DNA of 64,000 nucleotides. Origin: Lasiosphaeris hirsuta (lineage: Eukaryota > Ascomycota > Sordariomycetes > Sordariales > Lasiosphaeriaceae). This document shows positions 1-64,000 of this stretch, piece by piece. The notes beneath the pieces are model-generated. The model saw only the letters and a program-made list of their open reading frames with translations, was not told the origin of the DNA and did no database searches. Position 1 is the first letter of the stretch. Every line of letters starts with the position of its first letter. The stretch spans positions 992,001 through 1,056,000 of the forward strand of contig JAUKUA010000006.1 of assembly GCA_030549175.1 (NCBI GenBank). The letters run 5' to 3'. The position numbers and the translations under genes are program-made.

Positions 1-935
1 CGCGACGAGTTCAAGGCTTTTGAGGTGCGCTTTGCAACCGAAGGGGATTACCGCTGGCCAAAGTAGGTTGCCTGTGTTACCCTTTGTTCAGCATCGCATC
101 AGCTAACCTCTGATTAGGTACGACTACTTCCCTCAGCTTGCCAAGTTTGTCCTACGTATGGCGGGCATTGTCTACGAAGACGTTATCAGTGGATTCGAAA
201 GCCTAGTCACAGAGCAGTTGATCGATATACGGCGAGGTAACGACCAAGTCGCAGCCGATTTCGCTCGGGGCATACGCGCAAGAGGAAGCCCAAAGATTGA
301 GAGAGATGGTGGTTCCCATAACCCAGACGGGTCATTTTAAGCATAAGGATGCGACAGAGCTTGGTGTCATTCTGGAGGTCTCACATTCACAAAAACGCCA
401 AGATTTGCCGTTCCTCGCAGATGAGTACATCCTAGGTTCAAATGGGTTGACCCAGGCGGTCATCGGGATCGACCTTGAGTACCGGAAGAAGGGAAAAGAA
501 GCAAGAGTTATGGTATGGCGACCAAACAAGACCAAGAACGAGATCAGCACCAAGAAGACCTTTGAGGGTACTTTTCGGGATGTAGATGGGAATTTGGTCA
601 ATGGCAGACGGAACCTTCGGATTTGGTTAAAGGATTTCGGTAACAAGCTTGATTGTCCTGGAATCCAAAAGGTCGGGGAGTCGATTACCATCTCCTTTGC
701 TCAGTTATATGAGTTAGTACAGGAGAGCGAGGCTGATGATAGTCAGATACGGAAGCGGAGGCGGGGATCGGATGAGGTTCTCGCAGGTGTGAGTAAGAAG
801 CGGATGGTCCGCCCGGCGCCAGAGAGACTTTCAACCTGTGAGCATTTTCACCATAAAAGAGAATGGCGATGGCAGCAAAATGACGACAGCACCTTGCAGA
901 GTCGATATGAAGCAAAGCGACTGAATGTCCAGTAG
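1..935 (+). pseudogene. Fungal hypothetical protein, 3' part, frameshifted
   Basis: The gene enters from the left edge. The first exon ends at 62, a 55-bp intron (63-117, branch GCTAAC, acceptor TTAG) follows, and the frame continues from 118 through MAGIVYEDVISGFESL to PDGSF, where it meets a stop at 338-340. A second frame picks up exactly there (KHKDATELGVILEVSHSQKR) and stays open to 935. The join falls in a run of four T (335-338), where three T would keep one frame. The joined sequence resembles a hypothetical family common in mould genomes, with an ASFKHRDA-GVIIEVSYSQKR-like core, an AVIGIDLEYR strand and a basic C-terminus. No function is known to me. It is either a decayed copy or a one-base assembly error; the rest of the gene lies outside the window. 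Confidence 0.55.
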
Positions 936-1250
936 CAGTGGCTTCCTCCTTCAATTTGGATATCCATGAATAATATCCGCTGGTAGAGCTGGTGATCTCC
1001 ACACACAACATCCTCTTACATTCCCATCATTATCATCCATACATACCCCACGATTCCTTTCTCTGTGTATATACAACGTGATCCCCAAGCCAAAAAAAAA
1101 AAAACCTCTTCTTTTCCCCATACGTATTCGCATCTATATCTCGTGTACGTTGTTGCCAAATCGCGAGTGTCATGCCTCTCTATATGCCCCTGAAATTTCA
1201 AAACAAGCCCTATGCTATGCAGCAATGAGAATTCCTCAGCAGTCTCCCAT
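936..1250. other. Convergent 3' regions, no gene seen
   Basis: This stretch lies between the stop of the left-edge fragment (plus) and the stop of the glucanase gene (minus). It holds an A13 tract near 1094-1106, which is a T tract on the glucanase strand. I see no coding signal here; it is probably 3' untranslated sequence of both genes. Confidence 0.5.
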
Positions 1251-3604
1251 CTAGAAAGCCTCTGGTAGATCCGAGAAACTCGGAATCGTCGACGAGCAGT
1301 CAAAGTCCCTGTCGTATGCCTTGGCAGGCAGCACACCAGCTGCCAGCCCCTTCTTATAACTCCACTGCGGCCTTGTTGTCATCGAGTCATGTCAGCACCC
1401 CCGCCGAACGCAACTCTGGAAAAGAGAGAAACTTACGCCGACTCGGTATCCCACACCCAGTAAAACCACCCATACCCCTTTTCAAAGCTCACCATTTGCG
1501 CCTCTGCAAACATCTTCAGAAACTGCTTGTACGAATCACTCCACTCACTGGCATCCGCGTTAGCCGGCCCGCAGTCGCATCGCCTGTCCTGAAGCGGGCA
1601 CCTCGGCGTCGTGACATCGGTGGTAGCGTTGCCCGTGAAGAGGGAGCCCGTCCAGCGGTTTCCCCACCCAACGTTCGTCAGGTGGCGGGTGCAGTCCGTG
1701 TCGGCCTGAGACCACTCGGCGACGAGGGTCGGACCAAAGCCGGTTGCGCGGTTCGAGCTGGTCAATGTCTGCTCGGTCCAGCCAGCGCAGGCATACCGCA
1801 CCTTCTCCGAGTGGTTGAAGACGATCTGGTTGGTGTTGAAGATGACGTACTGGTGCACATCGAGCGCTGCGTTGTCGAGATTCTGCAGCTCGCCCTGCCA
1901 GTTGGCCAGCCCACGGAAGCCGTCACCGAAGACGACGACGGCGTCCTTGATCCCATTATCCCGCACCAACTTGTGCGCCGACTCGGTCCATGCTAGCACC
2001 TCCGACACCGAGAGGGCCGTCATCTTGGGTTCGTTGGCAAGCCCATAGTGGCTGATGATGTTCTTATACCGTGGCTGGGCGAAGAACTTGGACAGCCGAT
2101 CGTGTACATCGAGGGATCGCTTCGAATTCACCGCCCCGTCTGTCCCGTTAAGCCAGGCGATGGCGCCCTGTCGTCCACTGTGGTTCCACCCGTTTTGACT
2201 GCCCGGCAGTGCGTGTAGGTCGAGGTTAACACGCAGCCCATACTTGCGGCACCATTCAATGGCCCGCAGCAGATATCGCCACGATGTCCGGAACACGTAC
2301 GGGTCGCCGTCGTACGTCTGGACGGCCCAGTACGAGAAGGGGATGCGCACATGGTCGAGACCTGCGTCCACAATCTCTCGGAACGTATCTTCGTTCACGA
2401 AGGTTGCGTAGTGCTTCTCGAGGATGCTCTCGCACCTTGCTGCCAGGTACGAGCAGAGCGTGTACTCGTCAATGATGCCCTGGCGGGAGTCATATGCGAA
2501 CAGCGACGGGGTGATGAAGGGCTCCAGCGATAGCCAGCCGCCGACGTTGACACCCCGCGCTGGTCTCTTCGCGTAGTCACCCCAAGGCTTGTTCAAAGCC
2601 GGCACATGTTCATTTGCAGCCGTCGAGTCGTCCCACTTGGAGAAGAGACCCATGATGGGAAGGTCACCTACCGTCTTGTCCGTGTACGTCAGGTTGAAGC
2701 CTTCTGTATCCGCCCAGACGAAAGGGTTCAACCAGGACGGCGCCCCTTGTGGAATGCTACTCGGCGATATTCCACTCAGGCTCGGCCCCTCGTCAACGTT
2801 GTCGCCGCTATCGTCCCCTTCATCGTCTGAGCTCTTCTTGCTGACCACCACAGCAATAACGATAATCAAAATGATAAGAGCCACAACCCCAGCACCAATC
2901 ATAATCCCTATGCCTGTTAGTAACCCCTATTTCAAAGCGTTAGACTCTCACTCACATAATTTCTTCTTCTTCTTCTCCACCGCCACCTCATCCACCTCCT
3001 CTTTCTCCAAGCTATCCCAACTCTCACTCCCCCCACCGCCTCTCAACCCGCCCCTCCTGCCCCTCCCCTCCTCCAACACCGCCCCGCTCACCACCCTCCC
3101 ACCCCTCCTCTTCCCCCTCTGCCGCCTCGCGCGGATCGCGTCCTCGGCCGTCGTCCCGCCCCCGACCTCGCGGTACCCAGCCTCCCGCTTCGGCCGCGAC
3201 CTGGGCGGATGCCGTGCCGTCTGCTGCTCCCCGCGGCCCTGCGCCTCGCGCCGCATGCGCTCCCGCTCGCGCTCGAGCTCGAGCTCCCATTCCCGGTCGC
3301 GCTCGTCGCCGGAGTGGTCGTGCTGGTGCTCGCGGGGCGGGGCGGGGCGGGCAGGGCTGCTGCTGCTGCTGCGGTGGTGGGCGTTGTGGTGGTTGAGCTG
3401 GGCGAGGGCGACGGCGGAGAGGACCCGCGAGTGGGTGCGGCTCGTATCTTCGGGGGTGGAGGTTGTGGTGTTGGTGGTGTTGGTGGTGTTGGTGGTGGTC
3501 GGGGCGGTTTGGTCGTGCGAGTGAGGCCGTTTCTTCTTGCGGTGGTTGTGGGATGAGGACTCGCGCCGCTTGTGGGTGTCTTGGGAGCGGCGTGCCGCGG
3601 GCAT
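1251..3604 (-). CDS. exgD: Membrane-anchored GH5 exo-1,3-beta-glucanase (exgD type)
   Basis: Three exons (3604-2956, 2907-1437, 1371-1251) give a 746-residue type II membrane protein. Residues 1-216 are a low-complexity cytoplasmic tail (Thr/Asn repeats, Arg/Glu-rich, ending in a Lys run). A hydrophobic anchor follows at about 219-240 and then an extracellular GH5 domain. The sequence shows GVNVGGWL, DLHALPGSQNGW, the acid/base Glu in LANEPKM (about residue 507) and the nucleophile Glu in VAEWSQADTDC (about 615). Such enzymes trim beta-1,3-glucan in the wall. The 48-bp intron joins the Lys run to the anchor and the 65-bp intron joins WDTESA to PQWSYKKGL; both restore conserved sequence. I start at 3604 (MPAARRS) because the in-frame upstream extension to 3793 reads like leader sequence, but that longer start cannot be excluded. 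Confidence 0.9.
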
Positions 3605-4355
3605 CGTGATGGTGTTGGTACCGGCTGGGAGGTTGTTGGTGTGGATGTTGGTTGGGACGGCTTGGGGATTCAATTGCGTACTCGGAGGGTATGGATATGT
3701 GTCAGTACTGGGCAATGATGGATGAATTGCGCAATACCCGGTTTTGGACGAGGTCGGGATGTGTGCGGTGCGTATTTTCCGTGAGCCTGCCACGTCATTT
3801 TTCTGATTCGTCGCGGTGCTGGCTTGGAAAGGTAAAGAGTGGTTGATTGTTGACAGGGCAACCGTATCACCAATGCAATAAGCTGGGCGCCTAGCCTAGC
3901 CATTTCCGCGCAACCGTCGAATTACGTCACAGGGGGATCAGAGGGAAAACCATAATTGGCAGCCTATTGCAATTAAGCCTCGCAATGTTTTTTCCGAATT
4001 AAACCCCCTTCTAGCTCAGTCTTTGGCTCCATTCTTGTCTGTCACCTAGGCTTTGTTACCTTGGAGGCATCATGAACATGACTGTATTAGTGGAGCGTGT
4101 CGTTTGCTATAGTGCTTGCAGGGCGAACCTGGCCCAAGCGCCTGTCAGTGGCGGGGCTCCGCACCATGGGACCTGGCTTCTCGAGACTCTCAAAGCCGTC
4201 GCAAGCCGGTTCAGCGTCCCCTTCCCGCGACTTTCACTGCTGACTGCCTACACCGTCCTCTTCCACCCGCCAAATCGGACTCTGACTGTCTCGACAATGC
4301 TAACATCACTCTCTCTTCATCTAATATCTAGGCCGTATCAATTGAAGCATTCACA
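3605..4355. promoter_or_regulatory. Shared divergent promoter, exgD and BCKDH E1-beta
   Basis: These 751 bp separate two divergent start codons. On the plus strand a short open frame starting at 4072 overlaps the next start codon and could act as an upstream ORF, but nothing supports its translation. A pyrimidine-rich stretch lies just before the 4356 start. I recognise no specific binding site. Confidence 0.4.
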
Positions 4356-5609
4356 ATGACCGGCCGGTCAATTCGTTCATTCTCAAGAGTGCTGGCGCGC
4401 GCGCAGGCGCCGGGGTCGCGAGCCCTGCCTGCCATCGCTGCGGCGACGTTCCAATCCCCACAGCCGCAAAGGCGGCTCTACTCAACACATCTCCCCAACG
4501 CGAAGCTGAACCTCCCGACTGATTATTCTACCACTCCTCTACTAGCCCATGCGTCACAGACGGCTCTTGCCAACCCCGAGCTCCCACCCGAGGCCCGCAA
4601 TGGCACGACCAAGCGCATGAACCTCTTCCAGGCCGTCAACGATGCCTTGTCGATATCGCTCGCCGAAGATGAGTCGGTCATGATATTTGGAGAGGACGTC
4701 GCCTTTGGTGGTGTCTTCCGCTGCACCAGCAAGCTAGCCGAGACATATGGGGGCGACCGCGTGTTCAACACGCCGCTGACGGAGCAAGGTATCATCGGCT
4801 TTGCTATTGGCGTAGCAGCTGAGGGGATGCGCCCCGTGGCTGAGATCCAGTTCGCCGACTATGTTTACCCGGCTTTTGACCAGCTGGTCAACGAGGCAGC
4901 CAAGTTCCGGTACCGCGACGGTGCGTGCGGCCGCGGCGTCGGTGGTATGACGGTACGTATGCCATGTGGCGGTGTCGGCCACGGCGCTCTGTACCACTCG
5001 CAGTCGCCAGAGAGTCTGTTCACGCATATCCCAGGCCTGCGCGTTCTTATGCCACGGTCACCGCTGCAAGCCAAGGGGCTGCTGTTAGCCGCCATCCGCA
5101 GCAATGACCCCTGCATCTTCATGGAGCCCAAGATCCTGTACCGAGCTGCCGTCGAGCAGGTCCCGACAGTACCGTACACGCTGCCGCTATCCAAGGCCGA
5201 GGTGCTGAAAGAAGGGAGCGACGTCACCATCATATCGTACGGCCAGCCCCTGTACAAGTGCATGGCGGCCATCAAAGAAGCCGAGGAGAAGTTGGGAATA
5301 TCGGTCGAGCTCATTGATCTCCGGACAATCTATCCGTGGGACAAGGCGACAGTGTTTGAGAGTGTCCGGAAGACGGGGCGATGTATGGTCGTCCACGAGG
5401 CCATGGTCAATGCCGGCGTAGGGGCCGAGATCGCGGCGGCCATCCAAGAGGACCCCAATACTTTCATCCGCATGGAGGCGCCGGTGCTACGTGTTGCCGG
5501 GTGGAGCATACACATGCCGCTGATATTTGAGGCGTTTAACGTGCCTGATGTGGCGAGTAAGTTGACCCAAGATATAACCAAGAGCGAAGTGAAGGCTAAT
5601 CAGTGGTAG
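4356..5609 (+). CDS. 2-oxoisovalerate dehydrogenase E1 subunit beta, mitochondrial
   Basis: This intronless 417-residue protein is the beta subunit of branched-chain 2-oxoacid dehydrogenase E1, which decarboxylates the oxoacids of Val, Leu and Ile in the mitochondrial matrix. Residues 1-45 form an Arg/Ser/Ala-rich presequence (RSFSRVLARAQ, QRRLYST). The pyrimidine-binding transketolase domain starts at MNLFQAVNDAL and contains FGEDVAFGGVFRCT, TPLTEQGIIGFAIG and EIQFADYVYPAFDQ. RVLMPRSPLQAKGLL precedes the C-terminal transketolase domain (DVTIISYGQ, ELIDLRTIYPWD, VVHEA). VFRCTSKLAETYG and the Phe-Arg-Tyr-Arg segment favour BCKDH over pyruvate dehydrogenase E1-beta. Length and both ends fit the family. 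Confidence 0.95.
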   Translation: MTGRSIRSFSRVLARAQAPGSRALPAIAAATFQSPQPQRRLYSTHLPNAKLNLPTDYSTTPLLAHASQTALANPELPPEARNGTTKRMNLFQAVNDALSISLAEDESVMIFGEDVAFGGVFRCTSKLAETYGGDRVFNTPLTEQGIIGFAIGVAAEGMRPVAEIQFADYVYPAFDQLVNEAAKFRYRDGACGRGVGGMTVRMPCGGVGHGALYHSQSPESLFTHIPGLRVLMPRSPLQAKGLLLAAIRSNDPCIFMEPKILYRAAVEQVPTVPYTLPLSKAEVLKEGSDVTIISYGQPLYKCMAAIKEAEEKLGISVELIDLRTIYPWDKATVFESVRKTGRCMVVHEAMVNAGVGAEIAAAIQEDPNTFIRMEAPVLRVAGWSIHMPLIFEAFNVPDVASKLTQDITKSEVKANQW

Positions 5610-6448
5610 GGATATACGACAACATCACCAAGATCCTAGAGTATTAGAGCATTGTTTAAAGCGATTGCGGAATTTCAAAACTTGGAGGCATAAGCAGATG
5701 GAGCCAGCGGCGTAGGGCCTTTTTTTTCATTCTATTCAAAACAGAATTGTGATTTTGATCTCTCAAGTCTTCAAGATGCTTTCGTCATTGCATATTCCCA
5801 GCATATTCCTGCCCTTTTATGGGGCCTATGATCCACCTTTCCCACCCAATCGAACCCTCGGCGTCTCGTGTGACACTGATAAAAGGTGCTCAGCCCATAT
5901 GAACCATGTACAAAGTATTTTCTATCGATCCTCTCTTTGTTGTATCCTTTTTGGCAAGAGCTAGTTCCACTCCTGAGGTCGGGCATGCTGGTAGACGTCT
6001 TGTCGCTACCGTAGTAGATGTAGGATGTAGGACGTCGCGCTAGAACTTTCCAATCTCCCGGTAGAGCTGGGTAAGCAGATTCGCCGGGAGAAATATTAGG
6101 ACGAGGCGAAACTCGATTGGCTCGGTCCTGTGCGATACCACACGTAGCCATCCCTCCATCAAAGATGGTCTTTCGTCTCGGGCTAAGCGGCCTGGATAGC
6201 AAGATCTACAAGGACAAGAACAACAGCCGCTTCGAGGCTCACGCCCAAGTCTGGGTTTGCGAGAGTGCCACGTTTATCCACGATAGGGCTTCCTCGTCGG
6301 ACGATCTGTGTGAAGGTGGCGAGCTCCGTTTACGCCTGCTCAGCGAGAACGCCAAGGTCGACGGGTGTGCTTGGATACTCCCCTGGACCCGTCAATCGAG
6401 GCTATGAGCTCGACGGTCATCCCTTAGAGCACCAATCGAGTATTCTTC

Positions 6449-6482
6449 TCTCTGAAGTGATTGCGTCTCTGAAGTGATTGCG
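6449..6482. repeat. Perfect 17-bp tandem duplication
   Basis: The unit TCTCTGAAGTGATTGCG occurs twice head to tail, at 6449-6465 and 6466-6482, with no mismatch. It lies in non-coding DNA. Confidence 0.9.
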
Positions 6483-6641
6483 GATAGAATCAAGAATCGC
6501 CTCCCTGCCTGTAAATTGCTAATTGTCAACATGGCAAATATTCCAATGACGACGTCTGCCAGCGGAAGGACTCGGCCCTTCACGATCAGGCTGTTTGAGT
6601 GATGCCCACTCTGCCCCTGGTTGATTTGGGTTCCATCATTA

Positions 6642-6681
6642 GTCTCTATAGTCTGGCCGAGAGAGTAGAGAGTATAGAGAC
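6642..6681. repeat. Short inverted repeat (hairpin)
   Basis: GTCTCTATA at 6642-6650 is mirrored by TATAGAGAC at 6673-6681. The 22-base loop is itself purine-rich (GAGAGAGTAGAG). There is no adjacent gene end, so a role is unclear. Confidence 0.6.
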
Positions 6682-6996
6682 AAGATGATGAATACAGTCC
6701 AAGCCAGCGTCCCCTAGATTCGAGCTGAACATGAACTGCCGCCCTGGCAAAACCTCAAGTTTGAGTTTTGCGGGACCCCGTGGCTCTAGGCAAGCCAAAA
6801 GTCCGAAGCGAGTGATTTGACTTTTTGAATGCTGGGGAACAATATAGGAGAAGGTCCTTTCTGCTGGAGTAACTTATCTTGGGATCATTCTCAAGGCTCT
6901 CTGACATTCAACCAAGAACATCAAACCGGTGATCTCATATTAATACTTCCCGAAAAAAACAACACTTCTAACGGTATCCCGAAGACAACCTCAGAG

Positions 6997-7790
6997 ATGG
7001 TGGCTCTGGCCGCGCTTCTCACCTTCCTCCCCCTCGCCCTCTTCGCCCACGCCTGCCCGCTAGGTCCCAACTCCAACATCCGGGTACCGCCCGGCTTCAA
7101 CCGCGTTATCTTCGCCGACGACTTCGGCGTCCAGGCGCCCGGCAGCCAGCCCTCAGGCGACATCTGGCATTTTTGCGACGGCCACAGCACCCTGGCGGGC
7201 CGTGGAACTGGGGAGCGCAAGAGATCCAGACGTACACGTCGTCGCCGGCCAACATCGTCATCATGCCGGCAGGCACCCTCAAGATCACCCTGCTCCGGCT
7301 GGGGTCGGGTGAGTGGACATCGGCAAGCATCTAGACGCGCGTGGCCCACGACTTTGCGTGCCCTGCGGGCTAGCGCGTGCGCATTGAGGCCGCGGTCCTG
7401 CTGTCGGCGGCGCCGTCGCACGAGTAGATGGGCATCGGGCCGGCGTTCTGGTCGCTCGGGGCCGCGTTCCACCATAATGTGAACGAGCGGTAGCCGTCGG
7501 CGGGCAAGGTAGACATCCTCAAGTCGATCAATGGCGCGCCGACGACCTAGCACACGGTGCACTGCGGGCCCCAGCCAGCTGGCGGGCCGTGTGCGGAGCC
7601 GATGGGCATCGGGGGTTCAACGGCGATGCGGCGCGGCGCATGGCACCGGGTTGCTGTGGAAGTTGATCGGACGAATCCAGGTGGGGACTGGACGGGGGGA
7701 GAGGCTGCGACATTTTGTTGATGATATCGAGACGTGGAGTGTGGACGGCGCGAGGGTTGGGGACTACGAGCCTTGGGTGGTATATATCTT
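6997..7790 (+). pseudogene. GH16 endo-1,3(4)-beta-glucanase-like pseudogene
   Basis: The start is intact: ATG at 6997, a signal-peptide-like MVALAALLTFLPLALFAHA, then RVIFADDF. The frame breaks near 7195-7200. It continues in a second frame (WNWGAQEIQTYTSSPANIV, then MGIGPAFWSLGAAFHHN) that contains five in-frame stops, all TAG, at 7332, 7371, 7425, 7491 and 7548. A further shift near 7670 precedes ERLRHFVDDIETWSVDGARVGDYEPWV, after which the homology ends. Family members carry a catalytic E-x-D-x-x-E motif (as in GEIDILE); here it reads GKVDILK, so both catalytic acids are lost. The gene is truncated and cannot encode a working hydrolase. Several stops sit where the family has Gln or Trp, consistent with CpA-to-TpA change on either strand. 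Confidence 0.85.
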
Positions 7791-7928
7791 GAGTAAGATG
7801 GCACTTTGTGAAAATCATCTGTGTTGAAAAGCAAAACAATAGCTTTCCGAGAAAAGCCAGTCAACGTGATCGATACAGGATTGATACAAGTGGTTGTACA
7901 GGGTTTGTTTTGCTGTGAGAAAAACACG

Positions 7929-8945
7929 CTAGAAAGGATCTTGAGAGTCACTGTTCTCGCTCTGCCGCTCTCGCTCCAGCATGGCGTCGAACTCCCTCTG
8001 AGCCCGCTCCCTTTCGGCTCTGCCATCATCCTTCTGCGAATGTATGTAGGAGTCAGTTCCTTGAGCGTCAATATCTTGAATCCCTCCAGAAGTGGCCCTG
8101 GCACCGACCCCTCCGTCCCGTCGGAGTCTGTCCCATGACGAAGGCGACGAAACCGGTTGGGCGTCCTCGTCGCCAAGTGAAGCAGATGGCCCAGAATCTT
8201 GCCAACTTTGCTGCCCGCTTTGTTTAGGTGGTAGTTGCCAGTTTTGCTGCTCGCTCTGCTTGGGTATTTGGCCACCAAAGGGCGAGGCAGAGTCTCTGTG
8301 CTTCATTCCGGCCCGCTTGGCATTATTGGCCTCGATTGTCTTGATTAGACTTTTTGTCCTCGGATCTTGCAGCACGCGCACATTGTGCCCGACATTTGCG
8401 TATATATTTACAAAAGAGCTGATGAAGGGCCATGCAACGAGACCGTAGCTGGCGAAGCGCACACAATGCCAGGCCCTAATCGCGTGTAGTCCGTATAAGA
8501 CAGAATGCCAGCCAAGGAAATTGAGTCCCTTGAATCTGCTTGGGTCGAAGCTCTTCCCCGGGGTATAGAAAGGGAACCGGAAGCGGCCACGGCCACGCCA
8601 CGTGAGAGAAAGGGCGACGGCAGCTACGAGAGGCTGCTTCCAAGGGATGATGGAGCGGGACCGTGCAGAGCTCTCTGCGAGAGCCTGGGTTTCGGTGGGC
8701 GAGAGGGGTCTCGCAGCAAGTGCTGTGAGGCGCATAATGTCACTAGCAATGCCTCCTTTGAACCAGTTTTCGATGGTATAGCCAAAGAGGGGGCTCCAGA
8801 ATGGCATCTTGGGCAGTTGCTCATAGTTGATACCCAGTTGGTTGCGGTTCAGATAGGCGATGTTGAGCCCCTCCTTCACACTTTGAGAATGTGTAAATGC
8901 GCGGACTGCTTCAGGAAGCGGCTCCTCTGGCTCGTGGCTATCCAT
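7929..8945 (-). CDS. Conserved fungal membrane protein, function unknown
   Basis: This single-exon frame gives 338 residues from the ATG at 8945 (MDSHEPEEPLPEAV). An in-frame upstream ATG at 9020 would add 25 unconvincing residues. The N-terminal half contains GINYEQLPKMPFWSPLFGYTIENW, then hydrophobic segments around PLVAAVALSLTW and FLGWHSVLYGLHAIRAWHCVRFASYGLVAWPF (split here only by spacing in the text), suggesting two to three membrane passes. The C-terminal third is polar and low-complexity: Gln/Trp/Ser repeats (KQSEQQNWQLPPKQSGQQSW), then an Arg/Glu-rich helix. I do not recognise a family. It lies tail to tail with the GH16 pseudogene and is divergent from rxt2. Confidence 0.75.
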   Translation of the reverse strand: MDSHEPEEPLPEAVRAFTHSQSVKEGLNIAYLNRNQLGINYEQLPKMPFWSPLFGYTIENWFKGGIASDIMRLTALAARPLSPTETQALAESSARSRSIIPWKQPLVAAVALSLTWRGRGRFRFPFYTPGKSFDPSRFKGLNFLGWHSVLYGLHAIRAWHCVRFASYGLVAWPFISSFVNIYANVGHNVRVLQDPRTKSLIKTIEANNAKRAGMKHRDSASPFGGQIPKQSEQQNWQLPPKQSGQQSWQDSGPSASLGDEDAQPVSSPSSWDRLRRDGGVGARATSGGIQDIDAQGTDSYIHSQKDDGRAERERAQREFDAMLERERQSENSDSQDPF

Positions 8946-9476
8946 GACAGCGGCCCACGTAGTGGCGAAGCGGCAGTGGGAGTTGATGTGAAGTGGTTGG
9001 TGGTGAGTGTGTGTGGTCAATGAAGAGCTGAGAGTCGTGGCTGCGGATTAGCGTCATGGGAGCTTGGGCCTCGGCGTCCGACTAAAAATGCTAAGACAGA
9101 ATGGTGGAGCTCAGCAAATGCCAAGCTTTCGTGCTACCAAGAACTTGTGCGCGAAACCCTAACCCCCATTTCTAGGAGAACCAATGTTTATGCCGGTGCT
9201 TCCCGCCTTTTTCTCGTGGCTTCGCTCGTTGCGCGATCGCCCCAGCCCTCACTGGAAGCCTCCTGGCCAGCCATACAGTCCATGCGGTTTCAACCCCGAT
9301 CTTTGGACCGCGAACAACGAGTACGAAGGTCTTCAATGTGACAAAGTCCAGGCGACTTCTATCGCGACTCACCTCGCAATCACAACCGAATTCTATACCC
9401 CCGCACGCTTTTGCCCAGGTCCCAGACCCAGACCCCCTCCACCCCCGAGTCGAAGCGCCCATACACGCCCGTCAAA
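8946..9476. promoter_or_regulatory. Divergent promoter region, membrane protein and rxt2
   Basis: These 531 bp lie between two divergent starts. The part next to rxt2 is C-rich (CCCCCTCCACCCCCG just before the ATG), as in many mould leaders. I see no specific operator or gene. Confidence 0.4.
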
Positions 9477-11137
9477 ATGTCGACCCAGCAGCAGGCCTTG
9501 ATTATGGAGACGGTCGTCGCGATTAGGAAAGCTCTCAAACGAAAGTCTTACGGTAGGAATGCATCGCTGCCCCCGCGCAGCGCGTGCGCTCGAAACAATC
9601 ATCTGCTGACGAGGGCCAACCATGACAGAATCCGACTCAGACTCGTCTATTGAACACGCGACAAATAGGGGCTACAAACTAAAGAAGAGATCAAGATTCG
9701 TGAGGCAAGGCCGACTTGTGCCTGCTGCCGGCCCTGCTGCATACAAGGAGGTGCGTTGTTGTCCATTGTATCCCGGCATGCGATCCCACGACAGCTAGAG
9801 CTAACTGAAGCCAAGATTGCCGAACATGCCGGCTACCAGCGCGCCATCATCAACGAGAACCCCCCGCTTATTGACGACGAAGGCTACGAGCTCGATAGTG
9901 ATGATAATGAGGAGCGCGTCCGGGAGGCGATTTCCTCGGCCATGGAGGAAAACCCTTACTCGTTGATCCGGCTTGAACGTCAGTTACCCAATCCAACGCA
10001 ACCACGACACGAGGCTCAATGCTAACCGGAGCAGAACTTCTGGCACCTTTGACCGCTGTCACCGACCTCCCTACCCACCCTACGCTCTCGCGACCATTCA
10101 TCTCAAACGCGCTGACCGAGCTGGTTAACCAGGGCTGCAAGCTCATGCACAAGGAGAACGCGGCGCTGTGGAAGGCCAAACCCCTCCTTACCAGACTTAT
10201 TGGGGATAACACCTGGGCGCCTTGCGGCATCATGATAGAGCCAACCGACAAGGACCTTTTCACGGGTACTGCACGCTTTCTAAACCATCCTACCAACCTG
10301 TCGCAGATCGGGGCCGCACCTACCCCGAACGCGATCGAGCCGCCAAATAACCCGGTCAACGGAAATCATACTGACTTGACAACGTCGCAATCGGCGACAT
10401 CAACGAGCCAACTTAACGGCTCTGGCGACCCCGCTCGAGCGCTGGATCTTGCCGATCAAGTTTCTGAAACAGGGCAGGGCAAGGGCAAAGAAAAAGACAC
10501 AGTCGAATACGAAAAACAGTCAAACACACATGTTAACAAAAACGGTCAGCCGGAAGCTGTGGCCGGCGGCGATCCGGAGGATATAGCCAAAGCCAGCCCG
10601 AAAACCAACGGGAATACAGTTGATGGAATCGCTCGGCTAGATGGAGAGGATGTGGAAATGGCGGAGGCGCACGGCGCCGAAGGCCAGTCCAATAATGAGG
10701 TCAAAAGTAGCGCGGTAGTGGCACACAGCAACGGTGTTCGGCCAGTATCGACCAGCCCAGAGTCATTGGAGGACCCATTCATCCATCCTCTCTTCGTCCC
10801 ACCTCGATCAGCACGCACAGATCGCGACTTGGGGCTTCCAGAACAAGAGGCTGAAGACGTGCGACGGTTGCTACAGCTCTATGTGCAAAAACAGGAAGAG
10901 GTCTGTCGGGGAACCAAGAAGTTGTATGAAGGGCTGCTCAAGGCGGATCAGTACCGCAAGACGGTGTGGCAATGGGCCAAGGCGGAGGCACACTGCGGAG
11001 CCAACCGCGATATGTCAGACGGGGAAGATTGGTATGACAAGGAGGAATGGGGCCTAACGGAAGAACTCAAGAAGGGCGAGGATGAGGTGGAGGAGGACAC
11101 GGCGCAGACGCAGAAGAAGACACGGACCCGCAGGTAG
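9477..11137 (+). CDS. rxt2: RXT2, subunit of the Rpd3L histone deacetylase complex
   Basis: Four exons (9477-9552, 9629-9750, 9795-9978, 10035-11137) give 494 residues. The splice joins restore the RXT2 N-terminal domain: a DSDSSIEHATNRGYKLKKR segment, RFVRQGRLVPAAGPAAYKE, GYQRAIINENPPLIDDEGYE and RLEQLLAPLTAVTDLPTHP, then NLMHKENA/LWK-like text and RLIGDNTWAPCGIM. Residues from about 210 on are polar and disordered, ending in an acidic stretch and a basic tail. In yeast Rxt2 is a structural subunit of Rpd3L, a nuclear co-repressor complex that deacetylates histones at promoters. Intron 2 is only 44 bp, with its acceptor at GACAG (9794); a nearby alternative acceptor would break the frame. 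The identification rests on the conserved N-terminal domain. Confidence 0.9.
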
Positions 11138-12536
11138 TATCTCGGGGCCCGAAAACGGCGTATGCGGAAGGCGTAAGGGGGTCGTGAGTGCCGCCAGGCC
11201 GGGCGCCAAGGAGTAGCAGCGATGGCTTTTTGTTCTTGTATCTTTTATGTCGATATGCCAGAGATAGATACCACGGGAGAGCGGTGGAAAGGAATGGCTA
11301 CGCAGTAGACTTGGAATAGGTGCACGGTGCGCGCGTTGTATGATTCTTCAACGGGCAAGATAAAGATTGACTGCACCACGGAGTCGACCATTTAGCAAGC
11401 CTCGGCGACTCGCGGTCTCGCGATCAAGTCGGAGATTCAGGAACCTGGTCCGACGGCAAGGTGGTCTGCCGGTGTCTTGGCGACTCGGTGCCGTGTCTCG
11501 TTCGGAATGACCAAATAACCGAACACCGAGCTCGTCGCCAATGAGCCAAGCCCCAGCTGGCTGGTGCACCAGTTGTCAGGCCTGATAGGCTGACGATACT
11601 CTGTTGTGACATCTCGTTATTTATCAGCAAGGGGGTAAAAAGGCAAGGAAACTGAGTATTTCATGCTTTAAGTCCATACCGCAGAGTGTTCTCGGCCTCC
11701 GAGGTGCCTTCCGATGGCAGCTGCGCGGGCAGGGGCAGGCCATCGCCTTTTCATCTGTTTGAATCGCTGGTTGGCCAATCGCAACTCTAGCTCAACGGAC
11801 AATGGTGGTGTCCCCACGAAGCGATAACTCTCAAAATGACGCTAAAACGTTGGACCGTCGAAAAAGCGTTTGCCTCCCGGCAAGCTCGCCCGCTCGAACC
11901 CCACCGCTGATAGGCCAGACCCGACTAGCCTGGTGTTTTCTGGGTTGAGCTGGGCGGCTGGACCTCGTGCACGGCGAAGTCCTTGGGTTCTCGTGCGAAT
12001 TCCAGGCTGGTCAGAGAGAGAGCAGCAGGGTCGGCTCTCGGACCACGGACGATCAACATGCGACAAGCAGGTAGTGACAACTACTCAACGACCCTTGGCC
12101 GTTTTCTTCTTAATCTTCTTGAGCCCCGTTCCGACGAACGACACAAGCGCGTCGCAGCCATACACACTTCTCTTCTCAAATACTTTCAACCCAGACCACA
12201 AGCTGAGCTAAACACAGCTGCTTCCGTCGCAGCTGCAGCATTACCCACTATTTTGGATATAGCATGTTATTTTGGTTCTTTGTCCTAGCCCCCTTGTTAG
12301 TCACAGCTGCAAGCCCGTGGTATCGTCACCAAACCTCTCCCTTCGCGTGAGACTCGGCGATACAGTCTTGGCTCCGAGAACGCGTCCCGAGGCATTGTCT
12401 GTCGCCTATCCGAGTCTCTTCTGGTATAATAGCGACTGCGACTAGCAGCAGCAGGGGACAACCAACTCGGCTGCCCCAGCTTGCGCTGCGCCGAGATCAA
12501 ATCCGAACCAAAAACTCAAAAGAGTCCTGTCTCAAG
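11138..12536. other. Intergenic and 5' leader of MFS gene
   Basis: About 1.4 kb with no supportable coding frame. Short open frames on both strands (for example 11842-12066 minus) lack domains. The last 300 bp are probably the leader of the MFS gene starting at 12537. A TCGAACCCC stretch near 11887 resembles half of a tRNA B box, but no cloverleaf can be built around it. Confidence 0.5.
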
Positions 12537-14446
12537 ATGTTGAAAAAAATATTTTGGCCAAAGGCCCGAGACAACATCGTCGAGGACCACACAAAACCGG
12601 TTGATGCGACCACAGACACTGAGCCCGAAAAGTCACAGACCGATGCTAGTGTCAATATCGACGCCGAACCTGACACCGTCTCACCGGCCCCGGCCCCCGT
12701 TCCGGCTCCGGCCATTGATCACGGCCAAGACAGGGAGTCTTATCCTCATGGTGCCAAGCTCGTCCTCATCATCTCATCCCTTTGCCTGGCTGTGTTCCTC
12801 GTCGCCCTCGATCAGACCATTATCGCCCCCGCCCTGGGCGCCATCACGGGCGAGTTCAGTTCAGTCAAGGACATTGGCTGGTATGGCGCCGCCTATCTCT
12901 TGAGCACCACGGCCCTACAGCCGACGTACGGCTCGCTGTACCACATGTTCAGCGTCAAGTGGGTTTACCTCATGGCCGTCTTCCTCTTTGAGATCGGCAG
13001 CCTTGTGTGCGCACTCGCTCCCACCTCCAACGCCTTCATCGTCGGCCGCGCCCTCGCCGGCGTTGGTACCGCCGGCTTGTTCTCGGGCTCCGTCGTCATC
13101 CTATCCTACACGCTGCCGCTGCGTAAACGGCCGATGGCATTCGGACTCATCGGTGCCATGTGGGGTGTCGCGTCCGTCGCGGGTCCTCTGCTGGGTGGTG
13201 CTTTTACTGACCATGTGACGTGGCGCTGGTGCTTTTATGTCAACCTGCCCATCGGCGGCGCCGCTATGCTGGCCATCTTTTTCTTCTTGAAGATCAACCG
13301 CGTCGAGAACCCGGACAACGAGACCTTCTTGCAGCGCATCCTCAGACTCGACCTGCTGGGCACTGCTATGTTGATCCCGGCTATTATCTCCCTGCTCTTG
13401 GCTCTTCAATGGGGAGGCACCGAGTATGCTTGGAATAGCTCCGTCGTCATTGGTCTTTTTGTTGGCGCCGCCTTGATGACCATCGTTTTTGTGGGCATTC
13501 AGATCTGGAAGGGCGATAAGGGGACGCTACCTCCGCGCCTATTCAAGAGCCGGGATGTGCTCTGCGCTATGCTGTTTGCCTTCTTCTTTGGCGCATCCTT
13601 TTTCCCCTTGGTTTACTACCTTTGTGAGTCCTACACCTGATGATGCCCCGCGGCTAGAAGAAGTGAAAACTAACCTTGTCGACCCCGATAGCCCTATACT
13701 TTCAAGCCATCCAGGGGGACAGCGCCGTCCAAGCCGGCATCAAACTCCTCCCCTTGCTCATCGCGGTTGTCATCACCTCGGTGGCCACCGGCGGTCTCAT
13801 CAGCGTCGTTGGCTACTACAACCCTTTCGTCCTGCCGTCCATGGTCCTCTTCACAGTCGGCTCTGCCATGATCACCACCTTCCAACTCGACAGCCCCTTC
13901 CGCGTCTGGTTCGGATACCAGGTCATCGCAGGCCTCGGCATCGGTGTCGGCTTCCAGGTCGGCGTCCTCGTCGTCCAAAACACCATGCCCCTCGAGTGGG
14001 TCCCGGTGGGAACAGCCTGCGTCCAATTCTTCCAGTCCATGGGTGGAGCAATCTTTATCGCCGTCGCCCAGAGCGTCTTCCAGAACGGCCTGGCTGAGGG
14101 CGTTGCCCGCGACGCCCCCGGCCTGCCCCCCGACCTCTTCATCAACAGCGGTGCGTCCCAGGTCCGCCAGATCCTCATCGAGCTCCACGCCGAGCAGTAC
14201 ACCGAAGCCGTCCTCGGCGCCTACCTCCAGGGCCTGCGCAACTCGTACTACATCACGGTTGCGTGTGGCGCCTGCGCCTTTATTGCCGCGTGTGGCTTCC
14301 GCTGGAAGAAGATCAAGAAGCACGGCGCCCAGCCGGCCGCTACTGACTCGGAGAGTGAGGCTGACCCCGAGCGTGGCGAGAAGAAGGCGGAGGAAACGGC
14401 GGCACCTACAGGTGCTGTTCATGAAGAGAAGAAGTCGCTGTCGTGA
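12537..14446 (+). CDS. MFS drug:H+ antiporter, DHA2-type (14 TM)
   Basis: Two exons (12537-13623 and 13692-14446; 68-bp intron with a CTAAC branch) give 613 residues. After a polar, Pro/Ala-rich N-terminus the first helix carries the DHA motif LDQTIIAPAL. GWYGAAYLLSTTALQPTYG, the GRALAGVGTAGLFSG and GLIGAMWGVASVAGPLLGGAF segments and RWCFYVNLPIGG are characteristic of 14-helix fungal exporters. The splice restores FPLVYYLSLYFQAIQGDSA. GYQVIAGLGIGVGFQ and the QFFQSMGGAIFIAVAQSVF region complete the C-half, followed by a basic/acidic cytoplasmic tail. The likely role is proton-driven export of toxic or secondary compounds across the plasma membrane. The substrate cannot be read from sequence, and no biosynthetic cluster flanks it. 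Confidence 0.92.
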
Positions 14447-16466
14447 ATCATGCTTGGGAGAAAATCTTTTTGGAAAGAGTTGTGAAAATACCCCTGGGTT
14501 TGGATCGGTGTATCCGTAGTTGTAGCGTAAAGCGAAGTCAGGGCTGGGACATAGAGTTTTGGCGGCGCCGAGGTAAAGTGGCGTTTATGCATTTGTAATG
14601 TTGGCATGTTGTTGGAGATTTTCGACTCACTCGTACTTGGCAAGCCAGCGCGTTATTATTATTAAGACATCTAATTACTCAGCTCTTCTCTGATCCATCA
14701 AGCAAAACGCATAGCTGGACACTCCTATCACAGGATTACCCGGAACGCCTGGGAACCTACCTATGCATTAACTGCAAGCAGCCCAAGTTTACCGGGAGCG
14801 GCTATCTGCCGGGGGCATATGGATGGCGTAGGGTCCGTCCGCACATAAGCTGGACCCAGCCGTCAAATGTTTACTTGTCAGCTTACCCCTGAAATGTGGG
14901 GGCAGTTGGACAGGCATGGATGGTCAGCCCCCTAAAAAGGAGGGTCTGTCTAGGCAATGGAGCAAAAACACATACAACACCAGGGGTTCGCTGGTCGTCA
15001 GCGACCCAGCTACTAGTCTGGCCCTCACTGGCTTATCTTTTGGAGAGCGGACGGGATCCCGAGTTTTGCCATGAGTCCTCCTATGTACAAAGTATACCGG
15101 ACATGGAAGCTCGGGGGTCCAGAAAACAGGATATAAAGCCTGGAAAATATTACAGCTAAGCGTGCCGAGGTCTGTTGGCTCTACAAGCTCTATCTTCACC
15201 ACCACCTGCCCAAGATATAATCCTACTCTGAGATATAGTCTCCATCCTGATCGCTGAGTTGCTTCTCGACTTCTTCTTCGACTACCACGAACCGTTTCTC
15301 ATCTGAGGTTAATGCCGAAACTGCCGGGTGCCCCGGCCGAGCCAAGAGCGGCGGCTTGGGGACGGGTCCGGGTCAGCTCTTCCGTGTCATTCCGTCGGTT
15401 CCAGGCCAACCAGTCGCTTTGGCTCCTGCCTAAACTCCGAAGTATGCGCGCTGATGCCGTTCCGGGCTAGGCTCGCGCCTTTCGCCGTTATAGTCTGCTA
15501 TAGGATTGCCATTCCCGTTGCCGCGAGCACGCAGCTGCAGTTTGGCTCTTTTGTCCACACGGCCTATCCCCGATATCGCGCTAGCTGCGGGGGGGCGGGA
15601 TGCCATTCGCTGCGCCGCCACGACTGATCTCCAACAACCGCACACAACCGACCAACTCCTATTCCCGTGCCGTCCACTGACCCATTTTGAGCAAGAATTC
15701 GCCACTCACACAACCTATTACCTCACTCCTCTTTTTTTCTTGATTCGAAAGCAGTCGAACAAAACGGAAACGCCTTATCCCCTACCCCGAGGCAGATAGC
15801 GCCACTTGCTGATGGTGATAAATCCAACCCCGGGTAGGCGATGGATTGTAAGGACTTATTCTAGCAGTAGTGTTGGTAACTGGTAACACCGACACGATGC
15901 CTTCGGATTTTCTGCCGTGTGACGTCGACTAGTCCGAGCAACAGGACCCAATGGTTCGTCTCATGGATATCGGGACATGGGAATTCGGGGGCCCATGCGG
16001 AAGAGTAGCATCATGGGACATGCAAACTGCTAGCACTGGCGACGCCGAGTATCTCTTCTAGAAAATGCAGGCGCAGAGGGCGAAATCCGGAGGACGCCGC
16101 ATCCCAAGCGGGGACCCACGGCCATGTCATGCCGAGCAGGGTGGTAGTGCTAGCGGTCTTGGTAGCAAGCAGTCAGGGCCGCCTTGCGGCAAGGTTTCTT
16201 CCTTCGAAAAGGGAATATGAAATGTCCTGCTTCCCCACGTTTGGTGGGATGCTGGTGGATATCGCAAGGAAATAACACGAAAAGGAAACCCCATTCAACC
16301 ATGGTTGCCCTTTCCCTGACGACCCCCTCCTATCGTCATCGCATATTCTGGGTTGCTCAACTCAACCCATCAAACGTCGATTTACCGGTAGAACAATAAT
16401 ATACAGTTTTCAATACACAGTTTTCACACTCGTATCATCAGTTCTAGACTTATACCCCATAAAGTC
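14447..16466. other. Gene-poor stretch between two MFS genes
   Basis: Two kilobases without a frame longer than about 100 codons, and none with recognisable content. It presumably holds the 3' UTR of the upstream transporter and the promoter of the next one. No repeats, tRNA or snoRNA signals were found by eye. Confidence 0.5.
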
Positions 16467-18914
16467 ATGGAAGACAAAGACCTTGAGCAGGGTCCTCCCA
16501 GCCCCATCCCGCAATGGGAGGCCATAAAAGAAAAGGACCACGACGACGAAGTCGCCAGCAGCTCATCGGTCTCCTCCAAGCCCGACCCCTCACCACTCTT
16601 TGAACCAATCCTCGCAGCAGCCAGCACCAGACGGCCAAGCAATGCCACGGGCAGAACATCACGACCCGAAAGCATCTGGCGCGAGCGCTCTAACAACGGC
16701 TACGGCGTCGACGGCATAGTAGACGAAGCCGACATTGGCGCCGCCGTCGAGAAGGAACCAACCGCTGAGGAAAAGGACTCCTTCGAAGTCGGCTGGGAAG
16801 ACGACGAGAACGACCCCATGAACCCGAGGAACATGGAGCACTGGCGCAAGTGGTCCATTATCATCATAACATCATTCGGTGCCTTCATCGTGTAAGTGTT
16901 CCCCCCCCCGACTCGCCCCCTTTCCATGTAGCACAGCTAAGGCCGGGGCTCACCCCAAACAAAAGAACAAACGCGAGCGCGGCCTATACTAGCACGTATG
17001 ACCAAATGAATGCCGAGTTTGGCAGCTCCCGCCTCATCGCCACGATTGGCCTGTCTACCTTCGTCCTGGGCATCGCCCTGGGGCCGTTCTGGTCCCCACT
17101 CGCCGAGTTCTATGGGCGGCGGCCGATCTACCTCGCCTCCTTCCTCGCCTTCATGATCTGGATGATCCCGTCGGCCCTGGCCCAGAACATCCAAACGATG
17201 CTTGTAGCGCGCTTCTTCCAAGGTCTAGCCGGCAGCGCCTTCCTCTCCGTCTCGGGCGGCACCGTCGGCGACCTCTTCTCACGCGACAAGATGCAGGTGC
17301 CCATGGCCATCTTCACGCTGGCACCCTTCATCGGGCCCTCGATGGGTCCACTAATTGGCGGCATCACCAACAGCTTCGCCTACTGGCGCTGGACGCACTA
17401 CATCATCCTGATCGAGAGTGGTGTTGCCATCGTCATCCTATATCTGTGGGTTCCAGAGACTTATCACCCCGTTCTCCTCGCCCGCAAGGCTGCTGCCCTG
17501 CGCGCCGAAACAGGCGACGAGAGGTGGAAGGCCCCCATTGAGAAGTCTCACCGCTCCGTCGCCCGCATCGTGGGCTACTCGCTGCTGCGACCTTTCCAGC
17601 TGCTCGCCTACGAGCCTATGTGTCTGATCCTCGACTTGTACTCCGCCATCCTCCTTGGTCTCCTCTACCTCTTCTTCGGCGCCTTCCCGCTCGTCTTCAA
17701 AAACAACCACGGCTTCAACCTCTGGCAGGTCGGCCTGACCTTCATGGGACTGCTGATTGCCATGGTCGTGGCGGCCGCGAGCGCGCCCTTCTGGCACCGG
17801 GTCCGAGACGGGCTGGCCGAGCGGAGGCAGAGGATCAACGGCGGCGAATTGAAGGGCGAGCCCGAGGACCAGTTGCCAATGGTGATTCTTGCGGCGCCGC
17901 TTATTACTGGGGGGTTGTTTTGGTTTGGGTTTACCACGTATCCGTCGATTCATTGGATCGTGCCCATTATTGGGTCGGGCGTGTTTGGTATTGGGTAAGC
18001 TTGATTTCGACCTTGAAAATGTTTGGTGAGCAGCGTGAGAAGATCTGCTGCCAGCCATGGGGCAGCGAACGCGAGGGGGCAGCCCCCCTATCCCACTATG
18101 AATCTGATGCCCCGGGCGTCCGTAAACAAGCGGCGGGAAAGGCGTTTGTTCCCCTATCCTCTATCGACAGCTGTGTGGCCCGGTCCGTCTTGGCAGCGGG
18201 CGGGAAAGTTCCCCAGGGAACCCCCAGGGATCCCATCCCAAGATTTTGAGTCATTCTTTGCTTTGTCAGGCCATATCTGGGGGCTGCCTTGGCTAGTCAC
18301 TGTGATCTCGCATATCCGGCTTCTGCAAGTTGATGCGGCTAACCGATTGGGTTGCGCTTGCAGGACCATGCTCGCCTTCACCGGAATCTTTACCTTTCTT
18401 GTGGGTGCAACCTCTCCCCCAACATCCCCAGCCCTTCCATCCAGCAGTAGAGCCCGGCTCGGGGGGGGGGGGGGGTACACAGAAAATCTGCAACCCAACG
18501 CCCTGGCCCGGAGCGAGTGGATTGGACAAGATGCGAATGTGCTGCTGATACGCTATTATAGGTAGACGCATACCCGCGGTACGCTGCCTCAGCATTAGCC
18601 GGAAACGCCCTTGTGAGATGCTCATTTGCGGGTACGTAATCCCAATGTCTTGGTGGCACCGCCCCTCGTCACTCAGCTAGCTGGGTTCCCCCATGATATG
18701 GTGTTGCCTTTCTGCGTTGTCCTCAGTTGCTGACACGTGCCTCCCTACAGCTGCCTTCCCATTATTTGGCATCCAAATGTACGAGCGCCTTGGTTACCAG
18801 TGGGCGACGGCGCTCCTCGCCTTTCTCACACTAAGCATGATGCCCTTCCCCTACATCTTCTTTGTGTACGGAAAGAGGATACGAGCAAGAAGCAGATTTG
18901 CAATGAACTCATGA
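16467..18914 (+). CDS. MFS multidrug transporter, DHA1-type (12 TM)
   Basis: Five exons (16467-16891, 16966-17994, 18364-18400, 18562-18631, 18751-18914) give 574 residues. A 120-residue polar N-terminus ends in the signature DPMNPRNMEHWRKWSI. Helix segments then carry STYDQMNAEFGSSRLIATIGL, the motif-A-like loop EFYGRRPIYLASF, QNIQTMLVARFFQGLAGSAFLSV, GPSMGPLIGG and WRWTHYIILIESG, then LWVPETYHPVLLARKA. The C-half is assembled across a 37-nt microexon (TMLAFTGIFTFL) and VDAYPRYAASALAGNALVRC, then AAFPLFGIQMYERLGYQWA. Every join keeps frame and conserved text. The family (FLU1/TPO1-like DHA1) exports drugs or polyamines at the plasma membrane. The second and third introns are long for this locus (369 and 161 bp), and the third contains a G15 run. 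Confidence 0.9.
18461..18475. repeat. G15 homopolymer inside an intron
   Basis: Fifteen consecutive G within intron 3 of the DHA1-type transporter gene. Its length may be unreliable in the assembly. Confidence 0.9.
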
Positions 18915-21900
18915 ATGGAGGGGGTGTTCGATGGAGCGTATACATGGGCCTCTATGCGGCCTGAAACAAACCTAATAATGGCCGAGAGGGTGGTCGGGCT
19001 GCAAGTCAGAACGACCACGACCCTTTGCTATGGATGCGTCGTGCGTGGTTCAGAGCGATAGAGGTGGCAGAATGATGTGGTAAGGCAGCTAGCCAAACAA
19101 GCGCCATCTAAACAGCGGCCATACATCCAATAAACTATTACTGGCATTGTCAAGTTCCATCCTGATCCTGAATGTTGGCTAGACGAGCCCTGTATCTTGT
19201 CAACGAGGTGATCCATATCTCGAGGTTTCAGGGAGGCGCTGAAAGTTCCAATAGAGCAGCAATGATGAGTGGTGAGAGAAGGACATGAGGCCGTCTCCCC
19301 GTGTATTTACATGCTGGAAAGAAGCGGGGAGGTGTATGCTGTGCCTCTCCTCAATGAGAGGGGGGGGGAAACCACAAGTTGGCACAAACATGGCGTCTGC
19401 TGGTCTTACTAGTCGAGCCACTCGGCCCCCTCCCCAAAACAAGCCCGGTTCGAGATACGATGAGATGCTGCAGACTGATCCTGAAATGAGACTGGAGGCA
19501 GAGATCTGGAGTCGAATCGATGCCCAGCCCGAGGTCTCGCCTCGTCCCCCAAGACGGGGAGCCGGATAGGAGGACCCTTGCTGAGGATGAACTGAACGAT
19601 GGAGATTTCGAGATCGGGGCTTGATTCAGGCGGCGCACAACAGACTTGTGATGCAGTGATATGCCGGACTTTTTCACCCGCTGTACCCCTGGCGAAGTCA
19701 GCCGCGGAGATGGCCACCAGGTCTCTAAGCTGCTTCGACTCGACAGGAGGCGAGGAATTGGTCGAGGGCAGTCGTTGCTCTGGACCTCCAGTTCGCCTGC
19801 TCGCCTAGTCTCCAGCCTTCACAAAGACAACAACGTGCAGGGGCAGTCCGAGGCAGGACTGCGCCCTGGGATCGACGCGGTTGATGCACATTGGCTTGCG
19901 TCGTTGGGGCCACGGACATATGAGATGACCATTGGCGTCGTGGGCTGCGATAGCCGTCATGCTTCTGCCCGCAACTATTAGTATGCTGTATGAGCTATGA
20001 ACTGTACAGGCTGTATAGCTGTGGCCAGCCAGCCTGACGGATTGTCACAAAACAAGCGACGTGCATGCGAAGGCATCCTTGGAAAGGGAGCTTAGGACGT
20101 AGTGGACGCAGTCAGCGGTAATATCTACATTTTTGTAACTCCTGCATCGATCAGCAGCACAGCATATTGCAGAAGAAAGCTCTGCGGTGACCCCCAAGGA
20201 AGGATAGTCAGGAGCGAGGCAGTCAGAAGCAAGGCAGCCAGGAGAGCGGCCAAGCGTCTGGGAAAAAGGAACCCTGAACCTGAAAGGGGGCCGTGACGCT
20301 GAGCAGACAGACGCAGGCGCAGACCGCGCGAGCCGCGCACCTAGAGCGTCGGCCGCATCAGTGACAGGTTGCCCAGCCGGCCAGTGCGGCCAGTGCGGCA
20401 TTCCCGGAACATTATCTGGGGCTATGGGGCCATGCCATGGGCACCGGAGGTCGACCGCCGTCTCTTGCTGGAGCGCTCGTCAGACTTGCAGCTTGTTAAT
20501 CAAACGCGGGCAAAGGGGGGCGCGCTCGATGCCGCAGTGTTCCTGGATGGCGTACTCTGACGAAGAAAAGAATAAGCAAAAAGCAAGCTGTTTGAGGAGC
20601 GCCACTTGGGCGCTGGAGCAATGGAGATTCAGCGCAAGGTAGCAAACATCTGCAAAAGGCGGATGCAATGAATGGTGTTGCTGTCAAAGCGTCGAGAAAC
20701 GCCCCGCCGTTTGGTTTGGGCGCAGGAATGACGAACTTGCTATCTCCCAGCACCTCTCAGACCTCAGAGCGGCCCGCGCGGGGCGATGTGCAATGGCAAT
20801 TGGGGGGTCTCCTGGCAGCTCCAAGGGTCTCGTGGATAGTCTCAGGTACCTGGGCCACATGGATTTTCCCTGCCGCCCAGGTGCTAGCTGGGTCTGAGGG
20901 TCCGTACCCACTACAAGGACTCACCGAGAGCCGCATTGGAAGGAGAAGTCGGCAATTCACACGCTCTCCCTCAATTGGGATCGCGAAATCCTGTGAATGC
21001 GACTTCCAATGTTGTCGACGGAGAAAAAAACCCCGCAACTAGCACCTCGAGCTCGCCTGCGCCTAACCGGGGCACCATGAACCCACACTCTCTGATGGGG
21101 TACTCAACTGCACGCAACACCTAGACAAACATCGCTGCACAGTGTTTCTTGTTGGAGTCGATAGCCGATTCTAGTCCTTCGAGACTAACGTGCCAGTGGT
21201 CGATTTCCACCCCACTTGCCCGGATCTTCAACCCCCCCCCCCTAGTTCCGCCCTCGCCCGCGAAGTCCTACAACCGCCGCAATCCCCAGCCCCTCAATTG
21301 AACTGCGACGCAACGACACGGCGCCCAGCTGGTGGCCACCGACGATTGCCACGAGCAGAGCGAGGGGTGAAGGGGAGAGAAAGAGAGTGAAGGGAGGCTG
21401 AGGCTGAGAACTGGAGCCGAGAACCAGGGAAACCAAACCTCGAGGCTCGAGCCACAAAGGTCCCCAGGACGCCCTCGACCTGGTTGGCGGTTGCTGTTGA
21501 TGCTCGACACACTGCTCGATAGCTGCTCGACACTCGAACACCCTCCCGCCGCCGGTCCCGCATCCGCGCGCCCAATCACACCATCTTGCGCCCTCACCCG
21601 CCCGCGACCGCCATTTCTACCGGCACCGCGTCTGTGTCTTGGGAGTGTAGCTGCTGCGTACTGTTGTTAGCTCCCCTGGCTGCTGCGAGGCGGCGCCAAG
21701 TGCAGACAACCATAAAGTAGCGGGTAGCCGCAGCTGAATGCCTTCCTATCACCAGTCTGCAAAGTGCGCAAAGTCCTCAGCGCTCGATTCCTCCGCCGGA
21801 TACCTGGAGAGTGCTTTACCCGCTGCCGCGTGACCCTTCGCTCTCTGCGACGCTCCCCCATTGTCGACACCAGCTTCTATTGACTCGGTCAGCGTGCTTG

Positions 21901-22549
21901 TACGTCGTACAAAGACGCCTCTGCGAACCGGCTCAGAGCCCATTGGCCGACCTGCCTCAAGACCGCTGAGAATACGAGACAGCGCGCTGTTGCTGTGTAT
22001 CAGGCCTCGTCAGCTGGAACGGCCATTTGTCTGTGTAGGATCAACATTCTATATTGCGGAAGCCAACATACAGAGCCCAGAGCGACCCCGGACCGAGCCG
22101 GAGCTATTGATGCCTACCTGCCAACCAAACACAGTACCTGCCCTGCCCTCCTTTTGCTGCCCGGGCCAACTATTCAACCTCGCGCGCCTGCCTCGCTACC
22201 GATCACCGCTCACCCAACACCCTTGAAATTAGAGGCGCTGGGGTTTGCCACACGTAGGGCCCATACCACGTCGCGCTCTTCCTCACGCCCCATCTCCTCA
22301 GCCCGCCCAGCAACTCTGCCCCGGTACCAGGGCTCCGTGCAGCGCCAATCACTCCTGGGGTGGTGTCACCGCCGTGGGATTGCTGCAGGAGGCTTCTGAC
22401 GCTCGTCCCCTGACCCCCATTTCGGAGAAGACAAGACCTGCTTTGTAGACCGTGAGTCCGCAGGAGCTGTGTGGGCCCTGCTTTCACCGCGCCGTCCCAA
22501 GTCCAGACACTGGCCGGCCACGGACATCAACCATATATAAAGCTCCGCC
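18915..22549. other. 3.6-kb gene-poor region upstream of the acuK-like gene
   Basis: I find no frame with protein-family content on either strand. The final 1-1.5 kb before 22550 are likely promoter and long leader of the Zn2Cys6 gene: they are rich in CCGCC/TCGAC tracts and contain several short upstream ATG frames. Near 20205-20250 there are imperfect short repeats (AGGCAGTCAGAAGCAAGGCAG-like). A C11 run ends near 21241. No RNA gene was seen. Confidence 0.5.
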
Positions 22550-24821
22550 ATGATGCCGGACGACACAGGGCTCGCCGAGGCAGACGTCTCAGGTGCCATG
22601 TCTGATAGTGATAACGAGTACGACGACCTAGACGGCCCCATCAAAGACGAGGACGACAAAATGACCGAGCAGAATGCCTCATCTGAAGGCCTCGACGCCA
22701 ACGGCGAGCCCAAGAAGAAGTATGACCCCAAGGATCCCCTCCGACCACGGAGGAAGAAGGCCCGGAGAGCTTGCTATGCCTGCCAGAGAGCTCATCTGAC
22801 CTGCGGTAAGCCCGAGTCTCTGTCTCCCACCTTATTCCCAGCTCGCCGTGCGACTGCGGTGACGAGAGCCCTTCTGTCTCACACCAACTCTCTGAAGAGG
22901 GCGGTGATAAGCACACGGTTCTGTAGCTGACCTCCTCCCAGGGGATGAGCGGCCGTGCCAGAGGTGTATTAAACGCGGCCTGGCCGAGGCCTGCCAGGAT
23001 GGTGTTCGAAAGAAAGCCAAGTATTTACACGACGCTCCGCCAGAAGCACTGAGGCCTGTGCTGGGCCCAAACTACAACCCCAGCGCCGTGCCAACTCGGC
23101 CGAACGGCCACCGACACCCATCCAACTCTGGTTCCGAGGCATCTTCAAGCGTCGGAGCTTTCTTTTCGCAGCCGACCTCCCAGTTTCCCGTCTTCTCGAC
23201 CTCCCAGACCCCCATGGGAACAATGCCAGATACCATGGCATATGGAAGCCAACCGTCACCCGTTTCCCCCTCATTTCAAACACAAGCCAGCTCGCAGATG
23301 TCTATGACGGTACCTCAAGTCTCGAGTCCTATGGCCACATTCGCACCCGCGCTGTTTGATCCGAGCAACCCAGCCCTCTTCAACTATCATCTCGAGGGCA
23401 TTAACTTCGGCAGTCAATACGGTGCCAATGAATTTAGCATGCTTGGACACATATCTTCGGGAGCCGCCGAGACGCCCCCAAGGGACCCCTCATTATCTCA
23501 GCAAGGGGCTGGGGATGTCTACAGCTCTTCTGGCGTTTTTGGCAACGGCCTCAACCAATTCGACAAGGTATACGACAACGCCATTATGGGCGACTTTCTC
23601 GGTCTAGACCAGAATGCGAACGGCCTCTATTCGCAGGGCAACCTCCAACACGGACTCCCCCACGCCTATGCCATCGCGGCCGGCCCGACGAGTCTCCAGA
23701 GTCCAAGCACCGAAAACAATAGTCCACAACCCACCGGCATGGGCCTCGAAGCCTCTCCTACAATGGGCAACTACCCTGCAAACTCGGCACCTGGCAATCA
23801 GCAGATGTCGATACAAAGGCCAAAGTCAAAAACCCCGGCCCTGTCCAAATTCGGTCCTCAGTCGATGCTGGGGAAGCGACAGCGTGACCCGTCGTACATA
23901 TACGACACAGTCACGGAGCCCTTTCCTTACGTTGAGAGTTTTCACCAGGTCATCAACCTGCTCAAAAACCGCTTCTCTCGAGAAAAGATCTTTCGCATCG
24001 CCAAGTCGCTTTCTGCCATCCGGCCGTCCTTCATCTCTTGTACGAAGACGTTGAATCGACAAGACTTGGTGTTTATGGAGAAGAGTTTCCAACGGGCGCT
24101 CTTTGAGTATGAGGAGTTTATGCACCAATGCTCTAGTCCGGCCCTTGCTTGTAGGAGGACTGGCGAAGTGGCAGGTGTGAACAAGGAGTTTACAGCATTG
24201 ACGGGGTGGACAAAGGACGTGCTACTTGGCAAGGAGAGAAACCTTAATGTGAACACGGGGATGGCGAGCTCCTCTAGCTCTTCGACGAGCGGGAGCGTGA
24301 GAGGAAAGCCCAGCATGGCGACGACCCCTCTTCTCAAGAGCATGGCTCCCGAGGCGGGGAAGGCAGGCAATGGCATGCAGCCGGTTTTCCTCGCAGAGCT
24401 CATGGACGACGACAGCGTCATTGACTTTTACGAGGATTATGCTCAGCTAGCTTTCAATAACAGCCGTGGAAAAGTGGTGAGGAAGTGCCGTCTGCTCAAG
24501 TACCGGACGCAGACGCAAGAGAACCAGGAGAACGCAACAGCGGGTTCCGATAACAGCCCACAGAAGGACCCTCGCAACAGCATTTTGAGCAATCGTGTGG
24601 CCAAGATCGACGGAGAACATGGCATCTCCAAGCTGGAGCGGGACGGGAAGCTTGAGTGCAGCTACACGTGGACGATCAAGCGGGACACGTTTGACATACC
24701 AATGCTGATTGTTGTAAATGTGAGTCTGAGCAACTTTACCCATTCACTCCCTTCTTTTTCTAACGTGTTCTCGCAGTTCCTTCCGTGTTATTACCGGAAT
24801 CATAACCAACTGGCGGTTTGA
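22550..24821 (+). CDS. acuK: Zn2Cys6/PAS activator of gluconeogenesis (acuK/ERT1 family)
   Basis: Three exons (22550-22805, 22942-24719, 24777-24821) give 692 residues. Residues about 64-100 form the binuclear zinc cluster: a basic PRRKKARR run, then [12 protein letters not shown] joined across intron 1 to [17 protein letters not shown], giving six Cys in the order C-x2-C-x6-C-x5-C-x2-C-x8-C. A long Ser/Pro/Gln-rich middle follows. The C-terminal PAS-like region ([66 protein letters not shown]) matches the AcuK/AcuM/Ert1 family, nuclear activators that switch on PEP carboxykinase and fructose-bisphosphatase genes on gluconeogenic carbon. The last intron lies just before the terminal exon ([14 protein letters not shown]). 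AcuK and AcuM are paralogues; I favour AcuK by its layout, with moderate certainty. Confidence 0.88.
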
Positions 24822-25257
24822 GACGGCTTGGTTATAAATAACTTGCACTGTTCTGGGCAGGAAAAGAGATGGCGAAGCATCCATAGGCATACATGGTGTT
24901 AAGCATGGGAAACCGGAGTTTGGAATACTTGGTTATTTGTGGACGATTTACCATGGTGGGGAAAGATACTCTATGAGCAAGTCATTGTGCTTATTTTAGT
25001 CCGATATATATACTAACTCACTTTCGGTACAATTCTGCGTTGGCATAATAGAAGATATATATATATGCAAATCTAGAGTGGTTGCACTGGCCTGGGCGTG
25101 TGTTTCGTCTGACAACACCACAACTTAAAGAGGAATCCTGTGCTCGCTCCATCGCTCCATCGCTCCGTCTATTTCGGAATCAACAATAAGCCATACACGG
25201 TAACCCGGAACTCCCGGCATAATCCCCCCCCCTGCCATTCTTTCGGCTTTGACCTCA
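24822..25257. terminator. Convergent 3' regions, acuK-like and FMN1
   Basis: AT-rich 436 bp between two stop codons that face each other. It contains ATATATATATGC and several AATAAA-like words on the plus strand. A short tandem of CGCTCCAT units lies near 25143-25167. Confidence 0.4.
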
Positions 25258-25863
25258 TCAAGCCTTGGCATCCCTTTCGTCCCTTTTCTCCTCGACCTCC
25301 GTGCTTAGCGGAATTAGCCAGCTACAGTCTAGCGTGCCCTCGTCCCCTTGGCCCCCCAACCCCTTGGGCCGCCACGCCGGGCGCGCCAGGCTTGCCCGCG
25401 CCACGTCGCAGTCGAAGTTGATGTCGGCAATCAGCGCCTCGAGGCCGGTGTAGTCGAGCTCCTCGCGGATGAAGCCGGCGAGCAGCAGGCGCATGGGCGC
25501 CCCGTAGAAGTCGGCGCCAAACTTGTGCAGGATGTGCACCTCGGCCGACCGCACCGTGTTCTTGTAGAAGGGGTTGTACCCGATCGACATGACCATGGGG
25601 AAGAGGGAGTAGGGCGAGGGCGCGAAGGGCCCCGCGTCCGGGTGCGACGTGTCGAGGAGGAGTGACGCCCACCCGAAGTAGACGCCCGACGGGATCGCCG
25701 CGATCCATGGTGTGAGGGACGCATCCACCGGTAGGTTCGCCGTCGGGATCCCCAGCTCCTTGGACCCCCGCCCGAAGCCGCTGATTACGGTACCTTCCAT
25801 CAGGAGGGGGTACGGCGGCTCCGGGCCGGTCGGCGGGCCGATGAGGAGGGGGCGGGTGGACAT
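25258..25863 (-). CDS. FMN1: Riboflavin kinase (ATP:riboflavin 5'-phosphotransferase)
   Basis: This intronless 201-residue enzyme phosphorylates riboflavin with ATP to give FMN. The sequence shows the flavokinase beta-barrel motifs: GFGRGSKELGIPTANLPV (ATP/riboflavin loop with the PTAN motif, about residues 28-46), SGVYFGWA, a PMVMSIGYNPFYKNTVRSAEVHIL stretch whose Glu is the catalytic base of the family, FGADFYGAPMRLLLAGFIR, and a C-terminal LIADINFDCDVAR. Length and layout fit a monofunctional fungal kinase, with no FAD synthetase or pyrophosphatase domain. A T-rich tract (25900-25950) lies just upstream of the start. RIB3 of the same pathway lies about 26 kb away. Confidence 0.93.
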   Translation of the reverse strand: MSTRPLLIGPPTGPEPPYPLLMEGTVISGFGRGSKELGIPTANLPVDASLTPWIAAIPSGVYFGWASLLLDTSHPDAGPFAPSPYSLFPMVMSIGYNPFYKNTVRSAEVHILHKFGADFYGAPMRLLLAGFIREELDYTGLEALIADINFDCDVARASLARPAWRPKGLGGQGDEGTLDCSWLIPLSTEVEEKRDERDAKA

Positions 25864-26683
25864 TGTGGTGATTGGCTTTTGTCTGGGCTGTTGATTAGTT
25901 CGCTTTTTTTTTTGGTGGGCGTGTGTTTTTTTGTTTTGTTTTTTTTTGTTGCCTCGATATATGTGGTAAAATGGTTGACGAGTCGTTAAATGCGATGCGC
26001 CCGGTCTCGGTGTGTGAGTCGGCGGGGAGCCCCCTTAAATCGCTTCCATCGACACGGCTAGCGATCTTCGGTGGTGGGGTAGCGGGGTTCCTTACGGCAG
26101 CCAGCCACTGCATCTGCAGGGACAGAGATAAGACGGCAGGAATCTCACCTAGCTCGGCATCCATGTTGCCCCGGTCTTTTGCCCTACCCACGGCCCGGGA
26201 CTGGCGATCCGGTCCGCTGACATCTCGTTGCAACATTTTGGAATGGGGCGATATATTACTTGAGGCCTAGTCAAGCTGAAAAATTTGAATAGGTAGGTAA
26301 CTCGAGGGATACATACCTTTGGGAAGTTATTCTTGATGCATCCAGATTAGTGATCTCAAGGGCCCGGATCGAGCAGCTCGGCTGAAAGAGAAGTATTAAT
26401 AAACCAAAATTCATGTTTTAAATATCAGTTTGATCTCCCAAAATAAAGGGGCTATAGAACACAGTAATAAACACATCCATCAAACTTCAACCCAAGACCT
26501 CTCTCCTATCCAAGATAGACCCAAGAGAGTCCTCATTTTGATAGTTAGGGCGTGACCTGTTGCGGCCTTTGGCCACGTCCTCCACGCAATCAGCTGTGGA
26601 AGGATTCCCATATCATTGGCCCATATATCACCCACCATTGCTCACCAAGCGATCGTTTTCCAGAAAGCAAAACCAAACACTCT
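25864..26683. other. Intergenic, FMN1 promoter and fmp52 3' side
   Basis: The region holds long T runs at 25900-25950 (A runs on the FMN1 strand) that probably form its leader or promoter. The rest is AT-rich with no supportable gene. Confidence 0.45.
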
Positions 26684-27385
26684 TCAGCCCACCCACTCAG
26701 TCCTTCCCAACCTCACGATATCCGCCGCTTCCACCACCCAATACTTGGCCGGCGCCTTGCCCTCTTCCGCAATCCTCGCGGCGTGCACCGCCGCCTTCGC
26801 AATGATATCAGCCTCCTGACCGATGGCATCCTTGGCGCCCTGGCCCATGACACGGCCGAGTCCGTGAACGAGGTTGTTCAACAACGCTCCGAAGGCGTTG
26901 GGGCTCTCACGCTCGCCGATGATGAGGCCGGGCCGCAGGATAATCGCCTGCTCGAACTCCAAGTCCTTGATGCTATCCTCGACGCCGATCTTCATGCGCG
27001 AGTACGGTGCGCGCGCGCTGAGCATGCCGCGGGTGCCCGCGCTCGACACAAAGACAAAGTTGCGCACCCCGCGCGCCTTCGCCGCCTTGGCCAGCTCCAC
27101 GTTCAGGTCGTGGTCGATCTTCCACTGGTTGGCGATGCCGCCCGCGGCCGCCCGCGTCGTGCCCAGGGCGGAGATGACGGTCGTCGGCGGCGGGGCGAGC
27201 GCGCTCAGCTTGGCTGCCCATTGAGTCGTTTCGGGCTCGATCACGGCTTGCAGCTTGGGCCCGGTGGTCTTGGGTGCGCGCCGCGAAATGGTTTGCACGG
27301 TTGCGCAGCTGTCGGCGGCGAGAAGGCTGGACAACACGTGCGAGCCGACGAGGCCGGTGCAGCCAAGGACGGTGGTGGCTGACAT
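26684..27385 (-). CDS. fmp52: Fmp52-like mitochondrial NAD(P)-binding protein
   Basis: An intronless 233-residue atypical short-chain dehydrogenase. The Rossmann fold is visible in TTVLGCTGLVGSHVLSSLL (glycine loop), VISALGTTRAAAGG, QWKIDHDLNVELAKAAKARGV and RNFVFVSSAGT, then PYSRMKIGVEDSI with the YxxxK-like Tyr/Lys pair and AIILRPGLIIGERE. These are the signatures of Fmp52, associated with the mitochondrial outer membrane in yeast, and related to human HTATIP2/TIP30. The substrate is unknown. A second position of the glycine loop is Cys instead of the usual Ser (GCTGLVG). Confidence 0.92.
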   Translation of the reverse strand: MSATTVLGCTGLVGSHVLSSLLAADSCATVQTISRRAPKTTGPKLQAVIEPETTQWAAKLSALAPPPTTVISALGTTRAAAGGIANQWKIDHDLNVELAKAAKARGVRNFVFVSSAGTRGMLSARAPYSRMKIGVEDSIKDLEFEQAIILRPGLIIGERESPNAFGALLNNLVHGLGRVMGQGAKDAIGQEADIIAKAAVHAARIAEEGKAPAKYWVVEAADIVRLGRTEWVG

Positions 27386-28271
27386 TGTAAGAAGGGGTAT
27401 TGACGTGATTGGGAACTACAAAAGCTGCTGTTACAGATCTGAGGCGACCTGTTGCGATGGTGTGATGGTGGAGGCTCCAAAATGGGTCATGGGCCAAGAC
27501 GTCTGAAGGTTTAAGTATACGCAGGATGAGGGAGGGATTGAGGGTGAGCGGACGTCGTCGGGAACAGGTGCTTCTAGACACCCCTGAAACGTGAGTATCT
27601 GGGCAGCTGACCCGTTGACACGATGTTCGGATCGGCTCAAGTGTGGAATGCGTTGCGGCCAATTTTGGCAGCCGTGCCCGAACTCCGCTCTCAACTCCAA
27701 CCAAGTCCCTTACAAAGTCCGCACACGCGTTCCGCAGGAGAGGGTTGATTGTCATGAATAAATTACGTCACATGTGCGCGATTCTGATAGGCCTGCCGGC
27801 ACGGTTGAGACCTGTCTTATAATTGGCTACCGAGGCATTGGCCGCAACAGGCCCCGGGCAAAACCGCGAAATTGGCCCGTCATGTCTGTCCACCACTCCG
27901 GATAGAAAGGAAAGTCGGGCTAGGCGATACCGAAGCTATAAATCTTGAAGAAGCGCGCACAATCATGCCACAAGTAAAAGGTGATGGAGACGAGCCATAT
28001 CGAGACGAATCTAATTTGTGACAGGGCTCTAACACATTGATGGGCTTTCATAAAAAAAATGGTGCTCACAACTTTGCGACAGGAAGCTTGGCAGTCGTCA
28101 TACCTTTCCGAAACTGCCATTCACTGGGGTCAGGGCTGGAGAAGACCCCCCACGATAAGATAACAACCACCCAACTGAGTAATCCCGCGCGCGCGCGAAA
28201 AATAATAATCAACCACCAAAAATATTCCCCACCCAAAATCAACCCCTCCATCCATCACCTGGCAAGTCATC
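27386..28271. promoter_or_regulatory. Divergent promoter, fmp52 and TSR2
   Basis: These 886 bp separate divergent starts. A GC-repeat (GCGCGCGCG) and an A-rich leader precede the TSR2 start. I recognise no specific sites. Confidence 0.4.
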
Positions 28272-29003
28272 ATGGCGGACTCTCCCACCCCAGGTACGTA
28301 CACAACCCCTCCCTACCCCTGCCCCCTCCCCAAGCCCCTCTACGAACTCGTTTGGAAACTAACCCTCCATCTCCCACCCCCAGCAACGTGCCAAACCAAC
28401 TTCGAGCAGGGCGTCGCCCTCGCCCTGCACCTGTGGCCCGCCCTGACGCTCGCGGTGCAAAACAACTGGGGCGGCGCCGACTCGTCAGACAAGCGCGACT
28501 GGTTCGCCGGTGCCATCGTCGAGCTCTTCCCGGACCTGTCCAAGCCAACGACTACCCCGGCCACTGCTGGCACCACCACCACCACCCCCGCGACATCAAA
28601 TGGCGCCGCCCCAAGCGCGGACGAGGAGCCCGACCAGACGGACGTTGAGACGGTGCTACTCCAGGTGATGCTCGATGAGTTCGAGGTCAATGTCGACGAC
28701 GAGTCGGCCTTCGAGGTGGCCGAGCAGGTGATGCGCGTGCGCAACGAGTGCCTGCGGGGCAAGTTTGACGAGGTGGCGGCGCTGCAGCGGCGGTTCGATA
28801 GCCGGAAGGGGACCAAGGTCGTCGGAGTGCTGACCAAGGCCGACGATGAGGATCAGGAGACGGACTGGGACACGGATGACGACGAGGATGAGGAGGACAG
28901 TGATGAAGACGAGGAGATGGGCGATGCGCCGCCTGTCAAGAAGAAGGAGCCTGTCGAGGTCGACGAAGACGGCTTCACCAAGGTCACGCGGAAGAAGAAG
29001 TAG
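28272..29003 (+). CDS. TSR2: Pre-rRNA-processing protein TSR2
   Basis: Two exons (28272-28293 and 28384-29003) give 213 residues. The 22-nt first exon encodes MADSPTP and the 90-bp intron keeps frame, so the unspliced frame is also open; the spliced form restores ATCQTNFEQGVALALHLWPALTLAVQNNWGG, the WGG domain core. The second half has the family helices (VETVLLQVMLDEFEVNVDDES, VAEQVMRVRNECLRG), then a strongly acidic tract and the C-terminal box DEDGFTKVTRKKK. Tsr2 is a chaperone (escortin) that loads ribosomal protein eS26 into pre-40S particles and is needed for 20S pre-rRNA cleavage. Confidence 0.93.
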   Translation: MADSPTPGTYTTPPYPCPLPKPLYELVWKLTLHLPPPATCQTNFEQGVALALHLWPALTLAVQNNWGGADSSDKRDWFAGAIVELFPDLSKPTTTPATAGTTTTTPATSNGAAPSADEEPDQTDVETVLLQVMLDEFEVNVDDESAFEVAEQVMRVRNECLRGKFDEVAALQRRFDSRKGTKVVGVLTKADDEDQETDWDTDDDEDEEDSDEDEEMGDAPPVKKKEPVEVDEDGFTKVTRKKK

Positions 29004-29312
29004 ATTTGCTGTTCGCGTATTAAAGCAGGAGGGAAGGGTGACTGGCAAACCTAGCCCGGCACCTGAGCGACAAGAGGAAGCGCATCGTATCCTGATGGCT
29101 GCATGGTGCGATGGGGAAACAATAACTTGTGTGTACAGGGTTTCTCAATAATTACTGCCGTGGTAATTTCAGCGGCCGTGGATTGAATGCGACCAGGGTA
29201 AAACGCCGACCCCAACGAATCCTACAAACCTACCCACCAACCCATCCACCTACCTAGGGAGACTCAACAGAACCCATCATATACGCAGCCTCTACAACGG
29301 CAAGGGGTCGAC
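29004..29312. terminator. Convergent 3' regions, TSR2 and BSD gene
   Basis: These 309 bp lie between facing stop codons, with no gene. Repeated CCTACCCACC-like words occur near 29225-29255. Confidence 0.35.
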
Positions 29313-30776
29313 CTACTCCCAGTCTTCCTCGTCGCTGTCGTCACCCTTTCGCGAGTCCTTCGGGCTATTGGGCGCCTGGCTGGGAACCCCCGATCTGGCC
29401 CCGACAACATCATAGCTCGCCTCGCTATCTGCCTGCGATTTCTCGTCGTTGGACTTTCGGGGCTCGGAGGGTTTGAGTAAGGCCTGGGCGGTTGTCGGGT
29501 GGAGGGTGGTTGATGATTCGGTAGAGGCGGGTCTTGCGGTCGTGATGGTGACTTTGCCGGGCCCGGCATCTTCGTCGTCTGAGTTCTCATCCGAGTCCTC
29601 ATCCGAGTCTTCATCCGAGTCATCATCCTCGGCACCTTCGTCGTCCGAGTCCTCATCCCAGCCAACCTCCTCTTCAGCAGAAGCAGCTATGCAGCGAGTT
29701 AGCATATAGACATGGTATCAGATAGATACGGGATAAAAAGTGGAGTCAATCGGCTCTCTCTCTAGCCTACCTTTGAGCAGGTCTCTCCGCCTGGCCTCAG
29801 CCGTCTCAATGCCGTGCCTTAGGAAATAATATCTCTTCCAAAAGTCTGCATAGGGGACTTGGTCCGGTACCAACTTCTCCATCGTCGCCCTCAACTCGGG
29901 ATACTTTGCGAGATCGCCGGCAATATCCTCCGTCTTCTTGTCAACATCGAACTCCTTGTACCAAGCTTCGTATTCGGGTCCCACAGCATCCTTAGTGAAA
30001 CTCTCCTGGCTCATGTGAATCACATGCAGCTGCGCGTCGAACCGGGACGTGTGAATGACGCGCTTCCCGTGAGCATCCTTACTCTCAAACAGAACAGCCC
30101 CACTGCTGCCCTCGCCCTCACCAGACCCGCCGGTCGGGGGCGCGATTTGGATGGCGTCTCGCAGGAAGTCGCGCAGGTTCGACCCAAAACGCAGCAGCGC
30201 CTCGTCGGCCGCATCCTCGGCCTTCTGTAGGTCCTTAAGCCGCTTGGCCGCCTCGCCCCGGAGCCGCGAGAGAACCGACTCCTCCCCCTCGAGGGTGTCC
30301 CCTCCCAACGCGTCTCGCGTGGCTTCGGTCGGCGTGGCTTCGGTCGTTGTGTCGGTTCCGTCTGTTGAGGGGGCTGGTGGGGCTGAGGTCGTGAGCGAAA
30401 GCCCCCGTGTGCGACTGATGAGCGAGGCGCCTAGGTCCGTAAGGCCGCGGGTCGCGTCTTGGCCGACGGCGGTTAGCTCTTGCTGGGCTTCGCGGTAGAC
30501 GGAGCCGCCCTAAGAGGGACGTGTTAGTACTGTGGGTATGAGGAATAGGGGGTCGCTCGGGGGGAGACAAGGGGTGTATGTCCGTACCTGCTTGACGACG
30601 CTGCCGAAGAAGCCGCCGATCCTCGCGCCCCAGGGGCTAGAAGAGATGGCACGATAGGCATCTTGCATCTCCTCGTTCAGACTTGCCGCCGGTATGGGCT
30701 TCTTGTCGGCCGCCGTGGAGCGCTCATGATCGTCGGGGAATGACTCCTCTTGAATATGGTCGTATGCGACATCCAT
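29313..30776 (-). CDS. BSD-domain protein (Dos2-like)
   Basis: Three exons (30776-30588, 30509-29771, 29686-29313; introns 78 and 84 bp) give 433 residues. The N-terminus ends in SPWGARIGGFFGSVVKQ. A coiled region (RLRGEAAKRLKDLQKAEDAADEALLRFGSNLRDFL) follows. The BSD domain spans about residues 220-290, with the conserved FDVDKKTEDIAGDLAKYPELR and DFWKRYYFLRHGIETAEARR. The C-terminal tail is acidic with SDEDSDED repeats (12-bp units at 29580-29640) and ends in DDSDEEDWE. BSD proteins include TFIIH p62 and Dos2; this layout fits the Dos2/BSDC1 group, whose biochemical role is poorly defined. It lies tail to tail with TSR2. Confidence 0.88.
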
Positions 30777-32757
30777 TGTCGATTCTACTTCCGTGAAGCT
30801 TGTTTGAGGCTTTTGTGGTTCTTCCTCTGAAGAGAGCTCAATGTCGAGCGGTGGGAGACGGTGAAGCTAGATGCAGCGCGCTGTCGTCACATGAGTTTCG
30901 GAATGTCAGTTTAAGGTTGGACAAGGTTAAGTCTGATGATGGCGCCCAGCGGAGCACCAATGCGGGGGGTGAAAGAGGGCGCACGGGCCATTGCGGCCGT
31001 TTCAGCTCTTGGTTTTTTGCCTTACTACTTCAGGTACATAGAGCAAGCCACTGAGCTGAGGCAGAAATACAGTGATGGAGAGCTACCATCACGAGATATT
31101 CAACTGTAACCCGGCACGTGCCCGGGTCAGATCTATTTACACGACGGGGTGCTGTCTTCCTAGCGTAATCTGCCGCAAAGGCGTCTAGACTCCATTCCGG
31201 ATGCAGTCATGCAGCGCCGAGGATCTCGCCCATTCAATGTTACACAAGAATGCTCGTTGAAAAATACACTCACGGCAGCCAAACCAGCGGTGTCGAAACG
31301 ATGTCGTAGATGTGTGGATGTCAAAACCGTCATTAGGAGTGGCAGGCAAGCCCGCTACGCGCATATCAGCAGCAAAACGGAAAAACTGTTCTGGAAACTG
31401 CTCAACGTCCAATGATCACGCTCGTCGATGACAGTGGGGCGTTGCACAAGGAGGGGGACTTTTGGAGGATTCAGGATATCAGTGGCGGTGGTTGGGTGCG
31501 GCTTCGTATCTCCCTCCGATGAGGCTCGGGACGCGAAGGGAGTTTGGGGATTTTGCGCCGTACTCAGGACATCGCAGCATGTACGGAGTAGCTCATCCAT
31601 ATCGAAACCTGACATAGAGCAGAATGCCGTGCGCCGAATAGGTGGGCGTTGAAGATCAGTGCTAGGCCGTGCAGCATACCAAAAACCTGCGGGCCTTACT
31701 CATCCTTCGAATTGCCACCTCTCAATCTGGATTGCTGGTTTTTTTTTTGCTGTGGAGGATTGGCTGGCAGTGGCTGATGACGATGTTCTCGGACAATGAG
31801 ACTCGACCTCTCCTGACTCCTGGCCAATGCCCAAGGCGGACAGGCAGTGCAGATTACGCACAGGAATAGATGTGGTGGCCTGTTGGCCTGGGTGGAAAGA
31901 GGACTCTTTCAAAAGCGGGATGTTGGACATTGCTGAACGGACTCGGCGTCGGCCGGCAGCAACAAGCGACCAAGCGACCTAGCACGCGGCTCTCACTTCT
32001 TAAAATCGACGCACGGACACGCATCCGGCGTGACCTGAGTCCCGCTCTTACCAGTCGGGACAATTCCCGTGCCTTCGATGCCGCTGACAAATTGAACCTG
32101 CTCAACCCCTCCTACACCCCCATTTTCGAAGGCTGGCATCGTCTGACCAGTGACCCTCTCAGCACGCGAGAAACCCGCAGTTCCCATCGCCAGCTGTCCT
32201 CACCTCGCCCAAGCTTGCAAGCGATTCTTGAAGGGGGAAGGGCTGTGTGTTTGCCTTGCATTGCGCAGTCTTTCGCTGTCGCCTGACTCAGGCAGCAAGA
32301 ATTCAGGCGAAAAGGCCGCAACTTTTTCTGACCCTCTCACCACCTGCACCAACCATCCCTCCGCACACAAATCGCCCATCCTGAGAGCTTACCAGCCCCT
32401 GGGAGACGACACTTGGCTTGCTGGCCGCACCCAATTTTTAGTCCTATCAAACTCTCTCCCTCCCTCTCTCTCTCTCGTGATCAGTCTCCTCCACTGCAAC
32501 GAAACCCTCATCGGCCCTCTGCCCCGTGCCTGTCTTTGTTTTGCAGCTCACCCCTCTGTCGATACCCCGCCGTGGCGGGACTTAGATTTATCTTCTAGAC
32601 TCCGTCATCCGCCACAACCAGCCTTGCTTTGGACAGACAACTTATATCAACGATATAATAAGACGTTTCCGAAGCGGATAGCCCCTCGCGACCTCAACGG
32701 TTGAAGGTGTCCTCCGTGACTTTCATAGCGATCGCGCGCGCGAGTCAGTCATTTATT
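30777..32757. promoter_or_regulatory. Divergent promoter, BSD gene and AP-1 factor
   Basis: Nearly 2 kb separate divergent starts. The last 600 bp before 32758 are pyrimidine-rich (TCTCTCCCTCCCTCTCTCTCTC near 32454) and probably form a long leader of the bZIP gene. The short frames here have no family content. Confidence 0.4.
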
Positions 32758-34719
32758 ATGACGTCGACACGCAACCCACTGTCCGAGTTCATACTCACAC
32801 CGCAGCAGCAGAACTTACTGTTTGCCGCTCTCAATTCCAACAAGGCAAACAACGCCCAGCCGAATTCAGCTCTCGCACTGTCGCCCTTGTCCTTCCAGGA
32901 GTCTCCTGCCCAGGGACTCGAGAGCGTCGGCAGCTTCCAAAACAGCCCAGATCTTGAGTACGAATATGACTTTGCCGGCGCAGACTCCAGTTTTGACTTC
33001 TCATTTGACCACTCCAACCAACCCAAGATGATTGGCGACCTGCCCGGTTCTTCGAGCACCAAGTCCGACTCAGCCGAGATGGAATCTCCCGATAAGCGAA
33101 GCCACCCCGACGACGATGACGACGATGATAACGGTGGCGGGAAGAGGCGGGAGAGCGAAGATAAGGTTGCCAAGAAACCGGGGCGGAAGCCTCTCACGAC
33201 GGAACCTAGCTCTGTAAGTCAGGAATCACTCACATCTTCTGCTTAGGCGGCAAGACGACGCCTACTGACGCTGATCCACAGAAGCGCAAGGCTCAAAACC
33301 GGGCCGCACAGCGCGCCTTTCGCGAGCGCAAGGAAAAGCACGTCAAGGATCTCGAGACCAAGGTTGATGAGTTGGAGAAGGCATCCCAAGCTGCCAACCA
33401 CGAGAATGGCCTTCTCCGTGCCAAGGTCGACAAGATGACAGTCGAACTCAACGAGTACAAGAAGCGAGTTTCGTTGATGGCCAACAAGAACCGACCGTCG
33501 ATCAACCACGGTTTGAGCCATGGTGCATTTGGCCTGCCCGTTATCAACAACATCAACGACGTTAACTTCCAGTTCGAGTTTCCCAAGTTCGGCACCCTCC
33601 CCGGGCCAAAAGAACCCAAGAAATCCCCAGTTACTGCGCCGTCTTCGAAGCGGGGGAGCCGCGATCAACTCAGTCCTTTGGACAAGTCGAGCAGCAGCAA
33701 TAGTCCAGCAAATTCCAGCAATTACGGCCTTGAGTCTCAGAACAAGGATGATCTGGCAAGCTTTGCCGCAGGCCTCTTCTCTCCACCGCTCACCAACGTG
33801 AATGTTGCAAATGCTTCGAGGACAAGCCTAGACTCGCATTATAGCGCGGGTGGCGCAACATCAACAAGCTCGCCTTCGGCTTCATCAAACTCGAATATGG
33901 GTGGCCCAAGTTCGTCATGTGGCACATCTCCGGAGCCATTCACTCAATCTCCAATGGGATTTAAGCCTGTCGATACGTTAACCACGATTGGGGAGGAGCA
34001 GTCGAGTCTCAATGATCAAGCCCCAGGTAAGGCTTTGCCTATTCCACGTAACGATTCAGCACCATGCGCTCGTCCTTAATCCCGTTGAATATCATATCGC
34101 ACTGTTTCCACACATTCCACCTCTAGCACAATATCCAGGAGAAGCACCGGCTAAGCCCTTTTCAGATTTCGATCAATTCGCCAACGTGGACATGGTGGAT
34201 TTCAATTGGCTCCCTCAAAATTTCCAATTTGATCCGCAGCTGTTCGGCGACTACCGCGAGCCACAAGAGAATATCCTCACCAATGGACTTGACGACAGCT
34301 TTTTCAACGACGCATTTGATGTTGACTTTACTACGCCATACAATCTTCCAGCCACAACTCCTGCGGCGGCTCCAAAGAAGGATATTATCGCCCAGATTGA
34401 TGCTGCGAAGAATGCCGACAAGGTCGACAGCAACGGTCAGCTACTGACTTGTAACAAAATATGGTATGAGTGAGTCAACCTGGGGGTTTTAAGCTGGCTT
34501 TACTAATTACGTTACAGGGAAAAACTTCAAAATTGCCCAACAGTGCAGAACGGCGATTTCGACTTGGATGGTCTCTGCTCCGATTTGCAGAAGAAGGCCA
34601 AGTGTTCCGGCTCTGGTGCAGTAGTTGACGAGAAGGACTTTAAGATGGTGATGAAAAAGTATCTCAGCAAGAGCGACAAGGAGTTCGAGGAATGCGGAAA
34701 GGCCATCAGTAGTGCCTAG
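32758..34719 (+). CDS. AP-1-like bZIP factor of the oxidative stress response (Yap1 family)
   Basis: Four exons (32758-33213, 33282-34026, 34127-34463, 34518-34719) give 579 residues. The Pap1/Yap1-type basic region KRKAQNRAAQRAFRERKEKH starts right after intron 1 at about residue 153 and runs into a leucine zipper (LETKVDELEKASQAA, ENGLLRAKVDKM). A Ser/Asn-rich middle contains the n-CRD-like SSSCGTSPEPFTQSP. The C-terminal cysteine-rich domain is built across intron 3: CNKIWEKLQNCP, then FDLDGLCSDLQKKAKCSGSG and a last Cys in FEECGKAI. In this family oxidation of these Cys hides the nuclear export signal, and the factor then activates thioredoxin, catalase and transporter genes. Orthologues include yeast Yap1, fission-yeast Pap1 and AP1 of plant-pathogenic moulds. 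Confidence 0.95.
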
Positions 34720-36180
34720 GTTTTCACTTCAAGCCCAGGCTCTAAGGCTGCTGTACACTTTCTGTAATTGTTTTGATGATTTGGCACTGTGTCCAAGACG
34801 CCTCGAAATGGTTTTCCTCCAATTTAGGGGAGAGAGAATGCAGGGTGGTATATCGCCCCTGCCAGTACGCTGGCAGGGTGATTAGGCTTGGACCGCTACT
34901 AGAGTTACGATAAATGAAACTGGGAAGGTGAATTAGGAATCGGGAGCTGTGGAAGATGTTAGTCTTTGGCTTGCGGTTTTACCAAAAACACATCAAATGG
35001 ATCATGGTTGGAATTGGAAGTAAATACTTGACGAATGGCGATGAGAGGGATATATATGATGGTTGAGACAGAAGTGACGGAGCTGGGAGGAGTTTTTGAT
35101 TGAAACAAACATGAAAACCTTTGCTAAACAATTTACTACTATCAAACACGATCTTCTACTCTCTGATTATTTGTGTCAAGCTTCACCTATTGCCAAGTGA
35201 ACAGGCCGTGGTGGAACCCCAGCTCTTCCCGCTCAAACTCATTAAACCAAAGGGAGACCCCATAAGAAGACGCTCGAGGAAGGCAAAGGGGATTGATGAG
35301 TTTTCAGAGTATGATAGCAGAGGAGATTCAAGAATCTTCAACAGTCATCTCAAGCAAAACAAAACTGAATCCGCTAGCCATACCAATGACACAGCATCCT
35401 GGTCGGCATATACAGACTTGAACCCCTAAGGGTATCTCTGGTAATTATTAGATATCCGTATAGACATCTTGGTATGCAAGTGTATCCGCATACCCTCCGG
35501 GCCGTGTGATGCTCCCTTGCTCAACGACAGCATCCACTCATCGAACGTACAATCAACACCTCCCATGATATACCCCTGATTCCAAGAAAAGTCTGACCGG
35601 CTCTCCCATCATAATATGTTAAGCCCATATCAAATAGCAACAACAATAAAGCAAAACGCACGATATATGCAAGTTAAAAGAAAAAAGCCGTCCTATAGAT
35701 GTGCCGTTTCCACTTCCCAGTGCCCGCAACCCCGTCCATCAGCTAAGCAAACAATAGAAAATGAGCAGTAGCTTGCCACTACTATCTCCAGCTGTCTCCC
35801 CTGTGCGGACTCTCGTTGCCTCGCTGTCATACCGATAAATGGTTTGTAGCTGATCTCCCCAGAGATCAGCGCAAGTGAATGTTAGCCAGATGGGAAACAG
35901 GGACTTGGAAAGTGTAATGGATCCATGGGTGAACCATTGACCAAAGCCCCTTTATACTGAACGAATCCAACTCAACCTCGAGGTTGGCTTCCCACTGATC
36001 TCCGAGGACTGATCCTAGAGGAAGCTTCCTACAAGCGAACAACGCTAGTGGAATATCGGGAGTGCGTTGGATGAGACTGCCGGTGTTTGATCTATGCTCG
36101 AGGCATCAAAGGGCGGAAGAAGAAAATAATCTTGTCTACCTTGTCGTCTGCTTCGACAAGCGTTGACAGCCCCCGAATTA
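34720..36180. terminator. Convergent 3' regions, AP-1 factor and YANK kinase
   Basis: Nearly 1.5 kb between facing stops. The sequence is AT-rich and holds no supportable gene. A 102-codon frame at 35121-35429 has no recognisable content. I checked for box C/D pairs around 34768 (TTGATGATTT) and found no box D at a suitable distance. Confidence 0.4.
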
Positions 36181-38284
36181 TCAACCGATAACGACTCTTG
36201 CCCCCTCTTTCCCAAGAACACCCCGCTCCTTGGGCTTGGGACTGTGTCCACGCCCCTTCTTCCTGTTCAAAAATCCGAAGACGCCGCCCGAACCCTCTGG
36301 CTTGCCCGCAAGGTCGTTGTTAGCGCCACTCGCGTCGGCTGGCAGGGTGGCGTCCTGTCGGGCGAGGTCACTCCAGCTGCCGCCGCCATCCAGTGTCACT
36401 TGCATGCCGCCGGTGGGGCTCTCAACAATCATGCCGGGCGCACCACTCCGGCCTTGCCTCGCACTATTAGTGTATGACTGCGGATAAGGAGGGAGCGGTG
36501 GTGGTCGCCCTGGGGGGCCTCTTCGTTGGCTAGCGTGAGCTTGGGCTTTTTGCCCAGTGGAGGACTGGTAGTGGGACTGACTGCCCCCGTTGGTGCTTGG
36601 CCTAGAGTGGTCTGTCGTTGCCTCGTCGGTCGTCAGAGCTTGTGGTCCCGAGTTGTCGTCCATACCATTAGACGTTGTTGGGCCCATGTGTCGTTGGGGT
36701 TGCGGCTGCGGATTATGTGCAAATGTAAGCCTGCGTTTCGGTTAGTACGAGCGCTCATGAAGCGACACACTACACAGAACCGAATACTCACTTTTGAAAC
36801 GCAGCGAGGGTGTAATCAAAGGGTTTGAAGTCTGTCTCTATCATGCGATAGAGCTCATCTTCTCGAATCTCCTTATCAGTGGCGTCGTCCTTTAGCCTCT
36901 CGCGGGGCTTCTGCCTGCGAGCCCGGGCTTCAAGGGGCGCTTCCTCGAGTAGCAACTCCTCCAAGTCGTAGGTCGCGTCGAAATTCGTCTTCTCTGACGA
37001 GGGTATGAATACTGGTTCGATCTCCTTTCTCTCAAGTGCCTCAAAGTCAAGGCATGAGAAAAAGTCATGGTGAATAAAACTCTCCCATGTATGACCAAGT
37101 CGCTTATCAGGATTAAGCTCCAATGCGTCCTTTATGGCGTACAAACATTGCAGTGATACAGGGGGGTTTGTAACGGGAAATTTCGGCTTGGCGGCCTGGA
37201 TGACGGTGTTCAAAGATGATTCCGAATTGCCCTCAAATGGCCTCTATTGTGGCGTCAGCTCTGCTAGCTTTGGTTGGTGCTTGGTCAAAGCCACCTCCTC
37301 AGCCAGGCGGGCCTAGCCGCAGAGTTTGGCTGGTGATGTTTCACCAAGCCATGCGATCGTCAAACAAATAGAATTACGTACCTTGTTGTATATGCACTCG
37401 AAGAAGAGAACGCCCAATGACCACCAATCCGCGCGGACGTCGTATCCGTGTCCCGCATATACTTCGGGCGCAAGATAGGCCAGCGTGCCGGACTTGCTTG
37501 TCAGGGCCTTGCCGTGCACAATATCGGAAGCGACATTCTGGCAAATTGTTAGCCAATTCCAGGACCCGCGTAGACACGGTAAAACCACTCACAAAGTCGG
37601 TCAAATGCACATGGCCGTCCGAATCTAGGAGTACATTGTCAGGCTTGACGTCTCGGTGAATGATGCCCTGTCCATGGATGTATCTCAAGGCACAGCCAAG
37701 CTCAGCTATCCAAAACCTGACGGCATCTTCTGTAAATGTCTTCCGCGATATATGAAAGCGTAAATCGCCACCGCTCATGAGATCAACCACCAAGTACCTA
37801 CATCATTGTCAGTACTACTCGAGGAGGCGTCGGGATTCGGTTGCGTACATGTATTCAATATCCTGGAAGCTGTAGCGTAGGTTGCAGATGAAGGGGTGGT
37901 TGACATGCTCGAGCATTCGCCTCTCGCGAATGATGTTGCGGACGCTCTCGGATCGGACAACTGCCGAAGAGTGAATTAGCCATGATATTGACAATGGAAG
38001 GCATGCTGGCTCCAATCGAGCAAATGTGGACAATCGCCCACCTTCATCTTTCCGGATGTACTTCAAGGCGAAGGATAGGTTGGTGTCTTTCCTCTCGACG
38101 ATTCGAACTTTTCCGAAAGCGCCCCTGCCGACGACTCGAAGCAGACGGAAATGGTTTAGGTTCACTGCTAATCGGTTGGGTTTCGTCAGGTAAGCCGTGT
38201 CTCCTTTTAGGTATTAAAGAGGGCAATGGGGCTTCGCGAACCTTCTCCGTCGAATTCGACTGGCTTTCCCTGGCTGTTTCCCAT
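36181..38284 (-). CDS. AGC-group Ser/Thr kinase, YANK (STK32) family
   Basis: Seven exons (38284-38242, 38164-38042, 37960-37849, 37797-37593, 37537-37382, 37243-36792, 36730-36181) give exactly 546 residues. The first exon encodes [14 protein letters not shown], an N-myristoylation signal. The kinase domain shows [24 protein letters not shown] joined to [30 protein letters not shown], the catalytic loop [20 protein letters not shown] in place of DFG (normal for YANK kinases), [14 protein letters not shown] and [22 protein letters not shown]. The AGC tail includes [20 protein letters not shown]. The last 180 residues are Pro/Gly/Ser-rich and end in basic text. The role is likely signalling at membranes; the substrate is unknown. 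The first intron has a weak donor (GTTCGC) but its join restores the orthologous [10 protein letters not shown]. Confidence 0.93.
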
Positions 38285-41200
38285 CGTGCCAGCAGCTTGG
38301 CTTTCTCGACGGGATAGGCAAAATTGACTTGTTCAAGCTTCCGAGCGACGAAGCAACATTATAGTCCTCTGGTCGGCGAAATGATTGAAAATCGTCACGG
38401 TTGGTTGTTTGGAAGGCGGCAGTCTGTGACTGATCGGCATTCGGGTCTCGGCGAGCGGACCGGGTGAGGCAGGTAGGCAGGCTGGGGGATGATCCTGAGA
38501 GCCTCCAAATTGCCTGTCTCTAGCGACTTCGACGAGGCCTCTGGGAAGCTACTGATGAAGGAAGGGTACAGTGATCGAGGTTTCACCGCATCAGTCGTGA
38601 ATGCAAACGTGCAGGAAAGTGACTCGCGGTGTAGGGGGCGCCGTTAGGTCGGTAGGTAAGGCGTCTGCAATGGCGAATGACGGCGAGCAGCTAGGCAGGC
38701 AGGGCACCGCAGCCTCTCAGCAGGTTTGGCGAAAGGGTTGAAGCAGAATTGAGGGGTATCAAAAACGACCTGACAAGGCGAAAAGCGGAGATAGGTGGGA
38801 TTAGAGATGTCGAAGTCAGAAAAGAGATTGAGAAAAGCCAAGGCGATTGCTATGCGGTAGGCGTTGCAAAAGGGTATCAACGCCCAGCCCGTATTTGAGG
38901 GGGATGAAGCGTTTTGGGAGTGCACCTTAATTATTAAGAGAGGCCGTTTATAAGGGGAAAGGTGCAAGGCAATCCGACAAGATGGAGGTGGTCCGTGGTG
39001 GATGGAGGTGGAGCATCTATCCTGGAGCGTCCCGTCTCTCTGCTCTTCGGCTCGGTGGCTTGGGACCGCAGGGGTATGTGCGCCCTCTCAGCTCACAGCC
39101 AAGCACGAAGCTCCCAAGGCCCGCTCTGTACCTCAGGGACGACATGGAAGACAAGAAACGAATAAGACCTATCAATTTAGGTCCTGCCTGTCATCAAGGG
39201 GGAAACTGGTAGCGGGCATGTGCCAGGCACGGCGGCGGGGCCCCATTTTGCTAATCTCGCATTCCATTGTTCTGCTTGGTCTGTCTGGATCCCCAGCCGA
39301 GGTGGCTTCAGAGGTTTCAAAAACCGTCAATCGACGCCCCCAACGCGCCGCGCGCAAGAGGTGCGCAGTGCCATGTGTGCCTCGCACCACCCTCAGAAGC
39401 ATTCGAACAAAAGAGTGGGCAATTTCGGGTGCCCCCAACTGGGTCTCTTGTAATCCCAGCGGCCAGGCCTCGTTGATGCCCATGCCCAACCAGGCGCTGG
39501 ACGACGCCCTGCAGTTCGACAGTTCTGGTCCAGCGCAACGGCAATTGCAGACCTTGTTGAGCGGCGGTTCTGCCGTCGTCAATATCGGCAGTGCTCCTGC
39601 TGCTACTGAGGTCCACCACCTGCAATTCTGCAGTAGCAGGGAACCTGACACAAAGACCTCGTGGCAAACAATCCATCTTGGCCTAGCGGCAGAACGCCCC
39701 CAAAGGAGAAAAAAGCAACACTTCAACTCGTGCGGGCCTCGTGGGCGAGCGCCCAATCCTACGATCTTCGCATGGGGATAGAGACCTCGCATGGCTCGTC
39801 GCATGGCTCATCACATCATCGCTTGGCCCACTGCTTGGGGCACGCCTTGTTTGTCGCTATTTCCTTGCCGCCAGCCGCTTCCGAATCCCAAGCAACCGGC
39901 ACGCGCGGGCGCTCCTCAAAGAGACGGAACCTCTGGCATTAGATCCCTGCTTCTCAGCGCAACAAATTGAATATCGAGCCCTTTTGGGCTCTTCACCTTG
40001 GGAACCGAATGAGCGAAGTAACCTCATCAATCTCAATCTGAGTCCCGCGTGGAGGAGTGGAGTGGGTGAGTAGGAAGTGGGAGGGTGGGGTGCATCTGGG
40101 GATCCGAGCGCCTCCAATGATACCAGCAGCAGGAAGCCAAGAGCGCCAGCCCGCTGAAAACCGGCCTGAGCAGTCAGTCGCGGCCAGTCCAGGTTCGGCC
40201 TCCCGCAATCACAGTTGGGGAGTTAGCGCTGATGGGGTCGTGTAAGACGAGGGCTTGCCAGGGCCCATGAGGCATGTGAGAGCTGGCGCGAGGTGAGATA
40301 GCCTCACCTCAGGAGTTGAATGTGCGACTCCGCGGCCTTTGCCAGCTGTCTGTTTATGATACGGCCAAATTGCCGTCCAGCATGGCCGAGTTTTGGAAAT
40401 CCTGCATATCCCTGCGTCTCCACGTGTGCGGTGTGATGCGGCATGGAAATCCTAGGTACCTCAAGCCTCCCTATCACCATGCCAGCCGTGCCAGCCTTCA
40501 TCCCGCCTTTGCCGTCCCCCAGAAATCCAGACAAAGGGGGGGCTGGCGACCGAATTTGCAGCAGGTTCCCGTCAACTATCGGCTGCGTGTCTAAAACATT
40601 CAGCAACGGCAGCGTTCCTTCGTCCGGTGACTGGCCACCGGGCAAGCCAGTGGCGCAATTGCATTTGGGCTCAACCGATCGACTCTTCAGTTATGATACC
40701 GTCGCGCCATACGGATATCGCGACCATGAGCTGGCTGTTGCGGCTGTCTGGTTTTTCGGCGCGCCGCACCGAGGTTGAGCGGTGATCTCCGCTCTCGTTT
40801 CTAGGCCTCAGAAGAGGTGCTCTGCAGGATATTAGTAATATTCTGCGGCACCCTCTGAAACAGAAACGTGGTGACGATCCCGCTGACAATCTAGAACAGA
40901 TGCAGGCCACGTTTCTGGAAGCCTTCTTGCACACGCGAATCTCGATTTCCTGGTACCGTACCGTCTGCCCGCCTGCCCGCCCGCCAGCCAACAAGGAGGC
41001 CGGCACGGAGAATTACCAGGTGGTATCTTATCTCCACGCACCGCCAGCCATCCGTTCCTGTGTGAGGTTAGCCATTTTCTCGCCTCCGAATTGGCGGTCG
41101 AGATCCCAAAGGGCCGGGCCAATGCAACCTTGTGACCCAGTTAGGCCCTGACCTACGTGGTAAATTTAAGCGTCTGGCTTAGTGCGCAGCGCTTTCGTAA

Positions 41201-42043
41201 AATGCGCATCCGAAAGCAGGGCAACTGAATGCTAGTAAACTTGTTCCCTGTAGGCACCGGAGGCATCTCGTCACTGACAAGTTGGACGTGATTCATGCCT
41301 TTGAATTCCCCAGTTCCAGGCTGCGGCAGATCGGCTTCGCCAAAGGGGCAAAGCAAAGGGAAAAGAAACCGTGCGGGGATACAGGATCCCAATTACGCCG
41401 AAGCTAATGAAACCCTAGAAAAACTCCACCCTACGATGAGAAAAGCTTATTAGCATTACGATCATGTGTGTCGTGGGGGAGAGGGGCACGGGAAATGAGG
41501 TGCGGCAAGCTAGAAGCTCTGTGTGGTCCTTATCTAGATCGCTTCGATTTCGATGTATGAACTCAGATATTCATTCCGAATACCTCCCTGAAGTTTGGAA
41601 AAAGTTGAAGTGAAGCATGATTTGTAACAATCGCGACGGCTCTAATTATTGCACATATACAGTTCCCAGCTCTATCGGCTAGCTGCGGCTACCTACGAAG
41701 CACGTAACCAGTCTCCCAGTATCCCTCTCGCCTATTATTATGTCTTGCGACCGCGAACCGGCTACTCTGTTGAGGTTGATTCGGAGTTCAGTTTCCAGGT
41801 GCCAAGCAAGTGTTTGGAACCCGCATGGCGGGGAACCGAGCTATGTATGGGTTTAGCACGGCCCATGACGTCACGTCCATTAAGCTCAGGGGCATGAGAA
41901 TGACAGTGACATTCTCAAACACTTCAAACAATACTTAATTGCGCTGCCGGTATATCTGCATTCGTTTTCCTTTTGACCATTGACGAGCCTTGAAATATCC
42001 CATTTACTTGCTATCTCAAAGGCCTAATCGGGTTCAAATTAAA
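38285..42043. other. 3.8-kb gene-poor region
   Basis: This is the largest gap, between divergent starts at 38284 and 42044. The longest frames (210 codons at 39804-39172 minus and 259 at 39002-39781 plus) overlap each other, are Cys/Arg-rich without domains and look random. I saw no tRNA, snoRNA or transposon signature. It likely holds the leader of the kinase gene and unidentified sequence. Confidence 0.45.
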
Positions 42044-42493
42044 ATGGCATCGCATCGACTCACCCTCCAGGCGCTGCTGCAGGCACACCCACGCCTACTC
42101 GCAGGAAAACTGCCAGTGACCTCTCCCATCCCAGAACTCCTCAGTCGGTCGTATCACCCCTCTAAAAGCTGTTCGATTCCATATAAAGATGATCAGGACC
42201 GCCAGACTCTCAAGCCACGCCCCAGCGACAGCACGAAAAGCGGGTCGGATCTAGACTTGTCGGATCACGAAGATGCCTCCTTCAACCCTACGGTGACCTC
42301 TCCCGAGGAGGCGAAGAAAAGTGTTCAAAGAGAGTCCAACGGAAGCCCGCTCGAGTTCAGCGGGGCCAACAAGCCGATTTCAGACTCGGCGGAGGAAAAG
42401 AGGACGAGTGGGAAGGAGGATCACCCAGATCATGAATCCAAGAGCAAAGGTAGCCAGGGCAAAAAGGCTGGAAAGGTCAGCCCGAAGAAATGA
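42044..42493 (+). CDS. Small conserved fungal protein, probably mitochondrial
   Basis: An intronless 149-residue frame from ATG 42044 (ATTAAAATGGC). The first 50 residues (MASHRLTLQALLQAHPRLL, then SRSYHPSK) look like a mitochondrial presequence: Arg, Ser and Leu rich, with no acidic residue. The rest is hydrophilic and Ser/Asp/Lys/Glu-rich, with the recognisable order SIPYKDDQDRQTLKPRP, SGSDLDLSDHEDASFNP, a TSPEEAKK motif, PLEFSGANKPISD and a Lys-rich end. I recall similar short proteins in other moulds sharing the YKDDQDR-LKPR and SGANK boxes, but no function. It lies tail to tail with the RING gene. Confidence 0.8.
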   Translation: MASHRLTLQALLQAHPRLLAGKLPVTSPIPELLSRSYHPSKSCSIPYKDDQDRQTLKPRPSDSTKSGSDLDLSDHEDASFNPTVTSPEEAKKSVQRESNGSPLEFSGANKPISDSAEEKRTSGKEDHPDHESKSKGSQGKKAGKVSPKK

Positions 42494-42696
42494 TCAAGGG
42501 ATTTGATTTTCAGCGTTTCTAAGGATTTGGAGGTAGAGGGGTGCCGTCTTGAGGTTGGAACTCGCTCCATTAGCTGATGTATCGGTCACCATGTTCAATA
42601 GGCGCAGACTCTCCTAGCGGTTTGGTAGGGCCTGTTTAAACTAAAACTGTGTCTTGCTGCAGCTTTCCTTGAATTGAACTCTCATAAGCAGCCATA

Positions 42697-43386
42697 TCAT
42701 GCGTACAACCCATTCGGATCATCATCCTCCTCATCGTCATCCACAACCACCTCCTTCTTCTTCGCCAACTCCTTCCGGCACAGCGGACATGTCCCCTTGC
42801 TGCGCAGCCACGGGCCGACACACTCGAGATCGAACCGATGACTGTGGTGGCAGGGCAGCTCAACAACCAAGCAATATTGATCATCCAGATACCGCTCCGC
42901 GCAGATCGGGCACGTCTCGTCCTTCTTGATCGTCTTGCGCGACACGCGGTCTAGCCCGTCCAGGTACTCCTGCGACACGCCAGGGATCGATGTCGGCGGG
43001 TGCGCGACGTCTTCCTCGAGCGCCTCGACGAGCTCGCGCAAGAAGTCGCGGTTGGCATCGGTCGGCGCTGTCGTCGCGAGCGTGCCCATCTGGTCCTGCA
43101 GGAGGCGGAAGAGCGCGGCGACCTCAACGGGGTTGGGCACGGCGTGCGGGTTGTTGTGTTGCTGCTCGGGAGCAGGGTTCGAGTCGGGGACGATCTGGTG
43201 CAGGTGCGAGGTAAAGGTCGACATGTCGACTTGGCGCCGGCGGCTCGCGCCGCTGTTGGCCGGGGCCGAGATGTTGTGCTCAACTTTGGGTGGGTTAGCC
43301 AGGCGATGCCATGTGTATGTGTGAAGTGCCCCGCGCTTGCCCCTCCTTCAATTGATGGGGAACTTGCCTTCGTATTGAGTCGCCAT
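42697..43386 (-). CDS. RING-finger protein, probable E3 ubiquitin ligase
   Basis: Two exons (43386-43368 and 43283-42697) give 201 residues. The 19-nt first exon encodes MATQYE and is followed by an 84-bp intron with a GCAAGT donor, a GC-AG intron; the join gives VEHNISAPANSGASRRRQVD. Internal ATG 43224 (MSTFTSHLHQ) would give a shorter intronless protein. Residues about 140-185 form the RING: CPICAERYLDD, then PCHHSHRFDLECVGPWL and KGTCPLC. The His/Cys spacing in the middle is slightly unusual (C-H-H-S-H-x5-C). A C-terminal acidic stretch (DDDEEDDDP) follows. RING proteins recruit E2 enzymes to ubiquitinate substrates; the substrate is unknown. Confidence 0.88.
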
Positions 43387-44291
43387 TGCGATGGGTTATA
43401 ATGTTATGCTGTGGGGAATTTTATCATTCTATGACCGATTTTCCTTGTATCATAGAGGAACTAGCTATTTCTGAGTGACGAGAAGAAGGTGGGCATCTGG
43501 GGAGACAAAAGTTGCTGAGCAGTCAGGCACTCTTCAAGGTGACGCGGAGCTCACCTACTAAGTGGTCAGTGCGCCTCAGCCGGCCTGGGGAAGCTTGGGA
43601 GAGTGATGGGTATCCCCTGCCACCTCGCTTGTTTCCCCTTCAACTGCCTGTCTCGGCCCACGTCCTCAGTCCTGAACCTGAACCATTTCCCTACAATCCA
43701 TCATGGTTGAATTCTTTAGCATTACTCCGTCTCTTCCATACAGCTGTCTCGCATTGCCTTCGGCTATTTTTCCTATCGTGTTGAGAGCTCCTTTATGGGC
43801 GATGGCGCCCACTGCATAAATTCTTCATCCCTAGAAAGTATCATTTCGCTTTGTCTCCCTCCATTCGTCGACCGCCACAATCAGCCAACCAGCCTTGAGT
43901 TGAAGGTATTGGTGTTTTGAACAGCCAGACCAGCAGCATTCAAGATACAATTGACACGAAACTTCTGGCTGCCGATTGGTTTGTTGTTTTGGGACATTGT
44001 CTGGTTGGATCAGGTTCGTCATTTATAGATGCTGGCCGCTGCCACATCGTTAGGTTATTCTGTGCTGGCGCCGGATGACATCATTGGTGGCCCTGAATTG
44101 GTGGCCTTGAAACTACCAGGAATCACACGTCTTGGGTGAAAATTGATAAGTACGCCTCGATATCTCTCACGCGAGGATTGTGAGCTGTAGTGGCCACGAG
44201 GGTATATATGACACAGAGCATGTCCCGATTGTGCGGTTAGGGACGCTAGAAGTGTCGTTTTTGTACAAAACTCTCAGTCTGTACAAATATC
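43387..44291. promoter_or_regulatory. Divergent promoter, RING gene and hydrolase gene
   Basis: These 905 bp separate two divergent starts. I see no gene or specific regulatory site. Confidence 0.35.
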
Positions 44292-47169
44292 ATGAACACC
44301 GCAAGTGTCAGTCTGGCGGTCACGCCAACTGTAGTGTCGACTCTGTTGTCCCACGTAGGTTCAACAGCCCGGCCTCCGTTTGTGTTACATGGCAATAGGG
44401 GCAACACGAGTTGACTAACGAAAACAACAGTATCTGCGGCGAAACCCGCTTCCCCAGAAGCCCACGGCGCACATCTCGTATGATGAAGGCCTCCACCTTA
44501 TCCGGTCGTTTCTGAGCCACGCCTCCCGCCACACCGTTGAGGAGTTGCAGGCATTCACGTCGCAATGGGTACCGCATCCACAGTGGGTCAGGGTTGACGA
44601 AGTCGACATCCCCGAAAGCGAACTGTCGCGGGCCGCATCTCACATTGCTGAGCAGCTTGGCCCCGATGGCGTTCGTCGTGTTGGCGGGAGGGAGTGGTGG
44701 CAGTGGCGCAAAAAGCCTCTCCAAGCCGAGTGGATCGAGATGAAGTCTGATTACCACGAGCGCAAGAAGAACAGCGATCCTGGAAACAGAGTGATGCTCT
44801 ACGTCCATGGAGGTGCCTACTTCTTTGGCAGCGTCGATGAGCACCGCTATCAAATCCAACGCCATGCACGGAAGCTAAAGGCGAGAGCGTTGGCCCCTCG
44901 CTATCGCCTCGCACCGCAGTTCCCCTTTCCGTGCGGTCTGCAGGACTGCCTAGCCACTTATCTCTACCTCCTCACGCAGCAACCGTCGAACACTATAGTA
45001 TTGGCCGGCGATTCTGCGGGAAGCGGAATGATCCTCTCCCTCCTCGTCATCCTCCGGGATGCAGGGTTTCCGCTACCAGCAGGGGCGGTGCTGATCAGCC
45101 CCTGGGTTGACCTTGCCCACTCATTTCCTAGCGTCAGCGGAGATTGCCCCCTGGACTATATACCGCCCTCCGGCTTTCATCACAAACCATCAGTATCTTG
45201 GCCACCTCCGGACGAGGACGAACTCGATGAGATGAAGAAAACTGCCACGGAGCAGAAAGTGCAGCTTGCCGCAGCGGGGGGCGTATCCAACCTAAGCGGC
45301 GAGACACCAACGCTCAGGGATATTGCGAATACTACCCACCGGCTGTCGCTTGTTATTGACGGCGAGAGGGTGGAGATTAAGGAGCAAATCCAGGTGAGTT
45401 TGCTTGAGCAGCTATACTTGAAAAAAAAAAAAAAAAGGAGAGAAAACTGACATTCAGTCTAGATGTACACCACCAATGAGTTACTGGCTCATCCGCTGGT
45501 GAGCCCTGTGATGCAGCCGACGTTGGGAGGACTTCCTCCGCTACTGATTATGGTTGGCGGCGGTGAGATGTTACGGGACGAGCAGATTTATCTGGCACAT
45601 AAATGCGCTAACCCGGAAAAGTATTTGCCACCAGAGGCCTTGATGGATGAACATGCGAGGGCCCAACTCAAAGAGTACAAGCCGACAGATGTCCAATTGC
45701 AAGTGTGGGATGACCTGTGTCATGTTGCACCGACATTGAGCTTTACAAGTCCGGCAAAATTCATGTACAGGGTACGTTAGGGTGCACTCTGACTCTCGGT
45801 ATGGAGCGCATTGTTAATGTTGCTAACGAGTGTTTAGAGCGTGGCGCAATTCTCTGCCTGGTGTCTCGCGAGAGCTCAGAAGATTGACATTGATATCCTT
45901 GACGATGACCAAATCTCTGTCATTTCGAGGTCGGATTCCCCGGCCAAGCATAAATGGCAGGAGTCGGTAAGTATATGCCAGGGCGTGTTTCCCATTCATC
46001 CTTCTTATTTGGTGACTTAGGAAAAGAAGCGAAGGCGCGATAAAGGGAAACAGAAAATCGCAGAAAATCAGCCCGACGAACAACTCTCGATAAAAAAGGC
46101 CGAAGTCTCAATCGGAAAGGCCGGTGACCCTCTTCCTCGCTTCCAAGACCACATGATTCGCCAGCGGGTCTCTCTTCACGGTGCCATTTTCTCTCTACCT
46201 CCCGCAGAGGAGCTTCCGTCATGCACCGTCGAGCGTGACCACATTGGTGTCATCAAGGTCGGGCCGGTCCGTAAATGGCTCGACCATAAAAGAAGATGGG
46301 AAAGCCGCTTCCGCCAATCAAGAACCCGAATTCGAAAGCAGCGCCTTCAGGACATGGCCATAGGATATGAAATCTTTGGCGAGGGAGAAGTCCCACCACC
46401 TTCTGCCCTTGCTGGGAGGAGGAAGATTGGAGGAGCGGAGCTTGAGAAGAAGAGGCAACGAGGTCTGGGGCTGTCTCTGTGGTCTCTCTGGGGCTCCAAG
46501 CACGACGAAATGACCGTTCAGAGAGAGCACGAGGCAGATAAGCACCCCGAAACCAAAGCAGCCACCTCGGCCGAGGGCGAGGGAGCACGCACTTTCAGCG
46601 ACCTCCAGAGGCAGGAACAGGCTTCGCCATCCAGCAAATTCGCATCGCTCGTCAACCTACGACGATCGCATAGGAAACACGTCAAGGACGAGAGCCAGAT
46701 CGAGGAGGACAAGCGGGAGGCAGCTGTTAGGGATTCCGATAATGTTCCTGCCATGGTTGTCGATGACTCTGCGGAGAACCAAGAAACATTCCCGGAAACT
46801 GATGAGACGTTTCCGAATATTGAATCGGGTATTGGAGTCACCGGGAAGAGGATGTTCATTGGTGGACTCGCAACCCCTTTCAGCCTGCGCAAAGAAGCAG
46901 AGACGGCGAGCATGATCACACTAATGGCACCCACGGATCAAGCATCGAGGCCAACAACACCAGGAGTGAATAATATTCTTACAGCAGATGCTGTCGAAAG
47001 AGGGGAGGAGGGGAGTATCGTAAACGATCGAATTGACGAAGATGATGTTGATGTACTGAACCAGACAGGGGGATCAACACCCTTTGCTACGGCTTTGGCT
47101 ACGCCAGGTGACCGACCAGTGTTGGAGAGATTTGTCACGGCCAGTGAGCTTCCGCAGACGATGCCCTGA
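44292..47169 (+). CDS. HSL-family alpha/beta hydrolase with long C-terminal extension
   Basis: Five exons (44292-44354, 44431-45393, 45463-45771, 45838-45966, 46021-47169) give 870 residues. The start at 44292 (MNTASVSLAVTPTVVSTLLSH) splices to YLRRNPLPQKPTAHISYDEGL, which fits orthologues I recall. The hydrolase domain carries the oxyanion motif HGGAYFFGSVDEHRY, the nucleophile elbow GDSAGSG, VLISPWVDLAHS and, after an insert, GLPPLLIMVGGGEMLRDE and DDLCHVAPTL with the likely catalytic His. From about residue 480 the protein is charged and low-complexity (KKRRRDKGKQK, long Glu/Arg stretches) with VSLHGAIFSLPP as a conserved island. Such fold-3 hydrolases act on acyl esters or lipids; the substrate is not predictable. 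Intron 2 holds an A16 run. Confidence 0.88.
45421..45436. repeat. A16 homopolymer in an intron
   Basis: Sixteen A in a row in intron 2 of the hydrolase gene, just before its acceptor region. Confidence 0.9.
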
Positions 47170-47498
47170 GGGTCACAAGGGGGATGAGATGCGTTGTCAA
47201 GTTTGTATAGAGCCCCTATTTGCGTTTCATTATCCACAAAGTATTGAGCCTCAAGAGCCACATACCCCAGCATTATTGTCTTGCCTTTATATCATCTACT
47301 AGCATCATCAACGATACACTCAACCTTGGAACATTGGTCGTAGCCTGAGAGTGGATGGTAAATCGTATAATTGCAATACAAGTTTATACATATTTTGTTT
47401 ACTCGAGAAAAAAACCCACCCAAAAAACCGCACCCTAAACGCAAATTCTATTCATCGATGTTGCCCTTTTCCTTGTAATTACCCACACAGCTACCCGT
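47170..47498. terminator. Convergent 3' regions, hydrolase and mL41
   Basis: AT-rich 329 bp between facing stops, with AAAAAAACCCACCC and TATATC words. There is no gene. Confidence 0.35.
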
Positions 47499-47894
47499 TC
47501 AGTCAAAGCCATTCTCACTCTTCCACCTCGCGAGATACGTCTCCGGGTTGCGTGGCCCCTTGGTATCGCCTTTGAACGCACCCCAAACCGGCTTCTTTTC
47601 AGGATCAACAAAGGGGGTGAGCTAATAGATTTCAGTAGCAGTTAGCATTACTACTGTCGTTCGGCCCCATCCCGGGCACCTCTGGGGCTTCAATTCGAGG
47701 CTCACCTTGAAGCCCTCAAGCGATGGGCACACATATGTGCGAACCTTCGGCCACTCAACAGAAAAGCCACCGTACTTTGTGTGGCGGCCCACGTTTCCGG
47801 TTCGATTGCCCTTGTAGAAGCCCTTGTTCATGTCCTTAGTCGTGAGCGCCATCTTGCGGTAGCGCATACCTTGGAGGATGCGGGTCGGCTGCAT
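47499..47894 (-). CDS. Mitochondrial large-subunit ribosomal protein mL41 (MRPL27)
   Basis: Two exons (47894-47706 and 47621-47499; 84-bp intron) give 103 residues. The sequence MALTTKDMNKGFYKGNRTGNVGRH, then TKYGGFSVEWPKVRTYVCP and SLEGFK joined to LTPFVDPEKKPVW, matches the L27/mL41 family of the mitochondrial large ribosomal subunit. Read-through of the intron would give an unrelated 29-residue tail, so the splice is well supported. The C-terminus PETYLARWKSENGFD is also family-like. It is divergent from UTP14 with only 407 bp between starts. Confidence 0.92.
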
Positions 47895-48301
47895 TGTGGC
47901 GGTTGTGAGCTTGTCGGGCCTGGCGGCCGGGGGAGTTGGTATTGTTTTGCTTGTCGTTGTGGGAGCGGGCGCAATAGTGTGGGAGGATCGCGAGGTTCGG
48001 GGGAAAAGTCCAAATTAGAGATGGTGGTGTTGAGGTGCCCTGTCAAAAGTTCACGCTCTCGCTCAGGCGGCCCTGACAGAGAGAGATGCCAAGGGTGGCC
48101 TGAGCGTCTTCCAGAGCTGGAAGCGAGCTGGGCGCCCCGCTATTCTCCACCATCTCAAGTGCCCCACGCTCACCGCCCAAAAATTCCGACAAGTATTGTC
48201 CGGCAGAAAAATATTTTTGGCTGTCAGCATTCCAATCCGGCCATTCTGGAACGGCACAGTACGTCGAAATACCTGCCCATTCCTCCCACCTCGACACCGT
48301 C
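47895..48301. promoter_or_regulatory. Compact divergent promoter, mL41 and UTP14
   Basis: Only 407 bp separate two divergent starts, both for ribosome-related proteins. The region has CGAGGTTCGGGGG and GTGGGAGCGGGCG words but nothing I can name as a factor site. Confidence 0.45.
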
Positions 48302-51072
48302 ATGCCAGGACGCCAAGCTCACGGCAGGTCGCTGTTACCGACCGCCGCCACCCCTAGGGCCAGAAAAGCTAGCACCAAGTCGCGGGCCAACAGGGCGCTC
48401 GATGCCTTCGCCATTGCCGAGGGCCAAGTCACTGTCAGCACTCATGGTGTTCGGACACGCGACCTGGAAGAGGGGCCTGAGAGGGCCCCCAAGCGAAACC
48501 GGGACGATGATGACAACGAGGATGAAGACGGCGAAGACGGAGACGAAGACGAAGACGGCCCTCGCAACAAACGGCCGAGAAAGGAGACGAATGACGATGA
48601 ATTTGACGGGTTCTCTGGCAGCGACGAGGAGGAGTGGCATGTCGGAGTGAACAATGCCGATGAAGATTCGGATATCGACTCGGATGAGGCCTTTGGTGAC
48701 AGCGACAACGAGAGGTTCGACAACTATGCTTTCGGCAGAAGCAGTTCCAAGAAAACAAAGAAGAAGAACAAAGATGCTGGGAGCGAGAGCGAGTCTGACG
48801 ATGATGATATGGAGTCTCTGGGCTCGGATGCCATTGATCTGGCTACGGCTCTCGACCAGTGGTCTGGGAGCGAGCCTGGTGGTGAGGAGGGTGAGGAGGG
48901 TGAGGACGAGGATGAGGGGTCTAGCGAGGAGTCTAGCGATGACGAGGATGATGAGGACCCATCTAAGCTGGACGCCCTCCAAAACATGATTACCGGCTTC
49001 GCAGGTGACGATGAAGAGGGTGACAACGAGCCGTCCGGGCCAAGACAAAAAGCCAAGCTCAGTTTGACGGACCTCGGCCTCGCTAGCGTGAAGGACCCTC
49101 ACATCAAGAAATCCCTTAAACTCATGAATAAGGAAGACAAAGCCACCAAGCCCGGGTCTTCAAAGAAGCTCGAGATCCCCCTCGCGAAACAACAGCAAGA
49201 TCGCCTGCTACGCAGTGCCGCCTACGAGAAGACAACAGAGACACTCGACAAGTGGATTGACACAGTCAAGCACAATCGCCGCGCGGACCACTTGATATTC
49301 CCCCTCGCCCAGAATGCTCAAGACAAAGGACTCAACAATACAGAGTTCATGCCCATTACCCAGAAATCTTCGGGTACTGAGCTAGAACAGACCATTCTAG
49401 CCATCATGGAGGAGAGCGGCCTTGGCCCGAGCGCCAAACCCAAAAAGGTCGACCAGGAGGCTGATCTAGCCGGTCAGGAGGGCCTGGCAGAAGCCGAAGT
49501 AAAGGAACTCCTCCGGCAACGCCGACGGGAAAGAGAACTTCACTCCCGGGAGGCAGCCAGGTCGAAGCGAATCAAGAAGATCAAGAGTAAGGCTTACCGC
49601 CGCATCCACCGTAGAGAGCTCCGTGGCGAGGAGCAAGCGGCGCATGATGCCTTGGAGCAAGCTGGCGAGCTGGACTCGGAAGAGGAGCGCGAAGCCCAGG
49701 AGAGGAGGCGGGCGGCGGAGAGAATGGGTACGAAGCACAGAGAGAGCAAGTGGGCAAAGCTTGGCAAGAAGGCCGGCCGCGCCGTCTGGGATGACGACTT
49801 CCGCTCTGGACTTACCGAGATGGCCCAGAAGAACCAAGAGCTTCGCCGCCGTGTCGAGGGCCGTGCTAAGAACGAAGATGACGATGATGATGATATGTCC
49901 GACGCATCATACGAGTCGGGAGACGGTGGAGATAAGCGTCACCTCCTAGAACAACTCAACCGAGCCGCAGCCTACGAAGATGACGAGCCTGAGTCTGCTC
50001 TCATGAAGCTGAAGTTTATGAAGCGAGGCGAGGATCTGCGCAAAAAGGAGAATGACGACCTCGTGGACCAGATTCGCCGCGATTTGGGCTCCGACAGCGA
50101 AGATGCCGGTGATGTCCAGGAAGTCGATATTGGGCGCCGGCAATTTGGTGGCAAGGCAAAGAACCCCTTTGACGTCCCGAACACCTCGGCCAAGTCAAAA
50201 AAGAAAGCCACCGAAGAGTCCAAGCACTCGGGCTCAAGAGTGGTCGAAACCACTTCCAAAGCCCCATCTCCCGAACCGGAGCCCGAGCCGTCAGCGCCCA
50301 GTGCCGCTGGTGCTTGGTCGCGAGAGACTCTAGACACGAGCAAGAGCAAAAAGGCATTGAAGGGTCTCAGGGTGGAAGAGCTAGACCTATCCAACGCAGC
50401 CATGCTGGCAACAAAGCCTGCCAAGGCCACCAAGGCCTCTAAAACATCTAACTCCGAAGCAGTTGTCGTAGTCGAGAATGCTCAAACAGCAACGGCAGTT
50501 ATCGCCCGAGAACGGGAAGACTCGGAAGACGAAGATGCCATTCATCTCCCCATGGCCATTCGCGATCAAGAATTGATCAAGAGGGCATTTGCGGGTGAAG
50601 ATATCGTTGGCGAGTTTGAGCGGGAGAAGAATGAAGCAATGAGAGAAGATGACGACAAGGAGATCGACAACACTCTCCCCGGTTGGGGCAACTGGGTCGG
50701 CGATGGCGTGAGCGCGCGTGAGAAGAGCCGCCACCAAGGTCGGTTCATGACCAAGGTGAAGGGCGTGAAGCAAGAGGACCGCAAGGATTTCAAGTTGAAG
50801 GATGTTATCATCAGTGAGAAGCGAATCAGGAAGGTGTGTTTGCTGCTCCCCGGTTTCTGGTTTGCTTAGGTGCTAATATTTTCCTCTAGAACGACAAGTA
50901 CCTAGCAACGCAGCTGCCCCATCCCTTCGAGAGCCAGCAGCAGTATGAGCGGTCGCTACGTATACCTGTCGGACCTGAATGGTCGACCAAGGAGACGTTT
51001 CAGGGGACAACAAAGCCTCGCGTTATTATCAAGCAGGGCATTATTGCACCCATGTCGAAGCCAGTACTCTAA
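48302..51072 (+). CDS. UTP14: UTP14, small-subunit processome component
   Basis: Two exons (48302-50833 and 50890-51072) give 904 residues. Utp14 belongs to the U3 snoRNP/SSU processome in the nucleolus and, in yeast, stimulates the helicase Dhr1 that removes U3 from pre-40S. The N-terminal third is highly acidic (poly Asp/Glu/Ser). The conserved core includes LEIPLAKQQQDRLLRSAAYEKT, the LDKWIDTVKHNRRADHLIFPL segment, KRIKKIKSKAYRRIHRREL, ERMGTKHRESKWAKLGKK and AAAYEDDEPESALMKLKFM. The C-terminus carries LPGWGNWVGDGV, KDVIISEKRIRK spliced to NDKYLATQLPHPFESQQQYE and RVIIKQGIIAPMSKP, all family hallmarks. The coding strand is rich in GAN repeats, which leave long spurious frames on the other strand. 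Confidence 0.96.
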
Positions 51073-51526
51073 AGAAGACATCTGGTTGTGGGATGCGGTC
51101 TAGTTGTGTACATATTACACAAGGAGAGCACAATGTAGAGATGTTAGTTGTGAAGCATTTGTCCACAGGGGCTTATATATATATTGAGCTTCTGCTTCCG
51201 AGGTGTTTGAAAGATGCTATCCATTGGCGCTGCATTTAGTCCCAAAGATTTTAAGCCGAGGTCAATTTGATTGTGAATTTTGCTAAATGCCCCTTGATCG
51301 TGTAGATGCCCAAAAATTGTATAAGTATGTACAGTACATGTGGTTGTATATACCTCTGCCTCGCTGTTCGTCCTTGCCCGAGGTACCTCCCCTCATCTAG
51401 ACATTTTGAATCGAACTGGTAACCCCGCAGGATACTCCAATGTAACGTACAGCCATTTTGTTGCAAGTAAATCCCACGAGTGAAAATGCCGCCGTGCCTC
51501 ACGCCTACTCCTTTTTCCCGCCAGCC
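51073..51526. terminator. Convergent 3' regions, UTP14 and RIB3
   Basis: AT-rich 454 bp between facing stops, with TATATATATATTG near 51173. There is no gene. Confidence 0.35.
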
Positions 51527-52299
51527 TCAGTGACCATTCAACGCTAGCTTACCCTCCGCCTTCTCCAGGTACTGCACTAAATCCGCAATAGTACATACTT
51601 TGAGCCCCCAGCGGCGCGCAAACGCCACGCAAGCCTCGCCGCGCATCATGTCGGGCTCTTCGCGCACCGCCTGGCCGGGGACCTCGACGCCGTCCTCGAC
51701 CAGCTCGCAGATGACCGCGGCCGGCTTCTTGCCCGCGAGGCGGCACAGGTCCAGCCCAGCCTCGGTGTGGCCGCGGCGCTGGCGCACGCCGCCGGGCTTG
51801 CCGCGCAGCGGGAACACGTGGCCGGGGCGGCGGAACGAGGCGGGGGTGGAGTTTCCGTCGGCGAGCGCGCGGCAGGCCAGCGCGCGGTCGTGCGCGCTGA
51901 TGCCCGTCGTCACCGACGGATCGGCCGCGTCGACCGAGAGCGTGTACGCCGTCGTGCGCGGGTCCTCGTTGTGCTCGACCATCTGCGGCAGGTCGAGGTC
52001 CAGCGTGCGCTGCGGCGGGAGCGGCGCACAGATGAGCCCCGACGAGTGCCGGATCATAAAGGCCATTTGCTGCGTCGTGACGGCCTCGGCGGCGACGATC
52101 AGGTCGGCTTCGTTCTCGCGCGTCGGGTCGTCGAGGACCACGACGAATTGGCCATCGCCTGCGCGCGGCGCGGGGTTAGTGGGGTGCTGGTGCCAGGGGC
52201 CAAGGGATAATGGGAAGGGGACGGGAACATACGGAAGGCTTGGATGGTGTCGGGGATGCTGTCAAATTGCGAATCTTCGATTCTCGTGGAGGAAGGCAT
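51527..52299 (-). CDS. RIB3: 3,4-dihydroxy-2-butanone 4-phosphate synthase
   Basis: Two exons (52299-52233 and 52158-51527; 74-bp intron with a CTAAC branch) give 232 residues. The enzyme converts ribulose 5-phosphate to the four-carbon unit of riboflavin plus formate, using Mg2+. Visible motifs are FVVVLDDPTRENEADLI (acidic Mg/substrate loop), AFMIRHSSGLICAPL, TTGISAHDRALACRAL, RPGHVFPLRGKPGGV and RRGHTEAGLDLCRLAGKKPA, then VICELVEDG. The splice restores TIQAFRDGQF. The protein is monofunctional: the GTP cyclohydrolase II domain of bacterial RibBA is absent. It is the second riboflavin/FMN gene in the window. Confidence 0.95.
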
Positions 52300-54596
52300 G
52301 GTTGCGGGGGGTTTGGAGGTGTGCGGGTGAAGGGCTGTGTGTTTTTCTGTGATGCCTAACCTCGCTTTAGTTTGATGCGGTTCGAAGTTAAGGGGGAAAA
52401 GTTTAGATCAGGACGGCGGGATCGCGCAGCGGTTTCGGCGGCAGGCAGAGTCCTCGGCTTGTCACGGCGTCATGGAGGGGTAAAATGTCATAAGCTGGCA
52501 AGCACTCACTACTCGCTAAGGGGGAACTCGAGATAAATGGCGATCTAAGAGGTCAATTGGGGGGGTTGAGCAGCTAATATTTACGTCTCATGACCCATCG
52601 AGGATCAAGATGAGAAATGCCCCCAGAAATGCCCGGGATAGCATGCAATGGATGCTGGAGGAAAGAAAGTGTGGGGTCACGACGCCGGAAACCGAAGTGG
52701 TCGAATCTCGGCCTCGGGTCGCTGACTGTTTGATTACTGCGCTTCAGGGTTCTTCCGATTATTTTGCACAGCGCGCGCGCATGCGGGTATTTGACACGGG
52801 CAGCATGGCTTAGCAGGCTATGACCAACTCAATTCCTGCCCTTACGTAACGCTGGCAGTTCCAACCGCGCGCGCAAAGGAGATATCTGAGCTGGGAAAGA
52901 GAGCAAGGGCTGACAAACTAAGAGATGCAAACCGGGAGTGCTCGGCTTTCCGAGCATGCATGTGCCGCTGCCATACCCAACCCCTGCATCATGGTCCCGT
53001 CACCTGAAATTCATCGAGATAATGCCCCACATCACCTTGATGAACCTGGGTCTCAATCCACTTTGTTTACATGTTAATTGTTATTTATATCAGAGTTTAT
53101 ATTCTTGCCTATTTGACACTGGCTTATCCCCCCGACCCCTTTCACTCCAACATCTCCTCTGAAGTCTTCCCGAAAAGAAACCATCCAGTCACTACTACCT
53201 AAAGTCACGATATCGATCTAGAGGCGCTCTCTCGCAGAGTCGAGGAATACGACGATCAGAAAATTATTGATGGGCAATTTCCCATCACCATATATAATTC
53301 CACCTTGTATGTTCCGAACATTAGCAACGCGTGCTTCTTTGTGTCTGTGGCACGGCGATACCAGAACCTGAAGCTTTTAAGAGGAAGAAGCTGGCCATCC
53401 GAGAGGGGGGTTTAATACTATTTTTCTCCTGCCCGTTTTGTCCTCTAACACCCAAGGCTGTTCCTGCCCTGCTCGGAATATATGTTTTCGACAGCAAAAA
53501 AATGCCACAGTGCCTCTTTCCGTGCCTTCGGGTGTGGCAGGGGAACTCCGCTTGCCTCCTGATGGAAGAGCGCTAGTCGGAGCTTCTAGGGTTGTCGAAG
53601 TGGTGGCGGCACTGGGAAGATCTATTTCAATGATCCATGGAAGCTGTGGCTCATCCACCTCCAACGACTGGGTAACAGCGTTGACAAACAAGGTTCTTTT
53701 TACCTGGCTGCAGCGGGTTTTCGTTGTCGGGATCCTTGCAATGGCTCGACCAGCGATAACCAGCCCTCCTGAGCTCCTCTAGTCTTTTTTCCTTGTTCTC
53801 CCATAGGATACAATGTAGCAAGACTCTCCACCACCACAGCGGCCTTGCTGTCGAATTCGGAAAAGTAGAAAGGGTTGTCGCTTGCCGTCTTTCCCCGCCA
53901 AGTGAGAAGCTTTGCACCCCAACCCTCGTGGATGTGGCCAAACCAATGCTGGCGCAAAGGGGCTCGCGTAAACGGTTAGCTTAGCCTCATTCCGGAGAGG
54001 GAGGTTGTGAATATCTTCGTCGAAGAATACATCAGCCCTGGCTCAATTGACAAACGTCTTCTGGCGCGCCCGCATCTTAAATATACAGTGTAAACATTGT
54101 AACATATCTCGACACAAGCACCGTAACCCATTATTACATTGTATCTTCTATATCCATCATAGCCGGGGGTTGATACCCTGAGACACTTCAAATCCCCTGG
54201 ATTGGCAGTGTATAGTAGGGAGAGAACCGTTTCTAATACATATATTTGGACTGGGTATGGTAAATTAAAATGCAGTGAAAGGAGCATCTTCCCCAAAATG
54301 ATACCTTGCTGTTGATGTTGTAATATAAAAAGTTGATTGACCTTGTAAATCCTGGTGGGCCCCTGTCTCAACCTGGATTGTCGGGGGGGGGGGGGGGATG
54401 CAGCCGGTAGGACGCTAGAATTATTCTAGAACCCTTCCGGCTTGATGCACCGCGTGCTTGGCAGAACTCGATCGGCGGGACAGTGCGTCAGCAGGGACCC
54501 GGCCCAGCCCACGATCGCCCGCTGATTTTTTGATGAAGTCTACGAGTCTCAACCCGCGGCTCCTCCTCCGCCCACTACTCCTTCCGGGACCAAAAC
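52300..54596. other. 2.3-kb region between divergent RIB3 and COQ3
   Basis: Frames on both strands around 53377-53957 (up to 114 codons) overlap each other and have no recognised domain; a small spliced gene there cannot be excluded. A G15 run lies at 54383-54397. I see no RNA gene. Confidence 0.45.
54383..54397. repeat. G15 homopolymer
   Basis: Fifteen consecutive G in the region upstream of COQ3, about 200 bp before the start codon. Confidence 0.9.
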
Positions 54597-55499
54597 ATGA
54601 GGTCGTCGCTAAGGCACACGCCAACCCTGCTCCGGCACGCCCGGGCAGTACGCCCCAGCTGCTGGGCGCCAATGGCGTCGGCAGTCCAATCGCCATCCCT
54701 CGGGGCGCCCGCGCTCGCACCCGCATCCGCCCGCGCATCCTCCTCCTCATCCGTCAACCCCTCCGAAATATCCCACTTCAACGCCCTCGCCGCGACCTGG
54801 TGGGACCCGCACGGCTCCTCACGCATCCTGCACCTGATGAACCCGCTGCGGCACGACTTCATCAGCACATGCCGCGCCTCGTCCCCGACTGTCACCTCCT
54901 CCACCCCCACGGGCCAGCTGCGGTACCTCGATGTGGGCTGCGGCGGCGGCATCTTTGCCGAATCGGCCGCCCGCCTACCGTCGACCGCCTCCGTCACCGC
55001 GATTGACCCGTCCCCGGGCGTCCTCGCCGTCGCGCGTAGCCACGCAGCCCGCGACCCGGGGCTAACGGCGGAGAAGCTCGAGTATATCAGCGCGACGATC
55101 GAGACGTTGCCGCCGAGGGAGAGGAGCAAGGATTTTGATGTTGTGACGCTGTTCGAGGTTATCGAGCATGTGGATCACCCTGCTGCCTTCATCGACCGCT
55201 GTGGTGAGTTTGTCAAGCCCGGGGGGTGGCTAGTGATGAGCACCATCGCGCGCACGTGGACGAGCTGGTTCACTACGAACCTGATGGCGGAGGATATACT
55301 GGGTGTGGTGCCCAAGGGGACACATGACTGGCGCAAGTACATCAACGAGGACGAGCTGCGTGCGCACTTTCGGGGGAAGGGCGGATGGAGCAGCCCCAGG
55401 GTCTTGGGGGTTGTGTATATCCCTGGCCTAGGGTGGAAGGAAGTGAAGGGCAGCGAGAAGATTGGGAATTACTTCTTCGCTCTCCAGAGAGATGCATAA
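54597..55499 (+). CDS. COQ3: Ubiquinone biosynthesis O-methyltransferase, mitochondrial
   Basis: This intronless 300-residue SAM-dependent enzyme carries out both O-methylations of coenzyme Q synthesis on the matrix side of the inner membrane. The first 45 residues are an Arg/Ala/Ser presequence (MRSSLRHTPTLLRHARAVR). VNPSEISHFNALAATWWDPHG and HLMNPLRHDFI are the UbiG/Coq3 N-terminal signature. Motif I is RYLDVGCGGGIFAES, followed by VTAIDPSPGVLAVA, FDVVTLFEVIEHVDHPAAF, FVKPGGWLVMSTIART and a VPKGTHDWRKYINEDEL box typical of this enzyme. Length and both ends fit. Confidence 0.95.
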   Translation: MRSSLRHTPTLLRHARAVRPSCWAPMASAVQSPSLGAPALAPASARASSSSSVNPSEISHFNALAATWWDPHGSSRILHLMNPLRHDFISTCRASSPTVTSSTPTGQLRYLDVGCGGGIFAESAARLPSTASVTAIDPSPGVLAVARSHAARDPGLTAEKLEYISATIETLPPRERSKDFDVVTLFEVIEHVDHPAAFIDRCGEFVKPGGWLVMSTIARTWTSWFTTNLMAEDILGVVPKGTHDWRKYINEDELRAHFRGKGGWSSPRVLGVVYIPGLGWKEVKGSEKIGNYFFALQRDA

Positions 55500-55658
55500 A
55501 CCGATAATTATGGAGGAGGAGCCCTGGTCTGCACATATAGATGTAGATGTACGATAGCTGCACGATTAACACCCAATGGAGGTGCTTTTGCCGTCACGGC
55601 GTCGGGGGCTTTCACTTTCAGCTACGCCTAGCAGTTCGATTTCTTCAGGCTATCAACG

Positions 55659-57480
55659 CTAGCCCAGTCTAACGGTCCGCCACATCCTTAGACACTCTTG
55701 GAGATCCATCGACAACGTTCCCTCCAACGCCGATGATGTTCCCTTGATGAGGAGCAGCAAGACAGACGCCTGGGAGAATGTGATCTGGTCATCCTGAACC
55801 GCCTTCAGGTCCGACTTCCTCATGCCTCCGTTCTCAGCCCAGGCCTTCCATAAATCCAGCATGCGGCATAGCATCGAGCAAAACTGCCCGTCCCGGACCA
55901 TCTGGTGCAATACCGTGCCTGCATACTCCCTCATGTCCATCGAGTCAGGAACAACACCCTTTTGCTTCAGCCAGGTAAAGCTGTGCTCGGCCACCACCTT
56001 GGTGTCCCATCTCGGGCTCTGCATGGCCTCCGTCAAACGGATCTCCTTACGCTGATTCTCAAGGCGCATCTTGTCGCGCACTAAGGGGCTGAGGTTAGTT
56101 CTGTTGTAATGGTTGTGGGTTGGTAGGTGGGAACATACTATCCTGCAGCCGCTGCTCATTCTCCCTCATCATCCTCTCCCTGGCCGCTTGCGCTCTTTGT
56201 GCCGGTTGCATCCGCGCCTCAGCCTGCATCGCCTCCCGCTGCTCCCTGTTTCGCCTGGAAAAGACATCCAATGCCGCGCCGTGGTCTGTTTGGTGCGTTG
56301 TTGACCACTCAGGCGTAGCTGACTCGTCCACAACATCCAGCAGCACTAGCACGCCGCATGGTACCGTCTCCTTGCGCGCAAACGACAGGATATCGTCCGG
56401 AATTCGGTAATTCCACAGTATGGTCTGGCTCGTCGTCCCGTATGCTGTGGCAGCACTGGCAAACCACACCCCGTCCGACCGCCCCGTCCGCACCCGGATG
56501 TGGTCGATGTACAGGCTGTCCAGCTGCAGCGTGCTCTGCAGCTGCTCTTCCTGGCTCAGCGCCGTCATGATGCCATCCCCGGAGATCCGGCATGTAATCG
56601 GCTTCTGAGAAGTCGCATCGCCCTGTCGGTGCGCCGAGTCGAGCGAGCGTTTCTGCAGGCTCGACGTCTCGCCCTCAAACGGGTCGCTACCATCCTTGAC
56701 CTCGGCCCTACCCTCGGCATTACCCTCGGCCGTGACCTCGTCCTTGATCTCGTCCTTAACCTCCCCAGCAGCGGACCTGGAGCTCTCGCCCGCCGACGTC
56801 TCGGGCCTGTGCTGCAGCCTCGGTGGTGGCGGCGGTAGCCTTACCCAGTAGGGCGGTAGATGTGAGTAGTCACGCGTAGTCCAAGTGCTCGACCAGTTCG
56901 ACGCCAGACTCAGATGGCCATCGGACCCGTCCAGCGGCGCAATGCTCAGCGCCTTCTCCCTCCCGTCGGGCGATGTCATGAGGGCACAGCCAACGGGAGT
57001 CCACAGCCCCGTCGTGCGCAACAAACGCCAGCCATGTACATCAGGCACGGCGCCGAGGTCGAGCAGGTAACACACCAACTCGTCAAAGGCCACTTCGACC
57101 TGGGGTTGGCGTAGCTGGTCGGCGTACTCGAGGCGCTGGGTGTTTAGTCCTATGACATTCGAGCGCCAGTTGAAGGTGGTCCAGCTGCCACCGGGGATGG
57201 ACGAGGGGTGCCGGGAGAGGCTCCAGTACTCAGCGCGGTTGTTGAAGCGGTCGAGGGGGGTTACCGCATACCGTGGGAGCTCAACCTCGATCACCCGGTT
57301 GACGACATCGCTGCGCGTGAGGGCCGTGAGACGGCTGTGCCGGAGCATGCGCTTGATTTTGGAGAGGGAGGCGAGAGTGAAGACGGTGTTGTAAAGAATG
57401 GGAAGGACTCCGAGCACAGCAAGAGGCACGCCGATATATGTGATCACGTCAGTGGCCGAAGGGCTGGAGTTGTTTGACAT
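55659..57480 (-). CDS. Conserved fungal membrane protein, function unknown
   Basis: Two exons (57480-56139 and 56080-55659; 58-bp intron) give 587 residues. One hydrophobic segment near the N-terminus (VITYIGVPLAVLGVLPILYNTVF) is followed by a basic stretch (KIKRMLRHSRL). The large soluble part contains VVNRVIEVELPRYAVTPLDR, a WTTFNWRSNVIGLNTQRLEYADQ region with WRLLRTTGLWTPVGCALM, a Pro-rich loop and acidic repeats. After DGVWFASAATAYGTTSQT comes a coiled Arg/Glu/Gln-rich region running across the splice (DMRDKMRLENQRKEIRL) to a helical C-terminus. An in-frame ATG at 57744 would add a second hydrophobic segment; I prefer 57480. I recognise no family. Confidence 0.82.
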
Positions 57481-58534
57481 GATGAATAGTGAGAGTAATG
57501 CTAACAATAAGAATCCAGTCAAAGCTAAAGGAGCGAAAGTCTGGTACACAGCCCGGTAGGGCTGATACAGATTGAGATGCTGAATGAATGATGGAAACAG
57601 TGAAGCACTCGTAATTGAGAAGTCGCCAAAATTACATGACCCCTGAACCCCCCTCAGCCGCACTGGTGGTTGGCTTGGTTGCCAGCCATGCCATTGGCAG
57701 ACCTTTTTGGCAACCTTGCATGGTGGCGTTGGCAACCATGACACTTTTGTGTGGTGATGTAAGTGACATTGGGTTCAAGCTGTGACTTGAAGGCATACGG
57801 AGAATAGGAGCAGGTAAGCCGGTCGGGTAAAGCCATCGTTTTGATCTGAGACCGTAGCGACACCCAAAAAGGCTCAATCGTTGAGGGAAATGATGAGAGA
57901 TGAAGGAGGAGGTTGGGGGGACGAATCACTTCGTATTCTGCCATGCGAGAGGTTCTTGGTCAAGTGCAAGCACACTTCCGTTTTGTGATGCGGTGCTACC
58001 CAAAGCCAGAAATTCAAGCGTCGCCCAGAGGAATGAACGCAGTGTGAAATTGAACCAAGTCTTACGTGGAGGTTGTTATAAGGCAGGAGCCTGTGGAACT
58101 GTGCGACAGCGGGAGCTTTTCACTCGGTGGTCTTGGGTGATCTGCAGGATGAGAACGGGCCCTCCAATCAACGTGACGCAGTCCGTTCAGGCCCCCGGCA
58201 AGGGCCGCTAAAACAGGGCGAAAACTGCCAAGAATTCGGGACTTGGGACCTGCGCTCGGCTGCCGCCCGCCAAATCCAAGTCCAGCTCTCGGATTTTGTC
58301 ATTTGGACAGACTGCGGTCCGGTTCATGCGAATCCTTCGAGCTTTTGGAGTCTTCTTCCACCTCACTCGCTCCATTCCTTACGCCCCCCCCCCCCTATTG
58401 AGTGTGTAGTTTTTAGCTCATGGGAGGCCCTATGCATTGCCAGTTTCATCGCTGCCTTTCCTTTTCTCGCTCGGGTCTGGCCTTCACCGCGGGGTCTGCG
58501 GCGACGTGATGAGGCGAGACTCCCCGCCGACATC
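57481..58534. promoter_or_regulatory. Divergent promoter, membrane protein and carboxypeptidase
   Basis: These 1,054 bp separate divergent starts, with no supported gene. A C10 run lies near 58385. Confidence 0.35.
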
Positions 58535-60625
58535 ATGTCCCACCCGAGCCGAGGCCTTGGGCTTCAGCTGCTCCTGAGGACTGTGATAGTCGCCATGCTG
58601 CTTGTTGCGCCACACGCCGTACGCGGCCAGTTCGCATCTCCCCATGGGGCTGCCAACCTGACAACGATTGCTTCACCGCTTGATCCGGACATCAAAATTG
58701 CATACAAGGTGCCCAGTGGTGCCTGCAAGACCGCATTCGACACGCAACAGCAATACACGGGCTGGGTCACTGTTCCTGGCGAGTTCCCGACTAACCTCTT
58801 TTTCTGGTTCGTCGCCAGTCGAGAGCCTACCTCAGCGCTGACGATATGGCTCAATGGCGGACCCGGCGCAAGTTCCATGTTTGGCTTCTTCCTGGAGACG
58901 GGACCTTGCGAGGTGGTTGAGCGAGGCGCCAACCAACTCGAGACAGCTGCGAGGGAATGGGGATGGGACCGGGCTTCTAACATGCTCTTCATCGACCAGG
59001 TAGGACTGCCAGCCCACTCATTGCTTTGTTGATTCTGACCTTGGCAGCCGAACCAAGTGGGATTTTCGTATGACGTGCCAACTAATGGATCATTGGACTA
59101 CGTGCTGGGAGACATCATGACACCCCCGAGACTCCTCCCTGAGGACCGCCATCTACACACCTTTCTCAACGGCACTTTCTCTTCGCAGAATGTCAATAGT
59201 ACGGCCAACTCTACTGGAATTGCTGCTGTCGCTATCTGGCACATGCTGCAGGGCTTTCTAAGTGCCTTTCCACAATACAACCCGCCAAACAACAGCGCAC
59301 TCGGTATCAACCTGTTCGCCGAAAGTTATGGCGGCAAGTATGCTCCCGCCTTTGCTGAGGTGTGGGAGGATCAGAATCAAATTCGTCAAAACAGTAGCTT
59401 GGCAAACTCGACCTTAGACATCAACCTGGTATCTCTAGGCCTCATCAATGGTTGTGTCGACGATAGGATCGAGGGCGCCCACCTCGCCGACATGGCCATC
59501 AACAATACCTATGGTCTACAGCTCATATCGCCTGTCCGCGCCAAGATGGTCAACGGGTCGTTCTACGAGCGAGGGGGCTGCCAAGACATGGTCACCCGGT
59601 GCCGTACACAAAGCTACCTGCTCGACAACGGGTTCCACACAGCCGTGGACGACATCGACGATCTCTGCAGACAGGCCATGGCCGCATGCAACAGTCTCCT
59701 CGATGCCTACTCCGAGACTGGGCGCAGCTTCTACGATATCGCCCACCAGACACCCGAGTCCTTCCCGCCCAGTTACTACATCGAGTACCTCAACAAGCGC
59801 TCCGTCCAGGACGCCATCGGCTCCGTCGTCAACTACACCGACACCAGCAAGACTGTCTACAATGCCTTCCTGTCGACCGGCGACTGGGTACGCAGCCCGA
59901 TGGTCCCCAAGCTCGCGACCCTCCTCGCGCGCGGCGTACGTATCGGTCTTGTCTATGGCGACCGCGACTACATCTGCAACTGGCTCGGCGGCGAAGCCGT
60001 CTCCCTTTCCATCGCCTCCACCCTCGGCGGCGTCTACGGAGCCTCATTTCCCACCGCGGGCTACGCGCCCATCATCGTCAACAACAGCTACATCGGCGGC
60101 GTCGTGCGGCAGTTTGGCAACCTCTCCTTCTCGCGCATCTACCAAGCCGGCCACTTCGTGCCGGCCTACCAGCCCGAGACGGCCTTCCAGGTCTTCGCGC
60201 GCATCATCACCGGCACATCGCTCAGCACGGGTGCCATCGTCAACCTGACGAGCTACAACACCACGGGCCCCGCCAATGCCACCGCCTCCTTTAGCCTGCC
60301 GTCAAGTCCCACGGCCACGTGCTACGTCCGCGCCCTGGACAGCTCTTGTCCCCAGGACACGGTTCAGAGCATCCTCAATGGAAAGGGTGTCGTTATTAAC
60401 GGCGCGTGGTATCCCGCGTCGAGTGACTGGCCTGGCGCCACCCTGACGAGTTCCAACTCCGGCGGGACGCCACCGAGTCCGACGAGCACTCCGACTCTGA
60501 CAGGACTGTTTACTGCCACAGCGACACCACAAACGGATGGTGCTCTGCGCTTATCAGCTCCAACGATACAGTTGGGAGTAATTATAGGGAGTTTCTTTGC
60601 GGTAAAAATCCTTGGGGTAATTTGA
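58535..60625 (+). CDS. Secreted serine carboxypeptidase, S10 family, probable GPI anchor
   Basis: Two exons (58535-58999 and 59048-60625; 48-bp intron) give 680 residues. A signal peptide (LLLRTVIVAMLLVAPHAVRG) is followed by the mature enzyme. S10 motifs are LTIWLNGGPGASSMFG (oxyanion region), NMLFIDQ joined to PNQVGFSYDV, the nucleophile in LFAESYGGKYAPAF (about residue 247), the Asp region GDRDYICNWLGGEA and the His in QAGHFVPAYQPE. Many N-x-S/T sites suggest glycosylation. The C-terminus is Ser/Thr/Pro-rich and ends in a hydrophobic stretch (LGVIIGSFFAVKILGVI) after a small-residue region, as in GPI-anchored proteins. The role is removal of C-terminal residues from extracellular or wall proteins. 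Confidence 0.93.
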
Positions 60626-61081
60626 CACAGCAGCGTCTTTTTGGGAGTTTGGAAGGGTAAAAGGCAAATCAGGACAAATATCATGGATGAGAAGATGTAT
60701 CACAATCGAGCTACCAGGAAATAATTAATAAACCGGCACAAACATAGGAGCAGAATTACCAACTCAAAGTAATGAATAATGTCTTTATTTAGACACCCCG
60801 AGCACACAAGACTTCGAAGTAATGATAAAAATATATGTTCTGTATATACGCACAAAATGCTTGCGCTGCTTCACTGCTGCGCTGGGTCCTCAAAGACGAA
60901 GTGCTCTGCGGCATATCACACGGTGGAGGGACTATTGTCAAGCCTACGTGCCGAAAACTTACCGCAGGGTATTGGTAACCCGTGTTGATTAATGGCGTGT
61001 GAAAGAGCGAAACTACTAGACTTGGCAATGTTAGCCTATGATCATCCACGCTCGTGAAGAGTGCAAAAGTTGTGGGGGTTT

Positions 61082-61176
61082 GACTTTGTCAGACAGGTGC
61101 CTGGTCAAAGACAAGTATCATCAAAGCGTAAAGCTATGTAGACCGTCGTGATAAAATTGTAATCATCATCAAAGTC
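61082..61176 (-). ncRNA. Box C/D snoRNA 1, 25S rRNA guide (snR69-like)
   Basis: On the minus strand the RNA begins with GACTTTG (61176-61170), then box C ATGATGA (61169-61163), a C' box TTGATGA (61124-61118), box D CTGA (61092-61089) and CAAAGTC (61088-61082). The two flanks form a perfect 7-bp terminal stem. The element complementary to 61139-61151 (rRNA-sense TAGACCGTCGTGA) pairs 13 bases with the conserved 25S segment UUUAGACCGUCGUGAGACAG. It is followed directly by a degenerate D' (CATA, 61138-61135). The plus-5 position pairs with the first C of GACC, which I take to be near yeast C2948, the snR69 target. No target is evident for the box D side. Confidence 0.9.
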
Positions 61177-61325
61177 GGGGGAGAGGAAGAAAATGGGAGT
61201 GCGCTTACTGTTGCCATGTGAATAATTGGCGAGAAAAGTGATGTGCGAAGCCATCTGATGAAATCTGCAAGAGTTAATTAACATCGCTTTCTAAGTCAGA
61301 ACCGACAAAATTATGATGTGGGGAG

Positions 61326-61401
61326 AGAATCAGGAATGACTGTGTCTTCCTCGCCGGAGCTCTGACATATGCTTGTCTTTAATTGTCAAATCATCATGTT
61401 G
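61326..61401 (-). ncRNA. Box C/D snoRNA 2, 18S Am28 guide (snR74-like)
   Basis: Box C ATGATGA lies at 61397-61391 and box D CTGA at 61333-61330 on the minus strand. The element opposite 61366-61378 is complementary over 13 bases to CAUAUGCUUGUCU near the 5' end of 18S rRNA. With the degenerate D' box CAGA at 61364-61361, the fifth base upstream of D' (61369) pairs with the second A of CAUAUG. That base is A28 in yeast numbering, the target of snR74. No strong terminal stem is visible. Confidence 0.85.
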
Positions 61402-61560
61402 TGTTGGGTGGTATGGAGGGAAGAAAAGCTTCGGCACATACCACACTCAACATAGTTTACCGAGGCTCTGCGTGCAAAACCATGAAGACGAAAAATCTAA
61501 CTTCACAAGGTCAGCTCAAGTTCGCTGAAAGGGTATTCAGATGAGGTGCGTGTTGCTTTT

Positions 61561-61648
61561 GGTGTCAGATTGGCATGAATGGTAGGGAAATAGGTTGTCT
61601 GCATCGGGAATCCCGGATAAGACTCGTCATCTTGTAATCATCATATGG
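61561..61648 (-). ncRNA. Box C/D snoRNA 3, 25S rRNA guide
   Basis: Box C ATGATGA is at 61644-61638 and box D CTGA at 61568-61565 on the minus strand. The box D side (rRNA-sense GCATGAATGG, 61573-61582) matches 10 bases of 25S GACGCGCAUGAAUGGAUUAACG. The D' side (rRNA-sense CTCGTCATCT, 61623-61632) matches 10 bases of GCCUCGUCAUCUAAUUAG, which lies some 20 bases upstream in the same 25S region. Yeast guides for this region include snR76 and snR47. The exact methylated base is uncertain because the plus-5 positions do not fall on the sites I remember. Confidence 0.75.
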
Positions 61649-61789
61649 TAGTGCTTGTGCAAGTGTTGTTGGTACTCACTGCCCAGGCGGTTGACGGCGG
61701 ATCCATGCATGTGATGTTGATCTGCCAGACTCTTGAGGGTTAGCGCACAAGGCCCACAAAATGCGATGATGCAGAGGGACAATGGATGC

Positions 61790-61882
61790 TAAATCAGTGG
61801 ACGAGGTTTTCTAGGCCTGTCACAGAATGGCATATCTGCTCATAATAATAAAATCGGAGCCCAGTGCCGTTTCATCAGGGAA
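61790..61882 (-). ncRNA. Box C/D snoRNA 4, target uncertain
   Basis: Box C is CTGATGA (61878-61872) and box D is CTGA (61797-61794) on the minus strand, 74 bases apart inside the third intron. A 9-base element GCACTGGGC upstream of a CCGA D'-like box could pair with GCCCAGUGC of 25S rRNA (the CUGCCCAGUGCUCUGAAUGUC region), but the match is short. The 14 bases before box D show no target I recognise. The call rests mainly on position in the intron series. Confidence 0.65.
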
Positions 61883-62027
61883 GCGTGTGGGATTGGAGGA
61901 GAGAAGAGACCTACCAGAATAAAGCCACCGCTACCGACAGAAGACGTATCAAAAATCTAGAAAGATCTGAACGGTAGGTCAGCATGTGAATGCAGTCATT
62001 GGTTTGAGATGCATGAGGTGAGAGGGG

Positions 62028-62113
62028 ATAATCAGAAACAGCCATTGTTGTCTTCAGTATAAAATCAGTCGGTAATTCCAACTTGCCGAAGCAAAAATTG
62101 AATCATCACGTTG
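62028..62113 (-). ncRNA. Box C/D snoRNA 5, 18S Um578 guide (snR77-like)
   Basis: Box C is GTGATGA (62109-62103), D' is a perfect CTGA (62068-62065) and box D is CTGA (62035-62032), all on the minus strand. The element upstream of D' (rRNA-sense CGGTAATTCCA, 62070-62080) pairs 11 bases with the universally conserved 18S sequence GCGGUAAUUCCAG. The fifth base from D' (62073) pairs with the U immediately after GCGG, which is U578 in yeast numbering, the snR77 target. This is the strongest functional match in the cluster. Confidence 0.88.
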
Positions 62114-62347
62114 TGTTGGTGCTGGGCGCAAAAACTGATCAAACTGACCTCCAGATTTCGAGACCCCTTGGACTTGGAGAATACCATCACCCCGAGAGCC
62201 ATCACCGTTTAACACCCCAGCGGACTCCCTGTGTTCTCCGCCATCCTCCAATCGGAAGAGGGCAGCGGATGTTGGAGAGCAAACTAGAAACTTTTATACG
62301 CGTTAGCTGGGGCCCAAAACCAGAAGGTCGGAAAGTGCAAGATAATT

Positions 62348-62448
62348 GGCAGCTGTCATGTTCAGACTGACGTTACAATTCAGTTTCATATCAATAAAGA
62401 TCAAAGACTCTAGTTTGCGGTTTGTGTGGTGTCATCAGGCTAGCTGCC
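62348..62448 (-). ncRNA. Box C/D snoRNA 6, target unknown
   Basis: Box C CTGATGA (62438-62432), D' CTGA (62383-62380) and box D CTGA (62365-62362) lie on the minus strand within the first intron. GGCAGCT (62448-62442 read on minus) and AGCTGCC (62354-62348) form a 7-bp external stem. Neither the sequence before D' (rRNA-sense TTTCATATCAATAAAG) nor that before D (ACTGACGTTACAATT) matches an rRNA segment I can recall. Confidence 0.75.
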
Positions 62449-62483
62449 TGTTTTGGGGTGCGAGGGAGAGGAGATGTCTTACC

Positions 62484-62827
62484 AGAGGGAGTTGCCAACT
62501 ATGATGGTTGATGGTGAGAGAGGAAAGTTGGAGAAGGAAAAAAAATCGAGACGAGGTTTTGAAGCTGTAGAAATGTGGGGCGAGCAAAAACTCCACTTGG
62601 GACTTTTGTGGAGTACGGACGTACAGCCCTTGTGTGCCCCTCCTCTGCCCATGACACAAGTGCGACACGTGCAGACGCCTCAGTCTCGCGTTGGCAGTGT
62701 TTCGACACCGCCCACCAACAAACCACAGCGACGCGCCTGCCTCATTTCTCGCTGCGTCGCTGTTTCTTCTTCTCAACAACAGCAACAACAACAGCGATTT
62801 AGAGATTGCCGACTTGCATCACTCACC
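62484..62827. promoter_or_regulatory. Divergent promoter, snoRNA host gene and Fpg glycosylase
   Basis: At most about 340 bp contain the first exon and promoter of the snoRNA host gene (minus) and the leader of the glycosylase gene (plus). GACACAAGTGCGACACGTGCAG (62650-62675, an E-box-like CACGTG) is the only notable motif. Assignment of start sites needs RNA data. Confidence 0.45.
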
Positions 62828-64000
62828 ATGCCTGAGATTGCCGAGAGTTTGTTTAGTAAAATAGCATTGAGTATCGAGATATTCGCTAACATGACGTGTA
62901 GTTGCTCGAATCGTCCACTATTTGCGCCTCCACCTAGTGGGGAAAACCATCAAGACTGCATCGGCCATCGAGGATACCAATGTCTTTGGCAAGGTTGGAA
63001 CCACAGGCGTTGAGGTCGCCGAGGCCTTGAATGGCAAAAAGGTCGTCTCGGCTGGGAACCAAGGGAAATACTTTTGGTTTGAGACCCAGCGTGATGCCGA
63101 ATAGAAGCCTTGACTGATTCCGCCCAGGATTGTGCTCAGCAAACCTCCACATCTGGTTATGCATTTTGGCATGACGGGTATGTCTCGTGGCCCTGTTGTT
63201 CTATGATATTATGTGCCATCTGACTTTGCCCTACAGGCTGGATCCATATTAAAGGCGAACGGACAGCGTACACCAACTACTACAACAAGTTGAAGGCGGA
63301 CGAGGCGGACGCCTGGCCCCCAAAGTATTGGAAGTTTCAGCTGAAGACTGATGATGCAGTTGAACTTGCATTCACCGACCCCCGGCGCTTTAGTCGTGTT
63401 CGCCTCGTCAACTGCGATGGGAAAAGTATCAGACAAAACACACCACTCGTGGAGAACGGGCCGGACCCCGTCGTCGATACTGATGTCTTCACCAAGGCCT
63501 TTCTCAGTCAAAAGATGCGCTCACGACATGTGCCAATTAAGGCCCTCCTTCTTGACCAGGCTGTCATCAGCGGCATTGGCAACTGGGTCGGCGATGAGGT
63601 TCTCTTTCAAGCAAAGCTCCATCCGGAACAATACTGCAATGAATTCAGCGATGAACAGATCACAAAACTATACGGAGCAATCCTATATGTTTGCCAGTTA
63701 GCAGTTGACAAGCTGGGGGACTCTGATCAGTTTCCAAAAGACTGGGTATTCCACTATCGATGGGGGAAGGGTACAAAGGGGCCAGGACATCTACCAAGCG
63801 GCGAGAAGCTAGCCTTTCTGACTGTGGGAGGAAGAACCAGTTGCTATGCCCCGGGTCTCCAGAAAAAGACTGGAAGCGTTGTATCAGGCGTGAAAGAGGA
63901 GGTCGCCGACTCTGACCAGGAGGTGTCAAAACCGAAGAAGCCATCCAAGTCGAAAGCGACAGCAAAAAAGGCCGAGAGCAACGCAGAGCCCAAAATGAAG
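62828..64000 (+). CDS. Fpg/MutM-type DNA glycosylase (3' end outside window)
   Basis: Four exons are visible (62828-62846, 62902-63076, 63128-63177, 63237 to beyond 64000), giving 336 codons before the edge. The 19-nt first exon encodes MPEIAE, with the catalytic N-terminal Pro (after Met removal) and Glu of the Fpg/Nei superfamily; the join gives IARIVHYLRLHLVGKTI. Further motifs are GKVGTTGVEVAEALNGKKV, AGNQGKYFW joined to IVLSKPPHLVMHFGMTG, WPPKYWKF and the FTDPRRFSRVRL strand. IKALLLDQAVISGIGNWVGDEVLF is the H2TH region; a C-terminal basic Lys-rich tail begins near 63880. The zinc finger of bacterial Fpg is not seen, as in plant and fungal forms. It removes oxidised bases such as formamidopyrimidines and acts as an AP lyase. 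Two donors are unusual (GTTTGT, GTTTGA). Confidence 0.93.

Follow-up and report, generated by a model that had tools for sequence, protein, structure and literature searches.

We identify in the window, the 64,000-nucleotide stretch of DNA analysed here, a non-coding snoRNA host gene on the minus strand (60770..62560), which with a probability of about 0.95 is a Pol II gene corresponding to the fungal snoRNA gene cluster I, with six introns that each release one box C/D snoRNA. Both ends are assumed, 62560 being the limit proposed in an earlier note on this DNA; an AATAAA at 60789 lies near the assumed 3' end. From the sequence we establish the anatomy of the cluster, the family identity of its snoRNAs and their complementarity to a presumed yeast rRNA sequence. 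From known biology, we infer its transcription, splicing, trimming and methylation functions as follows: Pol II would transcribe the gene from the minus strand, divergently from a gene for an Fpg-type DNA glycosylase; splicing would free six introns of 177-199 nt; and the debranched introns would be trimmed by exonucleases, each yielding a single box C/D snoRNP. Together, these snoRNPs would guide 2'-O-methylation of 18S A28 and U578, of 25S C2197, G2288, U2421 and C2959, and perhaps of 25S A876, and the host exons would carry no recognisable protein.

The six introns, all on the minus strand and with predicted lengths in the above range (n=6), are located at 62284..62482 (199 nt; GTAAGA..CTAAC..TAG), 61967..62148 (182 nt; GTCAGT..CTGAC..CAG), 61722..61914 (193 nt; GTAGGT..CTAAC..CAG), 61497..61679 (183 nt; GTGAGT..CTGAC..TAG), 61265..61441 (177 nt; GTATGT..CTGAC..CAG) and 61016..61208 (193 nt; GTAAGC..CTAAC..TAG). 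All six are canonical and hold one snoRNA each, as in UHG-type hosts. The earlier note had described a regular series of branch sites and acceptors, and a CTRAC followed by a YAG is indeed found downstream of box D in every one of the six; the branch lies 15-22 nt ahead of the AG in five of them and 34 nt ahead of it in intron 5, where an alternative branch site (TTAAC at 61277) lies nearer to the AG. Five of the donors proposed in that note (62482, 61914, 61679, 61441 and 61208) are exact, and the sixth, 62184 (GTATTC), was set aside: it lies 76 nt before the TGATGA, as against 40 nt for a GTCAGT at 62148. The latter is probably the true second donor, since its spacing to box C is then like that of the other five (36-45 nt in all six introns).

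All six RNAs have a RUGAUGA-like box C and a CUGA box D with a start-to-start distance of 63-80 nt, as against about 60-90 nt expected of a box C/D snoRNA and the 60-80 bases claimed before, and in two of them the TGATGA is preceded by a C. A perfect 7-bp terminal stem had also been reported for one RNA; it belongs to the first, in which it is set 3 nt before box C and 7 nt after box D, and the flanks of the other five offer at best 2-5 contiguous pairs. An ATGA just after box D of this first RNA, which would bring the stem closer, was dropped as a candidate D box, as it cannot place A876 at position 5; the CTGA at 62365 was kept because it alone does so.

A composite pattern requiring donor, box C, box D, CTRAC and YAG in this order was run over both strands of the window. 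It returned seven matches, which correspond to the six introns, with the C box of intron 6 (TGATGATGA) being counted twice, and it revealed no further unit on either strand. Dinucleotide shuffles of the 2-kb region (n=2000) gave a mean of 0.0045 matches (maximum 2) and shuffles of one 64-kb strand (n=60) a mean of 0.05 (maximum 1). The pattern was tuned after sight of the sequence; its first version, which barred a C before TGATGA, gave four matches against a shuffle mean of 0.03 and a maximum of 1 (n=200). We conclude that, at the level of sequence, the six intron-snoRNA units are real. An alternative would be that the snoRNAs are cut by an endonuclease from an unspliced polycistron, as in S. 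cerevisiae, with the splice-like motifs being due to chance. The gene order, which is the same as that of the yeast cluster according to PMC3596301, would fit such a scheme, but donor, CTRAC and acceptor recur at regular distances in six of six units, in the face of the 0.0045 matches per 2 kb from shuffling, and the same paper describes the cluster as all intronic in the Euascomycetes examined; we therefore regard a polycistron as very improbable.

The identity of the individual RNAs was examined with Rfam. Above the curated cut-offs, the whole window has five matches, namely four snoRNAs, all of them at the host gene, and one 5S rRNA. The intron 1 RNA (62361..62441, minus strand, as are the others) is a putative snR78/72 hybrid that matches snR78 with 30.2 bits, below the gathering cut-off of 48. 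Intron 2 contains a snR77-type RNA (62030..62113; Afu_300, 50.0 bits, above gathering; snoR77Y, 38.2 bits, below), intron 3 a snR76-type RNA (61792..61882; Afu_513, 76.5 bits, above; snR76, 33 bits, below), intron 4 a snR75-type RNA (61563..61646; snR75, 66.6 bits, above), intron 5 a snR74/SNORD27-type RNA (61328..61400; SNORD27, 29.6 bits, below the cut-off of 52) and intron 6 a snR73-type RNA (61087..61173; snR73, 40.2 bits, above). A permissive scan limited to positions 60000-63500 further recovered TtnuCD28 (27.8 bits, below cut-off), which overlaps the snR74-type RNA, as well as sR53 (16.0 bits) and sR17 (15.8 bits), which fall outside the six RNAs and were judged to be chance matches. 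Read along the minus strand, the Rfam snoRNA matches follow one another as snR78-77-76-75-74-73, and the members so identified, four above and two below gathering, stand in the order given for cluster I in PMC3596301. These family models are here a proxy for the conservation of boxes and guides in related species.

To what extent these RNAs could guide rRNA modification was judged by their antisense elements. In the surrounding genome assembly (44.4 Mb in 14 contigs), zero matches were obtained with a LSU primer pattern, a SSU pattern, the 5.8S family (for which control genomes were positive in 9 of 14) and a 182-nt presumed LSU query, run without a positive control; the LSU primer also had no match in viral contigs. 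The rDNA array was probably left out of the assembly. As no 18S, 5.8S or 25S rRNA was found there, the guides were compared with what we take to be the S. cerevisiae rRNA, in three pieces totalling 2607 bases, with A28, U578, C2197, G2288, U2421, C2959 and A876 presumably being the yeast numbers of the target sites. Duplex lengths count contiguous Watson-Crick pairs only, against this presumed rRNA. On this measure the D' guide of the snR78/72 RNA pairs over 12 bp at the LSU Um2421 site and its D guide (62362-62381, minus strand) over only 7 contiguous bp at the LSU Am876 site. The snR77-type guide pairs over 11 bp at SSU Um578, the snR76-type over 9 bp at LSU Cm2197, the snR75-type over 10 bp at LSU Gm2288, with a second 10-bp rRNA complementarity 12 nt further on, the snR74-type over 13 bp at SSU Am28 and the snR73-type over 13 bp at LSU Cm2959.

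Over the approximately 2.6 kb of presumed rRNA, five of the six RNAs have their one longest antisense match at the expected site, and in snR75 the match there is tied with its second one nearby. Antisense elements for the expected sites, previously claimed for four RNAs, are present in all six on the presumed rRNA, two of them not being significant by length alone: the 9-bp match of snR76 compares with a shuffle mean of 8.6, and the 10-bp match of snR75 was reached in 34 of 200 shuffles. The 11-bp match of snR77 is weak by the same standard (8 of 200 shuffles), and the snR73 guide has a further 12-bp match elsewhere in 25S rRNA, which illustrates the level attained by chance. The type of base opposite guide position 5, upstream of box D or D', agrees in seven of seven guides with the sites U2383, U575, C2159, G2250, A28, C2917 and A856 of the N. 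crassa table in PMC2780460. This check is partly circular because in five of the seven guides a degenerate D' box (TTGA, CCGA, CTTA, CAGA and CATA) was hand-picked with the expected site in mind, and it has full force for two guides only, those at snR77 D' and snR78/72 D (CTGA). The same table lists duplexes of 12, 10, 13, 10, 12, 13 and 13 bp for the snR78, 72, 77, 76, 75, 74 and 73 sites, as against 12, 7, 11, 9, 10, 13 and 13 bp here, counted as Watson-Crick pairs with the presumed yeast rRNA. Given the five hand-picked boxes and these lower counts, our confidence in the host-gene interpretation is slightly reduced.

The short snR72-type guide, with 7 contiguous pairs only, and the two RNAs below the Rfam cut-offs might also be taken as signs of a decayed and unexpressed copy of the cluster. 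We give this hardly any credence, in that boxes and splice sites are present in every one of the six units, six guides pair over 9-13 bp and a pattern derived from the first RNA, the only part of the cluster so searched, matches the genome just once, at this very locus.

It appears that the snR72 guide is fused into the first RNA, in the manner reported for Euascomycetes: the snR78 guide, of 12 bp, is unambiguous, and a snR72-type element, limited to the 7 pairs, has the correct spacing to box D. A genome-wide search for a separate snR72 with the exact pattern TTTGCACGTCAG N0-4 CTGA gave zero matches, and the exact pattern GCACGTCAG N0-4 CTGA gave three, against nine for a reversed control pattern. 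None of the three GCACGTCAG loci has a Rfam match up to E 0.1, and two of the three lack a box-C-like motif in the 130 nt upstream. No convincing better guide for A876 was found elsewhere in the genome by these patterns, which are exact and would miss a diverged guide.

Further along the host transcript, a 57-nt intron without a snoRNA, overlooked in the earlier note, is possible but not established (60906..60962, minus strand; GTAAGT..CAG). It resembles in length the three introns of the Fpg-type glycosylase gene (51-59 nt), whose branch sites (CTAAC, TTGAC and CTGAC) lie 16-18 nt from the end; unlike these, its own branch candidates are weak, being a TTGAC that starts 36 nt from the end or a TGAT at 13 nt. 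The position just downstream of snR73 is the place that snR72 occupies in the yeast or ancestral order. One could envisage this seventh intron as the remnant of a deleted snR72 intron, and the A876 guide of the snR78/72 RNA as decayed to 7 bp, in a lineage losing 25S Am876 methylation. We consider this scenario unlikely: the duplex counts of the other guides are also shorter than in the N. crassa table, by 0-2 bp, which weakens the case for decay, and these generally short counts together with the hand-picked D' boxes lower the odds of a loss of Am876. Only two details merit follow-up, namely the weak Am876 guide and the stub intron.

As regards coding content, a transcript model was built with the assumed ends 62560 and 60770. 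With six introns its internal exons are 42-135 nt in length and its longest ATG frame is 90 aa; with seven introns the longest frame falls to 71 aa. The 90-aa frame might point to a protein-coding host with snoRNA-bearing introns. However, this frame, the only one searched, has zero candidates sharing three words among 5.8 billion proteins, and two unspliced ORFs on the 5' side of the gene have no Pfam match, in a comparison limited to these two out of a set that also includes the plus-strand ORF 62083-62370. In N. crassa, the hosts of clusters I-V likewise yield RNAs with short ORFs only, according to PMC2780460, and a protein-coding host seems to us highly unlikely. On the search of the longest frame, the exons contain no conserved protein, in line with a UHG-type host and with the earlier claim that the stretch has no protein frame. 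The broader claim of a UHG-like non-coding host is supported by the Rfam matches, the rRNA complementarity, the gene order and the lack of a recognisable coding frame, which jointly point in this direction.

The predicted host gene is flanked by two genes on the plus strand. To its left is a S10 serine carboxypeptidase frame that ends at 60625, and to its right the Fpg-type DNA glycosylase gene with its ATG at 62828, the best named relatives of which, among the best 120 of 1658 matches, are from a Chaetomium species (78%) and Thermothielavioides (76%); the DNA is accordingly probably that of an ascomycete of the Sordariales, the order to which these genera belong. The host gene and the glycosylase gene point away from each other, and about 270 bp separate this ATG from the assumed 5' limit at 62560; given this arrangement, the two may share a promoter.

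In animals, the UHG and gas5 host genes carry one C/D snoRNA per intron and have non-coding exons, which is the same layout with a different set of snoRNAs. The S. cerevisiae snR78-snR72 polycistron has the same order (snR78-77-76-75-74-73) and target sites, but the cluster in the window is intronic and no separate snR72 was seen in it. The earlier proposal of a counterpart to the yeast snR72-snR78 cluster is supported by Rfam, guides and order, with the qualification that the cluster corresponds to seven yeast genes only on the view that snR72 has been merged into snR78. The yeast cluster produces unspliced primary transcripts (PMC3596301). The novelty implied before does not stand, as such clusters have been published for N. 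crassa (PMC2780460) and for Euascomycetes (PMC3596301). The former describes conserved yeast clusters in N. crassa as UHG/gas5-like host genes with spliced products detected by RT-PCR. By its account, the hosts of clusters I-V resemble UHG and carry no ORFs beyond short ones, and cluster I is alternatively spliced. Its table lists CD5, a double guide that does the work of both snR78 and snR72 of yeast, CD24 (snR77), CD12 (snR76), CD7 (snR75), CD21 (snR74) and CD31 (snR73), all six intronic and on chromosome VI; we infer that they make up the N. crassa cluster I. The gene in the window would share with it a UHG-like host, short ORFs, six homologous intronic snoRNAs and, apparently, the double snR78/snR72 guide. 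With the cluster I of the fungal survey (PMC3596301) it shares the order, the all-intronic state and, apparently, the snR78/72 fusion, the latter two of which are reported there for all Euascomycetes examined. Among the species listed in the survey are Podospora, Chaetomium globosum and Neurospora crassa, and the window is probably from another species.

The gene is an ordinary fungal snoRNA host gene, of a kind already known and now seen in a further species, and the earlier note read it correctly in its main points. The 7-bp guide of snR72 type, as against 10 bp in the N. crassa table, and the stub intron may be new, judged from a literature search aimed at such clusters. The analysis annotates one non-coding gene together with its six snoRNAs, all of which would escape gene finding based on proteins, and extends the published account of intronic cluster evolution in fungi by one species, with no general view being altered.

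Finally, the genome contains at least 47 matches to 5S rRNA, dispersed over several contigs. The one in the window (14969-15086, minus strand) is divergent, with 41.7 bits against 54.9-92.5 for the other 46 listed. In an alignment with eight canonical copies it agrees at 106 of 120 columns, and nine of the 14 differing columns are concentrated in the first 22; this match is predicted to be a pseudogene or a variant 5S.
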